DNA of 64,000 nt, from the NCBI GenBank assembly GCA_902604695.1, contig CACKZT010000001.1, forward strand, positions 1-64,000, read 5' to 3'. The stretch is from an uncultured Pelagibacteraceae bacterium. GTDB lineage: Bacteria > Pseudomonadota > Alphaproteobacteria > Pelagibacterales > Pelagibacteraceae. Shown here in pieces: positions 1-64,000 of this stretch. The translations under genes were made by a program, and so were the position numbers. The notes below the pieces were generated by a model. The model did no database searches and was not told where the DNA came from. It was given only the letters and a program-made list of their open reading frames with translations. Positions within the stretch are counted from its first letter, which is position 1; each line of letters opens with the position of its first letter.

Positions 1-389
1 TGCTTTTGATTTTCAACTAAATTTTTACACAATGAACTATATCTTTTGGTTAAAGAAGAAAAATCTTTTTTCGCATTCTTTGTAAATACTTCAACCTTTT
101 TTTTTGTATTTTGTGCCATTACTTTTGAGGGCAAACCTAGAACTTCTCCTAAATCATAGTTATATTTAAGAGTAATGTCGGCACTTTTCTCCAAACCTTT
201 AATTATATAATCTTCTTTTTTAGCTTTTTTAAAGCTTTCTGCAGTGACTTTATAAAAACTGTAACAGTTTATATAATCTTTTTGAATATTTTCTATTATG
301 AACTTTGCAACTTTTTCTTCTTTCGTTTTTTCTACTGAATATAAGTTGAAAGGATAAAGTATCAAAAATAAAAATAATATTTTTCTCAT
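1..389 (-). CDS. small secreted protein, C-terminus cut by window edge
   Basis: An open frame reads from an ATG at 389 on the minus strand to the window edge with no stop, giving at least 129 residues. It begins MRKILFLFLILYPFNLYSVE, a clear signal peptide with likely cleavage after LYS. The mature part is Lys/Glu-rich, probably helical, and has two cysteines (in YINCYSF and SSLCKNL) that could form a periplasmic disulfide. Its ATG overlaps the TAA of the upstream gene by one base, so the two are probably translationally coupled. I do not recognise a family; periplasmic location is inferred from the signal peptide only. Confidence 0.7.
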   Translation of the reverse strand, partial: MRKILFLFLILYPFNLYSVEKTKEEKVAKFIIENIQKDYINCYSFYKVTAESFKKAKKEDYIIKGLEKSADITLKYNYDLGEVLGLPSKVMAQNTKKKVEVFTKNAKKDFSSLTKRYSSLCKNLVENQK

Positions 390-802
390 TAGCTTTCTTT
401 TTTAAAATTTATCACATTCTCACATTTTGAGATTAAACTTACACCTTCCGTATTGTTCAAAACGGTTTTTATTTTAATACTTCTTTCATTTTTATTAAAA
501 ATCATTTGAGTATAAAAAGCTGGATAACCTGATATCTCTGTTACAATTAGATTATTTTGCTCCATGATCTGTTTATTTGTTATATTTTCCTTTTTTGTTG
601 TAATATCATTTAATCTTAATTTTCGATAACTTTCATCATCATATATAAATTTTCTAGTCATTGTCCCTTCATTAAGATTTAAAGTATAATCATTCTTTTC
701 GTAAGAATAATCGTTACTTTTACAATTTTCAAATATAACGATATTTGCAAACGAGTTGGAAATTAATAATTGAAATAATATAACTAATAAAATTTTTCTC
801 AT
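389..802 (-). CDS. hypothetical secreted protein (137 aa)
   Basis: A 137-residue protein with an N-terminal signal peptide (MRKILLVILFQLLISNSFA, likely cleaved after SFA). The mature protein has two cysteines, one near the N-terminus (FENCKSND) and one near the C-terminus (ISKCENVI), which may pair in the periplasm. The rest looks beta-rich with alternating polar and hydrophobic residues. It overlaps the next gene by one base (TAATG) and both start MRKIL, but I see no further similarity between them, so this looks like a two-gene operon rather than a duplication. Function unknown. Confidence 0.65.
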   Translation of the reverse strand: MRKILLVILFQLLISNSFANIVIFENCKSNDYSYEKNDYTLNLNEGTMTRKFIYDDESYRKLRLNDITTKKENITNKQIMEQNNLIVTEISGYPAFYTQMIFNKNERSIKIKTVLNNTEGVSLISKCENVINFKKES

Positions 803-1007
803 AATTTGCTATCAGATTTTAAACAATTAGAGCAATTTATTTATAAATTATGTCAAATACAAACTATAAAACTATCGCAGCTTAATCAAAATTTATAAAA
901 TTTTTAAATTAATTCAATTTAGAGGAGAGATTAACTTCTTACTAAGCCCAACTTACAATGATTATAACTGTATTGACTAAAGTAGATTTATCAATTTAAA
1001 TAATATT

Positions 1008-1436
1008 ATGCCTGGAAAACTTGTTAGCAAGATTTCTAAGAGGAAATGTTTTACTTTAAAAGCAGAAGATACAATTAAGACTGCTAGCTCTAAACTTCAT
1101 GAAAACCATGTTGGTTGTATGCCAATTTTAGACCAAAATCAAAATGTTATAGGAATAATATCTGAAAGGGATCTTTCTCAATTAATTCACTCAGAAAAAT
1201 TTAATATAAATTTGACTATTGATAAAATAATGTCAAAAAATTTAATTACATGTGACTTAAATACTTCAGTTACTGAGTTGATGGAATTAATGACAGATAA
1301 AAAAATAAGACATGTTTTAGTAATGGAAGACAAAAAACTTTTAGGAGTTGTTTCTATAGGAGATGTAGTAAACCATTTGATAAATAAATATAAAGAAGAA
1401 AATAAAAACTTAAGAGATTATATAAATAGCTATTAA
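1008..1436 (+). CDS. CBS-pair domain protein
   Basis: 142 residues made almost entirely of two CBS domains, roughly residues 8-65 and 72-132. The hallmark ends of each repeat are visible: GIISERDLSQLI closing the first and GVVSIGDVVNHLI closing the second, each preceded by a PIL or VLV strand. Stand-alone CBS pairs usually bind adenosyl ligands (AMP, ATP, SAM) and act as energy or cofactor sensors; the ligand here cannot be read from sequence. The stop overlaps the ATG of a 39-residue membrane peptide (TAATG), suggesting co-translation. The 205 bases upstream contain no other gene. Confidence 0.85.
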   Translation: MPGKLVSKISKRKCFTLKAEDTIKTASSKLHENHVGCMPILDQNQNVIGIISERDLSQLIHSEKFNINLTIDKIMSKNLITCDLNTSVTELMELMTDKKIRHVLVMEDKKLLGVVSIGDVVNHLINKYKEENKNLRDYINSY

Positions 1437-1555
1437 TGATCGAGTATTTAAAAAAAAATAAAAAAATTGTTCTCATAATTCTTGTCATTGCTTTTATTGA
1501 ACTAAGTGGACATGGAATATTAGCTTCATTGTCTCGCTTATTAAGAGTAATTTAG
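1436..1555 (+). CDS. 39-residue single-span membrane peptide
   Basis: A short frame starts at the ATG overlapping the stop of the CBS-domain gene and ends with TAG at 1553-1555. The peptide begins MIEYLKKNKK, followed by a hydrophobic run IVLIILVIAFIEL that can span the membrane, and ends with a basic tail (SLSRLLRVI). Lysines before the helix suggest an N-in orientation. The TAATG overlap and the use of nearly all the gap before the next gene support a real gene. No family recognised; it could be a membrane partner of the CBS protein. Confidence 0.5.
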   Translation: MIEYLKKNKKIVLIILVIAFIELSGHGILASLSRLLRVI

Positions 1556-1559
1556 TTAA

Positions 1560-2249
1560 TTAGTATTTTTTCATTGAAGCTTCAGCTAAAATCAAATTTG
1601 GATCAAGAAAGGTTTTAGACCTTTTAATTTTTTGAAATGATTTAAAAGCAAATATTGCTATGGGAAGCTCTGTACAGCCTAAAATTATTTTTTTGCATTT
1701 CATTTTGATCAAAAAGTTTACAGCTGGTTTTATTATTTTAGCCGCGTTCTTAATTTTACCCATTTTTACAAGTTCAATTGCTTTATTAACATTTTTTAAT
1801 TGAATAGATTCTGAGGGATAGATTATTTTAAATTTATCATCAAAAAAATGATTATAAATTCCTGTTTTAATTGTTCCTTCAGTGGCTAGCAATCCGATTT
1901 TTGAATTTTTTTTACATTTTTTTTTAGCATGAACAAAAACTTCTTTTGGCATACTAATTATAGGAATATTAATTTTTTTTTGTAAATCATTATACCAATA
2001 ATGAGCTGTATTACATGGGATGACAATAAATTTACATTTACTTCTCTCTAAAAATTTACAACCATTTAAAAGACTTTTTAAAACTTTGTTATATTTGTGA
2101 AGATTTTCTGGTCGACCGGGAATATTAGATTTATTGTAAAGAAGAAACAAAGGATACTTTTGATCTACTTTTCCTTTATTTAATTTTGCTAACTTATTAC
2201 AGAAATCAAGACCAGCTTGAGTGCCCATACCACCAAGTATTCCTATCAT
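1560..2249 (-). CDS. aspartate/glutamate racemase family protein
   Basis: 229 residues with the Asp/Glu racemase fold. The N-terminal MIGILGGMGTQAGLDF is the typical glycine-rich opening of the aspartate racemase branch. The two catalytic cysteines are visible in VIPCNTAHYW (about residue 79) and GCTELP (about residue 192), with the expected spacing. The family interconverts L- and D-aspartate, glutamate or related amino acids without cofactor in the cytoplasm. It lies just downstream of tauC on the same strand (17 bp gap) and may be read through from that operon, but no direct link with taurine is evident. Exact substrate unknown. Confidence 0.85.
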   Translation of the reverse strand: MIGILGGMGTQAGLDFCNKLAKLNKGKVDQKYPLFLLYNKSNIPGRPENLHKYNKVLKSLLNGCKFLERSKCKFIVIPCNTAHYWYNDLQKKINIPIISMPKEVFVHAKKKCKKNSKIGLLATEGTIKTGIYNHFFDDKFKIIYPSESIQLKNVNKAIELVKMGKIKNAAKIIKPAVNFLIKMKCKKIILGCTELPIAIFAFKSFQKIKRSKTFLDPNLILAEASMKKY

Positions 2250-2266
2250 AACATAAAAGTGCTACT

Positions 2267-4177
2267 TTATCCTTTTCCTCTCCATGGAATTGTTTTGTCA
2301 ATTATCTTTCTTATAGTGATATCAAAAACTAATCCAAGCATTCCCATAATGAATATTGTTATCCAGATTACTTCATATTGAAAATATTTTTTCGCGACAT
2401 TTTCGACAAAACCCACTCCAGTAGTACCTGCTAAAAACTCTGCAGCTACTAATGTTCCCCAGCACATCCCAGTTGCTACTCTAATTCCTGTAAGTATTTC
2501 GGGAAGTGAATTAGGAAATATAACATGTCTTAAAATTTGCCATTTAGATGCACCAAGAGAATGAGCTGCATGAATTTTAGATAATTGTGTTCCTGAAGCG
2601 CCAGCTCTAGCTGAAATTATCATAATAGATAATGACACCATAAATAATAAAAATACTTTACCAAGATTATCTATACCTAAAACAGATATTACAAGTGGTG
2701 CCCAAGCTAATGGAGGTACTGGTCTATATAATTCAATTAAAGGATCAAAAAAACCTTTAGCAAATCTATTAAGACCCATATAAAGACCTAAAGGAACACC
2801 AACTATAATTCCAGCAACTAACCCAAGAAAAACTCTTAAGAAAGAGTCCCAAATATGACCGGTTGGAACTGGTATTTTAAACAATGTAAATTCACCAGTT
2901 ACAAAACTTAAAACTCTACTCTTAAAGTTTGATTTTATTTCTCCTTTTTCATTATGTACTGGATATTCACCGGGTAAAATATCTGCTATCCAATCAGGTA
3001 AAAGAAAACCAACTATTTTACTTACATCCATCATTTTGTACCAAATTAATGGAATTTGTTTAAAGCCTATGTCAGGGTTTAGCATTAAAGCAAACTTGTT
3101 AACCGTGTCAGAGGGCTTTGGCAGCCATCTACCAGAACCTTGTTCAGAACAACTTGGTCCGCTAGATATAATAGTCCCTGAGGGGAATAAAAAAACATCA
3201 ATCCATCTCAAACCACCCTGTTCTTTTTTAAGAACTTCATCAAAGTTTTCTATAGAAGCTTGCATTTCTATTAATGTACTAGGAGGAAATATACTCGCAT
3301 ATTCAATTCTTCTAGCAATTTTAAGAATATCTTTTGCAAAAGATGAGGAAATTTCTTCGGAAGAGCTTAATCCTGATCTAAAATCTTTTATATCTTTTTT
3401 AAGATTTTCTAATTTTGAAGAATACTGCTCATTGTGATTTCGAAGCTCAAAGAATTCATCACTAATTAATGTCAATTCTTTTGCAGCAGTTTGAAATTTT
3501 AATCCTCTTTTTGTCTTTGGTATCGACGGAATCTCAACAGTGTTTTCTATAGAAGTACTAGAGGCACTCCACGTGCCTTCTTCTTTCGATGCATTTATTC
3601 TTTTTATTTCATCCTCTGTGCTTTCATTTGGATAATCATTTTTTGCAAAATTTTTTGTTAAATCATCTATTTTTTGAGTTATTATTATAATTTGTTCTCT
3701 TGTTTTGTTATTCAACAGTTTTTCACTTGTAAGGAGAGGAATTGTACTCTTTGTTTTTGTGACGAAATCAATCAATATACTTTTATTTTTATCATTAACT
3801 TTACTAGATTCTTCTATCTCTAAAATTATACTATTTAAATTTTCTGTTTCAGTTTCGATAACTGATGTACTTTTAAGTTGACGCTCATGAATAGGAAAAA
3901 GATATTTAAGTGAAAGAAGAGACTCATTTACTTTTCCAACTTGACAAAGTTCATTAGCTGATCTTGGAAAAAATGATTTAGCTATATCCCATGAGTAATA
4001 AAGCCAAACTAGTAGTAAAAAACTGCTACCAACAATTACCCAATGAATACCACCTTTTGCTCTCTCAGGATTTCCAAAAACAGCATCTACTTTTTCTGTT
4101 TTGATTAGTTTTCTTCCATATAAAATAGATCCAATAATAGCGAAGAAGAATAGAAATGTTAGAAATGCTGTAATCAT
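2267..4177 (-). CDS. tauC: taurine-type ABC transporter permease with large N-terminal extension
   Basis: 636 residues, more than twice the usual TauC/SsuC length (about 250-280). Residues about 440-625 form the standard transmembrane domain, with the EAA loop at about 536-560 (HAAHSLGASKWQILRHVIFP) that docks on the ATPase. Residues 1-435 are extra: membrane spans at about 2-20 and 45-65, then a long charged helical, probably coiled-coil region (about 85-320), then a Gly/Pro/Cys-containing segment with PSCSEQGSGRWLPKP. By topology the coiled coil would lie in the periplasm. The gene follows tauB directly (stop/start adjacent) in tauABC. Taurine is the best guess from the neighbouring aminotransferase and alanine dehydrogenase; other sulfonates are possible. 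Confidence 0.85.
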   Translation of the reverse strand: MITAFLTFLFFFAIIGSILYGRKLIKTEKVDAVFGNPERAKGGIHWVIVGSSFLLLVWLYYSWDIAKSFFPRSANELCQVGKVNESLLSLKYLFPIHERQLKSTSVIETETENLNSIILEIEESSKVNDKNKSILIDFVTKTKSTIPLLTSEKLLNNKTREQIIIITQKIDDLTKNFAKNDYPNESTEDEIKRINASKEEGTWSASSTSIENTVEIPSIPKTKRGLKFQTAAKELTLISDEFFELRNHNEQYSSKLENLKKDIKDFRSGLSSSEEISSSFAKDILKIARRIEYASIFPPSTLIEMQASIENFDEVLKKEQGGLRWIDVFLFPSGTIISSGPSCSEQGSGRWLPKPSDTVNKFALMLNPDIGFKQIPLIWYKMMDVSKIVGFLLPDWIADILPGEYPVHNEKGEIKSNFKSRVLSFVTGEFTLFKIPVPTGHIWDSFLRVFLGLVAGIIVGVPLGLYMGLNRFAKGFFDPLIELYRPVPPLAWAPLVISVLGIDNLGKVFLLFMVSLSIMIISARAGASGTQLSKIHAAHSLGASKWQILRHVIFPNSLPEILTGIRVATGMCWGTLVAAEFLAGTTGVGFVENVAKKYFQYEVIWITIFIMGMLGLVFDITIRKIIDKTIPWRGKG

Positions 4178-4975
4178 TTAAACATCTTTTCCCATAATTT
4201 CTTCTTCCATATCCCAAATCATCGAGAGTATTTCTTCTCTTTTAGACACAAATTCTTTATTATTCTTGATTACTCTTAAATCTTCTTTAAGTCCCATAGA
4301 AGCAAAAGGTAATTTATATTCTTTGTGAATTCTTCCTGGTCTAGGTGCCATCACATAAACTTTTTCTCCTAATAGCAGGGCCTCTTCAACAGAATGAGTT
4401 ATAAGAATAATTGTTTTTCCAGTTTCTTTCCAAATTTTTAGCACTAAGGATTGCATCTTTTCTCTAGTTAATGCATCTAGAGCTCCTAATGGTTCATCCA
4501 TTAATATTAAATCAGGATCATTTATTAAACATCTAGCTAACGCAACTCTTTGCTGCATACCGCCTGATAATTGATAAGTGGGAGTATTACCAAAACCTTG
4601 TAACCCAACTATATCTAACCACTCATCTACTTTTTTTTGAGTTTCAATGGAATCTTTATCTTTCATTCTTAATCCAAAATTTACATTCTCAGCAACAGTT
4701 AACCACTCAAATAGAGCTCCTTGTTGAAATACCATTCCTCTATCTACTCCTGGACCATTAATTTCCTTATCTCCAAGAATAATAGTTCCAGAAGTTGGTC
4801 GAATAAATCCAGCGGTAATATTTAGTAAAGTTGTTTTTCCACAACCTGATGGACCTAGAACTGTAAGAAGTTCACCTTTTTTTATTGTAAAATTTAAATC
4901 TTTTAGAGCATGGACTGTTTCTCCTTTTGGAGTTTTAAAAATCATATTTAAATTTTTTGAAACTAGATTGCTCAT
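4178..4975 (-). CDS. tauB: taurine-type ABC transporter ATP-binding protein
   Basis: 265 residues with all ABC ATPase motifs: Walker A GPSGCGKTT (41-49), Q-loop in MVFQQGALFEWLTV, signature LSGGMQQR (136-143), Walker B LILMDEP (157-163) and the H-loop ITHSVEEAL. The sequence is of the NitT/SsuB/TauB type, with the family-typical VMAPRPGRIHKEY near the C-terminus. It couples ATP hydrolysis to uptake through the TauC-like permease encoded immediately downstream. A hairpin with a T-tract separates it from the binding-protein gene upstream, so it is probably expressed at a lower level than tauA. Confidence 0.92.
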   Translation of the reverse strand: MSNLVSKNLNMIFKTPKGETVHALKDLNFTIKKGELLTVLGPSGCGKTTLLNITAGFIRPTSGTIILGDKEINGPGVDRGMVFQQGALFEWLTVAENVNFGLRMKDKDSIETQKKVDEWLDIVGLQGFGNTPTYQLSGGMQQRVALARCLINDPDLILMDEPLGALDALTREKMQSLVLKIWKETGKTIILITHSVEEALLLGEKVYVMAPRPGRIHKEYKLPFASMGLKEDLRVIKNNKEFVSKREEILSMIWDMEEEIMGKDV

Positions 4976-5000
4976 AAAATGACTATATTAAATATTTTTT

Positions 5001-5038
5001 AAAAAAAATAGGCACCAATTAACTTAACTGGTGCCTAT
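5001..5038 (-). terminator. hairpin plus T-tract between tauA and tauB (partial terminator)
   Basis: Arms 5008-5017 and 5029-5038 (ATAGGCACCA and its exact complement, 10 bp) enclose an 11-base loop. Read on the minus strand the stem is followed at once by a run of T (complement of 5001-5007). It lies between the tauA stop and the tauB start in the same operon. This is the classical layout of an attenuating terminator that gives more binding protein than transporter, and it also shields the tauA mRNA 3' end. Confidence 0.85.
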
Positions 5039-5055
5039 AATTTCATTATCAAGAA

Positions 5056-5994
5056 CTACGGTAAAAACTTAGTAGTTACAGTACCTCTTGGAGTATCAAA
5101 TCCTTTCAAGAATTTTGCAAGATTTCCACTCTTCATAGATTTTTTAGTTTCTTTTGGTGTTAAGAATTTAAAACCACTTAAAGTATCATTCATGTCAGCA
5201 ACTTTCATTTCTGACTCTTTTGACATAGCTTTTAAATCACTTTTACCATTTCTAAATCTTTCGTTAGCTTCGTGTGATAATTCCACGAAAGATTTCACCA
5301 TTCCTGGATTTTCTTTCATGAATTTATTTGTAACAGAAACGATATCTATACCCATAATACCACCAGCACGAGCTTCATCTACAGTTAGAAGTCTTGAACC
5401 TACAGTTGTAGCAGATTTGATAGAATTACCTCCAAATAAACAAGCCATCACAACATCGCCACTTACAAGCGCAGCAGCTCCTTCTTCAGGATCCATCGCA
5501 ATGATTTCCATTTTTTTTCTATCCGCACCAACTATTTTCATACTTTCTGTAAATACGTATTCAGCCATAGTTCCTAAAGGAACTGCAACTTTTTTACCTT
5601 CAAGTTCAGAAGCATTAGCTTTTGTGATACCAGATTTTTTAGAAGTTACACAAGTTGTTCCTCCCATACCGTACTCCATAGCTACGTCAACTAAGCTTAT
5701 AGGTGCTTTAGCTTTTACAGCATTTATATAAGGCATTAATCCTTGTGAGTAAGAGATATCAATATCTCCAGCTAACATAGCATCAGTCATTGCTACTCCG
5801 TTAGTGAAATTAGTCCACTTTACAGGAACACCAAGTGCTTTTGCATACGCTTTTTTATTCATGTCCTCAAGATTTGGAGATGGCCATTCTAAAAAGTACG
5901 CAACTCTTACTTCTTTTGCTGCTGCATTAGCTACAGAAGCGTGTAGAGTGAACGCAAATAAAATCCCAAGAACTGTACTTATTATTTTTTTCAT
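5056..5994 (-). CDS. tauA: taurine-type ABC transporter substrate-binding protein
   Basis: 312 residues with a signal peptide (MKKIISTVLGILFAFTLHASVANA, cleavage near ANA-AA). The mature protein reads EVRVAYFLEWPSPN and contains GGTTCVTSKKSG and EGKKVAVPLGT, as in NMT1/TauA-type periplasmic binding proteins. It would deliver substrate to TauBC. A good Shine-Dalgarno (AGAGGAAAA) precedes the ATG, and codon use is less AT-extreme than neighbours, both consistent with high expression. Taurine specificity is inferred from the divergent aminotransferase and alanine dehydrogenase genes. The 202 bases to the divergent aminotransferase gene hold the promoters of both operons. Confidence 0.88.
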   Translation of the reverse strand: MKKIISTVLGILFAFTLHASVANAAAKEVRVAYFLEWPSPNLEDMNKKAYAKALGVPVKWTNFTNGVAMTDAMLAGDIDISYSQGLMPYINAVKAKAPISLVDVAMEYGMGGTTCVTSKKSGITKANASELEGKKVAVPLGTMAEYVFTESMKIVGADRKKMEIIAMDPEEGAAALVSGDVVMACLFGGNSIKSATTVGSRLLTVDEARAGGIMGIDIVSVTNKFMKENPGMVKSFVELSHEANERFRNGKSDLKAMSKESEMKVADMNDTLSGFKFLTPKETKKSMKSGNLAKFLKGFDTPRGTVTTKFLP

Positions 5995-6143
5995 ATTTTC
6001 CTCTATATAGTTTGTTAATTAAATAGATTTAAAATGAATTTTAAGGACAAGTAAACAATAACCATCAATTTTTTGTTATGCTTATTATTGTCAATCAGCA
6101 GTCTTTTTTACATTAACACGTTCTTTTTGAGTTCAATTTACGG

Positions 6144-6153
6144 TTGTATACGA
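6144..6153. promoter_or_regulatory. GTATAC-centred palindrome, possible operator of the taurine locus
   Basis: TTGTATACGA is a near-perfect inverted repeat (TNGTATACNA) lying just upstream of the proposed promoter of the aminotransferase gene in the divergent tauA/aminotransferase spacer. GntR/FCD-type regulators commonly use TTGTATACAA-like sites, so it could be an operator. No regulator gene lies beside it, and one short palindrome in AT-rich DNA may be chance. Confidence 0.25.
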
Positions 6154-6159
6154 TATTTC

Positions 6160-6189
6160 TTGTTTTAATTTTGCAATTGTCTATATAAT
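6160..6189 (+). promoter_or_regulatory. candidate promoter of the aminotransferase-ald operon (leaderless)
   Basis: A -35-like TTGTTT (6160-6165) and a consensus -10 TATAAT (6184-6189) are separated by 18 bases. The ATG follows at 6197, only seven bases after the -10, so transcription would start at or next to the start codon and the mRNA would be leaderless. No Shine-Dalgarno is present, which fits. Confidence 0.4.
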
Positions 6190-6196
6190 TCTAATT

Positions 6197-7543
6197 ATGA
6201 GTTCCAATAGAACAAATATACCCAATTCTTTAAATGAGCATTGGATGCCTTTTACAGACAATAAAAATTTTAAAAAAAATCCAAGATTAATTACTGATGC
6301 TAAAGGAGTTTATTTAACTAATCACGAAGGAAAAAAAATGATTGATGCAAGTTCAGGACTTTTTTGTAATCCTTTGGGCCATGGAAGAAAAGAAATTACT
6401 GAGGCAGTTTCTAAACAACTTGATAAATTAGATTATTGCCAACCTTTTAATCAAGGATATGGTGGTTCATTTGAATTAGCTACTAGAATAGCTAAAAAAA
6501 CTCCTGAAGGAATTAATAGAATTTTTTATACAATTTGTGGATCTACAGCAGTTGAGACTGCAATTAAAATTTCTATTGCTTATCATAGGGCAAAAGGTGA
6601 CTCAAAAAGATTTAGATTTGTTGGTCGTGAAAGAGGCTATCATGGAATGAATATCGGAGCGACTACTGTAGGAGGTATGATTAATAACGTAAAAACATTT
6701 GCCAGTGTTTTAATGCCTGGAGTTCAGCACATGAGACACACACATTTACCTGAGCATAAATTTGTAAAAGGGCAGCCAGAAACAGGTTCTGAAATGGCTG
6801 AAGATTTAGAGAGAATAGCAATGAATTTTGGGGGCGAGAATATAGCGGCATGTATAGTAGAACCTATAGCAGGATCAACTGGGACTTTAGTACCTCCAAA
6901 AGGTTACTTAAAACGTTTGAGGGAAATTTGCGACAAACATGGTATTCTTTTAATCTTTGACGAAGTGATAACAGGTTGGGGTAGAACAGGTTCAGCATTC
7001 GGAGCTCAAGAATTTGGTGTAACTCCTGACATAATGACAATGGCAAAAGCAACAACTAATGGAGTTGTTCCGATGGGAGTGGTTGCAGTAAAAGAAGAAA
7101 TATATGATGCTGTTTTAGAGCAAAAAAATTCCAATCCAGAAGGAACACCAGAACTATTTCATGGTTATACTTATTCTGGTATACCAGTAGCTGTAGCTGC
7201 AGCTTTAGCAGTTCAAGATATTTTTGAAAAGGAAGATATTTTTAAAAGAGCAAAAGAGATGTCACCATATTTTCAAGATGGTCTTCATACATTAAAGGAT
7301 CTTAAAGAAGTGGTAAGCATTAGAGGATATGGAATGATGGGCGGTATAGAAATGAAAATGAAAGACAAACCAGGAAAGTCAGGTTTTCAAACATTTAAAC
7401 ATTGTTATGATGCAGGAGTAAATTTCAAAAATACTGGTGATACGTTAATTATTGCTCCTCAATTTATATGTGAAAAAAAACATATAGATGAAATGATCGA
7501 AAAATTAAGAACAGGCATATCTAATTACACTAAAAATTCATAA
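6197..7543 (+). CDS. tpa: omega-amino-acid/taurine:pyruvate aminotransferase (class III)
   Basis: 448 residues, class III PLP aminotransferase. The PLP lysine is K284 in MAKATTNG, preceded by the cofactor aspartate in LLIFDEVITGWGR (D255). The N-terminal NEHWMPFTDNKNFKKNPR is typical of omega-amino-acid:pyruvate (beta-alanine:pyruvate) transaminases. Next to tauABC and directly before alanine dehydrogenase, the likely reaction is taurine + pyruvate to sulfoacetaldehyde + alanine; other omega-amines such as beta-alanine are equally compatible with the sequence. The ald ATG follows the stop without a gap. Sulfoacetaldehyde acetyltransferase (xsc), needed to release sulfite, is not in this window. 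Confidence 0.85.
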   Translation: MSSNRTNIPNSLNEHWMPFTDNKNFKKNPRLITDAKGVYLTNHEGKKMIDASSGLFCNPLGHGRKEITEAVSKQLDKLDYCQPFNQGYGGSFELATRIAKKTPEGINRIFYTICGSTAVETAIKISIAYHRAKGDSKRFRFVGRERGYHGMNIGATTVGGMINNVKTFASVLMPGVQHMRHTHLPEHKFVKGQPETGSEMAEDLERIAMNFGGENIAACIVEPIAGSTGTLVPPKGYLKRLREICDKHGILLIFDEVITGWGRTGSAFGAQEFGVTPDIMTMAKATTNGVVPMGVVAVKEEIYDAVLEQKNSNPEGTPELFHGYTYSGIPVAVAAALAVQDIFEKEDIFKRAKEMSPYFQDGLHTLKDLKEVVSIRGYGMMGGIEMKMKDKPGKSGFQTFKHCYDAGVNFKNTGDTLIIAPQFICEKKHIDEMIEKLRTGISNYTKNS

Positions 7544-8662
7544 ATGATTATTGGAGTTCCAAAAGAGATTAAGCTTCAAGAGCACAGAATAGGATTAACG
7601 CCTGAAAGCGTAAAAGTTTTAACAAGCAAAGGTCATGAGGTTTTAGTTCAAAACAATGGAGGTTTTGAGGCGGGATTTACCAATGATGATTATAAAAATT
7701 CTGGAGCTAAAATTATTGATAAAGCTGAAGACATTTTTAAAAAGGCAGAATTAATTGTTAAAGTCAAAGAACCTCAAATGAACGAGGTTGCTATGATAAG
7801 AGAAAATCAAATAATTTATACCTACCTACATTTGGCTGCAGCAAAAGAACTTACAGAAGGTTTGTTAAAATCAAAATCAGTATGTATTGCTTATGAAACT
7901 GTAACAGATGACAATGGAAGATTACCTTTATTAGCTCCTATGAGCGCTGTGGCTGGAAGAATGTCCATTCAAGCAGGAGCTCATTCCTTAGAAAAAAATC
8001 AAAAAGGAAGAGGTTTACTTTTAGGTGGGGCTCCAGGAGTTGAACCAGCTACAGTTGTTATTTTGGGAGGAGGAGTAGTCGGAGAAAATGCTGCGGTAAT
8101 AGCAACCGGCATGAAAGGAAAGGTTTATGTCGTAGATAAATCTCAGGAGAGATTAAAACAACTACACGAAATGTTCGGTGATAAAATTATACCAGCCGAA
8201 AGTGACAAAACTGACCTAAACAAATTAATTTCAAGCTGTGATTTACTAGTGGGTGGAGTATTAATACCTGGAGCTTCAGCTCCAAAACTTGTTACAAAAG
8301 AGATGATTAAAAATATGAAAAGAGGGTCAGTTATAGTTGATGTTGCAATAGATCAAGGTGGATGTGTTGAGACTAGTAAGCCAACAACACACGCGAACCC
8401 AACTTACCTTGTAAATGACGTAGTTCACTATTGTGTCGCTAACATGCCGGGTGGAGTACCAAGAACTTCTACAATGGCTTTAAATCAGGCAACTCTACCT
8501 CTATTAATTAAATTAGCTGACGAGGGATATAAAAAAACGTTAAAAGAAAATAAAAATTACCTAGCTGGTTTGAATATTTATAAAGGTAAAATTACCTTTA
8601 AAGGTGTTGCAGATGCTTTTAATCTTGACTATACCCCTGCCCAAAAAGCTCTACAGGATTAG
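7544..8662 (+). CDS. ald: alanine dehydrogenase
   Basis: 372 residues, full-length Ald. The N-terminal MIIGVPKEIKLQEHRIGLTP is the standard opening of the Ald/PNT family, with the pyruvate-binding lysine in VKVKEPQ and the histidine in YTYLHLAA. The NAD-binding glycine motif is VVILGGGVVGENAA. The enzyme oxidises alanine to pyruvate and ammonium, regenerating the acceptor for the upstream aminotransferase, so the pair nets ammonium plus NADH from each amino donor. It starts immediately after the aminotransferase stop, indicating tight co-expression. The 90 bases after it hold no obvious terminator. Confidence 0.95.
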   Translation: MIIGVPKEIKLQEHRIGLTPESVKVLTSKGHEVLVQNNGGFEAGFTNDDYKNSGAKIIDKAEDIFKKAELIVKVKEPQMNEVAMIRENQIIYTYLHLAAAKELTEGLLKSKSVCIAYETVTDDNGRLPLLAPMSAVAGRMSIQAGAHSLEKNQKGRGLLLGGAPGVEPATVVILGGGVVGENAAVIATGMKGKVYVVDKSQERLKQLHEMFGDKIIPAESDKTDLNKLISSCDLLVGGVLIPGASAPKLVTKEMIKNMKRGSVIVDVAIDQGGCVETSKPTTHANPTYLVNDVVHYCVANMPGGVPRTSTMALNQATLPLLIKLADEGYKKTLKENKNYLAGLNIYKGKITFKGVADAFNLDYTPAQKALQD

Positions 8663-8752
8663 AGCATATAGCCCAATTTGGACCACTACTTCTCTCTCAC
8701 AAATAACAAACTACCCATTATGAACCAATAAAATCTTTTAATAAATATTCTT

Positions 8753-8989
8753 ATGTGCTCTAATACAATTAGTATGAGCGCAAAACCTGAAATAAACGAA
8801 AAAAATAACAACTTCTATTCTGCAAAAATAAATGAAGAAGAAACACATAGTTCTTCAAAAAAAGTAAATCTTAACGATTTAGTTGCAAGATTGCACGAAG
8901 AGAAGGCTAAAGAGAAAAAAAGTAATATAATTTTATCAGTTTCAGCCGTATCAGCGGTAGCAGTATTTGGAATAATACTTACCTTATAA
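8753..8989 (+). CDS. small membrane-anchored hypothetical protein (78 aa)
   Basis: 78 residues: a polar Asn/Lys/Glu-rich N-terminal half, then a positively charged amphipathic segment (VNLNDLVARLHEEKAKEKK) and a single C-terminal transmembrane helix (IILSVSAVSAVAVFGIILTL). The C-terminal helix and preceding lysines suggest a tail-anchored, cytoplasm-facing protein. A second possible start is the Met at residue 8. It ends tail-to-tail with the regulator gene on the other strand, overlapping by 6 bases. No family recognised and function unknown. Confidence 0.6.
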   Translation: MCSNTISMSAKPEINEKNNNFYSAKINEEETHSSSKKVNLNDLVARLHEEKAKEKKSNIILSVSAVSAVAVFGIILTL

Positions 8990-9946
8990 ATTTTTTTCTC
9001 TAATAAGACCCCTAAGTACTATTAGGTAAAAATCACTAAATTCTTTTATTATACTATCAGAAGTTTCTTTTAAAGAAGAAAAACCATCAGTATCTATCAA
9101 ATATCTTTTCGTAATATTATCTTTTTTTAACATTTTCATTGTATTTAATTTTTCCAATTTTCTTATGCACGTTGCTCTAGGCAATCCAGTCACATCAGAA
9201 ATTGAAGTTGCACTTATGCTAGGAATAGAAAAAGAGTTTCGTTTTGCTTTTTTATTTATATAATGATTTTCAAATGTGATAGAATTTTTTTTATAAATAG
9301 ATGATGCTTGTACTTCACATTCGATACATAATAAAAGCATTTCTAAATCTTTTAATTCTTTTTGCCATAAAGACATATATTTGCTCTGAGCACTTAAATA
9401 ATGATACCAATAAAACGAAAAATTTTTTTTAATTTCTTTTTTAATAAATTCTACAGAAAATTCAATTTTAAGCTTATCTGCTAAATTTCTTATCAAACTT
9501 GTAAGTATATCAATATGTTTTTCTATTATTATATTATAAGATTGTTTATCAGGCTCTAGAGGCGACCAATATATTCCATTATTGCTTTTTTTTAATATTT
9601 TATTTCTTAATAAATTTTGTATTTTTCTTCTAGTCGTTTCTTTTGGTAATTTTGTTGCACTTGAAATATTAATTAACTTTAATTTTTTTTGATTAATTTT
9701 TAAATGATTTATCCAAAAACTATCAAATGAAATGTCATAATCTAAATCGCTATCTCTTTGACGCAATATTTCATGATGTAAATTCTTTGCAAACATAAGA
9801 ACAATATTGGCTTTATCTAAATCTTTATTATACCTTTTGTAAACTTCGATTAAAAAATAACTTTGAATTTTATTGAATTCTAAATGTACATTTGAAAAGT
9901 TTTCCTTATAAATTTTTTCTATTACTTCTTTGTTAAGCTTCATCAT
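8984..9946 (-). CDS. putative transcriptional regulator with two winged-helix repeats
   Basis: 320 residues with no family I can name securely. Two segments look like copies of one winged-helix unit: about residues 90-135 (ISSATKLPKETTRRKIQNLL, then KILKKSNNG) and about 238-290 (ISATSISDVTGLPRATCIRK, then KMLKKDNITKRYLI). Both share an IS-x-x-TxLPxxTxxRKxxxL recognition-helix pattern followed by a Leu-Lys-Lys wing. Between and after them are Trp/Tyr-rich helices. It is encoded divergently from the DUF4956-CotH-VTC operon with a 123-bp shared spacer, the classic position for a local regulator. Regulatory function is inferred. Confidence 0.6.
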   Translation of the reverse strand: MMKLNKEVIEKIYKENFSNVHLEFNKIQSYFLIEVYKRYNKDLDKANIVLMFAKNLHHEILRQRDSDLDYDISFDSFWINHLKINQKKLKLINISSATKLPKETTRRKIQNLLRNKILKKSNNGIYWSPLEPDKQSYNIIIEKHIDILTSLIRNLADKLKIEFSVEFIKKEIKKNFSFYWYHYLSAQSKYMSLWQKELKDLEMLLLCIECEVQASSIYKKNSITFENHYINKKAKRNSFSIPSISATSISDVTGLPRATCIRKLEKLNTMKMLKKDNITKRYLIDTDGFSSLKETSDSIIKEFSDFYLIVLRGLIREKNL

Positions 9947-10069
9947 TTTGAATAAATTTTGACGTTTGCTTGATGTTCATTATGGGATATTTAAAACTAT
10001 ATTGATTTTATAGTCAACATACTAAATATTTCTATTTCTTTTATAAGAAAAAAAATATAAATATTCATA

Positions 10070-10687
10070 ATGGATGAAATAAAAGCTTTACTAATTTTAG
10101 TTTTAGGAGGCCTTTCTCTAAGATTTGCACTAACTCTTAACGGACAAGCTTGGGCTAAATCTCATGCTCAAACAGTTTCATTCATGATCCTTCCTTTAAT
10201 AACTTACGTCATAACAAAAACTATTACTGGAAATATTGCCCTTTCACTTGGAATGATAGGTGCGCTCTCAATTGTTAGATTTAGACATCCAGTAAAAAGT
10301 GCGCTTGAATTAATAATGTATTTTGATTTAATTACAATTGGTATTGCTACAAGTGTGAGGACTAAGTGGGCTATCCAACTAATAATAGGAACAATAATAA
10401 TTATTTATGCGGTAAAGTTCGCTCAAAAATTTGCTAAAAGTAAAGGGAAATCTTTTTATAACATTTCATTTAACGAAGGAATTTCATTAAATTCAATCGA
10501 GATAGTATCTTCAAAAAAAATAGCATTAATCGAGGAAAGCGATAATCTTATTACATCACACGAGAATAAAAGCCTTCCAGAAATCTCCTATAGAATGGCC
10601 TTTGAAACTAAAAAACAACTAGAGGAATTTAAATCAAAGATTGAGCAAGAAAATAGTATAAAAAAAATTGATGTAAATTTTAATTAG
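10070..10687 (+). CDS. DUF4956 membrane protein
   Basis: 205 residues. The N-terminal 125 residues contain about four membrane helices with the family-typical stretch IGALSIVRFRHPVKSALELI, a conserved Arg/Pro-rich cytoplasmic loop between helices. The C-terminal 80 residues form a soluble, probably ferredoxin-like domain (SFNEGISLNSIEIVSSKK onward). DUF4956 proteins are repeatedly found beside VTC-domain and CotH-type proteins in other bacteria, as here. Their role is unknown; a membrane partner of the VTC enzyme is plausible. It precedes the CotH-like gene by 5 bp in one operon. Confidence 0.85.
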   Translation: MDEIKALLILVLGGLSLRFALTLNGQAWAKSHAQTVSFMILPLITYVITKTITGNIALSLGMIGALSIVRFRHPVKSALELIMYFDLITIGIATSVRTKWAIQLIIGTIIIIYAVKFAQKFAKSKGKSFYNISFNEGISLNSIEIVSSKKIALIEESDNLITSHENKSLPEISYRMAFETKKQLEEFKSKIEQENSIKKIDVNFN

Positions 10688-10692
10688 GCTTT

Positions 10693-13029
10693 ATGAAAAA
10701 AAAATTTACCATTTTTTTTTTACTTATTTATCTAACCTTATCTTTAAATAGTGTTTTTTCAAAAAATATAAATTCACCCCCGCATTGCACTTTTGAAAAC
10801 AAAAAAAATCTTAAAGCTAATTCTGATATATTGATAAAATCTGTAAACATTGAAGTAAAAAATATAAGAAATTGGAGTAAAAATAGTTTAAGAATACTAA
10901 TTGGTAATTTTAGATGGATTCCAGACGAATATAAAAAAAGATTTAAGGCAAATGTAGTTGTAGAATATAAAAATGGTCTAAGATGCAATTTCAAAGCTAC
11001 AATAAGACATCACGGAGACCAAAAAGATCATATAGAACTTTCAGGAAATGCATTTTCACAAAGTATTGATGTGCATCTGAAAACGGGAAACATTGAGGGT
11101 ATAACAAAATTTAAATTATTAAGGCCCCAAACCCGAGGAAAATTTGAGGATGAGATTTTTATAAACGAAATATTAAGGTCGATAGGATATCTATCTCCAA
11201 GAACAAAATACATAACTACAAATATAAATGGCCTTAATTCCAAGATGATATTTCAGGAAAAAATAGCTAAAGAATTATTAGAATACAACTTAAGGAGAGA
11301 GGGACCACTATTAGAAGGTGATGAAAGATTTGTTTTCAGACTAGGTCAAAAACTTCCAGACAATCAGTTGAGCAACTTTTCAATTGGAATGATACCTTTA
11401 GTAGAAAAAGGCATCAATGCTATGTTGGCAAAACAACTTAATTCACAATTAATTAGCAAAAGCATAAATCACAAAAAAATTTCATTAGAAGCATTAGATA
11501 ATCTTAATTTAATTTATCTTCTTTATTCAAATAGTTATAAAGATAATCTAAATAATTTTTATTACTTTGACTATGATCTTGACAATAATTTATTAGGTTT
11601 TAACAATTCACAAAATATTCTTAAGCTTGATACTTACAATCTTCTGATTCAAGCAGTTAATGGTCAGCATGGCTTAGCTCCAAGTAACAGAAAATTTTAT
11701 TGGAATTCAATTGAAAATTATTTTGAACCAATTACGTATGACTCAAACATTGATTTAAATGCAAAACCCGCTTTTCTTAGATTACCATTAAGCTCAAAAT
11801 TTGAATCCTCATTTAAAAATGCTAAAAATATTTTAAATAATATCAATGTTGAAAAAATCGAACAAAGTATGAAAAAAAATGGAGTCAGTCTAAAAAGAAA
11901 TATCATTAATGAAAAAATAATATTAATTAAAAAAAATATTGAGCTTCTAGAAGTCTATTATAAAAATATGGATACAGATCTAATTAATCATAATCTTAAC
12001 AAAACAATCAATGAAAATCTTTGGTCTAAATACTATAGTTCATTATCTGAAGTCGCACCAAATACCTATATTGTTAAGTTTAAAGAAGAGTCAAATAGTA
12101 AAGAAAATTTTGAAAAATGTAATTTAGAAAAACTTAAATGTGAAAACTTTATTTTAAACTTAGATCAAGAGTTAGATTTATTAGAGGGAGCTTTAACTAT
12201 TAAGAACAAAGAGTATCAATACGTTGGATACAACCTTTACAATAATGAAATCAAAACTAACAACCTATATAAAAATGTAAAAATTGATAATTCGTCTTTA
12301 TATTATAATAACGGAATAGATATAGACTATTCTGAAGATAAAAAAATTTTAAATATCAACCAGAGTCTACCAGGAGCAAGAGCATTTTTTTTAAATGGTA
12401 ATCTAAATAACTTGGAAATTAATTTTAATGGATATGACCATAAATTATCAAATGTTCCTAATTTTCCAATAGATATAAAAAATTTAACAGGTTGTTTGAC
12501 TTTAGTTAACTTAGATTTAAAAGACATAGTTATAAATTCAAATCATTCGTCATGTGAAGACTCATTGAATTTAATAAATGTTACTGGAAATTTAAAAACT
12601 ATCAATATATCAAATTCTTACATGGATGCATTAGATATAGATTTTTCGAATGTATCTATAAATGATATTAAAATAAATAATGCTAATAATGATTGTGTAG
12701 ATTTATCGTTTGGTAAATATAAGATTAAAAGTATTTCAGCAAATAGATGTGGGGATAAAAGTTTGTCTGTTGGCGAACAGTCTGAGCTAAAATTAGAAAA
12801 TTTAATTGCATATAATTCTAATATAGGTGTCGCTTCAAAAGATAGTTCTGTAACGGATATCACCGAAGCAAATCTTGATAATCTTAAAACTTGTTTATCT
12901 GCTTACAATAAAAAACAAGAATTTAATGGATCTTTATTAATTGTCGGAGATTTAAACTGTAGCAATTATACTAAAAGATTAGATATAGATGATCATTCTA
13001 ATATTATAGTTAAAAAAGGAAATACATGA
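10693..13029 (+). CDS. secreted CotH-like kinase with beta-helix-like C-terminal region
   Basis: 778 residues with a signal peptide (MKKKFTIFFLLIYLTLSLNS, cleavage near VFS). Residues about 90-400 resemble the CotH kinase fold: FKATIRHHGDQKDHI, a KLLRPQTRGKFEDEIF helix, EKIAKELL, and the metal-binding Asp region FEPITYDSNIDL near residues 345-356. From about residue 475 on there are short Asn/Asp/Ile-rich repeats (NLTGCLTLVNLDLKDIVI, NLKTINISNSYMDALDI) with the periodicity of a right-handed beta-helix. CotH enzymes phosphorylate proteins in spore coats; the bacterial VTC-linked forms have no known substrate. The protein would act outside the inner membrane. Its stop overlaps the VTC gene start by 4 bp. 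Confidence 0.75.
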   Translation: MKKKFTIFFLLIYLTLSLNSVFSKNINSPPHCTFENKKNLKANSDILIKSVNIEVKNIRNWSKNSLRILIGNFRWIPDEYKKRFKANVVVEYKNGLRCNFKATIRHHGDQKDHIELSGNAFSQSIDVHLKTGNIEGITKFKLLRPQTRGKFEDEIFINEILRSIGYLSPRTKYITTNINGLNSKMIFQEKIAKELLEYNLRREGPLLEGDERFVFRLGQKLPDNQLSNFSIGMIPLVEKGINAMLAKQLNSQLISKSINHKKISLEALDNLNLIYLLYSNSYKDNLNNFYYFDYDLDNNLLGFNNSQNILKLDTYNLLIQAVNGQHGLAPSNRKFYWNSIENYFEPITYDSNIDLNAKPAFLRLPLSSKFESSFKNAKNILNNINVEKIEQSMKKNGVSLKRNIINEKIILIKKNIELLEVYYKNMDTDLINHNLNKTINENLWSKYYSSLSEVAPNTYIVKFKEESNSKENFEKCNLEKLKCENFILNLDQELDLLEGALTIKNKEYQYVGYNLYNNEIKTNNLYKNVKIDNSSLYYNNGIDIDYSEDKKILNINQSLPGARAFFLNGNLNNLEINFNGYDHKLSNVPNFPIDIKNLTGCLTLVNLDLKDIVINSNHSSCEDSLNLINVTGNLKTINISNSYMDALDIDFSNVSINDIKINNANNDCVDLSFGKYKIKSISANRCGDKSLSVGEQSELKLENLIAYNSNIGVASKDSSVTDITEANLDNLKTCLSAYNKKQEFNGSLLIVGDLNCSNYTKRLDIDDHSNIIVKKGNT

Positions 13030-13616
13030 GTTTTAGAATAGAAGAAAAGTTATATATTGATAAAAATCAAATAGTAGATTTTAAAGAATTTTTAAGTAAA
13101 AATCAGGCAAAACCCATCCATCATCCTAGGCAAATTAAAAGTCTTTATTTTGATAATAAAAATTTAGAGATGTTTAGTGACTCAATAGAGGGCTTAACAC
13201 CAAGAAAAAAAATTAGAATTAGAAGATATCCTAATGAAAAAGATACTTCTTTATATTTTGAAATCAAAAATTCTTCTGTTGAAGGAAGGCACAAAACAAG
13301 AAAAATTATAAATGAAAAAATACAAAAAGAATTAATAGATAAAGGATACCTTGATAATCAATACGGAGAAGTTCTACCAAAATTATTTGTAACTTATAAT
13401 CGTGAATATTTTCAAATAGACGACACAAGAATTTCAATAGACACAAATTTAAATTATCAAACTATACTAAATGATAAATATTTTAGTGATTTAAGAACAA
13501 TAATTGAAATTAAAACCTCAATTAATAAAGACTTAGATGATTTGACAGAAATGTATCCTTTCCAAAAAATTAGATTTTCAAAATATTGTCTAGCTGCTGA
13601 AAAGTTATTAATATAA
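13026..13616 (+). CDS. VTC-domain (polyphosphate polymerase-like) protein
   Basis: 196 residues that match the VTC tunnel domain along their whole length. Basic tunnel motifs are visible in order: RIEEKLYI, SLYFDN, RKKIRIRRYP, LYFEIKNSSVEGRHKTRK, TYNREYF, RISIDTNLNY, TIIEIKT and IRFSKYC. In yeast Vtc4 the same Arg/Lys and acidic residues polymerise ATP-derived phosphate into polyphosphate. Whether this bacterial member makes polyphosphate is not established. No signal peptide, so it is cytoplasmic, presumably at the DUF4956 protein. Translationally coupled to the CotH-like gene (ATGA overlap). Confidence 0.88.
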   Translation: MSFRIEEKLYIDKNQIVDFKEFLSKNQAKPIHHPRQIKSLYFDNKNLEMFSDSIEGLTPRKKIRIRRYPNEKDTSLYFEIKNSSVEGRHKTRKIINEKIQKELIDKGYLDNQYGEVLPKLFVTYNREYFQIDDTRISIDTNLNYQTILNDKYFSDLRTIIEIKTSINKDLDDLTEMYPFQKIRFSKYCLAAEKLLI

Positions 13617-13618
13617 GT

Positions 13619-14653
13619 TTACTTTATTTTCTTTAAATCTGAATACATCATTTCCTTAACAAGTGATTTAAAATCTGTTTTAGGTTTCCATTTTAATTCT
13701 CGTCTTGCTTTGGAGGCGTCTCCTCGTAAAATATCAACTTCTGTTGGTCTAAAATAAATAGGATCAACCTTTATAAGTGTTTTGCCAGTCTTTTTGTCAA
13801 AACCTACTTCTTTAAGACCTTTCCCTCTCCAACTAATTTTAACGTTAATAAATTTAAAAGCTTCCTCTACAAACTCTCTAACAGAATGGCTTTTACCAGT
13901 TGCTATCACATAATCTGATGGTTTTTTGGTGTGTAGCATTTTCCACATACTCTCCACATAATCTTTTGCTGAGCCCCAATCTCTTTTAGAATTTAAATTT
14001 CCTAAAGATATAAACTTTCTTTTGCCTCTAAATATTTCAGCCACTCCTCTAGTTATTTTTCTTGAAACAAAAGTTTCTCCTCTTCTAGGGCCTTCGTGGT
14101 TGAATAGTATCCCATTTACAGCAAAAATATTATATGCCTCTCTAAAGTTTACTGTTGTCCAGTAAGCATATAATTTTGCAATAGCATAAGGACTTCTTGG
14201 TCGAAATGGAGTTTTTTCATTTTGAGGAATTTGAGTATTACCAAAAATCTCAGATGTAGAGGCTTGATAATATTTAGTTTTTTTTTGAAGCTTAAGAACT
14301 CTTATTGCTTCCAATATTCGCAAGGCTCCAATTGCATCAGAGTTAGCAGTAAATTCTGGAATTTCAAAACTTGTTCTTACATGTGATTGAGCCCCAAGAT
14401 TATAAATTTCATCAGGTTTATGCGATTGAATTAATCTTAAAATATTACTGCTATCTGTCAAATCGCCATATACAAGTTTAAAATTTTTTATTGGTTTCTC
14501 GTCATTATAAAGATGATCTATTCTTTGTGTATTAAAGCTTGATGATCTTCTTTTTACACCGACAACAAAATATTTTTTTTTTATTAAAAATTCAGCTAAC
14601 AGTGAACCGTCTTGGCCCGTAACACCTGTTATTAAAGCAATTTTTTTAGCCAT
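13619..14653 (-). CDS. gmd: GDP-mannose 4,6-dehydratase
   Basis: 344 residues, full-length Gmd. The NADP-binding motif [17 protein letters not shown] and the following [15 protein letters not shown] are diagnostic. The catalytic Thr/Ser-Glu and Tyr-Lys are visible in STSEIFG and SPYAIAK, and [15 protein letters not shown] is the conserved substrate loop. It converts GDP-D-mannose to GDP-4-keto-6-deoxymannose in the cytoplasm. Its start overlaps the upstream SDR gene by 8 bp, and a ColD/RfbH-type dehydratase follows upstream in the same operon, which points to a 3,6-dideoxy sugar rather than fucose as the end product. Confidence 0.95.
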
Positions 14654-15479
14654 TTTTTTTTGAAATTATTTTATAAATATTAACTTTTCTTTTTGGTTTC
14701 CAACCAGTTTTTTTAATTTTTTTTATGTCTGCTATAGCATATGTCATTTTAGACTCTAATTTTATATCTGCTTGTTTTTTATATATCTTACAAAGTTGAT
14801 TAACAATAGAAATTAAACTTAATTCTTTACCAGATGCAATATTAAACGTCCCTTTGCATTTCTTTTTATATAGGTGAAATATAGCATCGGTAATATCCTG
14901 CATAGTTAAAAAATCCCTAATATGACCTAAGTTTTCAAAAAAAATTTTACCCTTCGCGTTTCTAATTCTATTTAAAACTGACGGGAAAAAAAAAGATTTT
15001 GATTGTTTTGGATCAATAATACTAAATATTCTTCCAATACAATAAGGAATATTATATTTAGCTAATTTTTTTTTTATATATTTTTCAGCCAATAATTTCG
15101 TATATCCATATTTTGAAAAAGGTTTAGTAACAGATGATTCTTTTAATAAAAATTTTTTTTTTCTAAAATTATATACATGTGATGATGAAGCGAAAAAAAA
15201 CCAATTAATTAATTTCTTTTCCTTAACTATCACATCAATTAAATTTTTAGTGCCCAAATAATTTATTTTTTTAGCCTTATCGTAGTTTTTATTTACTTCT
15301 ATAATAGGGACAACGGCAGCTAAATGAATTATTGCATCTAAATTTTTATTATCAATCCACTTTTTGATGTCTTTTTTATTTCTTATATCACCATTAAATT
15401 TTATAAATTTGAATTTTTTTGATTTAATTAAACTTTTACCTACTAATCCTGTATGACCTGTAATCCCACATTTTTTCAT
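14646..15479 (-). CDS. SDR-family nucleotide-sugar epimerase/reductase
   Basis: 277 residues, extended short-chain dehydrogenase fold. The NAD(P) motif is [12 protein letters not shown], the Asp/Ile pair of the second strand is visible in FNGDIRN, and the catalytic Ser and Tyr-Lys lie in [11 protein letters not shown] and [11 protein letters not shown]. Between Gmd and a ColD-like dehydratase it is a good candidate for the ColC-type step (epimerisation and reduction of a GDP-4-keto-3,6-dideoxyhexose), though plain 4-reductase activity is equally possible. Starts right after the dehydratase stop (6 bp) and overlaps gmd by 8 bp. Confidence 0.8.
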
Positions 15480-15485
15480 AAAATC

Positions 15486-16721
15486 TTATAATGAATTTAA
15501 TAAAGTTTGTGAAAGAAATTTCAATTTATTTAGCGAAATTAATTCTGTTTGTAGACCAATGAAAAAACCTCGATCTTCAATATCCTGTGCATTCTTAAAT
15601 TTATGTTTATTTTGATTTAGTTTGTAAAGTTTTACACTTGGTTGATTTAAAAAATTACCACTAATTATTGGTCTAGTTTCGATACCTTTTTTATTGAGTT
15701 TTTTAAGATATTGTTTTTTTTTATTCTTATATTTTTTATTAAGGATTATTGGCAAACCAAACCAACTAGGTTCAAGATTTTTAATAGGCTCTAAAAATTG
15801 AAACTGGTTATTCCATAAATTAGAATTTTTAAGAGAATTTATTATCTTACCTCTATTTTTTGCTCTATTTCTTTTCATTAAGTTTAATCTTTTAAATTGG
15901 CTATAACCTATGGCAGCAGTTAGATCTAATGGCCTCAAATTAAAACCCGAGTTAACAAAATTGAAACTTTTATCATTTTTTTTGTTAATGCCCCTATCCC
16001 AACCATGAGCACGTAGCTTATGAATTAAATCGTAATCTTCATCCTTGTTACAGACTATCATTCCACCTTCTCCAGAAGTTATTTGGTGAGATATATAAAA
16101 AGAGTAAGTTCCAAATCTTCCAAAGGTGCCTAGGTGTTTTTTATTATATCTAGATCCTAAAGACTCACAAGTATCTTCAATTAAAGTGAGATTATTTTTA
16201 TCTACAATTTTTTTTAATTTGTTCATATCGGTAGAGTTCCCTAAAATATGAACAGCTAAAATAGCTTTTGTTTTTTTGGTTATAGCTTTCTGAACTTTAT
16301 ATAAATCTAAATTTAAAGTATTGGGATCGATATCAACAAACTTTGGCTTTAATCCCGCTTGCACTATTGGCCACAAAGAAGTAGACCAACAAAGTGCTGG
16401 AATTATACACTCATCATTATTAAATATTTTTTTTTTATTTTTAGGATTAATCAAAGCAAAAAAAGCTAACAAATTTGCAGATGATCCAGAATTAACCATT
16501 AGAGCATGTTTTATTCCCAAATATTTTGCGAACTCTTTTTCAAATTTTTTAGTTATCGATGACATGGTGATTCTACCACTTAGTAGAACCTTACAACCTT
16601 CAATTATATCTTTCATTTCAAACGGGTTACTTGCTAAGGGATATTTGTTGGAACTTTTTTCTCTAAGATGGGAATATTTGTTAATCAATTTTTTTAGAAT
16701 CAAATTGTCGTTTATTTTCAT
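15486..16721 (-). CDS. ColD/RfbH-type PLP sugar 3-dehydratase (DegT family)
   Basis: 411 residues of the DegT/DnrJ/EryC1/StrS fold. The N-terminal half has the cofactor motif NSGSSANLL and the aspartate/glutamate pair LIEDTCESLGS. At the position where aminotransferases carry the Schiff-base lysine the sequence reads SFYISHQITSGEGG, so the lysine is replaced by His212. That substitution marks the dehydratases ColD and RfbH, which use the His as base to remove the 3-OH rather than transaminate. With gmd in the operon, GDP-4-keto-6-deoxymannose is the likely substrate. RfbH-like use of a CDP sugar cannot be excluded. Confidence 0.85.
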   Translation of the reverse strand: MKINDNLILKKLINKYSHLREKSSNKYPLASNPFEMKDIIEGCKVLLSGRITMSSITKKFEKEFAKYLGIKHALMVNSGSSANLLAFFALINPKNKKKIFNNDECIIPALCWSTSLWPIVQAGLKPKFVDIDPNTLNLDLYKVQKAITKKTKAILAVHILGNSTDMNKLKKIVDKNNLTLIEDTCESLGSRYNKKHLGTFGRFGTYSFYISHQITSGEGGMIVCNKDEDYDLIHKLRAHGWDRGINKKNDKSFNFVNSGFNLRPLDLTAAIGYSQFKRLNLMKRNRAKNRGKIINSLKNSNLWNNQFQFLEPIKNLEPSWFGLPIILNKKYKNKKKQYLKKLNKKGIETRPIISGNFLNQPSVKLYKLNQNKHKFKNAQDIEDRGFFIGLQTELISLNKLKFLSQTLLNSL

Positions 16722-16726
16722 ATCAA

Positions 16727-17644
16727 TTATTTATATTTATTATTAAGATAATTACACCATTTTTCAAAGTGTGGTTGATAATAAAAATCAAAAGAATCTT
16801 CACCAACGGGCTGGACAACTGGAAAATAGGGGCATGCCTCTAAAATACGTGGAACTTTTAAAGCCTCAGCTATTGGATAAGCAACTGATTGATTTCCAAT
16901 GAAAAATCTAGATGATTTGATTATACTTGCCATTTCGAGGTAATCTTTACAATCATATAAAATTAGATTGGGTATTTCTTTTTTTAAATCATCATATTCT
17001 TCTTTAATACCTACAAATATTATATCGTCGTAGTTGGATAAAAATTTATAATTTATAAAGTTATTTCTGTATCTAAATGTTCTGTGTATAACAATCTTAT
17101 TTTTTAATTTTTCATGTGGAGGTACATCCATATAGGGTTTGGAAAGATCTACTTGGATTCCACAAATATGAAAATACCATCTAGGAGAATTAAAGAGGAT
17201 ATTCACGGGAAGTTTCCTAAATAAATCTAAATCTATGTCAATATCTTGATTGTCAAATTTTCCGGCATGGTTAATATAATTTTGAGATTTTAGAACAGGT
17301 AAAAAAAGTTTTAAGATTCTATCATCAACGTAAACTGTTCCTGCTGGATGCTTATAATAAGGAACAGGCATTAATTTATTTGATTTTACATAAAAATTGC
17401 ATTCATGTGTTTTTGAAAGTTCTTTTACCATGGGCAGGGCATACACTAAATCACCACAGTGACCAGAGTGAAGAAAATTAAGTTTTTTTTTATTTCTTAT
17501 ATTTTCTAAAATTTTATAAATTATATTTTCGTAATTCTCTTTGAATACGACTGTATCATTTTCAATTTTTTCTTGCGACTTCAGAAATCTATATTTTGTC
17601 CTATCAAAAAGCTTATAATAATATTTTTTAAAATTTATTTTCAT
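16727..17644 (-). CDS. GT9/heptosyltransferase-like protein
   Basis: 305 residues. The stretch NFLHSGHCGDLVYALPMVKE resembles the glycine/aspartate loop that opens ADP-heptose:LPS heptosyltransferases (GDxxxALP), and the C-terminal IGNQSVAYPIAEALKVPRIL resembles the nucleotide-sugar-binding end of that fold. Similarity is partial, so a GT9-like or GT-B-fold glycosyltransferase is the best description; acceptor and donor are unknown. It is first in the minus-strand polysaccharide operon (5 bp before the ColD-like gene). The 164 bases upstream form a divergent spacer to the GT61 gene, in which I see no strong motif. Confidence 0.6.
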   Translation of the reverse strand: MKINFKKYYYKLFDRTKYRFLKSQEKIENDTVVFKENYENIIYKILENIRNKKKLNFLHSGHCGDLVYALPMVKELSKTHECNFYVKSNKLMPVPYYKHPAGTVYVDDRILKLFLPVLKSQNYINHAGKFDNQDIDIDLDLFRKLPVNILFNSPRWYFHICGIQVDLSKPYMDVPPHEKLKNKIVIHRTFRYRNNFINYKFLSNYDDIIFVGIKEEYDDLKKEIPNLILYDCKDYLEMASIIKSSRFFIGNQSVAYPIAEALKVPRILEACPYFPVVQPVGEDSFDFYYQPHFEKWCNYLNNKYK

Positions 17645-17808
17645 TAAGGTATTTTAGAATAAACATTACATCATTATCGAATATTTGACTTACTAAAATT
17701 TACTATATAAATCAATAATTCCATAAAATAAATGTAGTAATGAGTTGCTTACTTTATAAAATGAAACTATTATTATCATTAAAAGAGTAATAAAAATTAC
17801 CAAATAAT

Positions 17809-18921
17809 TTGATTCATTTTAAAAAAAAATTACAAGAATTATTTAAAAAAGTTTCTATAAAACTTTTTACCATTTTATATGGTAAAATTGACGGTAAAAT
17901 TAGTTCTCTTAACAACCATAACGTAGAAATAAAACGGATTAATTTCGGAAACAATATTCACTATAAAGTTCATATAATTAAAGGATCAAGAATTTACACT
18001 AATAGAATACACGATACTGCTTATATCCTTAAAAATAAGATTTTAGTTGGACCTTCATATCAACTAAGAAATAACAAAAATACTGATTGTGAAAATAATA
18101 TTGTTTTAAAACAAGGAACTCCAAGAATTAAAAAAAAACTAAAGGGAAAAATTTTATCTTTATTATCTGGTGGTGGTGCAAATAGTAACTACTGGCATTG
18201 GATCTTTGATGTATTGCCCAAACTACATATTGCTAGCAAAATATACGATTTAGATAAAATAGATTATTTTCTTTTTCCCGGATTAAGTGAAAATTTCCAA
18301 AATGAGTCTCTAGATTTAATTGGGATACCTCTGCAAAAAAGAATATCAAGTGAAAATTTTAGACATATCGAAGCTGAAGAGATCATTGTTCCCGATCATC
18401 CTTATAATTTTAAAAATGATCCTTCTTATGACTCCTTAAATATTCCTGGTTGGATAATCATTTATTTGAAAGATTTGTTTAAATTAAATGAAATTAAAAA
18501 ATCTTTTCCAAAAAAATTCTATATAGATAGATCAGACTCAAAATCTAATCATAGGCATTTAAGAAAAATAATAAACGAAGATGAAATAAAAAAAATATTA
18601 ATAGATAATAATTTTGAAATTATTATTTTGAGCAATCTAAGATTTGATGAACAGGTTACATTATTTAAAAAAGCCGAATTTATAGTAGGTCTACACGGTG
18701 CAGGATTTGCCAATCTAGTGTTTTGTGAAAAATCTACTAAAGTAATTGAGCTTAAATCAAAATCCTCAGGAGATATAGTAGGTAATTTGTCAATAAAAAA
18801 TAATTTAAATTTTGATTGCATTTCTGTAAATCCAAAAACTATTCATACCAACGTACAATTAGGAGATATTGATATACCCTTAGATGATTTAAAAAAAAAA
18901 TTATCCATTGAAAGAAATTAA
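17809..18921 (+). CDS. GT61-family glycosyltransferase
   Basis: 370 residues. The family is recognised from SGGGANSNYWHWIFDVLPKL (around residue 120-140), FYIDRSDSKSNHR and the C-terminal GLHGAGFANLVFCEKSTKVIEL, which are the characteristic blocks of DUF563/GT61 enzymes. These transfer pentoses or hexoses to surface glycans. The only usable start is a TTG at 17809 preceded by no Shine-Dalgarno; there is no in-frame ATG before the first conserved block, so an unusual start is likely. It ends 26 bases before the tRNA gene. Confidence 0.8.
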   Translation: MIHFKKKLQELFKKVSIKLFTILYGKIDGKISSLNNHNVEIKRINFGNNIHYKVHIIKGSRIYTNRIHDTAYILKNKILVGPSYQLRNNKNTDCENNIVLKQGTPRIKKKLKGKILSLLSGGGANSNYWHWIFDVLPKLHIASKIYDLDKIDYFLFPGLSENFQNESLDLIGIPLQKRISSENFRHIEAEEIIVPDHPYNFKNDPSYDSLNIPGWIIIYLKDLFKLNEIKKSFPKKFYIDRSDSKSNHRHLRKIINEDEIKKILIDNNFEIIILSNLRFDEQVTLFKKAEFIVGLHGAGFANLVFCEKSTKVIELKSKSSGDIVGNLSIKNNLNFDCISVNPKTIHTNVQLGDIDIPLDDLKKKLSIERN

Positions 18922-18947
18922 AAAACTATTATAAATCTTTCAATAAC

Positions 18948-19024
18948 GGCGAGGTAGCTCAGTTGGTTAGAGCACAGGACTCATAAGCCTGGGGTCGGCG
19001 GTTCGAATCCGCCCCTCGCTACCA
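18948..19024 (+). tRNA. tRNA with CAT anticodon (Met elongator, or Ile2)
   Basis: A complete 77-base cloverleaf with encoded CCA (19022-19024). Acceptor GGCGAGG pairs with CCTCGCT (one G-T), the T-arm is GGCGG/CCGCC around TTCGAAT, and the anticodon loop is CTCATAA. Elongator Met is favoured by resemblance to GGC...GTAGCTCAGTTGGTTAGAGCA-type Met tRNAs; lysidine-modified Ile2 is the alternative. The last anticodon-stem pair appears to be an A-G mismatch. It sits between two glycosyltransferase genes on the same strand, only 10 bases before the next start. Confidence 0.92.
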
Positions 19025-19034
19025 ATGATTTAAA

Positions 19035-19832
19035 ATGTATAAATTTTGTTTATCACATAAATTTCACAAGCATATGGATGAAATAGGCTATCAACCTGTA
19101 GGACTAGGAGAGGATAACAATTTTCCAAACAATTGGCTTAGAGACAATACTGAAAATAATATAAGTAAAAAAAACAAATATTATGACATGTATACTTTTC
19201 ATTATTGGTTATGGAAAAATAAACTTGAGTCTTTGGAGGATAATAAATGGATTTGTTTTTCAACCTACAGAAGATTTTGGAGTAATTTAGAAAAAACCGA
19301 CAATCAAAATAATTTAAAAAATTGTATAATTCAAACTCAACCAAAAGAGTGGGAAAATTATGATACGATACTCACTGAGCCCACAGACTTAAAAAAAATA
19401 AAAATTTCTAAAATAATAAAAAAAGGAAAAAAAATGATTCTTAAAAATCCTTCAATTTTATTTAACAAAAATAAAAGAAATATCAAATTTCATTTTGATT
19501 TAATGCATTATAGCGGCAATTTGGATAAAGCCTTAGATTTGATGGATACAAAAGAAAAAAACGAATTTACTGAGTATCTTAATAGAAATACAGAAATAAA
19601 TTTTTGGAATTTATTTTGTTGCAACTCTAAGGATTTATTAAACAATTGGTATGAGAGTGTTTTTACATGGTTGTTTAGGTGTGAGAAAATATTTGGTTTT
19701 GAAGAGCTAAAAGGTTATGAAACTGGACGAATATATGCTTATTTGGCTGAGAGATATTTGCCTTATTGGTTTAAAAAATACGGCAATACAAGAACTTGGC
19801 CAACTTATTTTTATGATCACCAAAAAAAATAA
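19035..19832 (+). CDS. DUF4422-like glycosyltransferase
   Basis: 265 residues. The arrangement YQPVGLGEDN, then DNTENNISKKNKYYDMYTFH, then WLWKN and CFSTYRRFW matches the DUF4422 layout (Y.PV.G....D.tG.NIs.kN..y.E.T..YW.WKN..., HYRR), a family found in capsule and LPS loci and annotated as putative glycosyltransferases. Late in the protein come HFDLMHY and SWLF-type segments ending with ERYLPYWF. It starts 10 bases after the tRNA CCA end, so its mRNA is probably produced by processing of a tRNA-containing transcript. Confidence 0.7.
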   Translation: MYKFCLSHKFHKHMDEIGYQPVGLGEDNNFPNNWLRDNTENNISKKNKYYDMYTFHYWLWKNKLESLEDNKWICFSTYRRFWSNLEKTDNQNNLKNCIIQTQPKEWENYDTILTEPTDLKKIKISKIIKKGKKMILKNPSILFNKNKRNIKFHFDLMHYSGNLDKALDLMDTKEKNEFTEYLNRNTEINFWNLFCCNSKDLLNNWYESVFTWLFRCEKIFGFEELKGYETGRIYAYLAERYLPYWFKKYGNTRTWPTYFYDHQKK

Positions 19833-19843
19833 TTATTTTTAAG

Positions 19844-20689
19844 ATGACTAACAAAGATATAACCATAATTATTACTTCATTTAGAAGTGATGCAAAAATA
19901 GAGAGTTGTTTAAAATCTATAAATCAAGAAATAAAAGTTTTAGTTATCGAAAATTCTAATAATAAAGAATTAAAAGATAAAATAGAAAATAAATATTCTA
20001 ATGTAAAATGTTTTTTAAGTGATAAAAATCTCGGTTATGCTAAGGGTAACAACATAGGTTTAAAAATGGTCGAAACAAAATATTGTATTATTTTGAATCC
20101 TGATGCTGAGCTTTACGATAACACAATAGAAAATTTTTTGTTAACCGCGAAAAAAAATCCAAATTTCGCAATTATAGGACCATATATTCAAGAAGATACA
20201 GATGTATCAAAAAAAGTTTTAAATAAAAATTCTTTAATCGAAGTAAATAATTTGAAAGGATTTGCATTATTTCTTAACATGAAAGAGTTTTTAGACATAG
20301 GATTTTTTGATGAAAATTTTTTTATTTATTTTGAAGAGATTGACTTATGTCGAAGGCTTAAGTTGAAAAATAAAAGAATATATTTGGACCCCACAATAAA
20401 AGTTAAGCATTTAGGAGGTAGTTCACACAATTCTGAATTTAATGAAGAAATGGAGCTTTCTAGGAACTGGCATTGGATGTGGTCTACTTTCTATTATCAT
20501 AGAAAATATAATGGTTATTTTATATCTTTTATAAGAATTTTACCAAAACTTATTTCATCATTAATTAGAATAATCTTTTATACATTTATTTTTAATAGTA
20601 AGAAGAGGAAAATATATTTTCAAAGATTTTCTGGAATATTAAATTCGATGATGTTAAAAAATTCATGGTACAGACCAAAAATATTTTAA
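19844..20689 (+). CDS. GT2-family glycosyltransferase
   Basis: 281 residues, GT-A fold family 2, rhamnosyltransferase-like. Visible blocks are the N-terminal ITIIITSFRSDAKIESCLKS, NLGYAKGNNIGLK for nucleotide binding, the DXD-type ILNPDAEL, and FFIYFEEIDLCRRLK with the catalytic acid, followed by VKHLGGSSH. The C-terminal third has hydrophobic and basic stretches consistent with membrane association. It is 11 bases after the DUF4422-like gene and 38 bases before an epimerase gene, all on one strand. Donor and acceptor unknown. Confidence 0.88.
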   Translation: MTNKDITIIITSFRSDAKIESCLKSINQEIKVLVIENSNNKELKDKIENKYSNVKCFLSDKNLGYAKGNNIGLKMVETKYCIILNPDAELYDNTIENFLLTAKKNPNFAIIGPYIQEDTDVSKKVLNKNSLIEVNNLKGFALFLNMKEFLDIGFFDENFFIYFEEIDLCRRLKLKNKRIYLDPTIKVKHLGGSSHNSEFNEEMELSRNWHWMWSTFYYHRKYNGYFISFIRILPKLISSLIRIIFYTFIFNSKKRKIYFQRFSGILNSMMLKNSWYRPKIF

Positions 20690-20727
20690 TGGATTGATTT
20701 TTCTTATTTATTCTATACAAAATAATA

Positions 20728-21741
20728 ATGTCTAAAAAATTAAAAATATTAGTAACAGGTGCTGCAGGTTTTCTAGGTTCTCATTTATCAGAAAAATTAG
20801 CTTTACTTGGTCATGAAGTCGTCGGTATTGACAGCATGATTGGAGGCTACGAGGACAATGTTCCAAAAAATATCACTTTTCATAAAATGGACTGCTGTGA
20901 CTTAAAAAGTGTTCAAAGAATCATGAAAGAAATTGAAGTTGTTTATCATTGCGCTGCAACAGCTCATGAAGGATTGTCAGTTTTTTCTCCTTTTGAAATA
21001 ACTAGAAATAATTTTTTAGCATCAGTAGGAATATTTTCAGCTGCCGTAAATGAAAAAGTTAAAAGAATAATTTTTTGCTCATCAATGGCTAGATATGGAT
21101 CACAAGTTACACCTTTTTCGGAAAAAATGAATCCCTCACCAGTTGATCCTTATGCGATATCGAAAGTAGCCGCTGAACAAGTTTTAATTAATCTTTGTGA
21201 ACTAAATAAAATTGAGTGGGTTATAGCTGTGCCACATAACATAATAGGGCCAAGACAGAAATATGATGACCCTTTTAGGAACGTAGTATCAATAATGTTA
21301 AATAGAATGTTGCAAGGCAAAGCTCCAATAATTTATGGAGATGGAGAGCAAAAGAGGTGTTTTTCATACATAGATGATTGTCTTAGCTGTCTAGTTCCAA
21401 TGCTTGATCAGAAAAATTTAAATAAACAAATTATTAATATTGGTCCAGATGAAGAATTTGTCACAATAAATAAAGTTGCTGAGATTTGTTCAAATATAAC
21501 TGGTGTAAATTTAAACCCAATACATAAAAAAGATCGTCCTAGAGAGGTAAAACATGCTACTTGTTCTGCTGACAAGGCAAGAGAGTTACTAAATTATAAA
21601 ACAACAGTAAGTTTACAAGATGGTATTAAAAAAACATTTGATTATATTAAAAAGAGGGGAGTCAGACCTTTTAACTATCATACAGAAATAGAGATTAAAA
21701 ACGATCTAACACCAGAAACTTGGAAAAAAAGAGAAATATAG
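20728..21741 (+). CDS. NAD-dependent nucleotide-sugar epimerase/dehydratase
   Basis: 337 residues, extended SDR. NAD motif ILVTGAAGFLGSHL, catalytic Ser in FCSSMARYG, catalytic pair in DPYAISK, and HNIIGPRQKYDDPFRNVVS with GDGEQKRCFSYIDDC as substrate-site segments. The pattern resembles UDP-glucose/UDP-GlcNAc 4-epimerases, but MARYG in place of the usual VYG motif and several Cys residues set it apart. Last gene of the plus-strand glycan block. It ends 2 bases before the converging apt gene. Confidence 0.8.
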   Translation: MSKKLKILVTGAAGFLGSHLSEKLALLGHEVVGIDSMIGGYEDNVPKNITFHKMDCCDLKSVQRIMKEIEVVYHCAATAHEGLSVFSPFEITRNNFLASVGIFSAAVNEKVKRIIFCSSMARYGSQVTPFSEKMNPSPVDPYAISKVAAEQVLINLCELNKIEWVIAVPHNIIGPRQKYDDPFRNVVSIMLNRMLQGKAPIIYGDGEQKRCFSYIDDCLSCLVPMLDQKNLNKQIINIGPDEEFVTINKVAEICSNITGVNLNPIHKKDRPREVKHATCSADKARELLNYKTTVSLQDGIKKTFDYIKKRGVRPFNYHTEIEIKNDLTPETWKKREI

Positions 21742-21742
21742 T

Positions 21743-22270
21743 TTAGTGTCCTGGAAAATTGACTAAACTTTCTACAAAATAGTTTTTGTCTTTAAGTTTT
21801 TTTTCACCAGGTAAATCAAATAAATTAATTATAAATATAAATCCAGCTACAGTTCCGCCAGACATTTCAATTAGTTTTCCAGCTGCCTCTGCTGTTCCGC
21901 CAGTTGCAATTAAATCATCTATAACTAAAATTTTTTCTTTTTTATCAATGGAATCTTTGTGAACTTCAATAGTTGCTTGACCGTATTCCAATTCGAAATC
22001 AATTGAGTGTCTTTCGGCAGGTAATTTATTTTTTTTTCTCAATAAAATAAGTGGTTTTTTACAAATATAAGATACTGCAGAGGCAAATATGAAACCTCTA
22101 GACTCAATAGCAGAAATTTTATCAAATTTTAATTTTTTGGTAATATTTACAATACTTTCAACAGCGTAATTAAAAGCAGCAGGATCTTTTACCAATGTAG
22201 TTATATCTCTAAAAAGTATTCCTTTTTTTGGATAGTCTTTAATTGATCTAATATATTTTTTTAAATCCAT
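21743..22270 (-). CDS. apt: adenine phosphoribosyltransferase
   Basis: 175 residues, standard Apt length. The PRPP-binding motif is ILVIDDLIATGGTAEAA (about 115-131). The N-terminal IRSIKDYPKKGILFRDITTL and ESRGFIFASAVSY are family-specific. It converts adenine plus PRPP to AMP in the cytoplasm. It follows the sugar O-methyltransferase gene by 6 bp on the same strand. The divergent neighbour beyond that is mtnP, whose reaction releases adenine from methylthioadenosine, so Apt would recycle that base. Confidence 0.95.
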   Translation of the reverse strand: MDLKKYIRSIKDYPKKGILFRDITTLVKDPAAFNYAVESIVNITKKLKFDKISAIESRGFIFASAVSYICKKPLILLRKKNKLPAERHSIDFELEYGQATIEVHKDSIDKKEKILVIDDLIATGGTAEAAGKLIEMSGGTVAGFIFIINLFDLPGEKKLKDKNYFVESLVNFPGH

Positions 22271-22276
22271 AAATTA

Positions 22277-23419
22277 TTAGAATCTATAACCTAATTCAAA
22301 TTGATTTGTTGGCATTAGGCATCTTTCCTTAAAAATTTCTTCCCAATTATCTTTAATTTCATAGTCAGATTTTTTATGTACAGAATAGTATTTGTAAAAT
22401 GAAAAAGGTAAACCAGATATCTCCCAGACTTTTATGTAAATATTTTTTGAAATCTTCTCAAATATATTCATATAATTCTTAATCTGTGTTTTTTCCATCT
22501 CACATAAATTGCCAATAGATAATGAAACATCAAAAAAATTATCATTAAAATAATTTAATTGGTGAGGAAAAATAAAAAGAATATCACAATTATTATAAGC
22601 TTTTATTAAACTTTCTTTATCCTCTAAATCGTATCCCTCTATAATTTTTTTGTTAGGAAAAAATTCTCTTAAATTCTTTTGAGCAAAATAAATTGAAGGT
22701 GGCAAGTCAGCAATAACATATTTTACATTATTCATTAAAGATAAAATCATATTTGCTGTTCTCCCATAACCAGCACCTAGTTCAACTATTTTAGTTTCAT
22801 TGTCTGATTTTTCTTTCAATAAAATTTCTATTTTTTCAAACTCTAATAAAGATATTAACATCTGCTGGGTTATTATTTTTCCATCTATAGTCAAGAATGG
22901 ATTATATTTTTTATATATATCTTTATTTATTTTTTCGTAATTTTTAAAAATATTTTTAGATTTTATTTTTTCGAATAAGATTAATAAAACCATATTATAT
23001 TGCATGGATTGAGATACTGACAACCCATCATGTTGTTTAAATAAATCAATATTTAAATGAACATCAGGTTTAAGATTTTCTAAACTTTTACTCACAGAAA
23101 AATCATCTAGAAAAGAAAAGCCAGCATAATCTAATCTTAAAATTGTGTGTAAAGGATCAATGTTTTTTTTTGAGTTAGCCATATGTTGATAGTGATTTAT
23201 AATACAATGTCTCCAAAATTTGGAAGTCCAGTTGTAACTTTCTGATTTTATAAATTTATCAGTGACTCTAATAACTTCTTCAGATAGGTTCTTTTTATCT
23301 AATTTTTTCCAAAAACTCTCGATATTTTTTTTTCTCAAATAGGCGTTTTTGAAAGTAGACCATGGTGATTTTGCTTTATGCAAATCTGTTTCTTTTACTT
23401 TTAAAATTTTTGATAACAT
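22277..23419 (-). CDS. putative sugar O-methyltransferase
   Basis: 380 residues from the ATG at 23419; a TTG 39 bases further out extends the frame but crosses a T10 tract and lacks a ribosome site, so the ATG is preferred. The C-terminal half has the SAM-binding motif IVELGAGYGRTANMILSL followed by YVIADLPPSIYFAQKNL. The N-terminal half has FWRHCIINHYQHM and QHDGLSVSQSMQYNM, a pattern of the putative sugar O-methyltransferase family found in polysaccharide loci. It probably methylates a surface sugar. Divergent from mtnP; co-directional with apt. Confidence 0.75.
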   Translation of the reverse strand: MLSKILKVKETDLHKAKSPWSTFKNAYLRKKNIESFWKKLDKKNLSEEVIRVTDKFIKSESYNWTSKFWRHCIINHYQHMANSKKNIDPLHTILRLDYAGFSFLDDFSVSKSLENLKPDVHLNIDLFKQHDGLSVSQSMQYNMVLLILFEKIKSKNIFKNYEKINKDIYKKYNPFLTIDGKIITQQMLISLLEFEKIEILLKEKSDNETKIVELGAGYGRTANMILSLMNNVKYVIADLPPSIYFAQKNLREFFPNKKIIEGYDLEDKESLIKAYNNCDILFIFPHQLNYFNDNFFDVSLSIGNLCEMEKTQIKNYMNIFEKISKNIYIKVWEISGLPFSFYKYYSVHKKSDYEIKDNWEEIFKERCLMPTNQFELGYRF

Positions 23420-23465
23420 TTTTTTTTTGAATAAATTATAAAAAGTAATATAAATCAATAAATAA

Positions 23466-24344
23466 ATGATTAAAAAAAGAAAACTTGGGATAATTGGTGG
23501 TAGTGGTCTCTACAAAATGGAGGGTTTTGATACAACTAAGTGGAAAAATATAAAAACTCCTTGGGGCAAACCATCTGACTCTATTCTAATTGCTAAATAC
23601 AAAGGAGAGGAAATAATTTTTTTACCTAGGCATTCTAGAGGTCATAAAATTAATCCTACAAATATAAATTTTAGAGCTAATATTGATGCGATGAAGCAAC
23701 AAGGGGTAACAGATATTATTTCAGTTTCTGCAGTTGGTTCTTTAAAAGAAAATTTAAATCCTGGAAAGTTTGTTATAGTTGACCAATTCATTGATAGAAC
23801 TTTTTCAAGAGCGAAAACTTTTTTTGATGAAGAGATAGTAGCTCATGTATCTATGGCCAAACCCACTAGTCCTGGCTTATCTAATTGTTGTGAAACAGCT
23901 TTAAAAAAACTTAATATCCAAAATCAAAGAAATGGAACTTATATAGTAATGGAAGGTCCTCAATTTTCAACTTTAGCTGAGTCAAATCTTTATAGAACTT
24001 GGGGCGCTGACGTAATAGGAATGACTAATATGCCAGAAGCAAAATTAGCTAGAGAGGCAGAGATTAGATATTGTACGGTTGCAATGGTAACCGATTATGA
24101 TTGTTGGCATCCAGATCATGATGAAGTTGATGTTAACATGGTTATACAAACATTAATGAAAAATGCTTCTAACGCACAAAATATGATCAAAGAGGTAATA
24201 AAAACTTTTAAAGATTTTCCTGTAGAAAAAGATCCGGCAAATGATTGTTTAAATGTAGCAATAATCACTGATCCTAAATTAAGGACAAAAAAGACAATTA
24301 AAAAACTAAATAATATTGCTGGAAGAGTTTTAAATAAAAAATGA
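23466..24344 (+). CDS. mtnP: S-methyl-5'-thioadenosine phosphorylase
   Basis: 292 residues, purine phosphorylase family 2. GIIGGSGLYKMEGFD is the phosphate-binding opening, LPRHSRGHKINPTNINFRAN the substrate loop, and NMPEAKLAREAEIRY plus VTDYDCWH the segments separating MTAP from inosine/guanosine phosphorylase. It cleaves methylthioadenosine to adenine and 5-methylthioribose-1-phosphate. First of four co-directional genes and overlapping mtnA by 4 bp. A SpeD-SpeE fusion two genes further on would be the MTA source. MTA rather than other nucleosides is supported by this context. Confidence 0.92.
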   Translation: MIKKRKLGIIGGSGLYKMEGFDTTKWKNIKTPWGKPSDSILIAKYKGEEIIFLPRHSRGHKINPTNINFRANIDAMKQQGVTDIISVSAVGSLKENLNPGKFVIVDQFIDRTFSRAKTFFDEEIVAHVSMAKPTSPGLSNCCETALKKLNIQNQRNGTYIVMEGPQFSTLAESNLYRTWGADVIGMTNMPEAKLAREAEIRYCTVAMVTDYDCWHPDHDEVDVNMVIQTLMKNASNAQNMIKEVIKTFKDFPVEKDPANDCLNVAIITDPKLRTKKTIKKLNNIAGRVLNKK

Positions 24345-25411
24345 AAATAGAAGGAAAAGAATTTCGTACTATTTGGTTCGATAATTATGTTGTAAAAATT
24401 ATAGATCAAACAAAATTACCTCATCAATTCATAGTCAAAGAATTAAAAACTGTTAAAGACGCTATTAATGCAATCAAAACTATGGAAGTGAGGGGAGCAC
24501 CTCTAATTGGTGCTACTGCAGCATATGGTTTAGTTTTGTCAATTATTGAAAAGAGTGATTTATCTTATCTAAAAAAATCAAGTGAAGATCTTATTGCATC
24601 TAGACCTACAGCTATTAATTTAAAATGGGCAGTTGATAGAATGATGAGAAAATTATCTGGTGTTAATGATAAAGAAATTCTCAAGCTAGCCATTGAAGAA
24701 TCCAAAGCTATTGTAGAGGAAGATGTTGGTTTTTGTAAAAGCATAGGATTAAATGGACTTAAATTAATTAAAGAAATATCTGATAACAAAAAAGATACAG
24801 TTAATATTTTAACCCATTGTAACGCTGGGTGGTTAGCAACTATTGATTGGGGTACAGCCACATCACCGATATATCATGCACATCAACAAGGTATTAAAGT
24901 TCATGTTTGGGTTGATGAGACTAGACCTAGAAATCAAGGAGCAAACCTTACTTCTTATGAATTAAATGAAGAGGGCATCCCTAATACAGTAATTACTGAT
25001 AATGCTGGTGGTATTTTAATGCAGAGAGGACAGGTAGATATGTGTATCGTTGGAACTGATAGAACTTTATCAAATGGCGATGTGTGTAATAAAATTGGAA
25101 CTTATTTAAAAGCTTTATCTGCAAAAGATAATAAAGTTCCTTTTTATGTTGCCTTACCAAGTTCAACTATAGACTGGAGCACTAAAGATCATAAACTAAT
25201 TCCTATTGAAGAAAGAAATTCAGAAGAGTTATCTCATGTTGAGGGAATGGATGAAAATAATGAAATTAAAAAAGTTAGAATTTATCCACAAAAAAGCAAG
25301 TCATTAAACCTAGCCTTTGATGTTACACCTGCTAAATTAGTTACTGGATTAATAACGGAAAAAGGTATTTGTGAAGCTTCAGAAAAAGGACTGAAAGATT
25401 TATTTAAATGA
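24341..25411 (+). CDS. mtnA: S-methyl-5-thioribose-1-phosphate isomerase
   Basis: 356 residues, full-length MtnA of the eIF2B-like fold. Conserved blocks: VRGAPLIGATAAYGL, ILTHCNAGWLAT with the catalytic cysteine, WVDETRPRNQGANLTSYEL, and CIVGTDRTLSNGDVCNKIGTY with the catalytic aspartate. It converts methylthioribose-1-phosphate to methylthioribulose-1-phosphate; related enzymes also accept 5-deoxyribose-1-phosphate. Overlaps both neighbours by 4 bp (ATGA), so mtnP, mtnA and the aldolase are translationally coupled. Confidence 0.95.
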   Translation: MKIEGKEFRTIWFDNYVVKIIDQTKLPHQFIVKELKTVKDAINAIKTMEVRGAPLIGATAAYGLVLSIIEKSDLSYLKKSSEDLIASRPTAINLKWAVDRMMRKLSGVNDKEILKLAIEESKAIVEEDVGFCKSIGLNGLKLIKEISDNKKDTVNILTHCNAGWLATIDWGTATSPIYHAHQQGIKVHVWVDETRPRNQGANLTSYELNEEGIPNTVITDNAGGILMQRGQVDMCIVGTDRTLSNGDVCNKIGTYLKALSAKDNKVPFYVALPSSTIDWSTKDHKLIPIEERNSEELSHVEGMDENNEIKKVRIYPQKSKSLNLAFDVTPAKLVTGLITEKGICEASEKGLKDLFK

Positions 25412-26052
25412 GTAAATTAAGAGCTCAAGTAATAAAATATTCAAAAAAATTAAATACCACAAATCTTTCAGCTTTAAGATCTGGAAATATTTCTGTTCGA
25501 GCAAAGGAAAAAGGTGTACAAGGATTTTACATTACCCCTTCAGGAAGAAAATATTCATCCTTAAAAAATAAGGATATTGTTTTTGTTTCATTAAAGGGAA
25601 TCTTTAATAAAAAAAAAGGCAAACCTTCTTCAGAGTGGAGATTCCATAGAGATATATATGTGAATAAAAAAGATGCTAAAGCCATAGTTCATGCTCATTC
25701 AACTTGTGCCACAGCGGTTTCAACTCATCAAAAGAACATTCCAGCTTTTCATTATATGGTTGCAGTAGGGGGTGGAGATGATATTAAATGCAGCAAATAC
25801 AGCACATTTGGAACAAAAAATCTTTCTAATAATATAATTAAAGCCCTAAAAAATAGATATGCATGTTTGATTAGTAATCACGGTCAAGTTGTTTTTGAAG
25901 ACAATTTAGAAAAAGCTTTTGAGTTAGCCCAAGAGATTGAAAATATTTGCCATCAATACATAAATGCCCTAAGAATTGGAATACCTAAGATTCTTTCAAA
26001 AAAAGAAATGAAAATAGTTTTAGGTAAATTTAAAAATTATAAAAAAGGATAA
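25408..26052 (+). CDS. class II aldolase, FucA-like; probable methylthioribulose-1-phosphate aldolase
   Basis: 214 residues, the length of E. coli FucA (215) and very close in motif order: SGNISVR, YITPSGRKY, KGKPSSEWRFH (catalytic Glu), AIVHAHSTCATAV (two Zn ligands), IPAFHYMVAVGGGDDIKC, KYSTFGTKNLS and ISNHGQVVF (third Zn His). Such enzymes cleave a ketose-1-phosphate to DHAP and an aldehyde. After mtnP-mtnA, the likely substrate is methylthioribulose-1-phosphate (or 5-deoxyribulose-1-phosphate), as in the MTA/DHAP shunt. MtnB dehydratase shares the fold but would need mtnC/mtnD partners, and none are seen here. Substrate assignment is inference; aldolase family is firm. Confidence 0.85.
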   Translation: MSKLRAQVIKYSKKLNTTNLSALRSGNISVRAKEKGVQGFYITPSGRKYSSLKNKDIVFVSLKGIFNKKKGKPSSEWRFHRDIYVNKKDAKAIVHAHSTCATAVSTHQKNIPAFHYMVAVGGGDDIKCSKYSTFGTKNLSNNIIKALKNRYACLISNHGQVVFEDNLEKAFELAQEIENICHQYINALRIGIPKILSKKEMKIVLGKFKNYKKG

Positions 26053-26058
26053 TTTATA

Positions 26059-27099
26059 ATGATTAAAGTTGGCGAACATATCACGATTGATTTTCTTGGT
26101 GTAAAAAAAGATTATACTCCTGAATTTTATGAAAAAGTTATTTATAAAATTGCAAAAGCAGCAAAAGTAGAAATTTTAAATGTTTCTTCGCATAGTTTTG
26201 AGCCACAAGGGTTCACTTTAGTAGCTTTACTATCTGAAAGTCATTTTAGCTTCCATACATTTCCTGAAAGGGGAGTTATAAGTTTTGATTTTTTCACTTG
26301 CGGAAAAGTTAATCCAAAAGTTGCACTTAAAATTTTAAGGAAAGAAATTCAACACGAAAGAGCTGTTACCAACAGTTTTGATAGAAGTAGTATTGGGCTT
26401 TATGATGACATTTATAGTACCACGGGTCAAAAAAAATTTTATGTCGTTAAAAATGTATTAGAAAAATTTACATCTAAAGTTGGTCAATTTGTCGAAATAA
26501 TGGATTTAGAAGAATTTGGACATGCGTTATTTATTGATCATGAAATTCAAGTTGCCGAAAAAGATGAAAAAATTTATAGTTCAAATTTTTTTAAATCTAG
26601 TTACGATCTGAGTAAAAAAAATAACAACATAGCTATAATCGGCGGAGGAGACGGCGGTGTTGCTAGAGCTTGTTTAGAGAATAATTCAAATTATATTGAT
26701 TGGTTTGAACTTGACCCAGAAATTGTAGATGCTTGTTATAGACATTTGCCTAAAGTTTGTTCAAAGGTAAGAAAAAGCAATAAAGTAAAAACTTTTTGGG
26801 GAGATGCTTTTAAAAGTATTAAAGAAATAGAAGATTCAAAGTATGACAAAATTTTTGTAGATTTAAATGATGACCAATATTGTATTGATTTAGCTAAGAA
26901 AAATATGAAGGCTTTAAAAAGAATTCTAAAAAAAGGTGGAATTATTACCGCTCAAGTTGGAAGTAAAGATAAAAAACCAAAACAAGTTGAAAATTGGTGT
27001 AATGTTCTAAATAAAAGTTTTGGAAATGTAAAAATCTCTGGGATTTACGTTCCAAGTTTTGACTGTAATTGGAATTTTGCCTCATCAATAATGAGATAA
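26059..27099 (+). CDS. fused S-adenosylmethionine decarboxylase-aminopropyltransferase (SpeD-SpeE)
   Basis: 346 residues in two parts. Residues 1-110 are a prokaryotic SpeD: LLSESHFSFHTFPE carries the self-cleavage site, with Ser61 becoming the pyruvoyl group, His66 and FFTCG Cys81 in catalytic positions. Residues about 115-346 are an aminopropyltransferase with the dcSAM motif IIGGGDGGVAR and the C-terminal YVPSFDCNWNFASS. The usual DxxDP catalytic motif appears as FVDLNDD and the YHE motif is absent, so amine specificity may be unusual. The protein would make a polyamine and MTA, which mtnP immediately upstream (same strand) consumes. It starts 6 bp after the aldolase stop. Confidence 0.88.
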   Translation: MIKVGEHITIDFLGVKKDYTPEFYEKVIYKIAKAAKVEILNVSSHSFEPQGFTLVALLSESHFSFHTFPERGVISFDFFTCGKVNPKVALKILRKEIQHERAVTNSFDRSSIGLYDDIYSTTGQKKFYVVKNVLEKFTSKVGQFVEIMDLEEFGHALFIDHEIQVAEKDEKIYSSNFFKSSYDLSKKNNNIAIIGGGDGGVARACLENNSNYIDWFELDPEIVDACYRHLPKVCSKVRKSNKVKTFWGDAFKSIKEIEDSKYDKIFVDLNDDQYCIDLAKKNMKALKRILKKGGIITAQVGSKDKKPKQVENWCNVLNKSFGNVKISGIYVPSFDCNWNFASSIMR

Positions 27100-27178
27100 T
27101 TTATCGGTTTAGTTGAAAATTAATTCCTAGAATATTTCCTTTTTTTTATTTAGAATATCGACAACAATAGGAGAAAAC

Positions 27179-28006
27179 ATGAAAAAAATAACTAAGATTT
27201 TTTTGTCTTTTGTAACCTTGTTTTTTTTATTAAGTGGAATTTCATTTTCAGATAATATAAAAATTGGTACTGAAGGCGCTTACCCTCCATGGAATGCAAA
27301 AGATGCTTCAGGAAAATTGATTGGTTTTGAAGTAGATTTAGCAATGGAATTATGTAAAATCACAGGAGATACTTGCTCTATAGTAGAACAAGATTGGGAC
27401 GGAATGATTCCAGCTCTTCAGGCAGGCAAGTTCGATGCAATAATGGCAGGCATGTCGATAACCGACGAAAGAAAACAAAAGATTAATTTTTCTCAAGGAT
27501 ATGCTGATGAAGTAGCTTCTTTTGCTTCTCTTAAGAAATCTAACATTAAACTTGGTGGATTGAAATCTTTAAGTCTCGCCGATATAGACGGTAAAGAACA
27601 AAAAACCTTGGACACAATTAAAAAAACATTAGAAGGTAAAATTGTTGGTGTTCAATCAGGCACAATCTTTCAGAATTTTTTGAAATCTGGACTTGTGGGA
27701 AAAGTAAATGTTTGGACTTATAAAACTCAAGATGAAGTTAATCTTGATTTGTCATCTGGTCGTATAGATTTATCTTTAGCTGCAGCTGTTGCTACAACAG
27801 ATTATAACTCTAAAGCTGGAAATGTTTTAAAATTGGTTGGTCCTACTTTTTCAGGCGGAGTATTTGGTAATGGAGTTGGTATTGGTTTAAGAAAAAATGA
27901 TACTAAACTTTTAAATTCCTTTAACTCAGCGATAGATACAGCAAGAAAAAAAGGAATAATCAAAAAGTTGGCAATTAAACATTTTGGTTTTGACGCCTCT
28001 ATGTAA
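27179..28006 (+). CDS. polar amino-acid ABC transporter substrate-binding protein
   Basis: 275 residues with a signal peptide (KIFLSFVTLFFLLSGISFS, cleavage near FS-DN). The mature start IKIGTEGAYPPWN and GFEVDLAMEL, DWDGMIPALQAGKFDAIMAG, SITDERKQKINFS are signatures of family 3 binding proteins of the Lys/Arg/ornithine/octopine type. A good AGGAG ribosome site precedes the ATG by 6 bases. Two permease genes follow after a strong hairpin. Basic amino acids, opines or polyamine-related amines are possible ligands; sequence alone does not decide. Confidence 0.9.
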   Translation: MKKITKIFLSFVTLFFLLSGISFSDNIKIGTEGAYPPWNAKDASGKLIGFEVDLAMELCKITGDTCSIVEQDWDGMIPALQAGKFDAIMAGMSITDERKQKINFSQGYADEVASFASLKKSNIKLGGLKSLSLADIDGKEQKTLDTIKKTLEGKIVGVQSGTIFQNFLKSGLVGKVNVWTYKTQDEVNLDLSSGRIDLSLAAAVATTDYNSKAGNVLKLVGPTFSGGVFGNGVGIGLRKNDTKLLNSFNSAIDTARKKGIIKKLAIKHFGFDASM

Positions 28007-28014
28007 TTAAGAAC

Positions 28015-28040
28015 TGGGCAATAAATTTTATTATTGCCCA
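28015..28040 (+). terminator. hairpin between binding-protein and permease genes
   Basis: A perfect 10-bp stem, TGGGCAATAA (28015-28024) against TTATTGCCCA (28031-28040), with a 6-base loop. It fills the 41-base space between the binding-protein stop and the first permease ATG, which follows 7 bases after the stem. There is no T-tract, so it is more likely an mRNA-stabilising or attenuating element than a full terminator, and it may occlude the permease ribosome site. Confidence 0.7.
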
Positions 28041-28047
28041 ACTCATA

Positions 28048-28737
28048 ATGGAACTTTTAGCTTTTGGCGATCAAGGTTGGGGAGACGAAATTCTAAGGGC
28101 AACTTTTATCACAATCTTTGTTGCACTATCAGCCTTTTTAATAGGTTTTATTTTTGCAACTTTATTTGTTTTTTTTAAATTATCAAAAAAAAAATATTTA
28201 AATTTTATTGGAAATATTTATACAACAATTTTCAGGGGTGTTCCTGAGTTGTTGATTATCTATTTATTTTTCTTTGGAGGGAGTTCGGCCATCATGTTCG
28301 TATCTAAAATTTTTGGATACGATGGCTATATAGAAATAAATGCTTTTTTAACAGGAGCGATATCTATAGGAATAATTTCTGGAGCATATTCAACTGAAGT
28401 TTTAAGAGGTGCGATACTTGCAATTGATAAAAGTCAATTCGAAGGAGCACAAGCGTTAGGTATGAAAAGATATGTTTATTTTCTTAAAGTAATAACTCCT
28501 CAAGTTTTGAGATTAGCAATACCGAATCTAAGTAATGTTTGGCAAATTACATTAAAAGATACTTCTCTTATATCGGTAACAGGACTTGTAGAATTAATGA
28601 GACAATCTTATATTGCTTCTGGATCAACTCGTAATCCTTTGTTTTTCTATTTATTTGCTGCAGTGATTTATTTAATCTTAACTACTTTTAGCTTAAAATT
28701 TTTTAACAGGCTAGAAAAGCGTTACAATTTTTCTTGA
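28048..28737 (+). CDS. polar amino-acid ABC transporter permease (HisQ/OccQ type)
   Basis: 229 residues with about five membrane helices. The family-typical TTIFRGVPELLIIYLFFFGG and the EAA loop (EGAQALGMKRYVYFLKVITP) are present, with ITLKDTSLISVTGLVELM following. It pairs with the next gene as the heterodimeric channel. The two permease genes are separated by a single base. No ATP-binding gene is present in this operon or next to it. Confidence 0.92.
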   Translation: MELLAFGDQGWGDEILRATFITIFVALSAFLIGFIFATLFVFFKLSKKKYLNFIGNIYTTIFRGVPELLIIYLFFFGGSSAIMFVSKIFGYDGYIEINAFLTGAISIGIISGAYSTEVLRGAILAIDKSQFEGAQALGMKRYVYFLKVITPQVLRLAIPNLSNVWQITLKDTSLISVTGLVELMRQSYIASGSTRNPLFFYLFAAVIYLILTTFSLKFFNRLEKRYNFS

Positions 28738-28738
28738 T

Positions 28739-29407
28739 ATGACAATTTTAATTGAAAATATTCCCTATCTTTTAAAAGCTTCGTTTCTCACAATACAGTT
28801 AACTCTAATTTCATTGATCATAGGTTTAATAATCGGTTTTTTTTTCTCAATTATGAGATTAAGTAAAAATTTTTTTTTATATAATATCGCATACTATTAT
28901 TCTTTTATTTTTCGTGGAACACCATTATTGGTACAAATTTTTATAATTTACTTTGGTTTAGCACAATTAGAGTTTATTAGAGACTCTATATTATGGGCAA
29001 TTTTAAAAAAGCCATTTTGGTGTGCAATAATTGCTTTTTCATTAAATACAGGAGCTTATACATCTGAAATTTTAAGAGCAGCATTCGAAAAAGTTGAAAA
29101 AAATATAATTGAAACTGGTAAAAGTTTAGGTATGTCAAAATTTAATATTTTTTACAAAATTAAACTACCAATAGCCATTAAACAATCAGTTCCAGCTTAT
29201 GGCAATGAAATGATACTAATGTTAAAAGGTACATCTCTAGCTAGTACGGTTACATTAATTGATCTTACAGGAGCATCCAAATATATAATTTCTACAAATT
29301 TTAATCCTGTAGAAGTTTTCATTTTTGCTGGAAGTATATACTTGATTTTAACTTTTTTGATCCATAGTTTGATAAAATTAGTAGAAAAAAAATTAGGATA
29401 TTATTAA
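28739..29407 (+). CDS. polar amino-acid ABC transporter permease (HisM/OccM type)
   Basis: 222 residues with about five membrane helices. SFIFRGTPLLVQIFIIYFGL is the HisM-type loop, the EAA loop is ETGKSLGMSKFNIFYKIKLP, and MLKGTSLASTVTLIDLTGAS follows. Partner of the preceding permease. The next gene, a carbon-nitrogen hydrolase, begins directly after its stop. The HisP-like ATPase normally found here is missing and must come from elsewhere in the genome. Confidence 0.92.
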   Translation: MTILIENIPYLLKASFLTIQLTLISLIIGLIIGFFFSIMRLSKNFFLYNIAYYYSFIFRGTPLLVQIFIIYFGLAQLEFIRDSILWAILKKPFWCAIIAFSLNTGAYTSEILRAAFEKVEKNIIETGKSLGMSKFNIFYKIKLPIAIKQSVPAYGNEMILMLKGTSLASTVTLIDLTGASKYIISTNFNPVEVFIFAGSIYLILTFLIHSLIKLVEKKLGYY

Positions 29408-30205
29408 ATGTTCAAAGTTTCCTGTATTCAATTAAAATCAAATAATAATTTTCAATATAATCTTAATAAAACAAAAAAATTGATTACTAAAGCGATCAAA
29501 CAAAAAACCGATTTTATATTAACACCGGAAGTTTCTTCAGTTTTTTCATTAAATAAAAAGAAACTTTTAAAAAAATGCACGTCAATGAATGCTGACATTT
29601 ATGTAAATGGATTGAGAAAAATTGCAAAAAAAAATAAAAAATGGATACTTATTGGGTCTGTTATTCTTAAAATAAAAAAAAATAAACTTGTAAATAGATC
29701 AATATTAATAAATTCAAAAGGAATTATTACAGATTTTTACGATAAGATACATATGTATGATGTAACATTAAGCAAAAAGGAAAAATATTTTGAGTCTAAA
29801 ACTTTTTCTGCTGGAAAAAAAATCAAAATTTCAAATTTGCCTTGGGGTAAGTTAGGAATGTCAATATGTTATGATCTTAGATTTCCATTAATGTATAGGA
29901 GATTATCCCAAAGTGGAGCATTATTTCTTTCTGTTCCATCTGCCTTTACAGAAACCACAGGTAAAAAACATTGGCATTCATTATTAAAGGCAAGAGCTAT
30001 AGAGAACTTTTCATATGTTTTTGCACCTGCGCAAGGCGGAAAACATTATAATGGCAGAAAAACATTTGGACATTCTTTAATAATTTCACCAGATGGAAAA
30101 ATTATTAAAGAATTAAAAAAAAAGGAAGGAGTAATAACTGCTTCTATTAATCCTTTAATAGCAAAAAAATTAAGAAAAAATATTCCAAGTCTTAATTCAG
30201 ATTAA
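29408..30205 (+). CDS. carbon-nitrogen hydrolase, Nit1-type (deaminated-glutathione amidase-like)
   Basis: 265 residues of the nitrilase superfamily with the full Glu-Lys-Cys triad: Glu in ILTPEVSSVF, Lys in FYDKIHMYDV, Cys in MSICYDLRFP. SAFTETTGKKHWHSLLKARA and APAQGGKHYNGRKTFGHS are closest to Nit1/YbeM, which hydrolyses deaminated glutathione as a repair reaction. It is adjacent to a permease gene, so a role on an imported amide is possible, but the family signature favours metabolite repair. Convergent with the DUF6165 gene, whose stop begins at the next base. Confidence 0.85.
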   Translation: MFKVSCIQLKSNNNFQYNLNKTKKLITKAIKQKTDFILTPEVSSVFSLNKKKLLKKCTSMNADIYVNGLRKIAKKNKKWILIGSVILKIKKNKLVNRSILINSKGIITDFYDKIHMYDVTLSKKEKYFESKTFSAGKKIKISNLPWGKLGMSICYDLRFPLMYRRLSQSGALFLSVPSAFTETTGKKHWHSLLKARAIENFSYVFAPAQGGKHYNGRKTFGHSLIISPDGKIIKELKKKEGVITASINPLIAKKLRKNIPSLNSD

Positions 30206-30601
30206 TTATTCGTAAGACTTAACCTCTTTAATGTTAGAACCTAAAGTTTCATTTATTACTAGTTTAATTTTTGCTCTTTGATCATTAAACTTATAGACAT
30301 TTCTTGCAAATGATACAAATTTATCTCCAAAATCATTATTTTTCTCACAAAGTCTTTTTCCATCTTCAATATCCCATAATTTTAAATTAATTTCCTTCAG
30401 CTTATCTATATGGACATTTATAAGTGATGGATCTGGAATAAAATGTTCAAAAGTTTTTTTTAAAGATTGAAGCTCTCTATTAATTTCATTTAGCTTTGCT
30501 TGATTTTGAATTTTTAATTTTTTAATTTCTAAAATTGTTATTTTATCAATCAATTCACCAGCAGATATTTCTGCCAATATTTTGTCTAATTTAGTATTCA
30601 T
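30206..30601 (-). CDS. DUF6165 protein
   Basis: 131 residues, fully helical in appearance. The stretch AGELIDKITILEIKKLKI is the hallmark of DUF6165, small proteins usually beside LPS glycosyltransferases. Several heptads of Leu/Ile (LKKTFEHFI, DKLKEINLKLWDIED) suggest a coiled coil or helical bundle. No signal peptide or membrane helix. It is divergent from a GT9 heptosyltransferase gene with 48 bases between, which agrees with the usual context. Function unknown. Confidence 0.75.
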   Translation of the reverse strand: MNTKLDKILAEISAGELIDKITILEIKKLKIQNQAKLNEINRELQSLKKTFEHFIPDPSLINVHIDKLKEINLKLWDIEDGKRLCEKNNDFGDKFVSFARNVYKFNDQRAKIKLVINETLGSNIKEVKSYE

Positions 30602-30649
30602 AATGTTTATTTTGATATATTAATTAAATAAATATACGCAGTACAAATA

Positions 30650-31582
30650 ATGTCAAATATTTTAATTATAAAACATGGTTCTCTAGGTGATATAATACAA
30701 GCTAATGGTGCCATGAAAGATATAAAGAATTTTTACAAGACCTCTAAAGTTCTTTTATTAACATCAGAACCTTATTCCTCTTTAATGTCACAATGCCCTT
30801 ATATAGATGGAGTTATAATAGATAAAAGGCTTCCAAGATGGAATATTTTTTATCTATTAAGATTAAAAAAATTACTAAAAAGATATAACTTTGAATTTGT
30901 TTTTGATTTACAAAATTCTAGCAGAACTTCATTCTACAGAAAATTTATTTTAAGAGATGTCGATTGGTCTTCATCTGAAACATCGCTCGAACCAGGACAG
31001 ATAAAAAAAGATTTCGACGCCTATCCTGTACTGGAAAGAATGAAAATCCAATTAGAAAAAAGTGCAATTATTACATCTAATATAAAGAACATTGATTTAA
31101 CCTGGGCATACACAGATATAGAAAGGTTAATAAAACAATATACAAATGATGAATTTATTTTAATTTTTCCTTTTTGTTCAAAAAAACATAAACAAAAAAA
31201 GTGGCCTTACTTCAAAGAATTGGTGAATAGAATTAAAGAAGTTTATAAAAATAAATATTCTATATTAGTTGCACCTGGACCAGGTGAGATTGAAGAAGCT
31301 CGAAGCCTTAATGCTAAGGTAGTTTTAGAAAATAACAAACCTATAAGTTTAACTAAACTGATAAGTTTGATTAACAAATCAAAACTAGTTATATCAAACG
31401 ATACTGGACCAGCTCATATTGCATCACATTTAAAAAAAAGTGGTATAGTTTTATTTGGAAGTCACATTTCTGCCGATAAAGTTAGTCTTGGAAATGAATA
31501 TTTTAAAATCATTTCAGAAAAAAAATTATCGGAGATTAAAACAGTAAAAGTCTTACAAAATATAAGAGAAATATTAAATTAA
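30650..31582 (+). CDS. GT9 heptosyltransferase-family glycosyltransferase
   Basis: 310 residues with the ADP-heptose:LPS heptosyltransferase pattern: IKHGSLGDIIQANGAMKDI at the N-terminus, ILIFPFCSKKHKQKKWPYFK in the middle, and ISNDTGPAHIASHLKKSGIV with LFGSH at the nucleotide-sugar site. It would add a sugar to the LPS core or another lipid-linked glycan at the inner membrane. It converges with a GT4 gene, the 3' ends overlapping by 9 bp. Donor sugar not determinable here. Confidence 0.88.
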   Translation: MSNILIIKHGSLGDIIQANGAMKDIKNFYKTSKVLLLTSEPYSSLMSQCPYIDGVIIDKRLPRWNIFYLLRLKKLLKRYNFEFVFDLQNSSRTSFYRKFILRDVDWSSSETSLEPGQIKKDFDAYPVLERMKIQLEKSAIITSNIKNIDLTWAYTDIERLIKQYTNDEFILIFPFCSKKHKQKKWPYFKELVNRIKEVYKNKYSILVAPGPGEIEEARSLNAKVVLENNKPISLTKLISLINKSKLVISNDTGPAHIASHLKKSGIVLFGSHISADKVSLGNEYFKIISEKKLSEIKTVKVLQNIREILN

Positions 31583-32665
31583 ATCTATATATTGCTTGAC
31601 TATTTTATTCCAATTAAATTTTTTAGAAAACTCTAAGGCGTTGTGTCCAAATTTTTTATAATTTTCATTTTCAAAATATTTTAATATTGTTTCGTATATG
31701 GAGTTTAAATTATTGCCGTCGCATAGATATCCTGTTTTACCATCATCTATTGAGTCTCTTTCTCCACCAAAAATACCTCCTATTGAACCTTTACCGTATG
31801 AGGCTGCTTCGATAAATGAGATACCAAAACCTTCAATGGACTTTTTATAAATTATTGATGGCATCAAAAATAAATCTGATTCATTTAATAAAGCTAGCTT
31901 GAGATCTTCTTCGGCTTTATTAATAAAAATGACTTCATTTTCCAAAGATAGTGCTTTCTTTTGTTTTTCAAGCACATCTCTCTCGTCACCATCTCCTATT
32001 GATATGTATTTAATTTTAGGAAATTTGGGTATTAAATTTTTAATTGTCATAAGTATATTTTGGTGACCTTTTCGTTTGTCCAACCTTGCTACTGTAATTA
32101 TTTTTGGAAAAGAATCTTTAAAAATTTCTTTTGCTTTAATTTTAGATTCTTTTTCAATTTCTATAGGATATTTGCAACCAGGATGAATAATTTTTATTTT
32201 TGATTCATCAGCTCCAAACTTAATTGCGAGATTTTTAGTAAAGTTCGAATTAGCAATAATAAAATTTGATTTTTTAAATGCTTTTATCATTCTAGAGTTT
32301 AATAAAGTTCCTTTAGGATGATTGATTTCTTTAGAATGTATTAGGCAAAAAGAAGTTGTCTTTTTTAAACTATCTATACTAATTTTTTCTATGCTTTTCC
32401 AATGATCAAAAAAAACTGCTCTCACTTTATTTTCACCAATAAAGTCTTTTATTAAATTAGCCTTTCTGTATTTTTTAAAAATCTTAAAACCAGATACCCT
32501 AAAAATATCCAATTTTGAAATTTTGTCATAAGTTTCAGAATTTTCATAACTATCTGCATAAACCTTGACTGGACCATGATTTAAAAGAGCTAGAGAAAGT
32601 CCTTCCATTAGACTCTGAATACCACCTACTTCCGGAGGAAAATTTCTAGTACAAATAAGAAACAT
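31574..32665 (-). CDS. GT4-family glycosyltransferase
   Basis: 363 residues, GT-B fold. N-terminal CTRNFPPEVGGIQSLMEGLS is the acceptor-site glycine loop of PimB/WcaI-type GT4 enzymes, ITVARLDKRKGHQNIL marks the second Rossmann domain, and EGFGISFIEAASYGKGSIGG holds the E-x7-E catalytic pair. It would transfer a sugar from an NDP donor to a lipid or glycan acceptor. With the neighbouring GT9 and DUF6165 genes it probably belongs to envelope glycolipid synthesis. The start ATG is 41 bases from the divergent carbonic-anhydrase gene. Confidence 0.9.
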   Translation of the reverse strand: MFLICTRNFPPEVGGIQSLMEGLSLALLNHGPVKVYADSYENSETYDKISKLDIFRVSGFKIFKKYRKANLIKDFIGENKVRAVFFDHWKSIEKISIDSLKKTTSFCLIHSKEINHPKGTLLNSRMIKAFKKSNFIIANSNFTKNLAIKFGADESKIKIIHPGCKYPIEIEKESKIKAKEIFKDSFPKIITVARLDKRKGHQNILMTIKNLIPKFPKIKYISIGDGDERDVLEKQKKALSLENEVIFINKAEEDLKLALLNESDLFLMPSIIYKKSIEGFGISFIEAASYGKGSIGGIFGGERDSIDDGKTGYLCDGNNLNSIYETILKYFENENYKKFGHNALEFSKKFNWNKIVKQYIDLI

Positions 32666-32706
32666 ATTATATTATAAAAGAATTAAATATATATTACAGC
32701 AATTTT

Positions 32707-33210
32707 ATGATTTATGATTTTAAAGGACATACACCAAAATTAGATCCAAATAGTTGGGTTGCACCTAACGCAGTAATCATTGGCAAAGTTGAATTGAAAA
32801 AAGACTCAAACATCTGGTTCAACGCAACTTTAAGAGGAGATGTAGAACCCATCACAATAGGAGAGGGTTCAAACGTACAAGATGGAAGCGTGATTCACAC
32901 CGATCCGGGTTGCCCGACTATTTTAGGAAAAAATGTAACTGTTGGACATTTAGTAATGCTGCATGGATGTACTATTGAAGATGATTGTTTAATTGGGATA
33001 GGAAGTACGATTTTAAATAAAGCAAAAATTGGTAAAAATTCAATTATAGGAGCAAACGCTTTAGTTACAGAAAATAAAGTAATTCCTGAGAGATCTCTAG
33101 TAATAGGCAGTCCTGGAAAAATTATTAGAGAAATTACAGAAAAGGAAATAAAAGCTATAAAAGAAAATGCTCAGCATTACGTTGATAATTATAAAAAATA
33201 TCTAAAGTAA
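32707..33210 (+). CDS. gamma carbonic anhydrase family protein
   Basis: 167 residues forming a left-handed beta-helix of hexapeptide repeats (for example ITIGEGSNVQDGSVIH, PTILGKNVTVGHLVMLHG). The three metal-ligand histidines are at VIHTDPG, VGHLV and MLHGC. This is the YrdA/PaaY-type subgroup, with NIWFNATLRGD as its characteristic opening. Members bind zinc or similar metals; many show weak or no carbonic anhydrase activity, so the enzymatic role is uncertain. Short C-terminal helix (KEIKAIKENAQHY). Converges with the PNPOx-like gene 1 bp away. Confidence 0.92.
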   Translation: MIYDFKGHTPKLDPNSWVAPNAVIIGKVELKKDSNIWFNATLRGDVEPITIGEGSNVQDGSVIHTDPGCPTILGKNVTVGHLVMLHGCTIEDDCLIGIGSTILNKAKIGKNSIIGANALVTENKVIPERSLVIGSPGKIIREITEKEIKAIKENAQHYVDNYKKYLK

Positions 33211-33211
33211 A

Positions 33212-33823
33212 TTAAGGAACTAGCCAAGTAAAATTTTTAGATTCATTAAAATTTATTAAAGCTCTACGATGTCCTTTAGCAGCTAAATAAAGCCATTCAA
33301 TACTTTTAATTTTACATTTAATCACACAAAAATTTTTATAACCTGCTTCGCTTTCTTCTTTTGTAAAATCAAAGTTATCAAACTTACTATCTAAACCCGA
33401 AGTAGGTTTATCTGACTCAGTTCCTGGGCCATTTTCTACCAAATAACACTTTCTACTTATATGGCCTGTATTTTTCCAAGATTCTTTAGAAATATCATTA
33501 TTAAAATTCACTACACACTCAGCCTTTATTCTTAATTGAATCTTTTCTTCTTTACCGTAAAATAAAATTGAACAGTTCGGATTTTTTTTTATTTTTTCAA
33601 TTTTAGAGGATCTTATATCACTATGATATTGAATATAATTATTTTCCTGATCAACTTTTCTTATAACTACAACTCTACCATCTAAATTTGTTTCATTCCC
33701 GCAAATAAAAACTGGTGTTCTAAATTCTGATGATCTATCTAACACGGCGTTAGTTAAAAGACTCCAAATCTTTTTTTTAATTTCATCTGAATTTTCGTAA
33801 TAACTTACAACTTCCTTAGACAC
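33212..33823 (-). CDS. pyridoxamine 5'-phosphate oxidase-like FMN protein
   Basis: 203 residues with the split-barrel FMN fold: VVVIRKVDQENNYIQYHSDI, then SSKIEKIKKNPNCSILFYG, then QLRIKAECVV, and the C-terminal IEWLYLAAKGHRRALINF. It resembles the PdxH-like family, but PdxH itself ends with a different R-x-H active-site pattern, so true pyridoxal-phosphate oxidase activity is unproven. It sits 3 bp after the beta-hydroxyacid dehydrogenase stop on the same strand, forming a two-gene operon. Confidence 0.8.
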   Translation of the reverse strand: MSKEVVSYYENSDEIKKKIWSLLTNAVLDRSSEFRTPVFICGNETNLDGRVVVIRKVDQENNYIQYHSDIRSSKIEKIKKNPNCSILFYGKEEKIQLRIKAECVVNFNNDISKESWKNTGHISRKCYLVENGPGTESDKPTSGLDSKFDNFDFTKEESEAGYKNFCVIKCKIKSIEWLYLAAKGHRRALINFNESKNFTWLVP

Positions 33824-33826
33824 GAC

Positions 33827-34696
33827 TTATTTTTTCAATCTTTTTATTAAACTTGAGGTGTCCCACCTTTGACCACCCATTTTTTGTACTTCAGAATAAT
33901 AATCATCTATAATTTTTGTAATTGGCAAAGGAGAATTATTTTTTTTGGCTTCTTCCATTGCTATTTTTAAATCTTTTCTCATCCAGTCTACTGCAAAACC
34001 ATAATCAAATTTATCTTCGATCATTGTTTTATGTCTATTTTCCATTTGCCATGATTGGGCTGCACCTTTCGATATTACCTCAATAACATCTTTCATATTT
34101 AATCCTGCGTTCATTCCAAAGTTTATAGCTTCAGATAAACCCTGAACTAGGCCGGCTATACAAATTTGATTAACCATTTTTGTTAGCTGTCCACTTCCTG
34201 AAGGGCCAAGTAATTTAATTTTTTTACTATAGCAGTCTATAACAGGTTCAGCTTTATTAAATGGAGCTTCATCTCCACCCACCATTACTGTAAGAGCCCC
34301 TCCTTCAGCACCAGCCTGACCCCCTGAAATTGGAGCATCAAGAAAATCAAAACCTTTTGTTTTAGACTCTTTATAAAGTTCCCGTGCAATATTAGCTGAG
34401 GCTGTGGTATTATCAATGTAGACGGAACCTTTTTTTGCTGTTTTAAAAAGTCCTTTATCACCTAAAGTAACTTCTTTTAAATCATTATCATTTCCAACAC
34501 AGGTAAAAATAAAATCACTGTCTTTTACTGCATCCATTGGTGTTTCAGCAAAACTACCTTTATATTCTTTAGTCCATTTTTCCGCTTTAGATTTTGTTCG
34601 GTTATAAACAGTTACATTATGGCCAGCTTTTGATATATAACCAGCCATAGGGTAACCCATGACACCTAAACCTATGAAAGAAACTTTACAACTCAT
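33827..34696 (-). CDS. beta-hydroxyacid dehydrogenase (3-hydroxyisobutyrate/tartronate semialdehyde reductase type)
   Basis: 289 residues. NAD(P) motif FIGLGVMGYPMAGYISKAGH, substrate motif DAPISGGQAGAEGGALTVMV, catalytic lysine in GSGQLTKMVNQI and KDLKIAMEEA near the C-terminus are all standard for the 3-hydroxyisobutyrate dehydrogenase family. Candidates are GarR/GlxR (tartronate semialdehyde), 3-hydroxyisobutyrate or succinic-semialdehyde-type substrates; this cannot be settled by eye. The start codon lies only 2 bases from that of the divergent MFS gene, so promoters must lie within coding sequence. Confidence 0.88.
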   Translation of the reverse strand: MSCKVSFIGLGVMGYPMAGYISKAGHNVTVYNRTKSKAEKWTKEYKGSFAETPMDAVKDSDFIFTCVGNDNDLKEVTLGDKGLFKTAKKGSVYIDNTTASANIARELYKESKTKGFDFLDAPISGGQAGAEGGALTVMVGGDEAPFNKAEPVIDCYSKKIKLLGPSGSGQLTKMVNQICIAGLVQGLSEAINFGMNAGLNMKDVIEVISKGAAQSWQMENRHKTMIEDKFDYGFAVDWMRKDLKIAMEEAKKNNSPLPITKIIDDYYSEVQKMGGQRWDTSSLIKRLKK

Positions 34697-34698
34697 AA

Positions 34699-35907
34699 AT
34701 GATTAATCTCTCTTTAAATAAAAAAGTAATTATATTTGGTTTCATTTTTACATTTTTTTCTAGTTTTGGACAGAGTTTTTTTTTGGGATTGTTTAACGCA
34801 CCTCTTCGAGAAGAATTAGGTATAACCCACGGTCAATTTGGAAGTATTTATGCCTCGGCTACAATTTGTTCAAGTTTGTTATTAATTTGGGTTGGCAAAA
34901 AAATAGATGATTACAAATTGTTATATTACTCATTTTTTGTAATAATATTACTATCGCTTTCTTCATTATTTTTTTCATTCATAAATAGTATTTATTTGTT
35001 GGCAATTGGAATATTTTTAATGAGATTTTCTGGTCAAGGCTTAATGAGTCATACTTCAACAACTGCAATTTCAAGATTTTTTGAAAAAACAAGAGGAAAA
35101 GCATTAAGCACTATATGGTTTGGTTTATCAACTGCTGAATTTATATTGCCGGTTTTAATAACTTATCTTTTTGTTATTTATTCCTGGAGAACAATTTGGC
35201 AAGGAATTGCTGTTCTAATTATAATTTTACTACCAATTATAACCTCCAAATGTATTACAGCAATAAATTTAAGTTCCAGAGAAAAAATAAGTAAAAATTT
35301 AAATAAAATTAAAATAAAAAGTTGGAAAAGAAAAGACGTAATTAAAGATTATAGATTTTATATTATTTCTCTAAATATGTTAGCTGGACCATGGATTATT
35401 ACTGGTATTTTTGTATATCAGTCTTTTATTTCTGAGGCTAAATTGTGGAGTTTATATGCGATACCAAAAGCTTTCATGATCTATTCGATAACTTCTATAT
35501 TTTCATTAATTTTATCAGGTTTTTTAGTTGATAAATTTACAAGTAGAAAATTAATACCAATAATAAATATTCCATTACTGTTATCAATGATGACTTTGAT
35601 TTTGACCAAAAATGAAATTAGTGCATATATTTTTTTAGGTATGATTGGCATATCAAATGGTTTGGCCAATGTTCTTGGCTCTTCTACTTGGGCTGAAATT
35701 TATGGTGTTAAGTATATCGGAAGTATTAAAGCTCTTACTACAGCTTTAATGGTTTTTTCTACTGCTTTCGGAACAGCATTATTTGGTATCTTAATTGATC
35801 AAGGTTTTTCTATTGAAAATATAGCTTTAATAAGTGGTGCTTACATAGTTGTTTCTTTAGTTTTGCTACTTTTTTTTAGAAAAAAATTAGAACCTATAAA
35901 AGTATAA
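34699..35907 (+). CDS. MFS transporter
   Basis: 402 residues with about 12 membrane helices. The N-terminal FGQSFFLGLFNAPLREELGI and the loop GKKIDDYKLLYYS correspond to helix 1 and the MFS helix 2-3 loop, FMRFSGQGLMSHTSTTAISR to helix 4 and its loop, and SGFLVDKFTSRKLIP to the helix 8-9 loop. Similar to putative anion or monocarboxylate carriers, but the substrate is not readable. The position back to back with a hydroxyacid dehydrogenase gene suggests uptake of a small organic acid, as inference. Confidence 0.85.
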   Translation: MINLSLNKKVIIFGFIFTFFSSFGQSFFLGLFNAPLREELGITHGQFGSIYASATICSSLLLIWVGKKIDDYKLLYYSFFVIILLSLSSLFFSFINSIYLLAIGIFLMRFSGQGLMSHTSTTAISRFFEKTRGKALSTIWFGLSTAEFILPVLITYLFVIYSWRTIWQGIAVLIIILLPIITSKCITAINLSSREKISKNLNKIKIKSWKRKDVIKDYRFYIISLNMLAGPWIITGIFVYQSFISEAKLWSLYAIPKAFMIYSITSIFSLILSGFLVDKFTSRKLIPIINIPLLLSMMTLILTKNEISAYIFLGMIGISNGLANVLGSSTWAEIYGVKYIGSIKALTTALMVFSTAFGTALFGILIDQGFSIENIALISGAYIVVSLVLLLFFRKKLEPIKV

Positions 35908-35952
35908 AATTAGCTTGATTTATTAAATTTAATTGAATACATAACTTTAATT

Positions 35953-36441
35953 ATGGCACGTATAACTGTAGAAGATTGTTTAGAAAAAGTAGACAACCAA
36001 TACGACCTAGTTCTTTTAGCAAAGGAAAGAACTTCCCAGCTTAACTCTGGCGCTCAAATGCTTGTCGAAGAGGATAATGACAAAAGAACCATTATTGCAC
36101 TAAGGGAGATTGGTGACGGAAAAATTTCCCCTAAAGAATTGGAAAAAGAGGCAGTCTTACGTTTAAGAAAAGAACCAGACGAAATTTTGCAAAAAGAAGA
36201 GACTGAAGAAGAGGAGAATGATGAATTTGAAAACCTCTATAAAGGTCAAATATCAAAAAGTGGAGTTGCAATACTACCCTCTAAGAGATCTAGAAGAATT
36301 CCTGAAATAAAAAAACCTTCTCTTGCGGATGAAGCTGTATCTGAATTAAAAGCTGAGCAGCCGGTTATTAAAGAGGAAGCTTTAGATATTGAAGAAGAGC
36401 CTCTGGAATTAAACGAAGAAGTTTCAGAAGAAAATAAGTAA
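35953..36441 (+). CDS. rpoZ: RNA polymerase omega subunit
   Basis: 162 residues. The first 65 residues are the omega fold: MARITVEDCLEKVDNQYDLVLLAKERTSQL and ALREIGDGKISP are diagnostic. The remaining about 95 residues form a very acidic, Glu-rich extension (EETEEEENDEFENL, EALDIEEEPLELNEE), much longer than the E. coli protein (91). Omega helps assembly and stability of RNA polymerase. No Shine-Dalgarno is seen. It precedes dusA by 39 bases on the same strand. The extension resembles those of other Alphaproteobacteria in kind; its role is unknown. Confidence 0.93.
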   Translation: MARITVEDCLEKVDNQYDLVLLAKERTSQLNSGAQMLVEEDNDKRTIIALREIGDGKISPKELEKEAVLRLRKEPDEILQKEETEEEENDEFENLYKGQISKSGVAILPSKRSRRIPEIKKPSLADEAVSELKAEQPVIKEEALDIEEEPLELNEEVSEENK

Positions 36442-36480
36442 ATTCATTTTTGAATAATTTATTATCACGAAAGATTAAAA

Positions 36481-37494
36481 ATGAGTCTATTGGATAAAAA
36501 AAATAAAATTAATAGAAAAATTTCAGTAGCGCCTATGATGGATTGTACGGATAGGCATGATCGTTACTTTCTTAGACTCATTAGTAAAAATGTTATGCTT
36601 TATTCAGAAATGATAGCTTCAAAATCAGCTATTCATGGCGATAGAAAAAAAATACTATCTTATCGAATTGAAGAAAAACCTTTAGCTCTCCAAGTGGGAG
36701 GCTCAGATAAAAAGGAATTAGTTGAAGTTGTAAAAATTGCTGAAGATATGGGCTATGATGAAGTAAATTTAAATCTTGGTTGCCCAAGTAAAAAAGTGCA
36801 AAAAAATAAATTTGGAGCTTGTTTAATGAAAGAACCTAATTTAGTGGCTGAATGCATAAACGCAATGATTAATTCTTGTAAAATTCCAATTACTGCAAAA
36901 ACTAGAATTGGATTTGATAAAGTAGAAGATTTTGATTATTTGAATGAATTTATAAATAAACTAAAATTAGCTGGATGTAACACTTTCATCTTACATGCAA
37001 GAAAAGCGATCCTAAAAGGCCTTTCACCAAAGCAAAATCTAAATATTCCAAAATTAAATTATGAAATGGTATACAAAATAAAAGAACAAAATCCTGATTT
37101 AGAAATTATAATTAATGGAGGAATATCAAAAATAGAGGAAATCAAGAGTCATTTAAAATTTTCAGATGGAGTTATGATTGGTCGGGCAATATATCAAAAT
37201 CCTTATTTTCTTGCTGAAATTGAAAATAAGATTTTTAATAATAACAATGTTTTATCAAGATCTGAAATTGCTGAAAAATTAGTATCTTACGTTAAGGAAG
37301 AAGTTAAAAAAGGGACAAAAATTAACCATATAATGAGACACACAGTTGGTTTGTACTATGGACAAAGTGGAGCTAATAAGTGGAAAAGATATCTCAGTGA
37401 AAATATGATGGCTAGAGACTCAGATTTTCAAAAAGTAGATCATATAATGAAAATTGCACAAAATAATGAAAAAGCAAATCAGCCGAGCAAATGA
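36481..37494 (+). CDS. dusA: tRNA-dihydrouridine synthase A
   Basis: 337 residues, FMN TIM-barrel Dus family. ISVAPMMDCTDRHDRYFLR is the DusA-specific opening, LQVGGSDKKEL and VNLNLGCPSKKVQKNKFGAC follow with the catalytic cysteine, then KTRIGFD and NGGISKIEE with phosphate-binding motif VMIGRAIYQNPYF. DusA reduces U20/U20a in tRNA D-loops. Overlaps the TauE/SafE-type gene by 4 bp, so the two are co-translated although functionally unrelated. Confidence 0.93.
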   Translation: MSLLDKKNKINRKISVAPMMDCTDRHDRYFLRLISKNVMLYSEMIASKSAIHGDRKKILSYRIEEKPLALQVGGSDKKELVEVVKIAEDMGYDEVNLNLGCPSKKVQKNKFGACLMKEPNLVAECINAMINSCKIPITAKTRIGFDKVEDFDYLNEFINKLKLAGCNTFILHARKAILKGLSPKQNLNIPKLNYEMVYKIKEQNPDLEIIINGGISKIEEIKSHLKFSDGVMIGRAIYQNPYFLAEIENKIFNNNNVLSRSEIAEKLVSYVKEEVKKGTKINHIMRHTVGLYYGQSGANKWKRYLSENMMARDSDFQKVDHIMKIAQNNEKANQPSK

Positions 37495-38336
37495 TCGAGT
37501 CTTTTGAATTTAATCAAATAATTTTTTTTGTAATAATAATGGTGCTTGCAGCCTTTCCCGTTGGTTTTTTTGCTGGATTGTTTGGTATAGGAGGCGGTCT
37601 TATAACAGTGCCTTTTCTTTTTTTCATTTTTGAAGCATTTAATATAGATAAATTCTATATTATGCATTTAGCTGTAGGAACTTCTTTTGCTATTATTATC
37701 CCTACTTCTATATCTTCAGTTTTAACACACAAAAAACATAAATCAGTTGATATCAATATAATCAAAAATTATGGAATTTTTGTAATAATAGGTGTCCTCA
37801 TTGGAACTTTTTTTGCCGCAATAATGAAAACTAGAGCTCTTCTTTTATTTTTCTCTCTAATAGTTTATTTTTTAGGGACTTATCTTTTGTTATTACAAAA
37901 TAAGACTAAGAAAATTAAACCAAATTTTAGTTTTTATCCAAGAATAATATTTGGTTTTATTTCTGGTTTTATTTCAGCTCCTATGGGTATCGGGGGTGCG
38001 ATAATGAATGTCCCAGTGCTAAGGTATTTTGGTTACCCTATCAATAAAGCAATAGGTAGTGCTGCAGCTATCGGTTTTATTATAGCTTTATTCGGCTCTA
38101 TAGGCTTTATAACTACTGGATCATATTTAAATGTTAATCTGCCACTGAGCGTAGGTTTTATAAACATTCCAGCTTTTCTAATATTTATACCTATAACCAC
38201 TTTTATGGCCAGGGTAGGAGCTAACACAGTTCATAAAATAAATAAGGAAAAGGTTCAAAGATTATTTGGTGTTTTTTTATATGTAATTGGTACAATATTT
38301 TTGAGCAGATACCTGAGCATCGATCTTTTTAATTGA
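37491..38336 (+). CDS. TauE/SafE-family (sulfite/organosulfonate exporter-like) membrane protein
   Basis: 281 residues with about eight membrane helices in two halves, each with the family GGG/GIGG motif: FGIGGGLITVPFLFF at about 30-45 and APMGIGGAIMNVPVL at about 165-180. The family includes exporters of sulfite and sulfoacetate. Because this organism has a taurine catabolic locus, sulfite export is an attractive role, but the locus is 30 kb away and the family is broad. Translationally coupled to dusA by a 4-bp overlap. Confidence 0.88.
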   Translation: MIESFEFNQIIFFVIIMVLAAFPVGFFAGLFGIGGGLITVPFLFFIFEAFNIDKFYIMHLAVGTSFAIIIPTSISSVLTHKKHKSVDINIIKNYGIFVIIGVLIGTFFAAIMKTRALLLFFSLIVYFLGTYLLLLQNKTKKIKPNFSFYPRIIFGFISGFISAPMGIGGAIMNVPVLRYFGYPINKAIGSAAAIGFIIALFGSIGFITTGSYLNVNLPLSVGFINIPAFLIFIPITTFMARVGANTVHKINKEKVQRLFGVFLYVIGTIFLSRYLSIDLFN

Positions 38337-38366
38337 ATTAAGTTCAATTTTTATTAAATTAACAAT

Positions 38367-38546
38367 ATGACATTAACTAACTTTTTATTATTTTTTATTT
38401 TAATAACCTTAACGACTTACTTGTTTACTCCGTGGAAAAATATGCAAAAACCTCCCACGTCAGTAATATTTCTGCAATTTTTAATTTCTTTTATTATTTT
38501 TGCGATAATTATATTTATCTTGAAAAATTTTAACTTAATTATCTAG
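38367..38546 (+). CDS. 59-residue two-helix membrane protein
   Basis: A short frame from the ATG at 38367 to TAG at 38544. The protein has two hydrophobic helices (FLLFFILITLTTYLF and SVIFLQFLISFIIFAIIIF) joined by a polar turn TPWKNMQKPPT, so it would insert as a hairpin. It lies 30 bases after the TauE/SafE-type gene on the same strand, and its 3' end overlaps the proW 3' end on the other strand by 8 bp. No family recognised. It fills an otherwise unusually long gap, which supports its being real. Confidence 0.55.
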   Translation: MTLTNFLLFFILITLTTYLFTPWKNMQKPPTSVIFLQFLISFIIFAIIIFILKNFNLII

Positions 38547-39408
38547 ATTTAATATCGTCTTGAGGAATAATTTTTTGTGTAATTCTATCTAATATAATTG
38601 CTAAAATAACTATACCTGTTCCTCCTATTACGGCTCCTCCAATATCAAGTCTTCCAAGCGCAACGTATACAGTAAGACCAAGTCCACCAGCACCAATTAA
38701 AGCAGCGATTACAACCATGGATAACGCTAACATTAAAGTTTGATTCACTCCAGCCATTATAGTTTTCATCGCCAAAGGAATTTCTATTTTTCTAAGAACT
38801 AGAAATTTATTTAATCCTAAACTAGCCCCAGCTTCTTTAAAACCTTTCCCAACCTGTCTAATACCTAAATTTGTAAGCCGAATAATAGGAGGTAGAGCAA
38901 ATACAATTGTTGCCACTACTCCTGGCGTCAATCCAACACCAAATAAAATTACAACAGGAATTAAATATACAAAACTAGGAATCGTTTGCATTGTATCTAA
39001 AATAGGCCTTAAAATTGTTTCGAATAAATTGCTACGTGATGCTGCAATTCCTAAAGGAATACCAATTATCATACAAAAAATTACTGCAGTAAAAATCATA
39101 GCAAGTGTAGTCATTGTTTCTTTCCAAAGATCTACCAAATCTATTGAAATAAGAGCAAGCGCAGAGAGAATAGCAAATCTCAATCCGTTAGTTCGAAAAG
39201 CTATTATAGCAAAGATTAAAATTACAACTGGAAAGGGGATAAAATTAAAAAGACTGTCTAAGCCGTTTAAAACTGCATCTATAGGAGCTGAAAGTTTTTT
39301 AAAGAGTGGTCGTTGTGTAAACAACCACTCTTTAATATGCTTTTCAATCCATTCTGCTATCGGAATATAAATTTCGAAATCAGAAGGTGCAAATTTTAAG
39401 TCTTTCAC
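38539..39408 (-). CDS. proW: glycine betaine/proline-type ABC transporter permease
   Basis: 289 residues with about six membrane helices. The EAA loop reads KEAGASLGLNKFLVLRKIEI; IGIPLGIAASRSNLFETILRP and DTMQTIPSFVYLIPVVILFG are typical of ProW/OpuAB. It forms the channel for ProX-delivered betaine or related quaternary amines. It starts 13 bases after the proX stop. Codons 26-36 can fold into a 14-bp hairpin in the mRNA. No proV ATPase is found next to it, and downstream is a converging membrane-protein gene. Confidence 0.92.
   Translation of the reverse strand: MKDLKFAPSDFEIYIPIAEWIEKHIKEWLFTQRPLFKKLSAPIDAVLNGLDSLFNFIPFPVVILIFAIIAFRTNGLRFAILSALALISIDLVDLWKETMTTLAMIFTAVIFCMIIGIPLGIAASRSNLFETILRPILDTMQTIPSFVYLIPVVILFGVGLTPGVVATIVFALPPIIRLTNLGIRQVGKGFKEAGASLGLNKFLVLRKIEIPLAMKTIMAGVNQTLMLALSMVVIAALIGAGGLGLTVYVALGRLDIGGAVIGGTGIVILAIILDRITQKIIPQDDIKSR
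39301..39333 (-). other. long mRNA hairpin inside the start of proW
   Basis: Read on the minus strand, arms AAAGAGTGGT and ACCACTCTTT (10 bp, perfect) extend inward by T-G, G-C, T-A and T-A to a 14-bp stem with a 5-base loop. It covers codons 26-36 of proW (KEWLFTQRPLF) exactly. Position just after proX matches the attenuating hairpins between binding-protein and permease genes in the other two ABC operons of this window, here moved into coding sequence. Confidence 0.6.
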
Positions 39409-39421
39409 TTGGTTAAATTAT

Positions 39422-40363
39422 TTATTTTAACCAACTATCAAAAGTACTTTGGTTTGCTTTAATCCAAGCAGCTGCATGTTTCTTAATAGCTCTTTCACTT
39501 TTCTCTCCCGCATTCATTTTCATGTTTTGGGCAGCAATATCTGCTAATGGAATAGATGCTTTTTTAAGCATTTTTTTCACATCTGGATTTGCTTTAAGAA
39601 AAGCTTTATTTGCAGCTGGACGAATATCGTCTGCACCAAAACCCATATTTATTTTTGATTTTGTTGCATTAGAAACTTTAACTTTTTTAGTTTCACTGTA
39701 AGGAACTTCAATCCAAACAACGTCCTGTCCAAGTTTTAAAGCGCCAACTGTCCAATTAGGTGTCCAAGTATAAAATAATACTGGTTTACCATTTTTGTAT
39801 TTTGCAACTACATCTGCCATTGAAGCTGTGTAGTCGGCTTTAACTGGATTAATAAAGTCTCCTAAATTAAGTTCAGCAAAATGTTTCGTAATTTGTTTTT
39901 CACATCCCCAACCTGGAGGGCAAGCTACCATATCTGCTTTTCCATCTCCGTTAGAGTCGAATTTTGCTGCGTGTTTCTTTATATCCATTACGCTTTTAAT
40001 TCCAAGGCTGTCCGCTGATTTTTTGTCAATCAGATAACCTTGTAATCCACCTTTTTTCATAACGTATCCAACAGCCTCAACATTACCTTTAGACTCTTTT
40101 ATGTATCCGTCATGAGTACCAAACCAACCGTTAACCCATAGGTCAAGATCCCCCGAAGCTGCAGCCACGTAGAATACTGATGGTTTGATTGCTTTAGGCT
40201 CAGTTACTGTGTGTCCCATTTTTTCCAAAGCTTGTTTATATACTTCAGCTTGAAAGTAACCAGTATCCCAGTTTGCTTTTGCCATTTTTATTTCAGCAGC
40301 ATTAGCAGCACTGTAGATAGCTGTTGCGGTAAACAAAGCAACTAATAATTTAAATAGTCTCAT
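39422..40363 (-). CDS. proX: glycine betaine/proline-type ABC transporter substrate-binding protein
   Basis: 313 residues with a signal peptide (MRLFKLLVALFTATAIYSAA, cleavage near ANA-AE). The mature start EIKMAKANWDTGYFQAEVY, VNGWFGTHDGYI and ACPPGWGCEKQ are ProX signatures, with tryptophans for the quaternary-amine cage. An EF-hand-like DSNGDGKAD sits just before the PPGWGCE block. A strong Shine-Dalgarno (AGGGGG) lies 6 bases before the ATG. Ligand is probably glycine betaine or a related osmolyte such as proline betaine. First gene of a two-gene operon with proW. Confidence 0.92.
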   Translation of the reverse strand: MRLFKLLVALFTATAIYSAANAAEIKMAKANWDTGYFQAEVYKQALEKMGHTVTEPKAIKPSVFYVAAASGDLDLWVNGWFGTHDGYIKESKGNVEAVGYVMKKGGLQGYLIDKKSADSLGIKSVMDIKKHAAKFDSNGDGKADMVACPPGWGCEKQITKHFAELNLGDFINPVKADYTASMADVVAKYKNGKPVLFYTWTPNWTVGALKLGQDVVWIEVPYSETKKVKVSNATKSKINMGFGADDIRPAANKAFLKANPDVKKMLKKASIPLADIAAQNMKMNAGEKSERAIKKHAAAWIKANQSTFDSWLK

Positions 40364-40376
40364 AGTTCCCCCTTTG

Positions 40377-40392
40377 ATTATTAATTAATAAT
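40377..40392. promoter_or_regulatory. 16-bp perfect palindrome upstream of proX
   Basis: ATTATTAATTAATAAT is a perfect dyad located 14 bases before the proX ATG, just upstream of its Shine-Dalgarno. It could be an operator or a very weak mRNA hairpin. Composed only of A and T in an AT-rich spacer, it may also be chance. Confidence 0.25.
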
Positions 40393-40469
40393 TATCTAAG
40401 GCTAACATGTATAAAAAAATAATGTAACCGTTACTCAACTAAAAAGTGAAAATTGAAAATATGCCTATT

Positions 40470-40871
40470 TTACTTACATTTTTTGCACAAACCAAAAAAT
40501 TCTAAGTTAAATCTCTTAAATTTCATGCCATTTTTATCGTTAAATTTTGATAAATATTTTGAGAGTTTCACATCGCTTACTTCATCAATTATTTCACAAT
40601 TTTCACATATTGAAAAAACAGTAGCTTTAGAAATTTCACAATTGGAATTTTTACACGCAACAAAAGCGTTTTTACTTTCAATTTTGTGAATTTTTCCTAT
40701 CTCAACTAATTTATCTAATGCACGATAAACTTGTGGTGGAGCTTTAATACCTTTTTTTTGGACATTAAAAAGTATCGTGTATGCTTTTAAGGGCTCTGAA
40801 GATTTATTAATTAAATTAAAAATAATTTGCTGATTTTTTGAAAGGATATTTTCTTTATGCATTTTAGTCAT
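40470..40871 (-). CDS. zur: Fur-family regulator, probable zinc uptake regulator Zur
   Basis: 133 residues, Fur superfamily. The N-terminal winged helix includes KAYTILFNVQKKGIKAPPQVYRALDKLVEIGKIHKI; the C-terminal dimerisation domain has two Cys pairs, CENCE and CKKC at the C-terminus, for structural zinc, and CKNSNCEISKATVFSICENC for regulatory metal. It is the last gene of znuC-znuB-zur (15 bp after znuB), so Zur rather than Fur is the natural call. With zinc bound it should repress at the boxes between znuC and znuA. Confidence 0.9.
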   Translation of the reverse strand: MTKMHKENILSKNQQIIFNLINKSSEPLKAYTILFNVQKKGIKAPPQVYRALDKLVEIGKIHKIESKNAFVACKNSNCEISKATVFSICENCEIIDEVSDVKLSKYLSKFNDKNGMKFKRFNLEFFGLCKKCK

Positions 40872-40886
40872 TGTACTGATTCTTAA

Positions 40887-41690
40887 TTAATTTTTCAATT
40901 TAATTGATTGTTTAATATTTAATAGTGAAAGTATGAATAAAAATAAGGCAGCCGCTATAATTGATGGACCTGAGGATGTGTTAAACTCTAAAGAAGAAAA
41001 TAAACCTAAAATAACTGATAACAAACCTCCAAGCACTGAATAAATTACCATCCTTTGAGGGCTTGTAGAAATATTTCTAGCCATTGCTGCTGGTATGATT
41101 AACATTCCTGTAATTAATAATAATCCAACCATCTTTATTGAAATAGCAATGATCCCAGCCATTAAAACTGTAAATATAGCTTTAGCTCTATCAGGTTTTA
41201 AACCTTCAGCTTCTGCTAATTCATAGTTAACCGTTGATGCAAATAAAGGCTTCCAAATTAATTTAAGAATTAAAAGTATTAATGGTCCCCCTATCCAAAT
41301 AATTAAAAGATCATTAGCTGTAACTGCCAATATATCACCAAATAGTAATCCCATAATATCGAACCTGATGAATGTTAAAAAACCAATAACAACCAGTCCT
41401 ATTGCCAAAGATGAATGAGCTAGGAGACCAAGTAAAGCATCGCCTGGTAGATTAGTTCTTTCTTGAAGCTGTATCAGGATTAATGCAATTAAAGATGAAA
41501 TTATGAACACTGAAAAGGCAATATTAAATTCCATCGTATAAGCTAGTGTAACTCCAAGTAAAGCAGAGTGTGCGAGAGTATCACCGAAATATGATAATCT
41601 TCTCCATATAACAAAACATCCAAGAGGTCCCGTTACAATTGCTATACCAAGTCCAGCCACTAAAGCTCTTATAAAAAAATCATCTAACAT
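40887..41690 (-). CDS. znuB: zinc ABC transporter permease
   Basis: 267 residues with about eight membrane helices, ABC-3 family. Typical segments are VTGPLGCFVIWRRLSYFGDTLAHSALLGV near the start (read in two pieces, ending in the conserved DTLAHSALLG) and AEGLKPDRAKAIFTVLMAG as the cytoplasmic coupling loop. It forms the zinc channel of the ZnuABC system. Starts at the base after the znuC stop and is followed by zur in the same operon. Confidence 0.93.
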   Translation of the reverse strand: MLDDFFIRALVAGLGIAIVTGPLGCFVIWRRLSYFGDTLAHSALLGVTLAYTMEFNIAFSVFIISSLIALILIQLQERTNLPGDALLGLLAHSSLAIGLVVIGFLTFIRFDIMGLLFGDILAVTANDLLIIWIGGPLILLILKLIWKPLFASTVNYELAEAEGLKPDRAKAIFTVLMAGIIAISIKMVGLLLITGMLIIPAAMARNISTSPQRMVIYSVLGGLLSVILGLFSSLEFNTSSGPSIIAAALFLFILSLLNIKQSIKLKN

Positions 41691-42437
41691 TTAATTTTTT
41701 TTTATTTCACCTTCATTTGTATGAATATGATCATGTCTATGTTCGTATCTGGATAATATTTGAGATGCTTGTTCTCCAAATAAAGCTTTATATTCAGTAT
41801 TTTTTGCAACATCCATTGGGGATCCTGAGCAACAAACATGACCGTTTAAACAAACAACATGGTCTGTAGCACTCATTACTGTATGTATATCGTGAGAAAT
41901 TAGCAGGATTCCACAATTCAATTCATCAGAAATTTTCTTTATAAGTTCGTATAGAGCAATTTCACCAGTAAAATCTACTCCCTGCACTGGCTCATCGAGC
42001 ACTAATAGATCTGGTTTTTTTGAAATAGCTCTTGCAAGCAATACTCTTTGAAACTCACCGCCTGATAAGTCGCCCAAATTTTTATCTTTAAGATGAATAA
42101 CGCCTGTTAAAGATAAAGCTTCGTTAATAGCTTCTTCTTTGAGATTTTCAGTTAGTACCATGAAATCATTCACTCTAAGTGGCAATGTCCAATCAATTGA
42201 GATTTTTTGAGGAACATATCCAACTTTATTCGTATATTTTTCAACTTCTCCATCAATTTTTTTATAAATTCCTAAAGCAATTTTAGCTGTGGTGCTTTTT
42301 CCAGAACCATTAGGGCCAATAAGAGTAACTATTTTACCCTTTTCAATTTGTAATGACACTCCTTTAACTAGCCATTTTCCGTTTATACGAAAACCAGCTT
42401 GTTTTAATTTTACTAAAATATTTTGATTTAAGTTCAT
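41691..42437 (-). CDS. znuC: zinc ABC transporter ATP-binding protein
   Basis: 248 residues: Walker A GPNGSGKST (41-49), Q-loop in GYVPQKISIDWTLP, signature LSGGEFQR, Walker B LLVLDEP and H-loop LISHDIHTV. After the ATPase core, VCLNGHVCCSGSP and a His-rich end (RYEHRHDHIH) are typical for ZnuC. Powers ZnuB. First gene of the minus-strand zinc operon, divergent from znuA, with two candidate Zur boxes in the 71-bp spacer. Confidence 0.94.
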   Translation of the reverse strand: MNLNQNILVKLKQAGFRINGKWLVKGVSLQIEKGKIVTLIGPNGSGKSTTAKIALGIYKKIDGEVEKYTNKVGYVPQKISIDWTLPLRVNDFMVLTENLKEEAINEALSLTGVIHLKDKNLGDLSGGEFQRVLLARAISKKPDLLVLDEPVQGVDFTGEIALYELIKKISDELNCGILLISHDIHTVMSATDHVVCLNGHVCCSGSPMDVAKNTEYKALFGEQASQILSRYEHRHDHIHTNEGEIKKN

Positions 42438-42458
42438 TTTATCTCTTGACTCTAAAAC

Positions 42459-42471
42459 GTTATATTATTAC
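42459..42471. promoter_or_regulatory. candidate Zur box (imperfect copy)
   Basis: GTTATATTATTAC differs at one base from the core of the perfect neighbouring site and lies 18 bases from it, centre to centre, in the znuC-znuA spacer. Two phased sites suggest cooperative binding or one operator per promoter. Confidence 0.5.
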
Positions 42472-42475
42472 ATAC

Positions 42476-42490
42476 TGTTATATTATAACA
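42476..42490. promoter_or_regulatory. Zur box controlling znuA and znuCB-zur
   Basis: TGTTATATTATAACA is a perfect 7-1-7 inverted repeat that agrees with the alphaproteobacterial Zur consensus (TGTTATAnTATAACA). It lies 18 bases before the znuA ATG in the divergent spacer, so zinc-loaded Zur would block both operons. Confidence 0.85.
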
Positions 42491-42508
42491 ACCTAACATA
42501 CTATTATT

Positions 42509-43552
42509 ATGAAAAACATTAAAAAATTACCATTTATATTATCAATATTATCTCTATTTATTATTTTCTCGCCAGCAAAAGCTGATATCAAAGTAGTTGC
42601 ATCAATAAAACCTATACACTCATTAGCAAGTTATTTGATGGATGGGGTGGGTAAACCAGATTTAATTGTAGATGGATATGCTTCACCACACGGATTTGCA
42701 ATGAAACCATCTCACGCTAAAATGTTACAAAATGCTGACTTAATCTTTTGGATTGGCGAAGACTTAGAAAGTTTTTTAGAAAAACCATTAAATTCAATAG
42801 CAAAAAAAGCTGAAAAAATAGAGTTAATGGAAATTAAAGGATTAAATAAATTAGAATTTAGAGAAAGAAACATATTTGAAGGACATGATGATCATGGACA
42901 TGACGAACATAAAGAAGATGAACATAAAGAACATGGTCATAAAGAGGATAAACACGATGAACATGGTCATGACGAGCATAAAGAAGACGAACATAAAGAA
43001 CATGGTCATAAAGAAGATAAACACGATGATCACCATGAGCATGCTCACGGTGAATATGACCCACACATTTGGCTAGATCCAATGAACGCAAAAGTGATTT
43101 TAAAAGAAATGGCAGAGCATTTAATAGAAAATGATCAAAAAAATGCATCTACATATAAAGCTAATTTAAAAAAAGCGCTCAAAGATTTAGACAAACTTAC
43201 AAAAAAAGTAAAATCTGAGTTAAATAAAGATTTTAAATCGATTGTTTTTCATGACGCTTATCAATATTTTGAAAAAAGATTTGATGTAAATGTTTTGGGA
43301 GCTTTTACTGTAAATACAGATGTATTGCCTGGGGCTGAACAATTATCTGAGATCAGAGAAATAATTGAACATGACAAAGTAAGTTGTGTGTTTTCTGAAC
43401 CTCAATTTAATCCTGACATAATCAATGCAGTAGCGAAAGATATGAATATTAAAACTGGTGTTTTAGATCCATTGGGAGCCACTTTAACTCCAGGGAAAAA
43501 TTTATATTTTGATTTAATTAGAAATATGTCTAAGTCTTTTAAAAGTTGTTAA
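42509..43552 (+). CDS. znuA: zinc ABC transporter substrate-binding protein
   Basis: 347 residues with a signal peptide ending near FSPAKA-DI. Metal ligands are seen in YASPHGFAMKPSHA, in DPHIWLDP, in IVFHDAYQYF and toward the C-terminus in CVFSEPQF, as in ZnuA. Between the first two ligands is a long flexible loop rich in His, Asp, Glu and Lys (about residues 123-180) containing two copies of a 23-residue unit. Such loops capture zinc for transfer to the binding site. The gene stands alone on the plus strand behind the Zur box and converges with the phosphohexomutase gene directly at its stop. Confidence 0.93.
   Translation: MKNIKKLPFILSILSLFIIFSPAKADIKVVASIKPIHSLASYLMDGVGKPDLIVDGYASPHGFAMKPSHAKMLQNADLIFWIGEDLESFLEKPLNSIAKKAEKIELMEIKGLNKLEFRERNIFEGHDDHGHDEHKEDEHKEHGHKEDKHDEHGHDEHKEDEHKEHGHKEDKHDDHHEHAHGEYDPHIWLDPMNAKVILKEMAEHLIENDQKNASTYKANLKKALKDLDKLTKKVKSELNKDFKSIVFHDAYQYFEKRFDVNVLGAFTVNTDVLPGAEQLSEIREIIEHDKVSCVFSEPQFNPDIINAVAKDMNIKTGVLDPLGATLTPGKNLYFDLIRNMSKSFKSC
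42893..43030 (+). repeat. two tandem 69-bp repeats in znuA (His-rich loop)
   Basis: Units 42893-42961 and 42962-43030 encode the same 23 residues (HGHDEHKEDEHKEHGHKEDK then HDE or HDD). The DNA copies differ at only a few third-position bases, so the duplication is in frame and fairly recent. Each unit adds six histidines to the zinc-capturing loop. Confidence 0.92.
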
Positions 43553-45007
43553 TCAAATTTTTTGATCGTATTCACCAACTTTTCCAGTTTCTTGAAGTAA
43601 ATTATCAATAAATTTAAAAATTTTATTTTTTCTTTTATCTGATGAGGGGCTTTCAACAACGACTACTAACGAAGGTTTGTTTGAAGACGCTCTTATTAGG
43701 CCCCAAGATCCATCAGATAAAGTAAATCTAATACCATTAACAGTTAAAATTTTTTGAATATTTAGGCCATCAATGGACGACTTGTCTTTTTTTAATTTTT
43801 CAATTTTTTTTACAATTAAATCAATAACCTCGTATTTTTCCTCGTCTTTGCAAAATGGAGCCATTGTCGGTGATTGATAAGTTTTAGGCAGTTCATCAAT
43901 GATTTTGTTCATTTTTTTATTTTGTGCATCAATTAAGTGGCAAACTTGAATTGCTGAATTTATACCGTCATCATAACCAAAACCGAGAGGATTATTAAAA
44001 AAAAAGTGACCACTTTTTTCAAATCCTGCTAAAGCTTTAGTAGAATTCACTTTTCTTTTAATATGTGAATGTCCAGTTTTCCAGTATGTTGTCTTACAAT
44101 CATTTTTTGAAAGTATTAAATCATTCTCAAAAAGGCATGTTGATTTTACGTCAACTATAAATTTTGAGCTTTTGAATTTATTTGATAAGTTTCTGGCTAT
44201 CAGTAATCCTATTTTGTCAGAAAAAATTTCATTTCCATTATTGTCTATAACACCAACTCGATCTCCATCTCCATCAAATCCAAAACCAATATCAGCATTA
44301 TTTTCTTTAACACATTTTGATATAGCTTTAAGCATTTTTAAATCTTCAGGATTTGGATTGTATTTAGGAAATGAAAAATCAAGATTACAATCTAATTCTA
44401 TCACTTCACAACCTATTTCATTTAATATTCTAGGAGCAAATATGCCGGCTGTTCCATTTCCGCATGCAACAACTGCTTTAATTTTCTTATTTAATTTATT
44501 ATTGTTAATAAGATGCTTCATATACACTTCTTTAAAATTTTTAATTTCTTTCTTAGATCCGTTCCCATCAATAAAATCTTCATTTAAAGTAATTTTTTTA
44601 AGTTCTTGCATTTGTTCTGGAGCATGTGTTAGTCCTTTTTCTATTCCCATTTTTACTCCAGTCCATCCATTTTCATTATGACTAGCCGTAACCATTGCAA
44701 TCGCATCGGAGTTTAAATTAAATTGAGCGAAATAAACTGTGGGAGATAGGCAAAGACCAATATCTTCAACAAAACATCCTGTAGAAGCTAGCCCTTTGAT
44801 TAAAGCTAATTTTATTTCTTCGCTATACGATCTGTAATCATGACCAACGACAACTCTGGGATTTGATCTATTTGTCTTTCTAACAACTTGAGTGCCTAAT
44901 CCTTTCCCGAGATTGGTGATTCCCCCTAAATCAATATCTTTTTCATACACCCATCTTGCATCGTATTCTCTAAATCCATTTGGATTAATTTTTATAGCAC
45001 TTCCCAT
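43553..45007 (-). CDS. phosphomannomutase/phosphoglucomutase
   Basis: 484 residues, alpha-D-phosphohexomutase superfamily. Phosphoserine Ser109 lies in VTASHNENGW, the magnesium loop is GFDGDGDRVGV, the sugar loop is AGFEKSGHFFFN, and the phosphate-binding loop is LIRASSNKPSLVV. It interconverts mannose- or glucose-1-phosphate and 6-phosphate; with gmd in the window a supply of mannose-1-phosphate for GDP-mannose is a likely use. Single gene, converging with znuA; the 158-bp spacer upstream belongs to nrdA regulation. Confidence 0.92.
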   Translation of the reverse strand: MGSAIKINPNGFREYDARWVYEKDIDLGGITNLGKGLGTQVVRKTNRSNPRVVVGHDYRSYSEEIKLALIKGLASTGCFVEDIGLCLSPTVYFAQFNLNSDAIAMVTASHNENGWTGVKMGIEKGLTHAPEQMQELKKITLNEDFIDGNGSKKEIKNFKEVYMKHLINNNKLNKKIKAVVACGNGTAGIFAPRILNEIGCEVIELDCNLDFSFPKYNPNPEDLKMLKAISKCVKENNADIGFGFDGDGDRVGVIDNNGNEIFSDKIGLLIARNLSNKFKSSKFIVDVKSTCLFENDLILSKNDCKTTYWKTGHSHIKRKVNSTKALAGFEKSGHFFFNNPLGFGYDDGINSAIQVCHLIDAQNKKMNKIIDELPKTYQSPTMAPFCKDEEKYEVIDLIVKKIEKLKKDKSSIDGLNIQKILTVNGIRFTLSDGSWGLIRASSNKPSLVVVVESPSSDKRKNKIFKFIDNLLQETGKVGEYDQKI

Positions 45008-45116
45008 TTAATAGATGACGTTTATTAACACACTTTTACACTTGCTTTTTTTTTTAAATGTTCATATAATGTTCTATTGATTTTAAGATCATATGGTATA
45101 TTAATATATCTTTAAC

Positions 45117-45131
45117 ACAACATATAGTTGT
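45117..45131. promoter_or_regulatory. candidate NrdR box upstream of nrdAB
   Basis: ACAACATATAGTTGT is a perfect 5-5-5 inverted repeat resembling the NrdR consensus (ACACwATATATwGTGT), 35 bases before the nrdA start. A weaker CATATG-centred partner is centred about 31 bases upstream (45085-45099), the usual three-turn spacing of paired NrdR boxes. Confidence 0.6.
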
Positions 45132-45165
45132 TAAACAATAAATAGATCATAAAACAAGTAATTAT

Positions 45166-47115
45166 ATGAATAAAAACGTATCTTTGGCAATAAAAAAAGC
45201 TGTGGGCAGCATCGGCCAAAAAAACCAAAATGAACTAAAGGATAATGGTCCAAAGAAACCTGACCTGTTTTCTCTATCTGGTGAAACTGAATTATTTCAG
45301 AATGAGAAAGGAATAACTATTAAAATTGACCGATCCAGAGACTCTAATCTTACTGATTTTGGAAAAGAAACCTTAAGAGACAGGTATCTTGGTCAGAGCG
45401 AGTCTTTTCAAGATTTATTTGCAAGGGTAGCCAGCACTTACGCAGACGATAACTTACATGCCCAAAGAATTTACAACTATATAAGTAACCTTTGGTTTAT
45501 GCCAGCAACACCAGTTTTATCAAACGGTGGAACTGAAAGAGGTCTTCCAATATCATGTTTTTTAAATGAAGCTAATGATAGCCTTAAAGGCATTACTAAT
45601 CTATGGGAAGAAAATGTTTGGCTGGCCGCTAGAGGAGGAGGTATTGGAAGTTATTGGGGTAATTTAAGATCTATAGGTGAAAAAATAGGTAAAGTTGGAA
45701 AAACCTCAGGTATTATTCCTTTTATTAAAGTAATGGACTCTTTAACTTTGGCAATAAGTCAAGGATCTCTAAGAAGAGGCTCTGCGGCTTGTTATTTACA
45801 AATTGACCATCCTGAGATTGAAGAATTTATAGAGATGAGAAGACCAACTGGCGGAGATGTTAATAGAAGATCACTTAATCTTCATCATGGTGTTCTTGTG
45901 ACAGATGATTTTATGAGAGCTGTAGAAACAGATGAGCAGTGGGCACTAAGAAGTCCGAACGATGGCTCAGTTCAATCAACTTTATCAGCAAGAAATTTAT
46001 GGATAAGATTACTAACGGCTAGAATTGAAACTGGAGAACCATATATAGTTTTTATTGATACAGTTAATAGACAAATACCTCAACATCACAAACTTGCAGG
46101 TTTGAAAGTTAAAACTTCAAACTTGTGTAGTGAGATTACTTTACCTACAGGCATCGACAACGATGGAAAAGAAAGAACAGCAGTCTGCTGCCTATCATCT
46201 TTAAATTTAGACACCTACGAAGAGTGGAAAGACAATGGCCAATTTATTGAAGATGTAATGAGGTTTTTAGATAATGTTATGACAGATTTTATCAATAGAG
46301 CTCCGGATGAATTTGCTCACGCAAAATATTCTGCAATGAGAGAAAGAAGTGTTGGCTTAGGAGTTATGGGCTTACATTCTTACTTTCAACAAAAAAATAT
46401 TCCTTTCGGATCAGTGATGAGCAAAGTTTGGAATAAAAAAGTTTTTAAAAATATTCAAGAAAAAGTTGATGCTGCTTCTGTTACTTTAGCAGAGGAGAGA
46501 GGAGCCTGTCCGGATGCTGCAGAATATGGAATTAAAGAAAGATTTTCAAACAAAACAGCTATAGCACCTACGGCTTCAATTTCAATTATTTGTGGAGGAA
46601 CCTCTGCGGGCGTCGAACCAATTTCTGGTAATAGTTATACTCACAAAACTTTATCGGGATCTTTTAATGTTAGAAATAAATATTTAACTAAATTATTAGA
46701 AAAATATAAAAAAAATAACGAAGAAATTTGGTCAAGTATAACAACAAACCAAGGTTCCGTGTCTCATTTAGATTTTTTAACTCAAGATGAAAAAGATACA
46801 TTTAAAACTGCTTTTGAAATTGATCAAAGGTGGATAGTAGATTTGGGTGCTGATAGGACACCTCATATATCCCAAGCTCAATCAATTAACGTATTTGTAC
46901 CAGCCGATATACATAAAAAAGAACTTCACGCCATACATTTTCAAGCATGGAAGAAGGGTTTAAAAAGTCTTTATTATTGTAGATCTAAATCAATACAAAG
47001 AGCAGAAGACGTAACTGCTGGATCATCTACGGATGTAACTAAAAACGTCTATAAGAAAAAAAATCAATCTAATAACGAAGAAAACAATTATGAGGAGTGT
47101 TTATCATGTCAGTAG
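45166..47115 (+). CDS. nrdA: ribonucleotide reductase class I alpha subunit
   Basis: 649 residues, shorter than E. coli NrdA (761) and apparently without the N-terminal ATP-cone. Active-site residues are seen: Cys in GLPISCFLN, the NxCxE motif in SNLCSEITLP, and the partner Cys in AVCCLSSLNL. The C-terminal tail ends in CLSCQ, the redox-active Cys pair that hands electrons from thioredoxin or glutaredoxin. Makes dNDPs with NrdB, which overlaps by 10 bp. The first about 30 residues are Lys-rich and poorly conserved. An NrdR-type box precedes the gene. Confidence 0.93.
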   Translation: MNKNVSLAIKKAVGSIGQKNQNELKDNGPKKPDLFSLSGETELFQNEKGITIKIDRSRDSNLTDFGKETLRDRYLGQSESFQDLFARVASTYADDNLHAQRIYNYISNLWFMPATPVLSNGGTERGLPISCFLNEANDSLKGITNLWEENVWLAARGGGIGSYWGNLRSIGEKIGKVGKTSGIIPFIKVMDSLTLAISQGSLRRGSAACYLQIDHPEIEEFIEMRRPTGGDVNRRSLNLHHGVLVTDDFMRAVETDEQWALRSPNDGSVQSTLSARNLWIRLLTARIETGEPYIVFIDTVNRQIPQHHKLAGLKVKTSNLCSEITLPTGIDNDGKERTAVCCLSSLNLDTYEEWKDNGQFIEDVMRFLDNVMTDFINRAPDEFAHAKYSAMRERSVGLGVMGLHSYFQQKNIPFGSVMSKVWNKKVFKNIQEKVDAASVTLAEERGACPDAAEYGIKERFSNKTAIAPTASISIICGGTSAGVEPISGNSYTHKTLSGSFNVRNKYLTKLLEKYKKNNEEIWSSITTNQGSVSHLDFLTQDEKDTFKTAFEIDQRWIVDLGADRTPHISQAQSINVFVPADIHKKELHAIHFQAWKKGLKSLYYCRSKSIQRAEDVTAGSSTDVTKNVYKKKNQSNNEENNYEECLSCQ

Positions 47116-48113
47116 CAGAAAAAAATAAGTCAGAAATTATTCAGCCAAAAAAAATGGGATTACTTGTTGAAAATCCAGTTTATAAGCCTTTTAGATATCC
47201 ATGGTGTTATGATGCATGGTTAACGCAACAAAGAATTCATTGGCTACCAGAAGAAGTTCCACTGGGAGATGATGTTAGAGATTGGCAAAAAAATATTACA
47301 CCAGAAGAAAGAAATCTTTTAACTCATATATTCAGATTTTTTACACAAGCAGATGTTGAAGTTAATAATTGTTATTTGAGACATTACACAACTGTGTTCA
47401 AACCAACTGAAGTTTTAATGATGATGACAGCTTTTGCTGCAATGGAAACAGTTCATATCGCAGCTTACTCCCACTTATTAGATACGATTGGAATGCCAGA
47501 AACTGAGTATTCGGCTTTTATGAAGTATAAAGAAATGAAAGATAAATATGATTATATGCAAGGGTTTGATGTTACGTCAAAACATAATATAGCAATGACA
47601 ATGGCTGTCTTCTCAGCCTTTACCGAAGGACTGCAGTTATTTGCAAGTTTTGCAATCCTATTAAACTTTCCAAGGCATAACAAAATGAAAGGAATGGGAC
47701 AAATAGTTACTTGGTCAGTAAGAGATGAAACTCTTCACTGTAATTCAATGATTAGATTGTTTAAGGACTTTATCAAGGAAGAGCCTCAAATCTGGAATGA
47801 TAAATTAAAAAAAGAGATAGTAGACGCGTGTAAAACAATTGTTGAGCACGAAGATGCTTTCATTGATTTAGCTTTTCAAATGGGTCCATTACCTGGTTTA
47901 ACAGCAGAAGAAGTTAAAAAATATATAAGATTTATTGGAAATAGAAGATTGGAACAACTTGGTCTTAAACCTATATATGATGTTAAGAAAAACCCTTTAG
48001 TATGGTTAGATACAATGTTAAATGGGGTTGAACATATGAATTTCTTTGAAGGTAGAGCAACAGAATACTCTAAAGCATCTACGCAAGGAACTTGGGGCGA
48101 AGTTTTTGCTTAA
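47106..48113 (+). CDS. nrdB: ribonucleotide reductase class I beta subunit
   Basis: 335 residues from the ATG at 47106, chosen because GAGGAG lies 8 bases upstream; a GTG 9 bases earlier overlaps that ribosome site. Metal-ligand helices are in order: FFTQADVEVNNCYLRHY, AAMETVHIAAYSHLLD, AFTEGLQLFASF and WSVRDETLHCNSM. It houses the di-metal cofactor that generates the radical passed to NrdA. The start lies inside the end of nrdA (10-bp overlap). The 3' end overlaps the converging cinA-like gene by 4 bp. Confidence 0.94.
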   Translation: MSVAEKNKSEIIQPKKMGLLVENPVYKPFRYPWCYDAWLTQQRIHWLPEEVPLGDDVRDWQKNITPEERNLLTHIFRFFTQADVEVNNCYLRHYTTVFKPTEVLMMMTAFAAMETVHIAAYSHLLDTIGMPETEYSAFMKYKEMKDKYDYMQGFDVTSKHNIAMTMAVFSAFTEGLQLFASFAILLNFPRHNKMKGMGQIVTWSVRDETLHCNSMIRLFKDFIKEEPQIWNDKLKKEIVDACKTIVEHEDAFIDLAFQMGPLPGLTAEEVKKYIRFIGNRRLEQLGLKPIYDVKKNPLVWLDTMLNGVEHMNFFEGRATEYSKASTQGTWGEVFA

Positions 48114-48583
48114 TTTTTAATTTCATTTAAAAGCAAAGAAAGTGTTTTTTTTAAAGTAGCTTTTTGTACTTTGAGCCTTCCTTTCCTTTTAAAAATAAAC
48201 TTATTTATTTTTACCTTACTCCCATTTCTGATGCCCACAAAAACAAGTCCAACTGGTTTTTTTTTACTTCCTCCACCTGGTCCTGCAATTCCAGTTATAG
48301 AGATACAAATTTTACTTTTACTTATTTTACTGAGATTGTTTACCATAGATAAGCAGCATTGATAGCTAACTGCCCCGTATTTTTTAATAATTCTGTCAGG
48401 AACGTTTAAAATAGTATTTTTAGACGTATTTGAATACGTGACCAAACCCATTGTAAAAACTTTAGAAGAACCACTAACCGAGGTTATGGCGCTAGACAGC
48501 ATTCCTCCTGTACAAGACTCTGCAAAAGATAATTTAATTTTTTTTTTCTTTAAGAAAAAAACTATTTTTTCATTTATATTCAT
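48110..48583 (-). CDS. pncC: CinA C-terminal domain protein (nicotinamide-nucleotide amidase PncC)
   Basis: 157 residues, only the CinA amidohydrolase domain. LSFAESCTGGMLSSAITSVS carries the catalytic Ser, and ISITGIAGPGGGSKKKPVGLVFVG is the second conserved block. It deamidates NMN to nicotinate mononucleotide in the pyridine nucleotide cycle. Last of three co-directional genes ispDF-pgpA-pncC; its start overlaps the pgpA stop by one base. A T10 tract lies near its start (48538-48547). Confidence 0.88.
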   Translation of the reverse strand: MNINEKIVFFLKKKKIKLSFAESCTGGMLSSAITSVSGSSKVFTMGLVTYSNTSKNTILNVPDRIIKKYGAVSYQCCLSMVNNLSKISKSKICISITGIAGPGGGSKKKPVGLVFVGIRNGSKVKINKFIFKRKGRLKVQKATLKKTLSLLLNEIKN

Positions 48584-49086
48584 TAAAAAAATTTTGATTT
48601 TAATAACATAAAAATTATTAAAGTTAAAATAACGTAAAACCCAGCAAGAATATCATCAAAAATTACTCCAAAACTATTTTTAAATTTTTTATCGAAAATA
48701 TTCACCGGGAAAGGCTTTTTGATGTCAAAAAATCTGAACAAAATAAATATATATAAATAAAATAATGCAGTTTCATAATCATTTTTTACATTTCCATGAG
48801 CTATTTCATATGCATAGATTGGAATAGCTTGACCAATAAACTCATCTATTACAACTTCTTTTGGATCCTTATTTTTATTATATTTTATATAATCATCAAC
48901 AGCATAAAATGAATAAAGTAAAATTGGAATAATAATTATGATCATTAGTTGATTAGATAAATCTAAAATATGAAACAAGCTAAATAAAAAAACTGTTGTT
49001 ATTAATGATGTAATAGTTCCAGGAGCATATCTAAAAGTTCCAATACCAAAACAAGTTACAAATAAAAAATTGAAATTTTTAATCAT
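48583..49086 (-). CDS. pgpA: phosphatidylglycerophosphatase A
   Basis: 167 residues with four hydrophobic segments. CFGIGTFRYAPGTITSLI is the PgpA opening, and KEVVIDEFIGQAIPIY with RFFDIKKPFPVNIFDK carries the conserved acidic and FDxxKP motifs. It dephosphorylates phosphatidylglycerol phosphate to phosphatidylglycerol at the inner membrane. Overlaps ispDF by 8 bp and the pncC start by 1 bp, so the three genes are translationally coupled. Confidence 0.9.
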   Translation of the reverse strand: MIKNFNFLFVTCFGIGTFRYAPGTITSLITTVFLFSLFHILDLSNQLMIIIIIPILLYSFYAVDDYIKYNKNKDPKEVVIDEFIGQAIPIYAYEIAHGNVKNDYETALFYLYIFILFRFFDIKKPFPVNIFDKKFKNSFGVIFDDILAGFYVILTLIIFMLLKSKFF

Positions 49087-50224
49087 ATTTGATTACCGAA
49101 ATTATAACCTCACATGCAATTGCCTGTTCTCTTCCTATTACCCCTAACTTTTCAGTTGTCTTACCTTTTATATTGATTTGTTCTTCCGAAATTTCGCAAA
49201 GTTTAGAAATATTATTTATCATTTTTTTTTTATATTTCTTAATTTTTGGTGTTTGAGTAATAATATTTATATCTAGATTATTAATGTAAAAACCTTTCAT
49301 TTTAATTTTTTTAACTACTTCTTTTAAAAGAATTGTAGACCTAATATTTTTATATTTTTTTTTATTATCTGAAAACATATTGCCTATATCTCCCATTTTA
49401 CAGGCTCCAAGAATTGCATCAGTAATTGCATGTAAAACAGGATCGCCATCTGAGTGTCCTAGTGTGCCTATTTTTGATTTAATTTTTAAGCCAGCTAAAT
49501 AAAGTTTTCTATTAGGAACTAGTCTGTGAACATCAAAACCCATTCCTAAATTAATTTTATTCTTGAGAATATTTTTAAGATTTTCAAAGTCTGATTGATC
49601 GGTTACTTTGAAATTATTAATTTCACCATTTATAAATTTAATATTATCAAGATTCACGTATAAAGAAATATCATCATCTTTATACTTATTATAATTTGTT
49701 TTATGTAAATTATATATTTCCTTAAGATTGAAAGCTTGAGGAGTTTGAGTTAAAAAAAACTCCTTTCTATCTCTTCCAACTATATATTCGTATTTTCCAG
49801 AATCAAATCTTTGTTTAATTGCATCATTGATATTTATTTTAGGTATAACAGCTTTAGCCAAATTCATCTTTTTAATAATTGAGCCCAAAAGTTTAACAGA
49901 AAAATTAGGCCTAGCAGCATCATGTATCAAAACTTTTGAAATTTTTTTTTGATTAATTAAAAATTTAAGTGCATTAAAAGTAGATTTTTGTCTAGATGAA
50001 CCTCCTACAATATAAGAAATGTTTTTTAAATTTAATTCCTTAATTTTTTTTTGGTCCTTTTTAGCATAGACCACTATTATTTTTTTTATAGCCTTAAAAT
50101 TGGTCGCTTTTTTTATGGTAATTTCAAGTAAAGTTTTTCCTCCTATTTTATGATATGGTTTAGGAAGATTTGATTTAAATCTATTGCTGTTACCAGCTGC
50201 TAGTATAATTAGACAAAAATTCAT
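49079..50224 (-). CDS. ispDF: bifunctional IspD-IspF (isoprenoid MEP pathway)
   Basis: 381 residues in two enzymes. Residues 1-220: IspD cytidylyltransferase, with LIILAAGNSNRFKSNLPKPY as the CTP loop and LIHDAARPNFS. Residues about 225-381: IspF cyclodiphosphate synthase, with zinc ligands in GMGFDVHRL and LGHSDGDPVLHAITDA and the signature INIKGKTTEKLG. It carries out two non-consecutive steps of the MEP pathway. The fusion is common in Alphaproteobacteria. Divergent from ntrY with a 47-bp spacer. Confidence 0.94.
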   Translation of the reverse strand: MNFCLIILAAGNSNRFKSNLPKPYHKIGGKTLLEITIKKATNFKAIKKIIVVYAKKDQKKIKELNLKNISYIVGGSSRQKSTFNALKFLINQKKISKVLIHDAARPNFSVKLLGSIIKKMNLAKAVIPKININDAIKQRFDSGKYEYIVGRDRKEFFLTQTPQAFNLKEIYNLHKTNYNKYKDDDISLYVNLDNIKFINGEINNFKVTDQSDFENLKNILKNKINLGMGFDVHRLVPNRKLYLAGLKIKSKIGTLGHSDGDPVLHAITDAILGACKMGDIGNMFSDNKKKYKNIRSTILLKEVVKKIKMKGFYINNLDINIITQTPKIKKYKKKMINNISKLCEISEEQINIKGKTTEKLGVIGREQAIACEVIISVIKYD

Positions 50225-50271
50225 TATGTTAAGATATATAATATTTATTTAAATTATTAAATTTATTTAAA

Positions 50272-52041
50272 ATGCTCAAAATTATACAAAATTTTAATTG
50301 GATTATAGGAACATCATTTCTTGGGATATTTCTGGGTATTTTGACGTTTTTAACATTCATAAATTCAAGCTTTATTCCATTAACAGAGAAAAATTTACAA
50401 TATTTATTAATTATAGACATCCTTTTATTGTTAATATTTTTTGGTTTAATTTTTCAAAATGTAATTAAAATTTTTTCAAAAAAAAAAAAGGAGTCAACTG
50501 GATACGCAACAAACCTAAAATATATATCCTTATTTTCTTTATTTACTTTTTTACCCTCATTGTTAATTGCAATATTTTCTCTCATTTTATTTAATTTCGG
50601 GTTAGAAAATTATTTTAATAATCAAATAAAAAATGCTGTAAATAATTCTTATGATGTTGCAAATGAATATCTTGTTGAGAGTAGAAAAACTTTAGAGTCG
50701 GATATTTTTTTAATGAGTGTTGGAGTAAACAGGGGTTCTAGTTTTTTTTATTCAAATAAAAAAAGATTTGAAGACATAATTAAATCTGAAAAAATTCTAA
50801 GAAATATCGACGATGTTTATTTAATTGACAGCTTGGGAAACATTATGTTTTCTGACACTAGGGAAGACAATGTTAAATTTATTCTTCCTAACGAGGAAGA
50901 TTTTGACAAAGCTTTAGAAAATGTTCCAGTTTCGATATCTAACAATATTGACAGCAAAACTTCTTTTTTTATGAAATTAAATAGTTTAATTGATACTTAT
51001 CTTTATATCTCTAGGAATATAGATCCAGAAATTATCAAATACCTTAATGAAACTGAACAGGCAGTTAATTTTTATTATTCCGTTCAGAGTAATCAATTGG
51101 GTCTCAAAATTACTTTTGCTATTATTTATATTATAATTGTTACTTTATTACTTTTTCTATCAACAGTTATTGCAATATTTTATGCAACAAGATTAACTAA
51201 GCCGATTATAAATTTAATAAGAGCATCAGAAAATATCAGTCAAGGCCAATTAGAAACAAAAGTTCCCATTATCGAGACACACGATGAATTTGTTTCATTG
51301 AATAAAAATTTTAATAACATGATTGACCGACTAAAAAAACAGCAAGATAAATTACTTTTAGCAGAAAGATATTCAGCTTGGGAAAGTGTAGCAAGGAAAT
51401 TAGCTCATGAAATTAAGAATCCTTTAACTCCTATTCAACTTTCTATTGATAGAATTAAAGAAAAATACTCTTCTCAAATTAAAGAAAACAAAAATGATTT
51501 CAGTAATTATTTAGAGACAATAAATAGACAAATAAAAGATATTGAAAAACTCGTAAGCGAGTTTTCTGATTTTGCTAGAATGCCTTCTCCCCAAATGAAA
51601 AAGATTGATATTATTGAAACAGTTAATAGAGCTGTAAACTTTATGAAACTATCAAGTAAAAATAATTTTACACTAACATCATCTAACAAGTCCTTAAATA
51701 TAATAGGAGATGATGAACATTTATATAGAGTACTTATTAATCTAATTAAAAACTCAGAGGAATCAATTCTAGAAAAAAAAGGTGATTTTAAAGGGAAAAT
51801 CGATGTAGAAATAACAAAAAATAATGACTATATATTTATCAAATTAACCGATAATGGAGTTGGTATTATTGATAATAAAAATATTATGACACCATATTTT
51901 ACAACCAAAAAAAATGGCACAGGTTTGGGCCTACCTATTGTTAACAAGATAATTAATGAACACTCTGGCGAATTTTCAATATCAAATATTTCAAAAGGCG
52001 GTGTAGAAGTATTGATTTCAATTCCTGCAATTAATGAATAA
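50272..52041 (+). CDS. ntrY: sensor histidine kinase NtrY
   Basis: 589 residues. Membrane helices at about 10-30, 37-60, 80-110 and 280-305 flank a periplasmic sensor region (about 110-280). A HAMP domain follows (ATRLTKPIINLIRASENISQ), then the H-box LAHEIKNPLTPIQLS, and an ATPase domain with DDEHLYRVLINLIKNSEES, TDNGVGI and GTGLGLPIVNKI. It phosphorylates NtrX, whose gene overlaps by 8 bp. An A11 run is present in the first cytoplasmic loop (50478-50488). The ntrBC pair that commonly precedes ntrYX in Alphaproteobacteria is absent. Confidence 0.92.
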   Translation: MLKIIQNFNWIIGTSFLGIFLGILTFLTFINSSFIPLTEKNLQYLLIIDILLLLIFFGLIFQNVIKIFSKKKKESTGYATNLKYISLFSLFTFLPSLLIAIFSLILFNFGLENYFNNQIKNAVNNSYDVANEYLVESRKTLESDIFLMSVGVNRGSSFFYSNKKRFEDIIKSEKILRNIDDVYLIDSLGNIMFSDTREDNVKFILPNEEDFDKALENVPVSISNNIDSKTSFFMKLNSLIDTYLYISRNIDPEIIKYLNETEQAVNFYYSVQSNQLGLKITFAIIYIIIVTLLLFLSTVIAIFYATRLTKPIINLIRASENISQGQLETKVPIIETHDEFVSLNKNFNNMIDRLKKQQDKLLLAERYSAWESVARKLAHEIKNPLTPIQLSIDRIKEKYSSQIKENKNDFSNYLETINRQIKDIEKLVSEFSDFARMPSPQMKKIDIIETVNRAVNFMKLSSKNNFTLTSSNKSLNIIGDDEHLYRVLINLIKNSEESILEKKGDFKGKIDVEITKNNDYIFIKLTDNGVGIIDNKNIMTPYFTTKKNGTGLGLPIVNKIINEHSGEFSISNISKGGVEVLISIPAINE

Positions 52042-53401
52042 AGAAATATTAGTAATAGACGATAATCCAGATATTCGATTTTTAATTTGTAAAATCTTAA
52101 AAGACAAGTTTTACAATGTAAGATCAGCCGCAAATTTTGATCAAGCAAAAATTGAGATAAATAAAAAATTACCTGACTTAGCTATAATAGATATTAAACT
52201 TGATAAAGGAGATAAAGACGGAATCGATTTATTGAAGTTAATTATGTCCATCGACAAAACCGTTCCAATAATAATGATTTCAGGTCATGCAAATGTACAA
52301 CTCGCAGTCGAAGCTATTAGACTAGGAGCATATGAATTTGTAGAAAAGCCTTTTTCTACAGAGAAATTACTTAATTATGTTAGTAGAGGTCTTGAAGCTT
52401 CTGAGCTAAAAAGAGAAAAAGAAAATATCGAAAATAAATTATTTTATTCATTTGATTTAATAGGTAACAGTCCGCAAATATTAAATTTAAAAAAAAACAT
52501 TGTTAAAATAGCTACGGCTGAAAGTAGAATATTGATAACAGGGTTAACAGGAACAGGAAAAGAACTAATAGCTAGAAAAATTCATAAAAATTCATCAAGA
52601 TCAAATAGTCCTTTCATAGTTCTTAACGCTGCTTTGCTTCAAGAAAAAAGGTATGAAAAAGAACTTTTTGGTGAAGAGTTTTCCGATGGAAATATTTCTT
52701 ATGGAATTTTGGAAAAGGCAAATAAAGGAACATTGCTAATTGATGAAGTGTCTGAGATACCTTTAGATATTCAAGCAAATATACTTAGAGTTTTGATTGA
52801 TCAGAAATTTAAAAGAATTAATGGTAAAAAAGATATATCAGTAAATATAAGAATAATCTCATCAACTTCAAAAAATCTTAAAAATTTAGTTGATATCGGA
52901 AAATTTAGAGAAGATCTTTATCATAGACTCAATGTGGTACCTATTGAAATACCTCCGCTTAAATCAAGAACACAAGATATCCCTTTACTAGTGGAATATT
53001 TTAAGAAAAAAATTGCTGAAATCAATGGAGTTCCAGTTATCAATATAAATGTCAATAATGACTTATTATTTACTTATGATTGGCCTGGAAATATTAGAGA
53101 ATTAAGAAATTTAATCGAGAGAGTTACAATTCTTTCAGTAAATGAAAACCAGGCAGACACAAATAAACTTTTAAGCGATATTCTTAATAATTCATATGAT
53201 CAAGATATTGCAGAAAGCGATTTTTCAAAGACTATGAGTCATTCATTGAAGGAAGCAAGAGAACTTTTTGAAAAAAAATATTTAATTAATCAATTGAAAA
53301 AAAGCCACGGCAACATATCTAAAACAGCAGATAGAATAGGAATGGAAAGATCTGCTTTACATCGAAAATTAAAAACACTAGGTATTAAAGGCTTAAACTA
53401 G
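52034..53401 (+). CDS. ntrX: response regulator NtrX, lacking the sigma-54 contact motif
   Basis: 455 residues: receiver domain (1-120) with phosphoacceptor Asp53, AAA+ domain with Walker A GLTGTGKE (170-177) and Walker B GTLLIDEV (232-239), and a C-terminal Fis-type helix-turn-helix (SHGNISKTADRIGMERSALH). Between ELFG and GTLL, where sigma-54 activators have the GAFTGA loop, there are only 18 residues (EEFSDGNISYGILEKANK) and no GAFTGA. It therefore probably regulates with the housekeeping sigma factor. Overlaps ntrY by 8 bp; trkA begins at the next base after its stop. Confidence 0.93.
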   Translation: MNKEILVIDDNPDIRFLICKILKDKFYNVRSAANFDQAKIEINKKLPDLAIIDIKLDKGDKDGIDLLKLIMSIDKTVPIIMISGHANVQLAVEAIRLGAYEFVEKPFSTEKLLNYVSRGLEASELKREKENIENKLFYSFDLIGNSPQILNLKKNIVKIATAESRILITGLTGTGKELIARKIHKNSSRSNSPFIVLNAALLQEKRYEKELFGEEFSDGNISYGILEKANKGTLLIDEVSEIPLDIQANILRVLIDQKFKRINGKKDISVNIRIISSTSKNLKNLVDIGKFREDLYHRLNVVPIEIPPLKSRTQDIPLLVEYFKKKIAEINGVPVININVNNDLLFTYDWPGNIRELRNLIERVTILSVNENQADTNKLLSDILNNSYDQDIAESDFSKTMSHSLKEARELFEKKYLINQLKKSHGNISKTADRIGMERSALHRKLKTLGIKGLN

Positions 53402-54775
53402 ATGAATATAATCATATGTGGAGCTGGAAAAGTAGGCTTTTCTATTAGTAAACAATTGTCGGCCCAAGGTCACTCAATCACTGTAATAGATCAGTCTAAA
53501 GAAGATATTAAAAAAATTAATGACTCGCAGGATGTCAAAGGCATTGTAGGAAGAGCAACATTTCCATCTGTATTAGAGAACGCAGGAGCAGAAAAAACAG
53601 ACATGATTATAGCAGTTACAAGGAATGATGAAACAAATATGATTATTTGTCAATTAGCGAGCTCTCTTTTCAATATTCAAAAGAAAATTGCAAGAATAAG
53701 ATCAAAAGAATTTTTGGACGGAAAATGGAGTAAGTTATACAACAAATCAAATATTCCTATAGATGTTATCATTTCTCCTGAAATGGAAGTCGCTAAATCC
53801 TTATTTAGAAGGTTAGAAGCACCAGGAGCTTTAGATAACGTACCTTTTGCGAACAATAAAGTAAAAATGCTGGAAATATCTATTGAAAAAAACTGTCCTA
53901 TTAAAAATACGCCATTGAAAGATTTAACTAAAAAATTTCCTGATTTTAAAGCAAATATTCTTGGAGCTGTTAGAAAAGATAAATTCATTTTTTTGAAAAA
54001 AAACGATAAAATGATGGAAGGTGACAACGTTTATTTAGTAGTCAGTAGTGATCAACTCAATGCAATTCTTAAAGCTTTTGGACATGAAGAAAAAGTTGCA
54101 AATAAAATATTAATTATTGGAGGAGGTAATATAGGGCTTAATGTAGCTAAACAATTAGAGACAGAATTCGATGGAGCGAGAATTAAGATTGTTGAAAAAA
54201 ATAAAGAACGAGCAGAAGAAATAGCAACAGAATTATCGTCATCAATTGTTATAAATGGTGACGCTCTAGATGAAGAAATTCTTAAAGAGGCAAATATAGA
54301 AGAAGCTGAAACAGTACTAGCTTTAACAAATGATGATGAAAACAATATAATGGCCTGTGTTCTTGCTGAAAAAATTGGATTACAAAAAAGAACAATAGCA
54401 ATAGTTAATAAATCAAATTATAGCCTTTTACAGAAATCCCTCAACATAGACGATTTAGTAGATCCACGTATGACCACAGTTTCTAGAATTATGGAGCATG
54501 TGCACAAAGGAACTATAGGTTCCGTTTATTCTTTATTAGATGGCAAATACGAATGTATCGAAGCTAAGATTTTGGATAAATCAGATTTGGTACATAAAAA
54601 AATTAAAGATTCAAACTTGCCAGATGAAATTAGAATTGGAGCAATTGTTCGTAACGAAAAAGTTATTATACCAAAATCAGATTTTATTTTTGAAAAAAAT
54701 GACCTAGTAGTATTTTTAGCTAAAAGAGAACAACTTCAAGAAGTAGAAAGTATATTTACAATTAGCTCAATTTAA
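53402..54775 (+). CDS. trkA: Trk potassium uptake regulator TrkA
   Basis: 457 residues with two RCK modules. NAD-binding Rossmann motifs are IIICGAGKVGFSISKQLS at the N-terminus and ILIIGGGNIGLNVAKQL near residue 235, each followed by a TrkA-C domain. It binds NAD(H) and gates the potassium-conducting TrkH membrane subunit from the cytoplasm. It lies between ntrX and trkH, in the common alphaproteobacterial ntrYX-trkA order. Starts directly after the ntrX stop and is 3 bp before trkH. Confidence 0.95.
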   Translation: MNIIICGAGKVGFSISKQLSAQGHSITVIDQSKEDIKKINDSQDVKGIVGRATFPSVLENAGAEKTDMIIAVTRNDETNMIICQLASSLFNIQKKIARIRSKEFLDGKWSKLYNKSNIPIDVIISPEMEVAKSLFRRLEAPGALDNVPFANNKVKMLEISIEKNCPIKNTPLKDLTKKFPDFKANILGAVRKDKFIFLKKNDKMMEGDNVYLVVSSDQLNAILKAFGHEEKVANKILIIGGGNIGLNVAKQLETEFDGARIKIVEKNKERAEEIATELSSSIVINGDALDEEILKEANIEEAETVLALTNDDENNIMACVLAEKIGLQKRTIAIVNKSNYSLLQKSLNIDDLVDPRMTTVSRIMEHVHKGTIGSVYSLLDGKYECIEAKILDKSDLVHKKIKDSNLPDEIRIGAIVRNEKVIIPKSDFIFEKNDLVVFLAKREQLQEVESIFTISSI

Positions 54776-54778
54776 TCA

Positions 54779-56194
54779 ATGAACATTAGAGCGATTTTAT
54801 ATTATTTAGGTTTATTTTTCTCACCAATAATAATATTAGCGTTTTTTAACATTTTATTTTCTTCATATTATAATTATTTTCTTAATATAGATTCTTATGT
54901 GGCAATTTTTTTTATTTCTATATTTTTAAGTTCTTCACTGGTTTTGATTGGGCGAAAATGTATTAAAGAAATAAACTTTTTAGAGCAACTTGTTCTTATG
55001 TTATTAATTTTTATTTTTCTTCCTTTATTAATCTCAATCCCATTTTATTTGAGTAATTACAATATAACATTCTTAAACTCTTATTTTGAGTCTATTTCAG
55101 GCTTCACAGGAACAGGATTTACAATATTTGATAATATCAAATATCTGGATCCAACTTTAATAATTTGGAGATCATCTTCGCAATGGATAGGAGGTTTATA
55201 TTTTTTAATTTTTTTAATAATATTCTTTTCTAATACAAAGGGAGATTACAAACTGACAAGTTTAATTTTTAATCCAGATAAAAGTTCAAATCTTTCTCTA
55301 AATTTAAGAAAAACATCAATAAAAATTTTGTTTCTTTATTCAATATTAACAATCTTAATTTTTATAATGCTTTCACTATCTGGTATTAGATTATTTAACG
55401 GATTAAATCTTTCGCTCTCTTTAATTTCTAATGGCGGTTTTATTCCAACAACTTTGCTCGAACAAATAATTAAATCTAACTTCCAAAAGATAGTCTTCAT
55501 AATTTCACTAACATTTTCTAGTTTAAATATTTATTTTTTTTATAATTTATTTTTTAAAAATAATATAAAAAACCACTATGAAGATTATTCAATTTTAATT
55601 TTAGGTGTATTACTTTCTATAATTTTGATTTTGTTTATTAAAGATTTACATTTTTTAGATATAATCATTGCTACTGTTAGCAGTCTTACATCATCCGGTC
55701 TGACAATTGTTGATGTACCTCATAATTTCTCTTTTCTATTAGTTCTTATGACTTTAGTAGGTGGCTCTATATTATCTAGCACTTCAGGCCTTAAGTTTAT
55801 GAGAATTTACATTTTAATTAAAGCCTCAGCCTTTGAAATTTATACCCTTGTAAAACCGAATAATATTATTAATAGAAGAATTCTATATACAGATAAAAAA
55901 ATTACCTCAAACAATATCAAGAACGCTTTTTTTATTTTTATTTCTTTTTTTATAAGTTTGTTTGTACTGACAGCAATGCTATTAATAGATAATTTTAATT
56001 TTGAAGATTCGTTTAAATTTTCAATCTTGACTCTTACAAATACTGTTAATTCATCAATCTATGGAATAGAGCAAATTGATTTTAAAAACCTATTAACAAG
56101 CACAAAAATTTCAATTATTATATTTATGATTATTGCTAAAATTGAGTTAATATCAGTTTTTATTATCTTAAAAGAAATGCTTTTTAAAAACTAA
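54779..56194 (+). CDS. trkH: Trk potassium uptake membrane subunit TrkH
   Basis: 471 residues, strongly hydrophobic with about ten membrane helices plus pore loops. Selectivity-filter-like turns are visible in SISGFTGTGFTIFD, SLISNGGFIPT, SSLTSSGLTIVD and TLTNTVNSSIYG, one per repeat, as in TrkH/KtrB. Other conserved parts are RSSSQWIGGLYFLIF and SSTSGLKFMRIYIL. It imports potassium together with TrkA encoded 3 bp upstream. Close spacing to gpsA (1 bp) suggests the operon continues. Confidence 0.92.
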   Translation: MNIRAILYYLGLFFSPIIILAFFNILFSSYYNYFLNIDSYVAIFFISIFLSSSLVLIGRKCIKEINFLEQLVLMLLIFIFLPLLISIPFYLSNYNITFLNSYFESISGFTGTGFTIFDNIKYLDPTLIIWRSSSQWIGGLYFLIFLIIFFSNTKGDYKLTSLIFNPDKSSNLSLNLRKTSIKILFLYSILTILIFIMLSLSGIRLFNGLNLSLSLISNGGFIPTTLLEQIIKSNFQKIVFIISLTFSSLNIYFFYNLFFKNNIKNHYEDYSILILGVLLSIILILFIKDLHFLDIIIATVSSLTSSGLTIVDVPHNFSFLLVLMTLVGGSILSSTSGLKFMRIYILIKASAFEIYTLVKPNNIINRRILYTDKKITSNNIKNAFFIFISFFISLFVLTAMLLIDNFNFEDSFKFSILTLTNTVNSSIYGIEQIDFKNLLTSTKISIIIFMIIAKIELISVFIILKEMLFKN

Positions 56195-56195
56195 A

Positions 56196-57236
56196 ATGTC
56201 TAAAATTATCATTATAGGCGCAGGATCAATGGGAACTGCGTTCTCTATTCCATGTTTAGACAATAATCATGATGTATCTATTATTGGAACTCACATGGAA
56301 GACGCCTTCATAGATGAAATTAAAAAAAATAAAAATTTTCATCCTGGATTAAAAATAAATATTCCCTCAACAATAAATCTATATAAATTTGAAAATTTTA
56401 ATTCAATAATAGATTCAAAAGTTGACATAATTGTAGTCGCAGTTAGTTCTAAAGGTATTGATTGGGTCGCAAATGAGTTAATTAAACATTATAAAAATAA
56501 AACTCTTCCACATATTTTGATTTTAACTAAAGGACTAGGAATATCTAATAATAAGTATGAAATAATTCCAGATAAATTTAAAAAATTATTTGAGATTAAC
56601 AAAATAAAATTTAATTCTATTTCAGCTATAGGAGGACCATGTTTGGCTATTGGTTTAGCTAACAAGGCTCATACAAGTGTGATTTTAGCAAACGAAGATA
56701 AAAAAATTGCAAAAAAAATTTCAGAATTATTTAAGAATGATTATTACCATATTTCATTTACTGACGATCTATCTGGGGTCGAAATATGTGCGGCTATTAA
56801 AAATATTTTTTCAATGTCCGTTGGTGCAGCATACGGATTATGTCTTAAAAATGAAAATTTAAAAGAAACGAATTATTTAAATACTGCCTCATCATTAATT
56901 ACTCAATCCATTTTTGAAATGGAATTCTTTGTAAAACATCTTAAAGGAAAAGCAGAAACTGTATACGGTGCTGCAGGGTTTGGTGATTTGTACGTTAGTT
57001 CAACTGGAGGGCGGAATAGTAAAATGGGATTTCATATAGGAAATGGACTTACATTTTCTGAAGCTAAAAAAACAAAAATGAAAGGTATAACAATAGAGGG
57101 TGCCGATTTGGCTTTTGAGATTGGTTCAAAGGTCAAGAAAGATTTTACAAAAGATCAACTTCCATTAATGATAGGGATGATCGATTCAATAATAGAGGAT
57201 AAAAAATTAATTTTAAACTGGAATGATTTTAACTAG
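56196..57236 (+). CDS. gpsA: glycerol-3-phosphate dehydrogenase, GpsA family (divergent)
   Basis: 346 residues. NAD(P) motif IIGAGSMGTAFSIPC, ILTKGLG, SAIGGPCLAIGLANKAHTSV, catalytic Lys in AAIKNIFSMSVGA and GAAGFGDLYVSSTGGRNSKMG match the GpsA plan, but several blocks are unlike typical GpsA (for example GGPCLA for the usual SGP.FA). It would reduce DHAP to glycerol-3-phosphate for phospholipid synthesis. A related polyol-phosphate substrate cannot be excluded. Last gene of the run from ntrY; its stop lies 2 bases from the tRNA-Thr 3' end on the other strand. Confidence 0.8.
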   Translation: MSKIIIIGAGSMGTAFSIPCLDNNHDVSIIGTHMEDAFIDEIKKNKNFHPGLKINIPSTINLYKFENFNSIIDSKVDIIVVAVSSKGIDWVANELIKHYKNKTLPHILILTKGLGISNNKYEIIPDKFKKLFEINKIKFNSISAIGGPCLAIGLANKAHTSVILANEDKKIAKKISELFKNDYYHISFTDDLSGVEICAAIKNIFSMSVGAAYGLCLKNENLKETNYLNTASSLITQSIFEMEFFVKHLKGKAETVYGAAGFGDLYVSSTGGRNSKMGFHIGNGLTFSEAKKTKMKGITIEGADLAFEIGSKVKKDFTKDQLPLMIGMIDSIIEDKKLILNWNDFN

Positions 57237-57238
57237 AT

Positions 57239-57314
57239 TGGTGCCCTCACACGGACTCGAACCGCGAACCTATTGATTACAAATCAATTGCTCTACCAAT
57301 TGAGCTATGAGGGC
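57239..57314 (-). tRNA. tRNA-Thr (TGT anticodon)
   Basis: 76 bases including encoded CCA (57239-57241 read on the minus strand). Acceptor GCCCTCA/TGAGGGC pairs fully, the anticodon loop is TTTGTAA, giving TGT for ACA codons, and the T-arm is CGCGG TTCGAGT CCGTG. It lies tail-to-tail with gpsA. In E. coli a Thr tRNA is next to Tyr, Gly and tufB; here it is 2.1 kb from them and in opposite orientation. Confidence 0.95.
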
Positions 57315-57410
57315 TTGGAGGTTTCTTTAAGGCAAAATATTATAAAACTCAATAAAATAATAAATAAACTTTAAATTTTTAAATATTCCAATATAAATTA
57401 TTAAATAGTT

Positions 57411-58571
57411 ATGAAAAAAATCTTATTTGTATCTTCTAGAAACCCTTTCTCAAACATTTATTCAGGAGACAGAATTAGAGCAAAAGCAATTATTACCCAT
57501 TTATCTAAAAAAAATAAGGTTGATTTAGTTTGCAGTGATTACATACAGAATCTCAAATCGAAAAAAGTTAATTTTAAGGGGAATTTTTTTTTTTTTAAAT
57601 ATAATAGATTTTTTCAAGCAATAAATTCAATAAAAGCTTTAATTAAATTTAAACCTATGCAGTCAGGGTTTTTTTTTTCTAGTGAAATTAAAAATTTTGT
57701 AGAAGAAAATCATTCTAAATATGACACAATAATATTTCACTTATTACGATGTGCTGAATATTTGCCAAAAGACTTTAAAGGCAAAAAGATAATGGAAATG
57801 ACAGATGTTTCCTCAAATAATTATAATCAGACAATTAAAAAACTTTCAATTTTCAATCCATTATTCTATTTGTACTTTTTAGAACTTGTTTTAATTAAAA
57901 AATTTGAAAATTATTATTCAAAGGTTTTCGATAAAACAATTATAGTTTCAAAAAAAGATTTAGTTTCTAATAAAGATTTAATTAGAAAGAAAACTTTAGT
58001 AATACCTTTAGGTTGTGAAATAAATAAAAAAATTTTTGGCTTTAAAGAACAAAATTACAAGATTTTATTTATAGGAAATATAAATTATTTACCTAACAAA
58101 TATGCTTGCTATGATTTCATAAAAAACATTCTGCCTAAAATTTTAAAAATAGATAATAGAATTGAATTTAATATTGTAGGGGAAATAAATAGAAAAGATA
58201 AAATTCTTTTGTCAAAATATAAAAATGTTACAATTCATGGCCCACTGAAAAACTTAAATAAGATTGTTAAAAAATCAATATGTGGGATTGCTAATCTTGA
58301 AATAGCAACAGGTTTTCAATTTAAGATACTAACTTATATGAGCTATGGATTACCTGTTATTTCAAGTTATAACTCTTTTAGCGGAGCTTCGAATCTTATT
58401 AAAGATAAAGATATTTTAGTTTACCAAAAAAATAATAAATTAATTGAATATATTGGACATTTAAAAATTAATAAAAAATTATCCACAAATCTTTCTAATA
58501 ATGGGTTTAATAAAATTAAAAACAAATACAGCTGGAAAGAAATATTTAAACCATATGAAAGAATAATATAA
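57411..58571 (+). CDS. GT4-family glycosyltransferase with long T-runs
   Basis: 386 residues, GT-B fold. N-terminal KILFVSSRNPFSNIYSGDRI with the glycine/Asp acceptor loop, then FIGNINYLPNKYA marking the C-terminal nucleotide domain, and CGIANLEIATGFQFKILTYM with GLPVISS around the donor site. The sequence is reminiscent of the exosortase-associated sugar transferase subgroup but lacks clear confirmation. The gene contains a T13 run (57584-57596, encoding FFFF) and a T10 run (57669-57678), candidates for slippage. Start ATG 97 bases after tRNA-Thr. Converges with rlmB at the next base. Confidence 0.8.
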   Translation: MKKILFVSSRNPFSNIYSGDRIRAKAIITHLSKKNKVDLVCSDYIQNLKSKKVNFKGNFFFFKYNRFFQAINSIKALIKFKPMQSGFFFSSEIKNFVEENHSKYDTIIFHLLRCAEYLPKDFKGKKIMEMTDVSSNNYNQTIKKLSIFNPLFYLYFLELVLIKKFENYYSKVFDKTIIVSKKDLVSNKDLIRKKTLVIPLGCEINKKIFGFKEQNYKILFIGNINYLPNKYACYDFIKNILPKILKIDNRIEFNIVGEINRKDKILLSKYKNVTIHGPLKNLNKIVKKSICGIANLEIATGFQFKILTYMSYGLPVISSYNSFSGASNLIKDKDILVYQKNNKLIEYIGHLKINKKLSTNLSNNGFNKIKNKYSWKEIFKPYERII

Positions 58572-59348
58572 CTATTTTTTTACCTGAGTAATATGATGTG
58601 ACACGATTGATACTGTATTAGCTATATTTAAACTTTCAATATTTTTATTTATATTAATCTTAAATCTAAAATCTGAATGCATTAATGTTTTTTCTTTTAA
58701 TCCATCACCTTCCGAGCCAAATAAAAGAACATTTCTACCATTCCAGTCATGTTCAACAAAATTTTTTGATGCAGATACATCAAAAGCACTTACCCAGAAG
58801 TCTTTTGTTTTTAAATATTTTAAAGCTGTATTAATATTAGAAACTTTAAATATTTTCATGTGTTCAATCCCGCCACTTGCACTTCTGTATAACAATTTAC
58901 TTTTCGAAGGAAAGGATCTTTCTTTTACAATTAATCCATCTATACCAAAAGATACTGCACTTCTAATTATTGATCCTATATTTCTTGGGTCTGTTACATC
59001 CTCCAAAGCAATAAAATTTATTCTTTTTTTGTTATTATTGTAAACAAATTCCTTTAAAGTAATTTCATCTAGATGTTCTACTTCTGCAATTAATCCTTGA
59101 TGAGATATTTCATCTTTCCCACATAAATTATCTAATTCTTTCCTTGATTTATAAAAGACATGAACCTTTTTAAGTAGGTTGAGAGATTGATTTTCTCTAT
59201 TCAATTTTTTTTGAGCATCCTCAGTTACAAAAACTCTTTCTATTTTTCTATTAGGGTTTTTAAGGGCTTCAATGACCGCATGTTTACCTACTATTAAAAA
59301 TGTTGTTTTTTTCATATATTTTGCTGTTTCTTTCCAAATAAATAGCAT
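58572..59348 (-). CDS. rlmB: 23S rRNA (guanosine-2'-O-)-methyltransferase RlmB
   Basis: 258 residues; the Met at residue 12 (59315) may be the true start, since conserved sequence begins with FLIVGKHAVIEAL. SPOUT-fold motifs are present: DVTDPRNIGSIIRSAVSFG, VLLFGSEGDGL and IESLNIANTVSIV, the last two forming the SAM-binding knot. The N-terminal L30e-like domain covers residues 15-95. It methylates G2251 of 23S rRNA in E. coli. Its position immediately upstream of the tRNA-tuf block, in opposite orientation, is common in Alphaproteobacteria. Confidence 0.92.
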   Translation of the reverse strand: MLFIWKETAKYMKKTTFLIVGKHAVIEALKNPNRKIERVFVTEDAQKKLNRENQSLNLLKKVHVFYKSRKELDNLCGKDEISHQGLIAEVEHLDEITLKEFVYNNNKKRINFIALEDVTDPRNIGSIIRSAVSFGIDGLIVKERSFPSKSKLLYRSASGGIEHMKIFKVSNINTALKYLKTKDFWVSAFDVSASKNFVEHDWNGRNVLLFGSEGDGLKEKTLMHSDFRFKININKNIESLNIANTVSIVSHHITQVKK

Positions 59349-59369
59349 ATTTCAATACAAAATGATTTA

Positions 59370-59398
59370 TTGCATTTGTTGATTAAGATGCTTATAAA
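59370..59398 (+). promoter_or_regulatory. promoter of the tRNA-tuf-ribosomal block
   Basis: TTGCAT (59370-59375) and TATAAA (59393-59398) with an ideal 17-bp spacer, followed by a GC-containing discriminator. It would start about 47 bases before tRNA-Tyr, driving Tyr, Gly, tuf and probably further genes. A short TTAGGG/CCCTAA stem lies in the leader (59425-59441). Confidence 0.6.
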
Positions 59399-59452
59399 AC
59401 GCTTGTTGTTAAATACTTTTTAAGTTAGGGGGTATCCCTAAGAAAAAAATAA

Positions 59453-59539
59453 GGAGGGGTACCAAAGCGGTCAAATGGGGCGGGCTGTAAACCCGTTGCC
59501 TTCGGGCTTCGAAAGTTCGAATCTTTCCCCCTCCACCAA
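59453..59539 (+). tRNA. tRNA-Tyr (GTA anticodon)
   Basis: 87 bases with encoded CCA (59537-59539). Acceptor GGAGGGG/CCCCTCC, anticodon loop CTGTAAA, long variable arm (GTTGCCTTCGGGCTTCG) typical of the type II Tyr tRNA, and T-arm AAAG TTCGAATCTTT. First of the tRNA-tuf cluster. Confidence 0.96.
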
Positions 59540-59584
59540 ACTTAATTAATATTTGCAATCAAGAGCGAAATAAGTTTGGATTTT

Positions 59585-59658
59585 GCGGGTGTAGTTCAAT
59601 GGTAGAACGCTAGCCTTCCAAGCTGGATGTAAGGGTTCGATTCCCTTTACCCGCTCCA
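59585..59658 (+). tRNA. tRNA-Gly (TCC anticodon)
   Basis: 74 bases with encoded CCA (59656-59658). Acceptor GCGGGTG/TACCCGC, anticodon loop CTTCCAA giving TCC (reads GGA and GGG), T-arm AAGGG TTCGATT CCCTT. It follows tRNA-Tyr by 45 bases and precedes tuf by 41 bases. Confidence 0.96.
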
Positions 59659-59699
59659 AGAATTTAAAAGTAAACAAAAAAAAGTGAGGATAAAATAAA

Positions 59700-60899
59700 A
59701 TGTCAAAAGAAAAGTTTCAGCGAAACAAGCCGCATTGTAATATTGGTACAATCGGACACGTAGACCACGGTAAAACAACTTTAACAGCTGCTATTACAAA
59801 AGTATTATCTGAAGCAGGTGGAAAATCTAGCGCAAATTTTGTTGCTTATGATCAAATAGATAAAGCACCAGAAGAAAAAGAAAGAGGAATCACAATTTCA
59901 ACAGCGCATGTTGAATATGAAACTGAAAAGAGACATTATGCTCACGTAGACTGTCCAGGACATGCTGACTATGTAAAAAATATGATAACAGGCGCAGCTC
60001 AAATGGATGGAGCAATTTTAGTTGTAAATGCTGCTGACGGTCCAATGCCTCAGACTAGAGAACACATCCTTTTAGCAAGACAAGTTGGAGTTCCAGCTAT
60101 TGTAGTTTTTTTAAATAAGATCGATACAGTAAAAGATAAAGAACTAGTTGATTTAGTGGAAGAGGAAATTAGAGAGTTATTAACTTCATATAAATTTCCA
60201 GGAGATAAGATACCAATTATTAAAGGATCAGCTTTATCTGCTGTAGAAGGAAAAGACGAAACTACAGGTAAAAATGCAATCATGGAATTGATGAAAGCTG
60301 TTGATGAAACTATTCCACAACCAAATCGGCCGAAAGATAAACCTTTCTTGATGCCAGTTGAAGATGTTTTTTCTATCTCTGGAAGAGGAACAGTAGTAAC
60401 AGGAAGAGTTGAGTCAGGCGTTATTAAAGTAGGAGAGGAAATTGAAATTGTTGGAATTAGAGATACTAAAAAATCTGTTTGCACTGGAGTTGAAATGTTT
60501 AGAAAACTTTTAGACAGTGGTGAAGCTGGAGATAATATTGGAGCTCTTTTAAGAGGTGTTGAAAGAGAAGATGTTGAAAGAGGACAAGTTCTTTGTAAAC
60601 CTGGGTCGATTACTCCACATACAGAATTTGAATGTCAGGCTTATATTTTAAAGAAAGAAGAAGGCGGAAGACACACACCTTTTTTTACAAAGTATAGACC
60701 TCAGTTTTATTTTAGAACTACCGATGTAACTGGTGAAGTTACTTTACCGTCAGGCACTGAAATGGTTATGCCAGGTGACGATGGCAAATTCACTGTGAAA
60801 CTTATCACTCCTATTGCAATGAATGAGAAATTAAATTTTGCAATTAGAGAAGGTGGAAAAACAGTTGGAGCTGGAGTAGTAACTAAGATAATAAAATAA
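59700..60899 (+). CDS. tuf: translation elongation factor Tu
   Basis: 399 residues. GTP-binding motifs GHVDHGKT (19-26), [16 protein letters not shown] and SAL are all present, as are the switch I threonine (RGITISTAH) and the domain 2/3 blocks [12 protein letters not shown] and [16 protein letters not shown]-Tu delivers aminoacyl-tRNA to the ribosome. Good ribosome site (GTGAGGAT) 9 bases before the ATG. Between tRNA-Gly and tRNA-Trp on one strand, as in the conserved alphaproteobacterial and E. coli tufB arrangement. Confidence 0.98.
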
Positions 60900-60905
60900 A
60901 CGCTT

Positions 60906-60981
60906 AGGAGCGTAGTTCAATTGGTAGAGCGCCGGTCTCCAAAACCGGAGGTTGTGGGTTCGAGTCCCTCCGCTCCTGCCA
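60906..60981 (+). tRNA. tRNA-Trp (CCA anticodon)
   Basis: 76 bases with encoded CCA (60979-60981). Acceptor AGGAGCG/CGCTCCT, anticodon stem CCGGT/ACCGG with loop CTCCAAA, T-arm GTGGG TTCGAGT CCCTC. Lies 6 bases after tuf and 19 bases before secE, the usual place in Alphaproteobacteria. Confidence 0.97.
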
Positions 60982-61000
60982 AAAGACTTACAAAAACTAT

Positions 61001-61192
61001 ATGAGAAATCCTTTAAGATTTATACAAGAAGTAAAACAAGAAACGTTCAGAATCACTTGGCCTACAAAAAAAGATACTTTGATGGGAGCAGTAATGGTTT
61101 TTGCATTGGCATCTATCGCAGCGATATTTTTTCTTTTGTTAGATCAGATATTGAGATTCTTATTAAACTTAGTATTAACAATTAATTTTTAA
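61001..61192 (+). CDS. secE: preprotein translocase subunit SecE
   Basis: 63 residues, the short single-span SecE of Alphaproteobacteria. The amphipathic N-terminal helix with the conserved FIQEVKQETFRITWPTKKDT (RKVTWP motif variant) precedes one transmembrane helix (AVMVFALASIAAIFFLLLDQ). It stabilises SecY in the SecYEG channel. It lies between tRNA-Trp and nusG; the nusG ATG follows the secE stop after one base. Confidence 0.95.
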   Translation: MRNPLRFIQEVKQETFRITWPTKKDTLMGAVMVFALASIAAIFFLLLDQILRFLLNLVLTINF

Positions 61193-61193
61193 A

Positions 61194-61718
61194 ATGAATT
61201 GGTATATAGTTCAGGCTTATTCGGGATTTGAAAAAAAAGTTGTAGAATCTATTAAAGATACACTTTCTAAAAATAAATTGGACTCAAATCTCGGAGAAAT
61301 CCTTGTTCCAACTCATCAAGTAACAGAGGTAAAAAAGGGCAAAAGATCAAAAAAAGAAAAAAAATATTTTCCAGGATATGTATTGGTAAAAGTAGAATTG
61401 ACTAAGCAGATTTATCATTTAATCAAAAATTTACAAAAAGTGAGTGGTTTTTTAGGATCTGAAGACAAGCCTACACCTATATCTGATAAGGAAATTCAAC
61501 AAATTTTAGGTCAAGTTTCAGAAAGTGCAATTAATCAAAAAAGTGGTATAAGTTTCGAGATTGGAGAAAAAGTAAAAGTTTGCGATGGACCTTTTGCTTC
61601 TTTTAATGGTCTTGTTGAAGAAATAGATGAAGAAAAATCGAGATTAAAAGTTTCAGTATCTATTTTTGGAAGAGCTACTCCAGTAGATTTAGATTTTAAC
61701 CAAGTAGAAAAAAATTAA
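61194..61718 (+). CDS. nusG: transcription termination/antitermination factor NusG
   Basis: 174 residues: NGN domain (1-110) beginning [18 protein letters not shown] with the conserved [14 protein letters not shown], and a C-terminal KOW domain ([20 protein letters not shown]) that contacts Rho or ribosomal protein S10. It binds RNA polymerase and couples transcription to translation or to Rho. Follows secE by one base and precedes rplK by one base. Confidence 0.97.
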
Positions 61719-61719
61719 T

Positions 61720-62145
61720 ATGGCAAAAGAAATAACAGGGTATGTAAAATTACAAATTAAAGGCGGTCAAGCTAACCCAGCTCCACCAGTTGGGCCTGCT
61801 TTAGGACAAAGAGGAATTAATATAATGGAATTTTGTAAAGCATTTAATGAAAAGACAAAAGCTTTCATGGGTAAACCAGTTCCAGTTGTCATAACAGTTT
61901 ACAAGGATAAAAAATTTGATTTTATAATCAAATCTCCACCTGCTTCACATTTTATAAGAGAAGCTGCAAAATTAAAAAGCGGATCTAAGGAACCAGGCAG
62001 AGTTGTTGCTGGTTCTATTACGATTAAACAAGCTGAAGCAATAGCTAAAGAAAAAATGAAAGATTTAAACGCTTTTGATCTTAAAGAAGCTACGAAAATA
62101 ATTTGTGGATCAGCAAGATCAATGGGAATAGAAGTTAAGGAATAA
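61720..62145 (+). CDS. rplK: 50S ribosomal protein L11
   Basis: 141 residues. The N-terminal [20 protein letters not shown], with the proline-rich hinge and [11 protein letters not shown]-like segment ([17 protein letters not shown]), and the C-terminal rRNA-binding domain (AARSMGIEV-like end [12 protein letters not shown]) define L11. It binds 23S rRNA at the GTPase-associated centre. Overlaps the rplA start by one base. Confidence 0.97.
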
Positions 62146-62834
62146 TGAAAAAAAGATCTAAAAGATATAATGAGATATTAAAACTTTCTGAAAAAGAAAA
62201 AAAAGTTGATATTAAAAAAGTTTTCGATTTAGTAAAAAAAACAAGTACAGCTAAATTTGATGAATCAATTGACATATCGTTAAAAATTAATCTTAAACAA
62301 TCAAAAGGTGGAGACTTTAATTTAAGATCCATCATTAAATTACCAAAGGCTACTGGTAAAAAATTTAGAGTTGCTGTCATATGTGAACAAGATAAAATAG
62401 AAGAAGCTAGAAAAAGTGGTGCTGACCTTGTAGGTTCAGATGATTTAATTGAAAAAATTGAGTCAAAAAAATTTGATTTCAACAAACTTATTTGTACTCC
62501 AGCCATGATGTCAAAACTAGGAAAACATGGAAAAGTTTTGGGTCCTAAAGGTTTAATGCCAAATCCTAAATTGGGAACAGTTTCTAACAACATCAAGAAA
62601 GCAGTTGAAGATATTAAAAATGGTTTAGTTGAAGTTAAGAATGACAAAGATGGAAATGTAGGATCATCAATTGGCAGAAAAAGTTTTAATAATGAAGATT
62701 TAATAAATAACTTTAACTTTTTTATTGATGCTATTAAAAAAGAAAAACCTGATACTATGAAAGGTGAATTGATTAAAAGTACATACATTACTTCATCGAT
62801 GGGTATTTCTTATAGAGTAGCTGGGGGAAAATAA
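62145..62834 (+). CDS. rplA: 50S ribosomal protein L1
   Basis: 229 residues. Diagnostic blocks: FDESIDISLKINLKQSKG, MMSKLGKHGKVLGPKGLMPN and FFIDAIKKEKPDTMKGELI. L1 binds the 23S L1 stalk and in other bacteria represses its own operon by binding the rplK-rplA mRNA leader. The gap to rplJ is only 3 bases. Confidence 0.97.
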   Translation: MKKRSKRYNEILKLSEKEKKVDIKKVFDLVKKTSTAKFDESIDISLKINLKQSKGGDFNLRSIIKLPKATGKKFRVAVICEQDKIEEARKSGADLVGSDDLIEKIESKKFDFNKLICTPAMMSKLGKHGKVLGPKGLMPNPKLGTVSNNIKKAVEDIKNGLVEVKNDKDGNVGSSIGRKSFNNEDLINNFNFFIDAIKKEKPDTMKGELIKSTYITSSMGISYRVAGGK

Positions 62835-62837
62835 ATT

Positions 62838-63350
62838 ATGATGAACAAAGAAAGTAAAAAACAATACATCGAAGAAATGAAAAAAAATTTTTCATCTAAC
62901 GATTCTGTTATGATTGCTCAATACCAAGGACTAAATGTTAATGAATTAGATGATTTAAGAAAACAACTAAGAGATAAAGGAATATTATTTAAAGTTACAA
63001 AAAACAGAATCACTAAATTAGCAATTAAGGATTCCCCAGTGAAAGATTTAGAAAAATACTTTACTGGACCAACAGCTGCAGCGCTATCTTCAGATGCGAT
63101 TACCACAGCTAAAATTTTAACAAAATTTGCAAAATCACATAACAAGCTAAAAATTATAGCAGGTTTTATGGATGGAAAGGTTTTGGATCAAAAAGAAGTG
63201 GCTATTATCGCCACACTACCAACATTAGAGGAAGCAAGGGCTAAAATAGTAGGAATTTTAGCTACACCTGCTCAAAAATTAGTTAGTATTTTACTTGCAC
63301 CTGGCTCAAAAATCGCTAATTTAGCGCGCGCGAAGAGTTTAAAAAAATAA
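62838..63350 (+). CDS. rplJ: 50S ribosomal protein L10
   Basis: 170 residues. N-terminal rRNA-binding domain with [25 protein letters not shown] (conserved tandem) and [14 protein letters not shown]-terminal helix that holds the L7/L12 dimers ends the protein. Two ATGs at the start (62838 and 62841) are both usable. The 3-base gap after rplA leaves no room for the long L10-binding leader known upstream of rplJ in E. coli. Confidence 0.96.
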
Positions 63351-63364
63351 TTTATAGGATTCAA

Positions 63365-63733
63365 ATGGCAGATTTAAACAAAATTATAGAAGACTTATCT
63401 ACGCTTACAGTTGTAGAAGCAGCAGAACTTTCAAAACAATTAGAAGAAAAATGGGGTGTAACAGCAGCAGCTCCAGCAGCCGCAGCTCCTGCAGCAGGTG
63501 CAGCACCAGCGGGTGAAGAAAAATCAGAATTTACAATTTTTTTAGCAGCTTCTGGAGACAAAAAAATTAATGTAATAAAAGAAGTAAGATCTATTACAGG
63601 ATTGGGACTTAAAGAAGCAAAAGATTTAGTTGAAGCGGCACCTAAAGAAGTTAAAGCAGGTGTACCAAAAAAAGATGCAGAAGAGATGAAGAAAAAACTC
63701 GAAGCTGCAGGTGCTAAAGTAGAATTAAAGTAA
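63365..63733 (+). CDS. rplL: 50S ribosomal protein L7/L12
   Basis: 122 residues. N-terminal dimerisation domain ([20 protein letters not shown]), an Ala/Pro/Gly hinge (about 37-50) and the C-terminal factor-binding domain with [20 protein letters not shown] and [10 protein letters not shown]. It recruits translation factors to the ribosome. Separated from rpoB by 61 bases holding a hairpin. Confidence 0.98.
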
Positions 63734-63750
63734 ATACAAATTTAAGTTAA

Positions 63751-63780
63751 TTTTACTGCAAGTTAAAATTTGCGGTAAAA
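63751..63780 (+). promoter_or_regulatory. hairpin between rplL and rpoB (attenuator or processing site)
   Basis: Arms 63751-63761 (TTTTACTGCAA) and 63770-63780 (TTGCGGTAAAA) pair over 11 bases with one G-T and an 8-base loop. There is no T-tract after it, so it is not a full terminator. In E. coli the same spacer holds an attenuator and an RNase III site that set the ribosomal-protein to RNA-polymerase ratio; a similar role is likely. Confidence 0.65.
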
Positions 63781-63794
63781 TAATATTATTATTA

Positions 63795-64000
63795 ATGGAA
63801 TTATCTTTTACTCAAAAGAAAAGCATAAGAAAAAGTTTTGGTAAACTTACAGAAAGTTTATCTATACCTAATTTGATAGAAGTACAAAAAAATTCATACA
63901 ATGAATTTTTAATCTCAAAAAACCTCAATGAACAATTAGGCGAACTTTCAAAAGGTATAAATAAAGTTTTTAAAAGCATTTTTCCCATTGAAGATGGATC
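63795..64000 (+). CDS. rpoB: RNA polymerase beta subunit, N-terminal fragment
   Basis: The first 68 codons of rpoB run to the window edge from an ATG at 63795. The start MELSFTQKKSIRKSFGKL with IPNLIEVQKNSYNEFL is the conserved beta-subunit N-terminus, which precedes the beta lobe. It continues outside the window. Position after rplL is universal in bacteria with this cluster. Confidence 0.97.
   Translation, partial: MELSFTQKKSIRKSFGKLTESLSIPNLIEVQKNSYNEFLISKNLNEQLGELSKGINKVFKSIFPIEDG

Follow-up and report, generated by a model that had tools for sequence, protein, structure and literature searches.

A DUF4956–CotH–VTC operon of an uncultured Pelagibacteraceae bacterium combines a putative polyphosphate polymerase with a CotH-fold protein that carries a PL3-like beta-helix

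What might a streamlined marine bacterium gain from an operon that joins a membrane DUF4956 protein, a CotH-like protein, and a VTC-domain enzyme? We examined this question in a 64,000-nucleotide stretch of DNA from an uncultured Pelagibacteraceae bacterium (GCA_902604695.1, contig CACKZT010000001.1, positions 1 to 64,000; hereafter, the window). Gene coordinates confirm the three-gene operon and the spacing given in a preliminary description of this DNA: 5 bp separate the DUF4956 gene from the gene for a 778-aa protein, which overlaps the VTC gene by 4 bp (ATGA). The DUF4956 and VTC identities proposed there also hold, with both proteins above their Pfam cut-offs (PF16316, 42.5 bits versus 30.6; PF09359, 92.2 bits versus 23, E = 4.8e-26). 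Promoter and terminator scans gave signals at or below shuffle expectation, and an NCBIfam search returned no informative families. Coordinates of all features are collected in Table 1.

Table 1. Features of the operon and its surroundings in the window
Feature	Position	Strand	Basis or description
Divergent winged-helix-like gene	8984-9946	-	320 aa; outside module
DUF4956 gene	10070-10687	+	205 aa; PF16316
CotH-fold + beta-helix gene	10693-13029	+	778 aa
Exported two-domain protein (predicted)	10693..13029	+	A2 alignment, AF2, Foldseek, family profile vs PDB
N-terminal hydrophobic segment, aa 1-23	10693..10761	+	MKKKFTIFFLLIYLTLSLNSVFS; predicted helix 2-23
CotH-fold domain, aa 48-435	10834..11997	+	Profile alignment to 5jd9
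His326	nt 11668-11670	+	Catalytic-Asp place (alignment to 5jd9)
Asp350	nt 11740-11742	+	Metal-binding Asp position
Right-handed beta-helix, PL3-like, aa 527-765	12271..12987	+	AF2 strands; Foldseek; sub-profile
Invariant ladder, aa 622-740	12556..12912	+	A2 columns
VTC gene	13026-13616	+	196 aa; PF09359
Surface-glycan island	13619..21741	.	Pfam; context, not core

In the VTC protein, R4, E6, K8, R64, R66, E79, K81, R126, D139, E161, K163, and K186 are invariant in 35 relatives. A family-profile alignment, in which the Vtc4 chain numbering is offset by three, places K8/R64/R66/K81 on Vtc4 K200/R264/R266/K281 and R126/R135/E161/K186 on R361/R373/E426/K458; for the Vtc4 positions beyond R264, R266, and E426, roles are taken from the Vtc4 structure. 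The R264A/R266A/E426N form of Vtc4 is an impaired mutant (PMC9911596). The preliminary description had named loss of the tunnel Arg and Lys residues as one outcome that would refute its hypothesis; all of the Vtc4 tunnel residues that we examined are kept, which makes polyphosphate polymerase activity plausible for the predicted protein. The operon shares with the eukaryotic VTC complex the VTC fold family, every catalytic tunnel residue examined, and a linked membrane partner (there, the Vtc1 channel and the catalytic TTM domain of Vtc4). It differs in that its VTC protein is about 200 aa long and SPX-free and in that the membrane partner is DUF4956, from another Pfam family than Vtc1.

The AF2 model of the DUF4956 protein (pLDDT 86) predicts about five membrane helices at the N terminus and, at the C terminus, an ACT/RAM-like ferredoxin domain; Foldseek matched ACT and Lrp RAM domains, identifying the ACT-like half alone. 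The motif GALSIVRFR is invariant across 33 relatives (alignment A3), and several members of the family weakly resemble MgtC. The model agrees with the description of SIR_1592 as four TM helices plus an ACT domain (PMC12345266). Pel loci of Gram-positive bacteria are known to include genes for CotH, a polyphosphate polymerase, and DUF4956 as accessories (PMC7112168), and the SIR_1592-1594 group occurs in the Pel loci of streptococci, clostridia, and bifidobacteria (PMC7112168, PMC12345266). In Streptococcus intermedius, deletion of the DUF4956 and CotH homologues alters Pel level and aggregation, and the VTC homologue is dispensable for both; the authors of this 2025 study reported that they did not find the three genes so arranged anywhere but in Pel loci (PMC12345266). 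Among 30 triad-carrying genomes of the order, PelG is absent from all 30, and we reject a Pel locus as the setting of the triad. The operon and the Pel accessory group have in common three adjacent families, a link to exopolysaccharide, an exported CotH protein, and a DUF4956 protein that combines an ACT domain with roughly four or five TM helices. They differ in that FN3 is reported for SIR_1594 (PMC12345266), whereas the CotH protein here carries a PL3-like beta-helix, and in that the triad here lies outside Pel loci.

The middle protein had been called a CotH-like kinase, and only the first half of that label fits well. Searched alone, the 778-aa protein matches no Pfam family at E ≤ 10 (CotH and PF03211 included). 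The CotH relationship is nevertheless supported by a Pfam CotH match in 9 of 35 relatives, by a family profile that reaches the kinase domain of Bacillus cereus CotH (5jd9, E = 5e-16), and by a Foldseek match of the AF2 model (pLDDT 86.9, pTM 0.88) to 5jda (E = 3e-9). A further profile (A8), built mostly from short-type CotH proteins, did not reach CotH in the PDB, and the assignment thus leans on A2 and the fold. Residues 1 to 23 are predicted to form a signal peptide or membrane anchor. Where 5jd9 reads NFDGFVHN, the window protein reads NGQHGLAPSN, and His326 falls on the loop Asp of 5jd9, which we take to be the catalytic Asp of CotH (B. subtilis D228/D251); this equivalence comes from a sequence alignment containing a one-residue gap. 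The His is found in 31 of 35 relatives (A2) and in 71 of 75 members of a wider set, Asp350 in 31 of 35 and 75 of 75, and Glu189 in 34 of 35 and 75 of 75. Because a His stands at the canonical catalytic Asp, the kinase label appears doubtful on sequence grounds. One genome (G333) carries both kinds of CotH, a beta-helix-free lamin-tail protein with the canonical GDWPDHN (D-x4-N) and a beta-helix protein with GSHAQTYGN, each next to a VTC–DUF4956 pair of its own, and so the Asp-to-His change appears to mark the beta-helix class. Relative to the CotH spore-coat kinase (B. cereus 5jda), then, the window protein keeps the predicted fold and the metal-binding Asp position but has a His for the catalytic Asp, a loop longer by one residue, no Pfam CotH match, and a fused beta-helix.

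This beta-helix was missed when the protein was described as having a single activity, and the strongest constraint in the operon sits there. The ladder (E622 D623 / D645 D648 D650 / D667 D670 / D688 K689 S692 E695 / K716 D717 / K740, with E622 nearly invariant) occupies about a fifth of the protein and holds 15 of the 18 invariant A2 columns (hypergeometric p = 9e-9). Two series, D623/D645/D667/K689 and N626/D648/D670/S692, recur at 22-residue steps, one residue per coil. PL3 pectate lyases are the top Foldseek matches to the beta-helix (prob 1.00). At the sequence level, the best PDB match of the beta-helix sub-profile is the PL3 lyase 1ee6 (weak, E = 0.067), and PF03211 gave weak matches in 3 of 35 relatives (best E = 0.0025) and none at E ≤ 0.01 in 38 wider members. 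Conservation counts from our wide scan are biased at the columns used as beta-helix patterns, and it is A2 and four examples from a phylum draw that are unbiased; mean column identity of the CotH–beta-helix protein is about 25% across four phyla.

Comparison with PL3 lyases (1ee6 from Bacillus KSM-P15; C. bescii 4yzq/3t9g) shows a shared beta-helix fold in which D63, D84, D106, and K107 of 1ee6 align with the invariant D645, D667, D688, and K689; K689 is kept in 35 of 35 relatives and is preceded by the invariant D688. In 1ee6, Ca is bound by D63, E83, and D84, with K107 as a catalytic residue, and in C. bescii PL3 the base is K108 (PMC10992409). The window protein differs in having Asn666 for E83 and S692 for Q110, in the additional invariant residues D648/D650/E695/K740, and in its fusion to CotH; K716 lies near the place of PL3 catalytic K129/R132, beyond the stretch aligned to 1ee6. 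The PL3 lines of evidence are individually weak, and together with the identity of the conserved residues they make a putative enzyme active site, of a lyase or epimerase, the best reading of the modeled beta-helix. A literature search, with subscription literature outside its reach, found no description of a CotH–pectate-lyase-like fusion. A solo CotH–beta-helix paralogue (L075:796-3114, = L174) occurs in a neighborhood without VTC or DUF4956.

We then considered how consistently the three genes travel together. Among 297 Pelagibacterales genomes, 34 have matches to the 778-aa protein, 37 to VTC, and 32 to both, a co-occurrence (Fisher p = 2.6e-35) that bears out the expectation of consistent linkage. 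At the 40 VTC loci of the order, the CotH protein lies within two genes in 38 and DUF4956 within three genes in 35; both partners are present in 34, with all genes on one strand in 32, and absences mostly coincide with contig ends. VTC is commoner in Pelagibacterales (37/297) than in a draw from the phylum (7/298; p = 1e-6). A cross-phylum scan of GTDB genomes with beta-helix patterns, and therefore biased to that motif, found the three genes together in 67 of 79 loci, 64 of them contiguous as DUF4956-CotH-VTC. The triad occurs in SAR11, SAR86, SAR116, Roseobacter, Amylibacter, and Marinomonas (locus L147 of the culturable Marinomonas sp. MED121 among them) and also in Prochlorococcus, Actinomarina, Acidimicrobiia, Flavobacteriales, and Saprospiraceae. 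The CotH-protein tree mixes phyla (its four phylum labels change six times, against a minimum possible of three), with, for example, a SAR116 and a Flavobacteriales sequence as sisters at 100, which suggests horizontal transfer of the triad across four phyla, in a data set that includes metagenome-assembled genomes with possible binning errors. Spread on plasmids or phages was rejected, with no match in either collection. Some genomes (G044, G257) carry two or three distinct triads each; the three divergent paralogous triads of G044, a SAR11 genome (L066, L073, L092), suggest a different target for each. In long-type triads (L080, L081, L082, L083; e.g., L083:4822-5844), a gene of ∼340 aa without a Pfam match lies between DUF4956 and CotH (cut by a contig end in L082) and encodes a possible fourth subunit.

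The operon abuts a surface-glycan island that extends to about 21.7 kb, encodes GDP-mannose dehydratase, epimerases, DegT aminotransferase, GT61, DUF4422, and GT2, and is followed by housekeeping genes. Homologues of these glycan genes were found in 14 of 37 triad flanks versus 1 of 20 control stretches (p = 0.01). The remaining 23 flanks are without them, and some triads stand beside ilv housekeeping genes; the link between triad and glycan genes is therefore real but not constant. UDP-sugar dehydrogenase (PF03721), considered as a marker of uronate supply, is uninformative, being present in all 77 genomes, triad positive and triad negative. Within the island, a 305-aa gene without a Pfam match (16727-17644) is about 46% conserved in same-site glycan islands of other genomes.

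On the other side lies the divergent gene, previously proposed as a dedicated regulator of the operon. The gene is present, and it gives weak winged-helix signals and sub-threshold Pfam helix-turn-helix hints, but its dedication to the operon did not survive comparison. Its family is found in 201 of 297 genomes, versus 37 for VTC, and the seven closest homologues elsewhere (roughly 35-51% identity) are all in genomes without a VTC match. Six of the seven have as neighbor the taurine-type aminotransferase, ald, or the small open reading frame found here at 8753-8989, marking the same backbone site; in the triad-free loci that we inspected further, glycan genes come next. Since the closest orthologues occupy this site in triad-free genomes, we reject the dedicated regulator, and, judged by its relatives, the gene is a backbone neighbor of the island and of the ald/taurine block. 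The small open reading frame itself encodes 78 aa with a C-terminal membrane segment, overlaps the end of the putative regulator gene by 6 bp, and in triad-free relatives is about 50% conserved, with the ald/aminotransferase block on one side and the regulator on the other.

From linkage, predicted folds, residue conservation, and distribution, we infer with moderate confidence that the operon is a transferable accessory for cell-surface polysaccharide, a module that processes glycans outside the cytoplasm and has an arm making polyphosphate. A cytosolic, Vtc4-like VTC protein would make polyphosphate from ATP, and DUF4956, a membrane protein with an ACT-like sensor domain, would gate VTC or couple it at the membrane. 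The CotH–beta-helix protein would be exported to the periplasm or surface, where the PL3-like beta-helix, with its DK pair and Ca-binding acid ladder, could cleave or epimerize an acidic glycan and the remodeled CotH domain could bind or transfer phosphate. In favor of this reading are the linked triad, the kept Vtc4 tunnel residues, the PL3-like fold and concentrated constraint of the beta-helix, the glycan genes in triad flanks and beside the window operon, the DUF4956-VTC-PHO4 operons described below, and the Pel phenotypes of the S. intermedius DUF4956 and CotH homologues. Against it count the weak PL3 sequence similarity, the Asn at PL3 E83, the 23 of 37 flanks without the glycan genes, and the dispensable VTC homologue of S. 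intermedius.

A phosphate polymer might instead be the product itself, made by VTC, exported by DUF4956, and attached or used outside by CotH, with the glycan incidental. Outside the order, DUF4956 adjoins VTC or lies one gene off at 8 of 8 VTC loci examined, a CotH gene is present at 5 of 8, and 2 of 8 (G395, G379) have the arrangement DUF4956–VTC–PHO4, the last a phosphate transporter gene. VTC and DUF4956 are thus the constant pair, and PHO4 can replace CotH elsewhere in the phylum; that such operons exist points to a tie between the pair and phosphate. The DUF4956-VTC-PHO4 (PiT) operons at L235:5023-8012 and L237:6621-9772 come from two genera of another alphaproteobacterial family and may show what the pair does at its core. 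The constant pair speaks for this alternative, and so do its phosphate-transporter variant and the intact VTC tunnel, both of which also favor the preferred reading, as does the eukaryotic precedent, in which VTC couples synthesis to translocation (PMC9911596). We found no PPK1 in the window's own assembly (79% complete), which also fits; across the order, PPK1 is present in 13 of 37 VTC-positive and 134 of 260 VTC-negative genomes, a nonsignificant exclusion (p = 0.08), so that VTC is not simply a PPK1 replacement and its role as a substitute is rejected. With that replacement unclear and the invariant PL3-like beta-helix left unexplained, we regard a polymer product as unlikely.

Less likely still is a reading in which polyphosphate exported by VTC and DUF4956 serves as phosphoryl donor and CotH, perhaps through its His, phosphorylates a glycan held or trimmed by the beta-helix. 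It would account for the linkage of a kinase-fold protein to a polyphosphate polymerase and for the near-constant His326 (71/75) beside fully kept Asp350 and Glu189 (each 75/75), and it suits a periplasm, which is without ATP; against it, the His/Asp equivalence comes from the gapped alignment described above, and we know of no precedent for polyphosphate-fed extracytoplasmic phosphorylation. We hold in similarly low regard a noncatalytic surface protein, a CotH pseudokinase with a Ca-stabilized, glycan-binding beta-helix scaffold (adhesin or matrix anchor), for although the catalytic Asp of CotH is lost, PL3 E83 is replaced by Asn, and many beta-helix proteins bind without cutting, a catalytic-type Lys and an Asp ladder strictly invariant across four phyla would be unusual for a scaffold.

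Glycan processing outside the cytoplasm, supported by a polyphosphate-making arm, is thus the reading that we prefer. The boldest reading, which we consider a long shot, is a polyphosphate-powered machine for extracytoplasmic glycan phosphorylation and trimming, in which VTC and DUF4956 would supply the donor to a His-type CotH fused to a PL3-type lyase or epimerase; if real, such a machine would get around the absence of ATP beyond the membrane, and it would have spread across marine bacteria of several phyla. Families known from Pel biofilm loci here form a recurrent module of marine bacteria, among them streamlined SAR11, SAR86, Actinomarina, and Prochlorococcus. What is new is a CotH variant predicted to lack the catalytic Asp and to carry a lyase-like active site. 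Residues K689, D688, H326, and D350, together with R64/R66/E161 of VTC, make the role of bacterial VTC–DUF4956–CotH systems testable, and the phosphate-transporter variant of the operon offers a further handle on their function.
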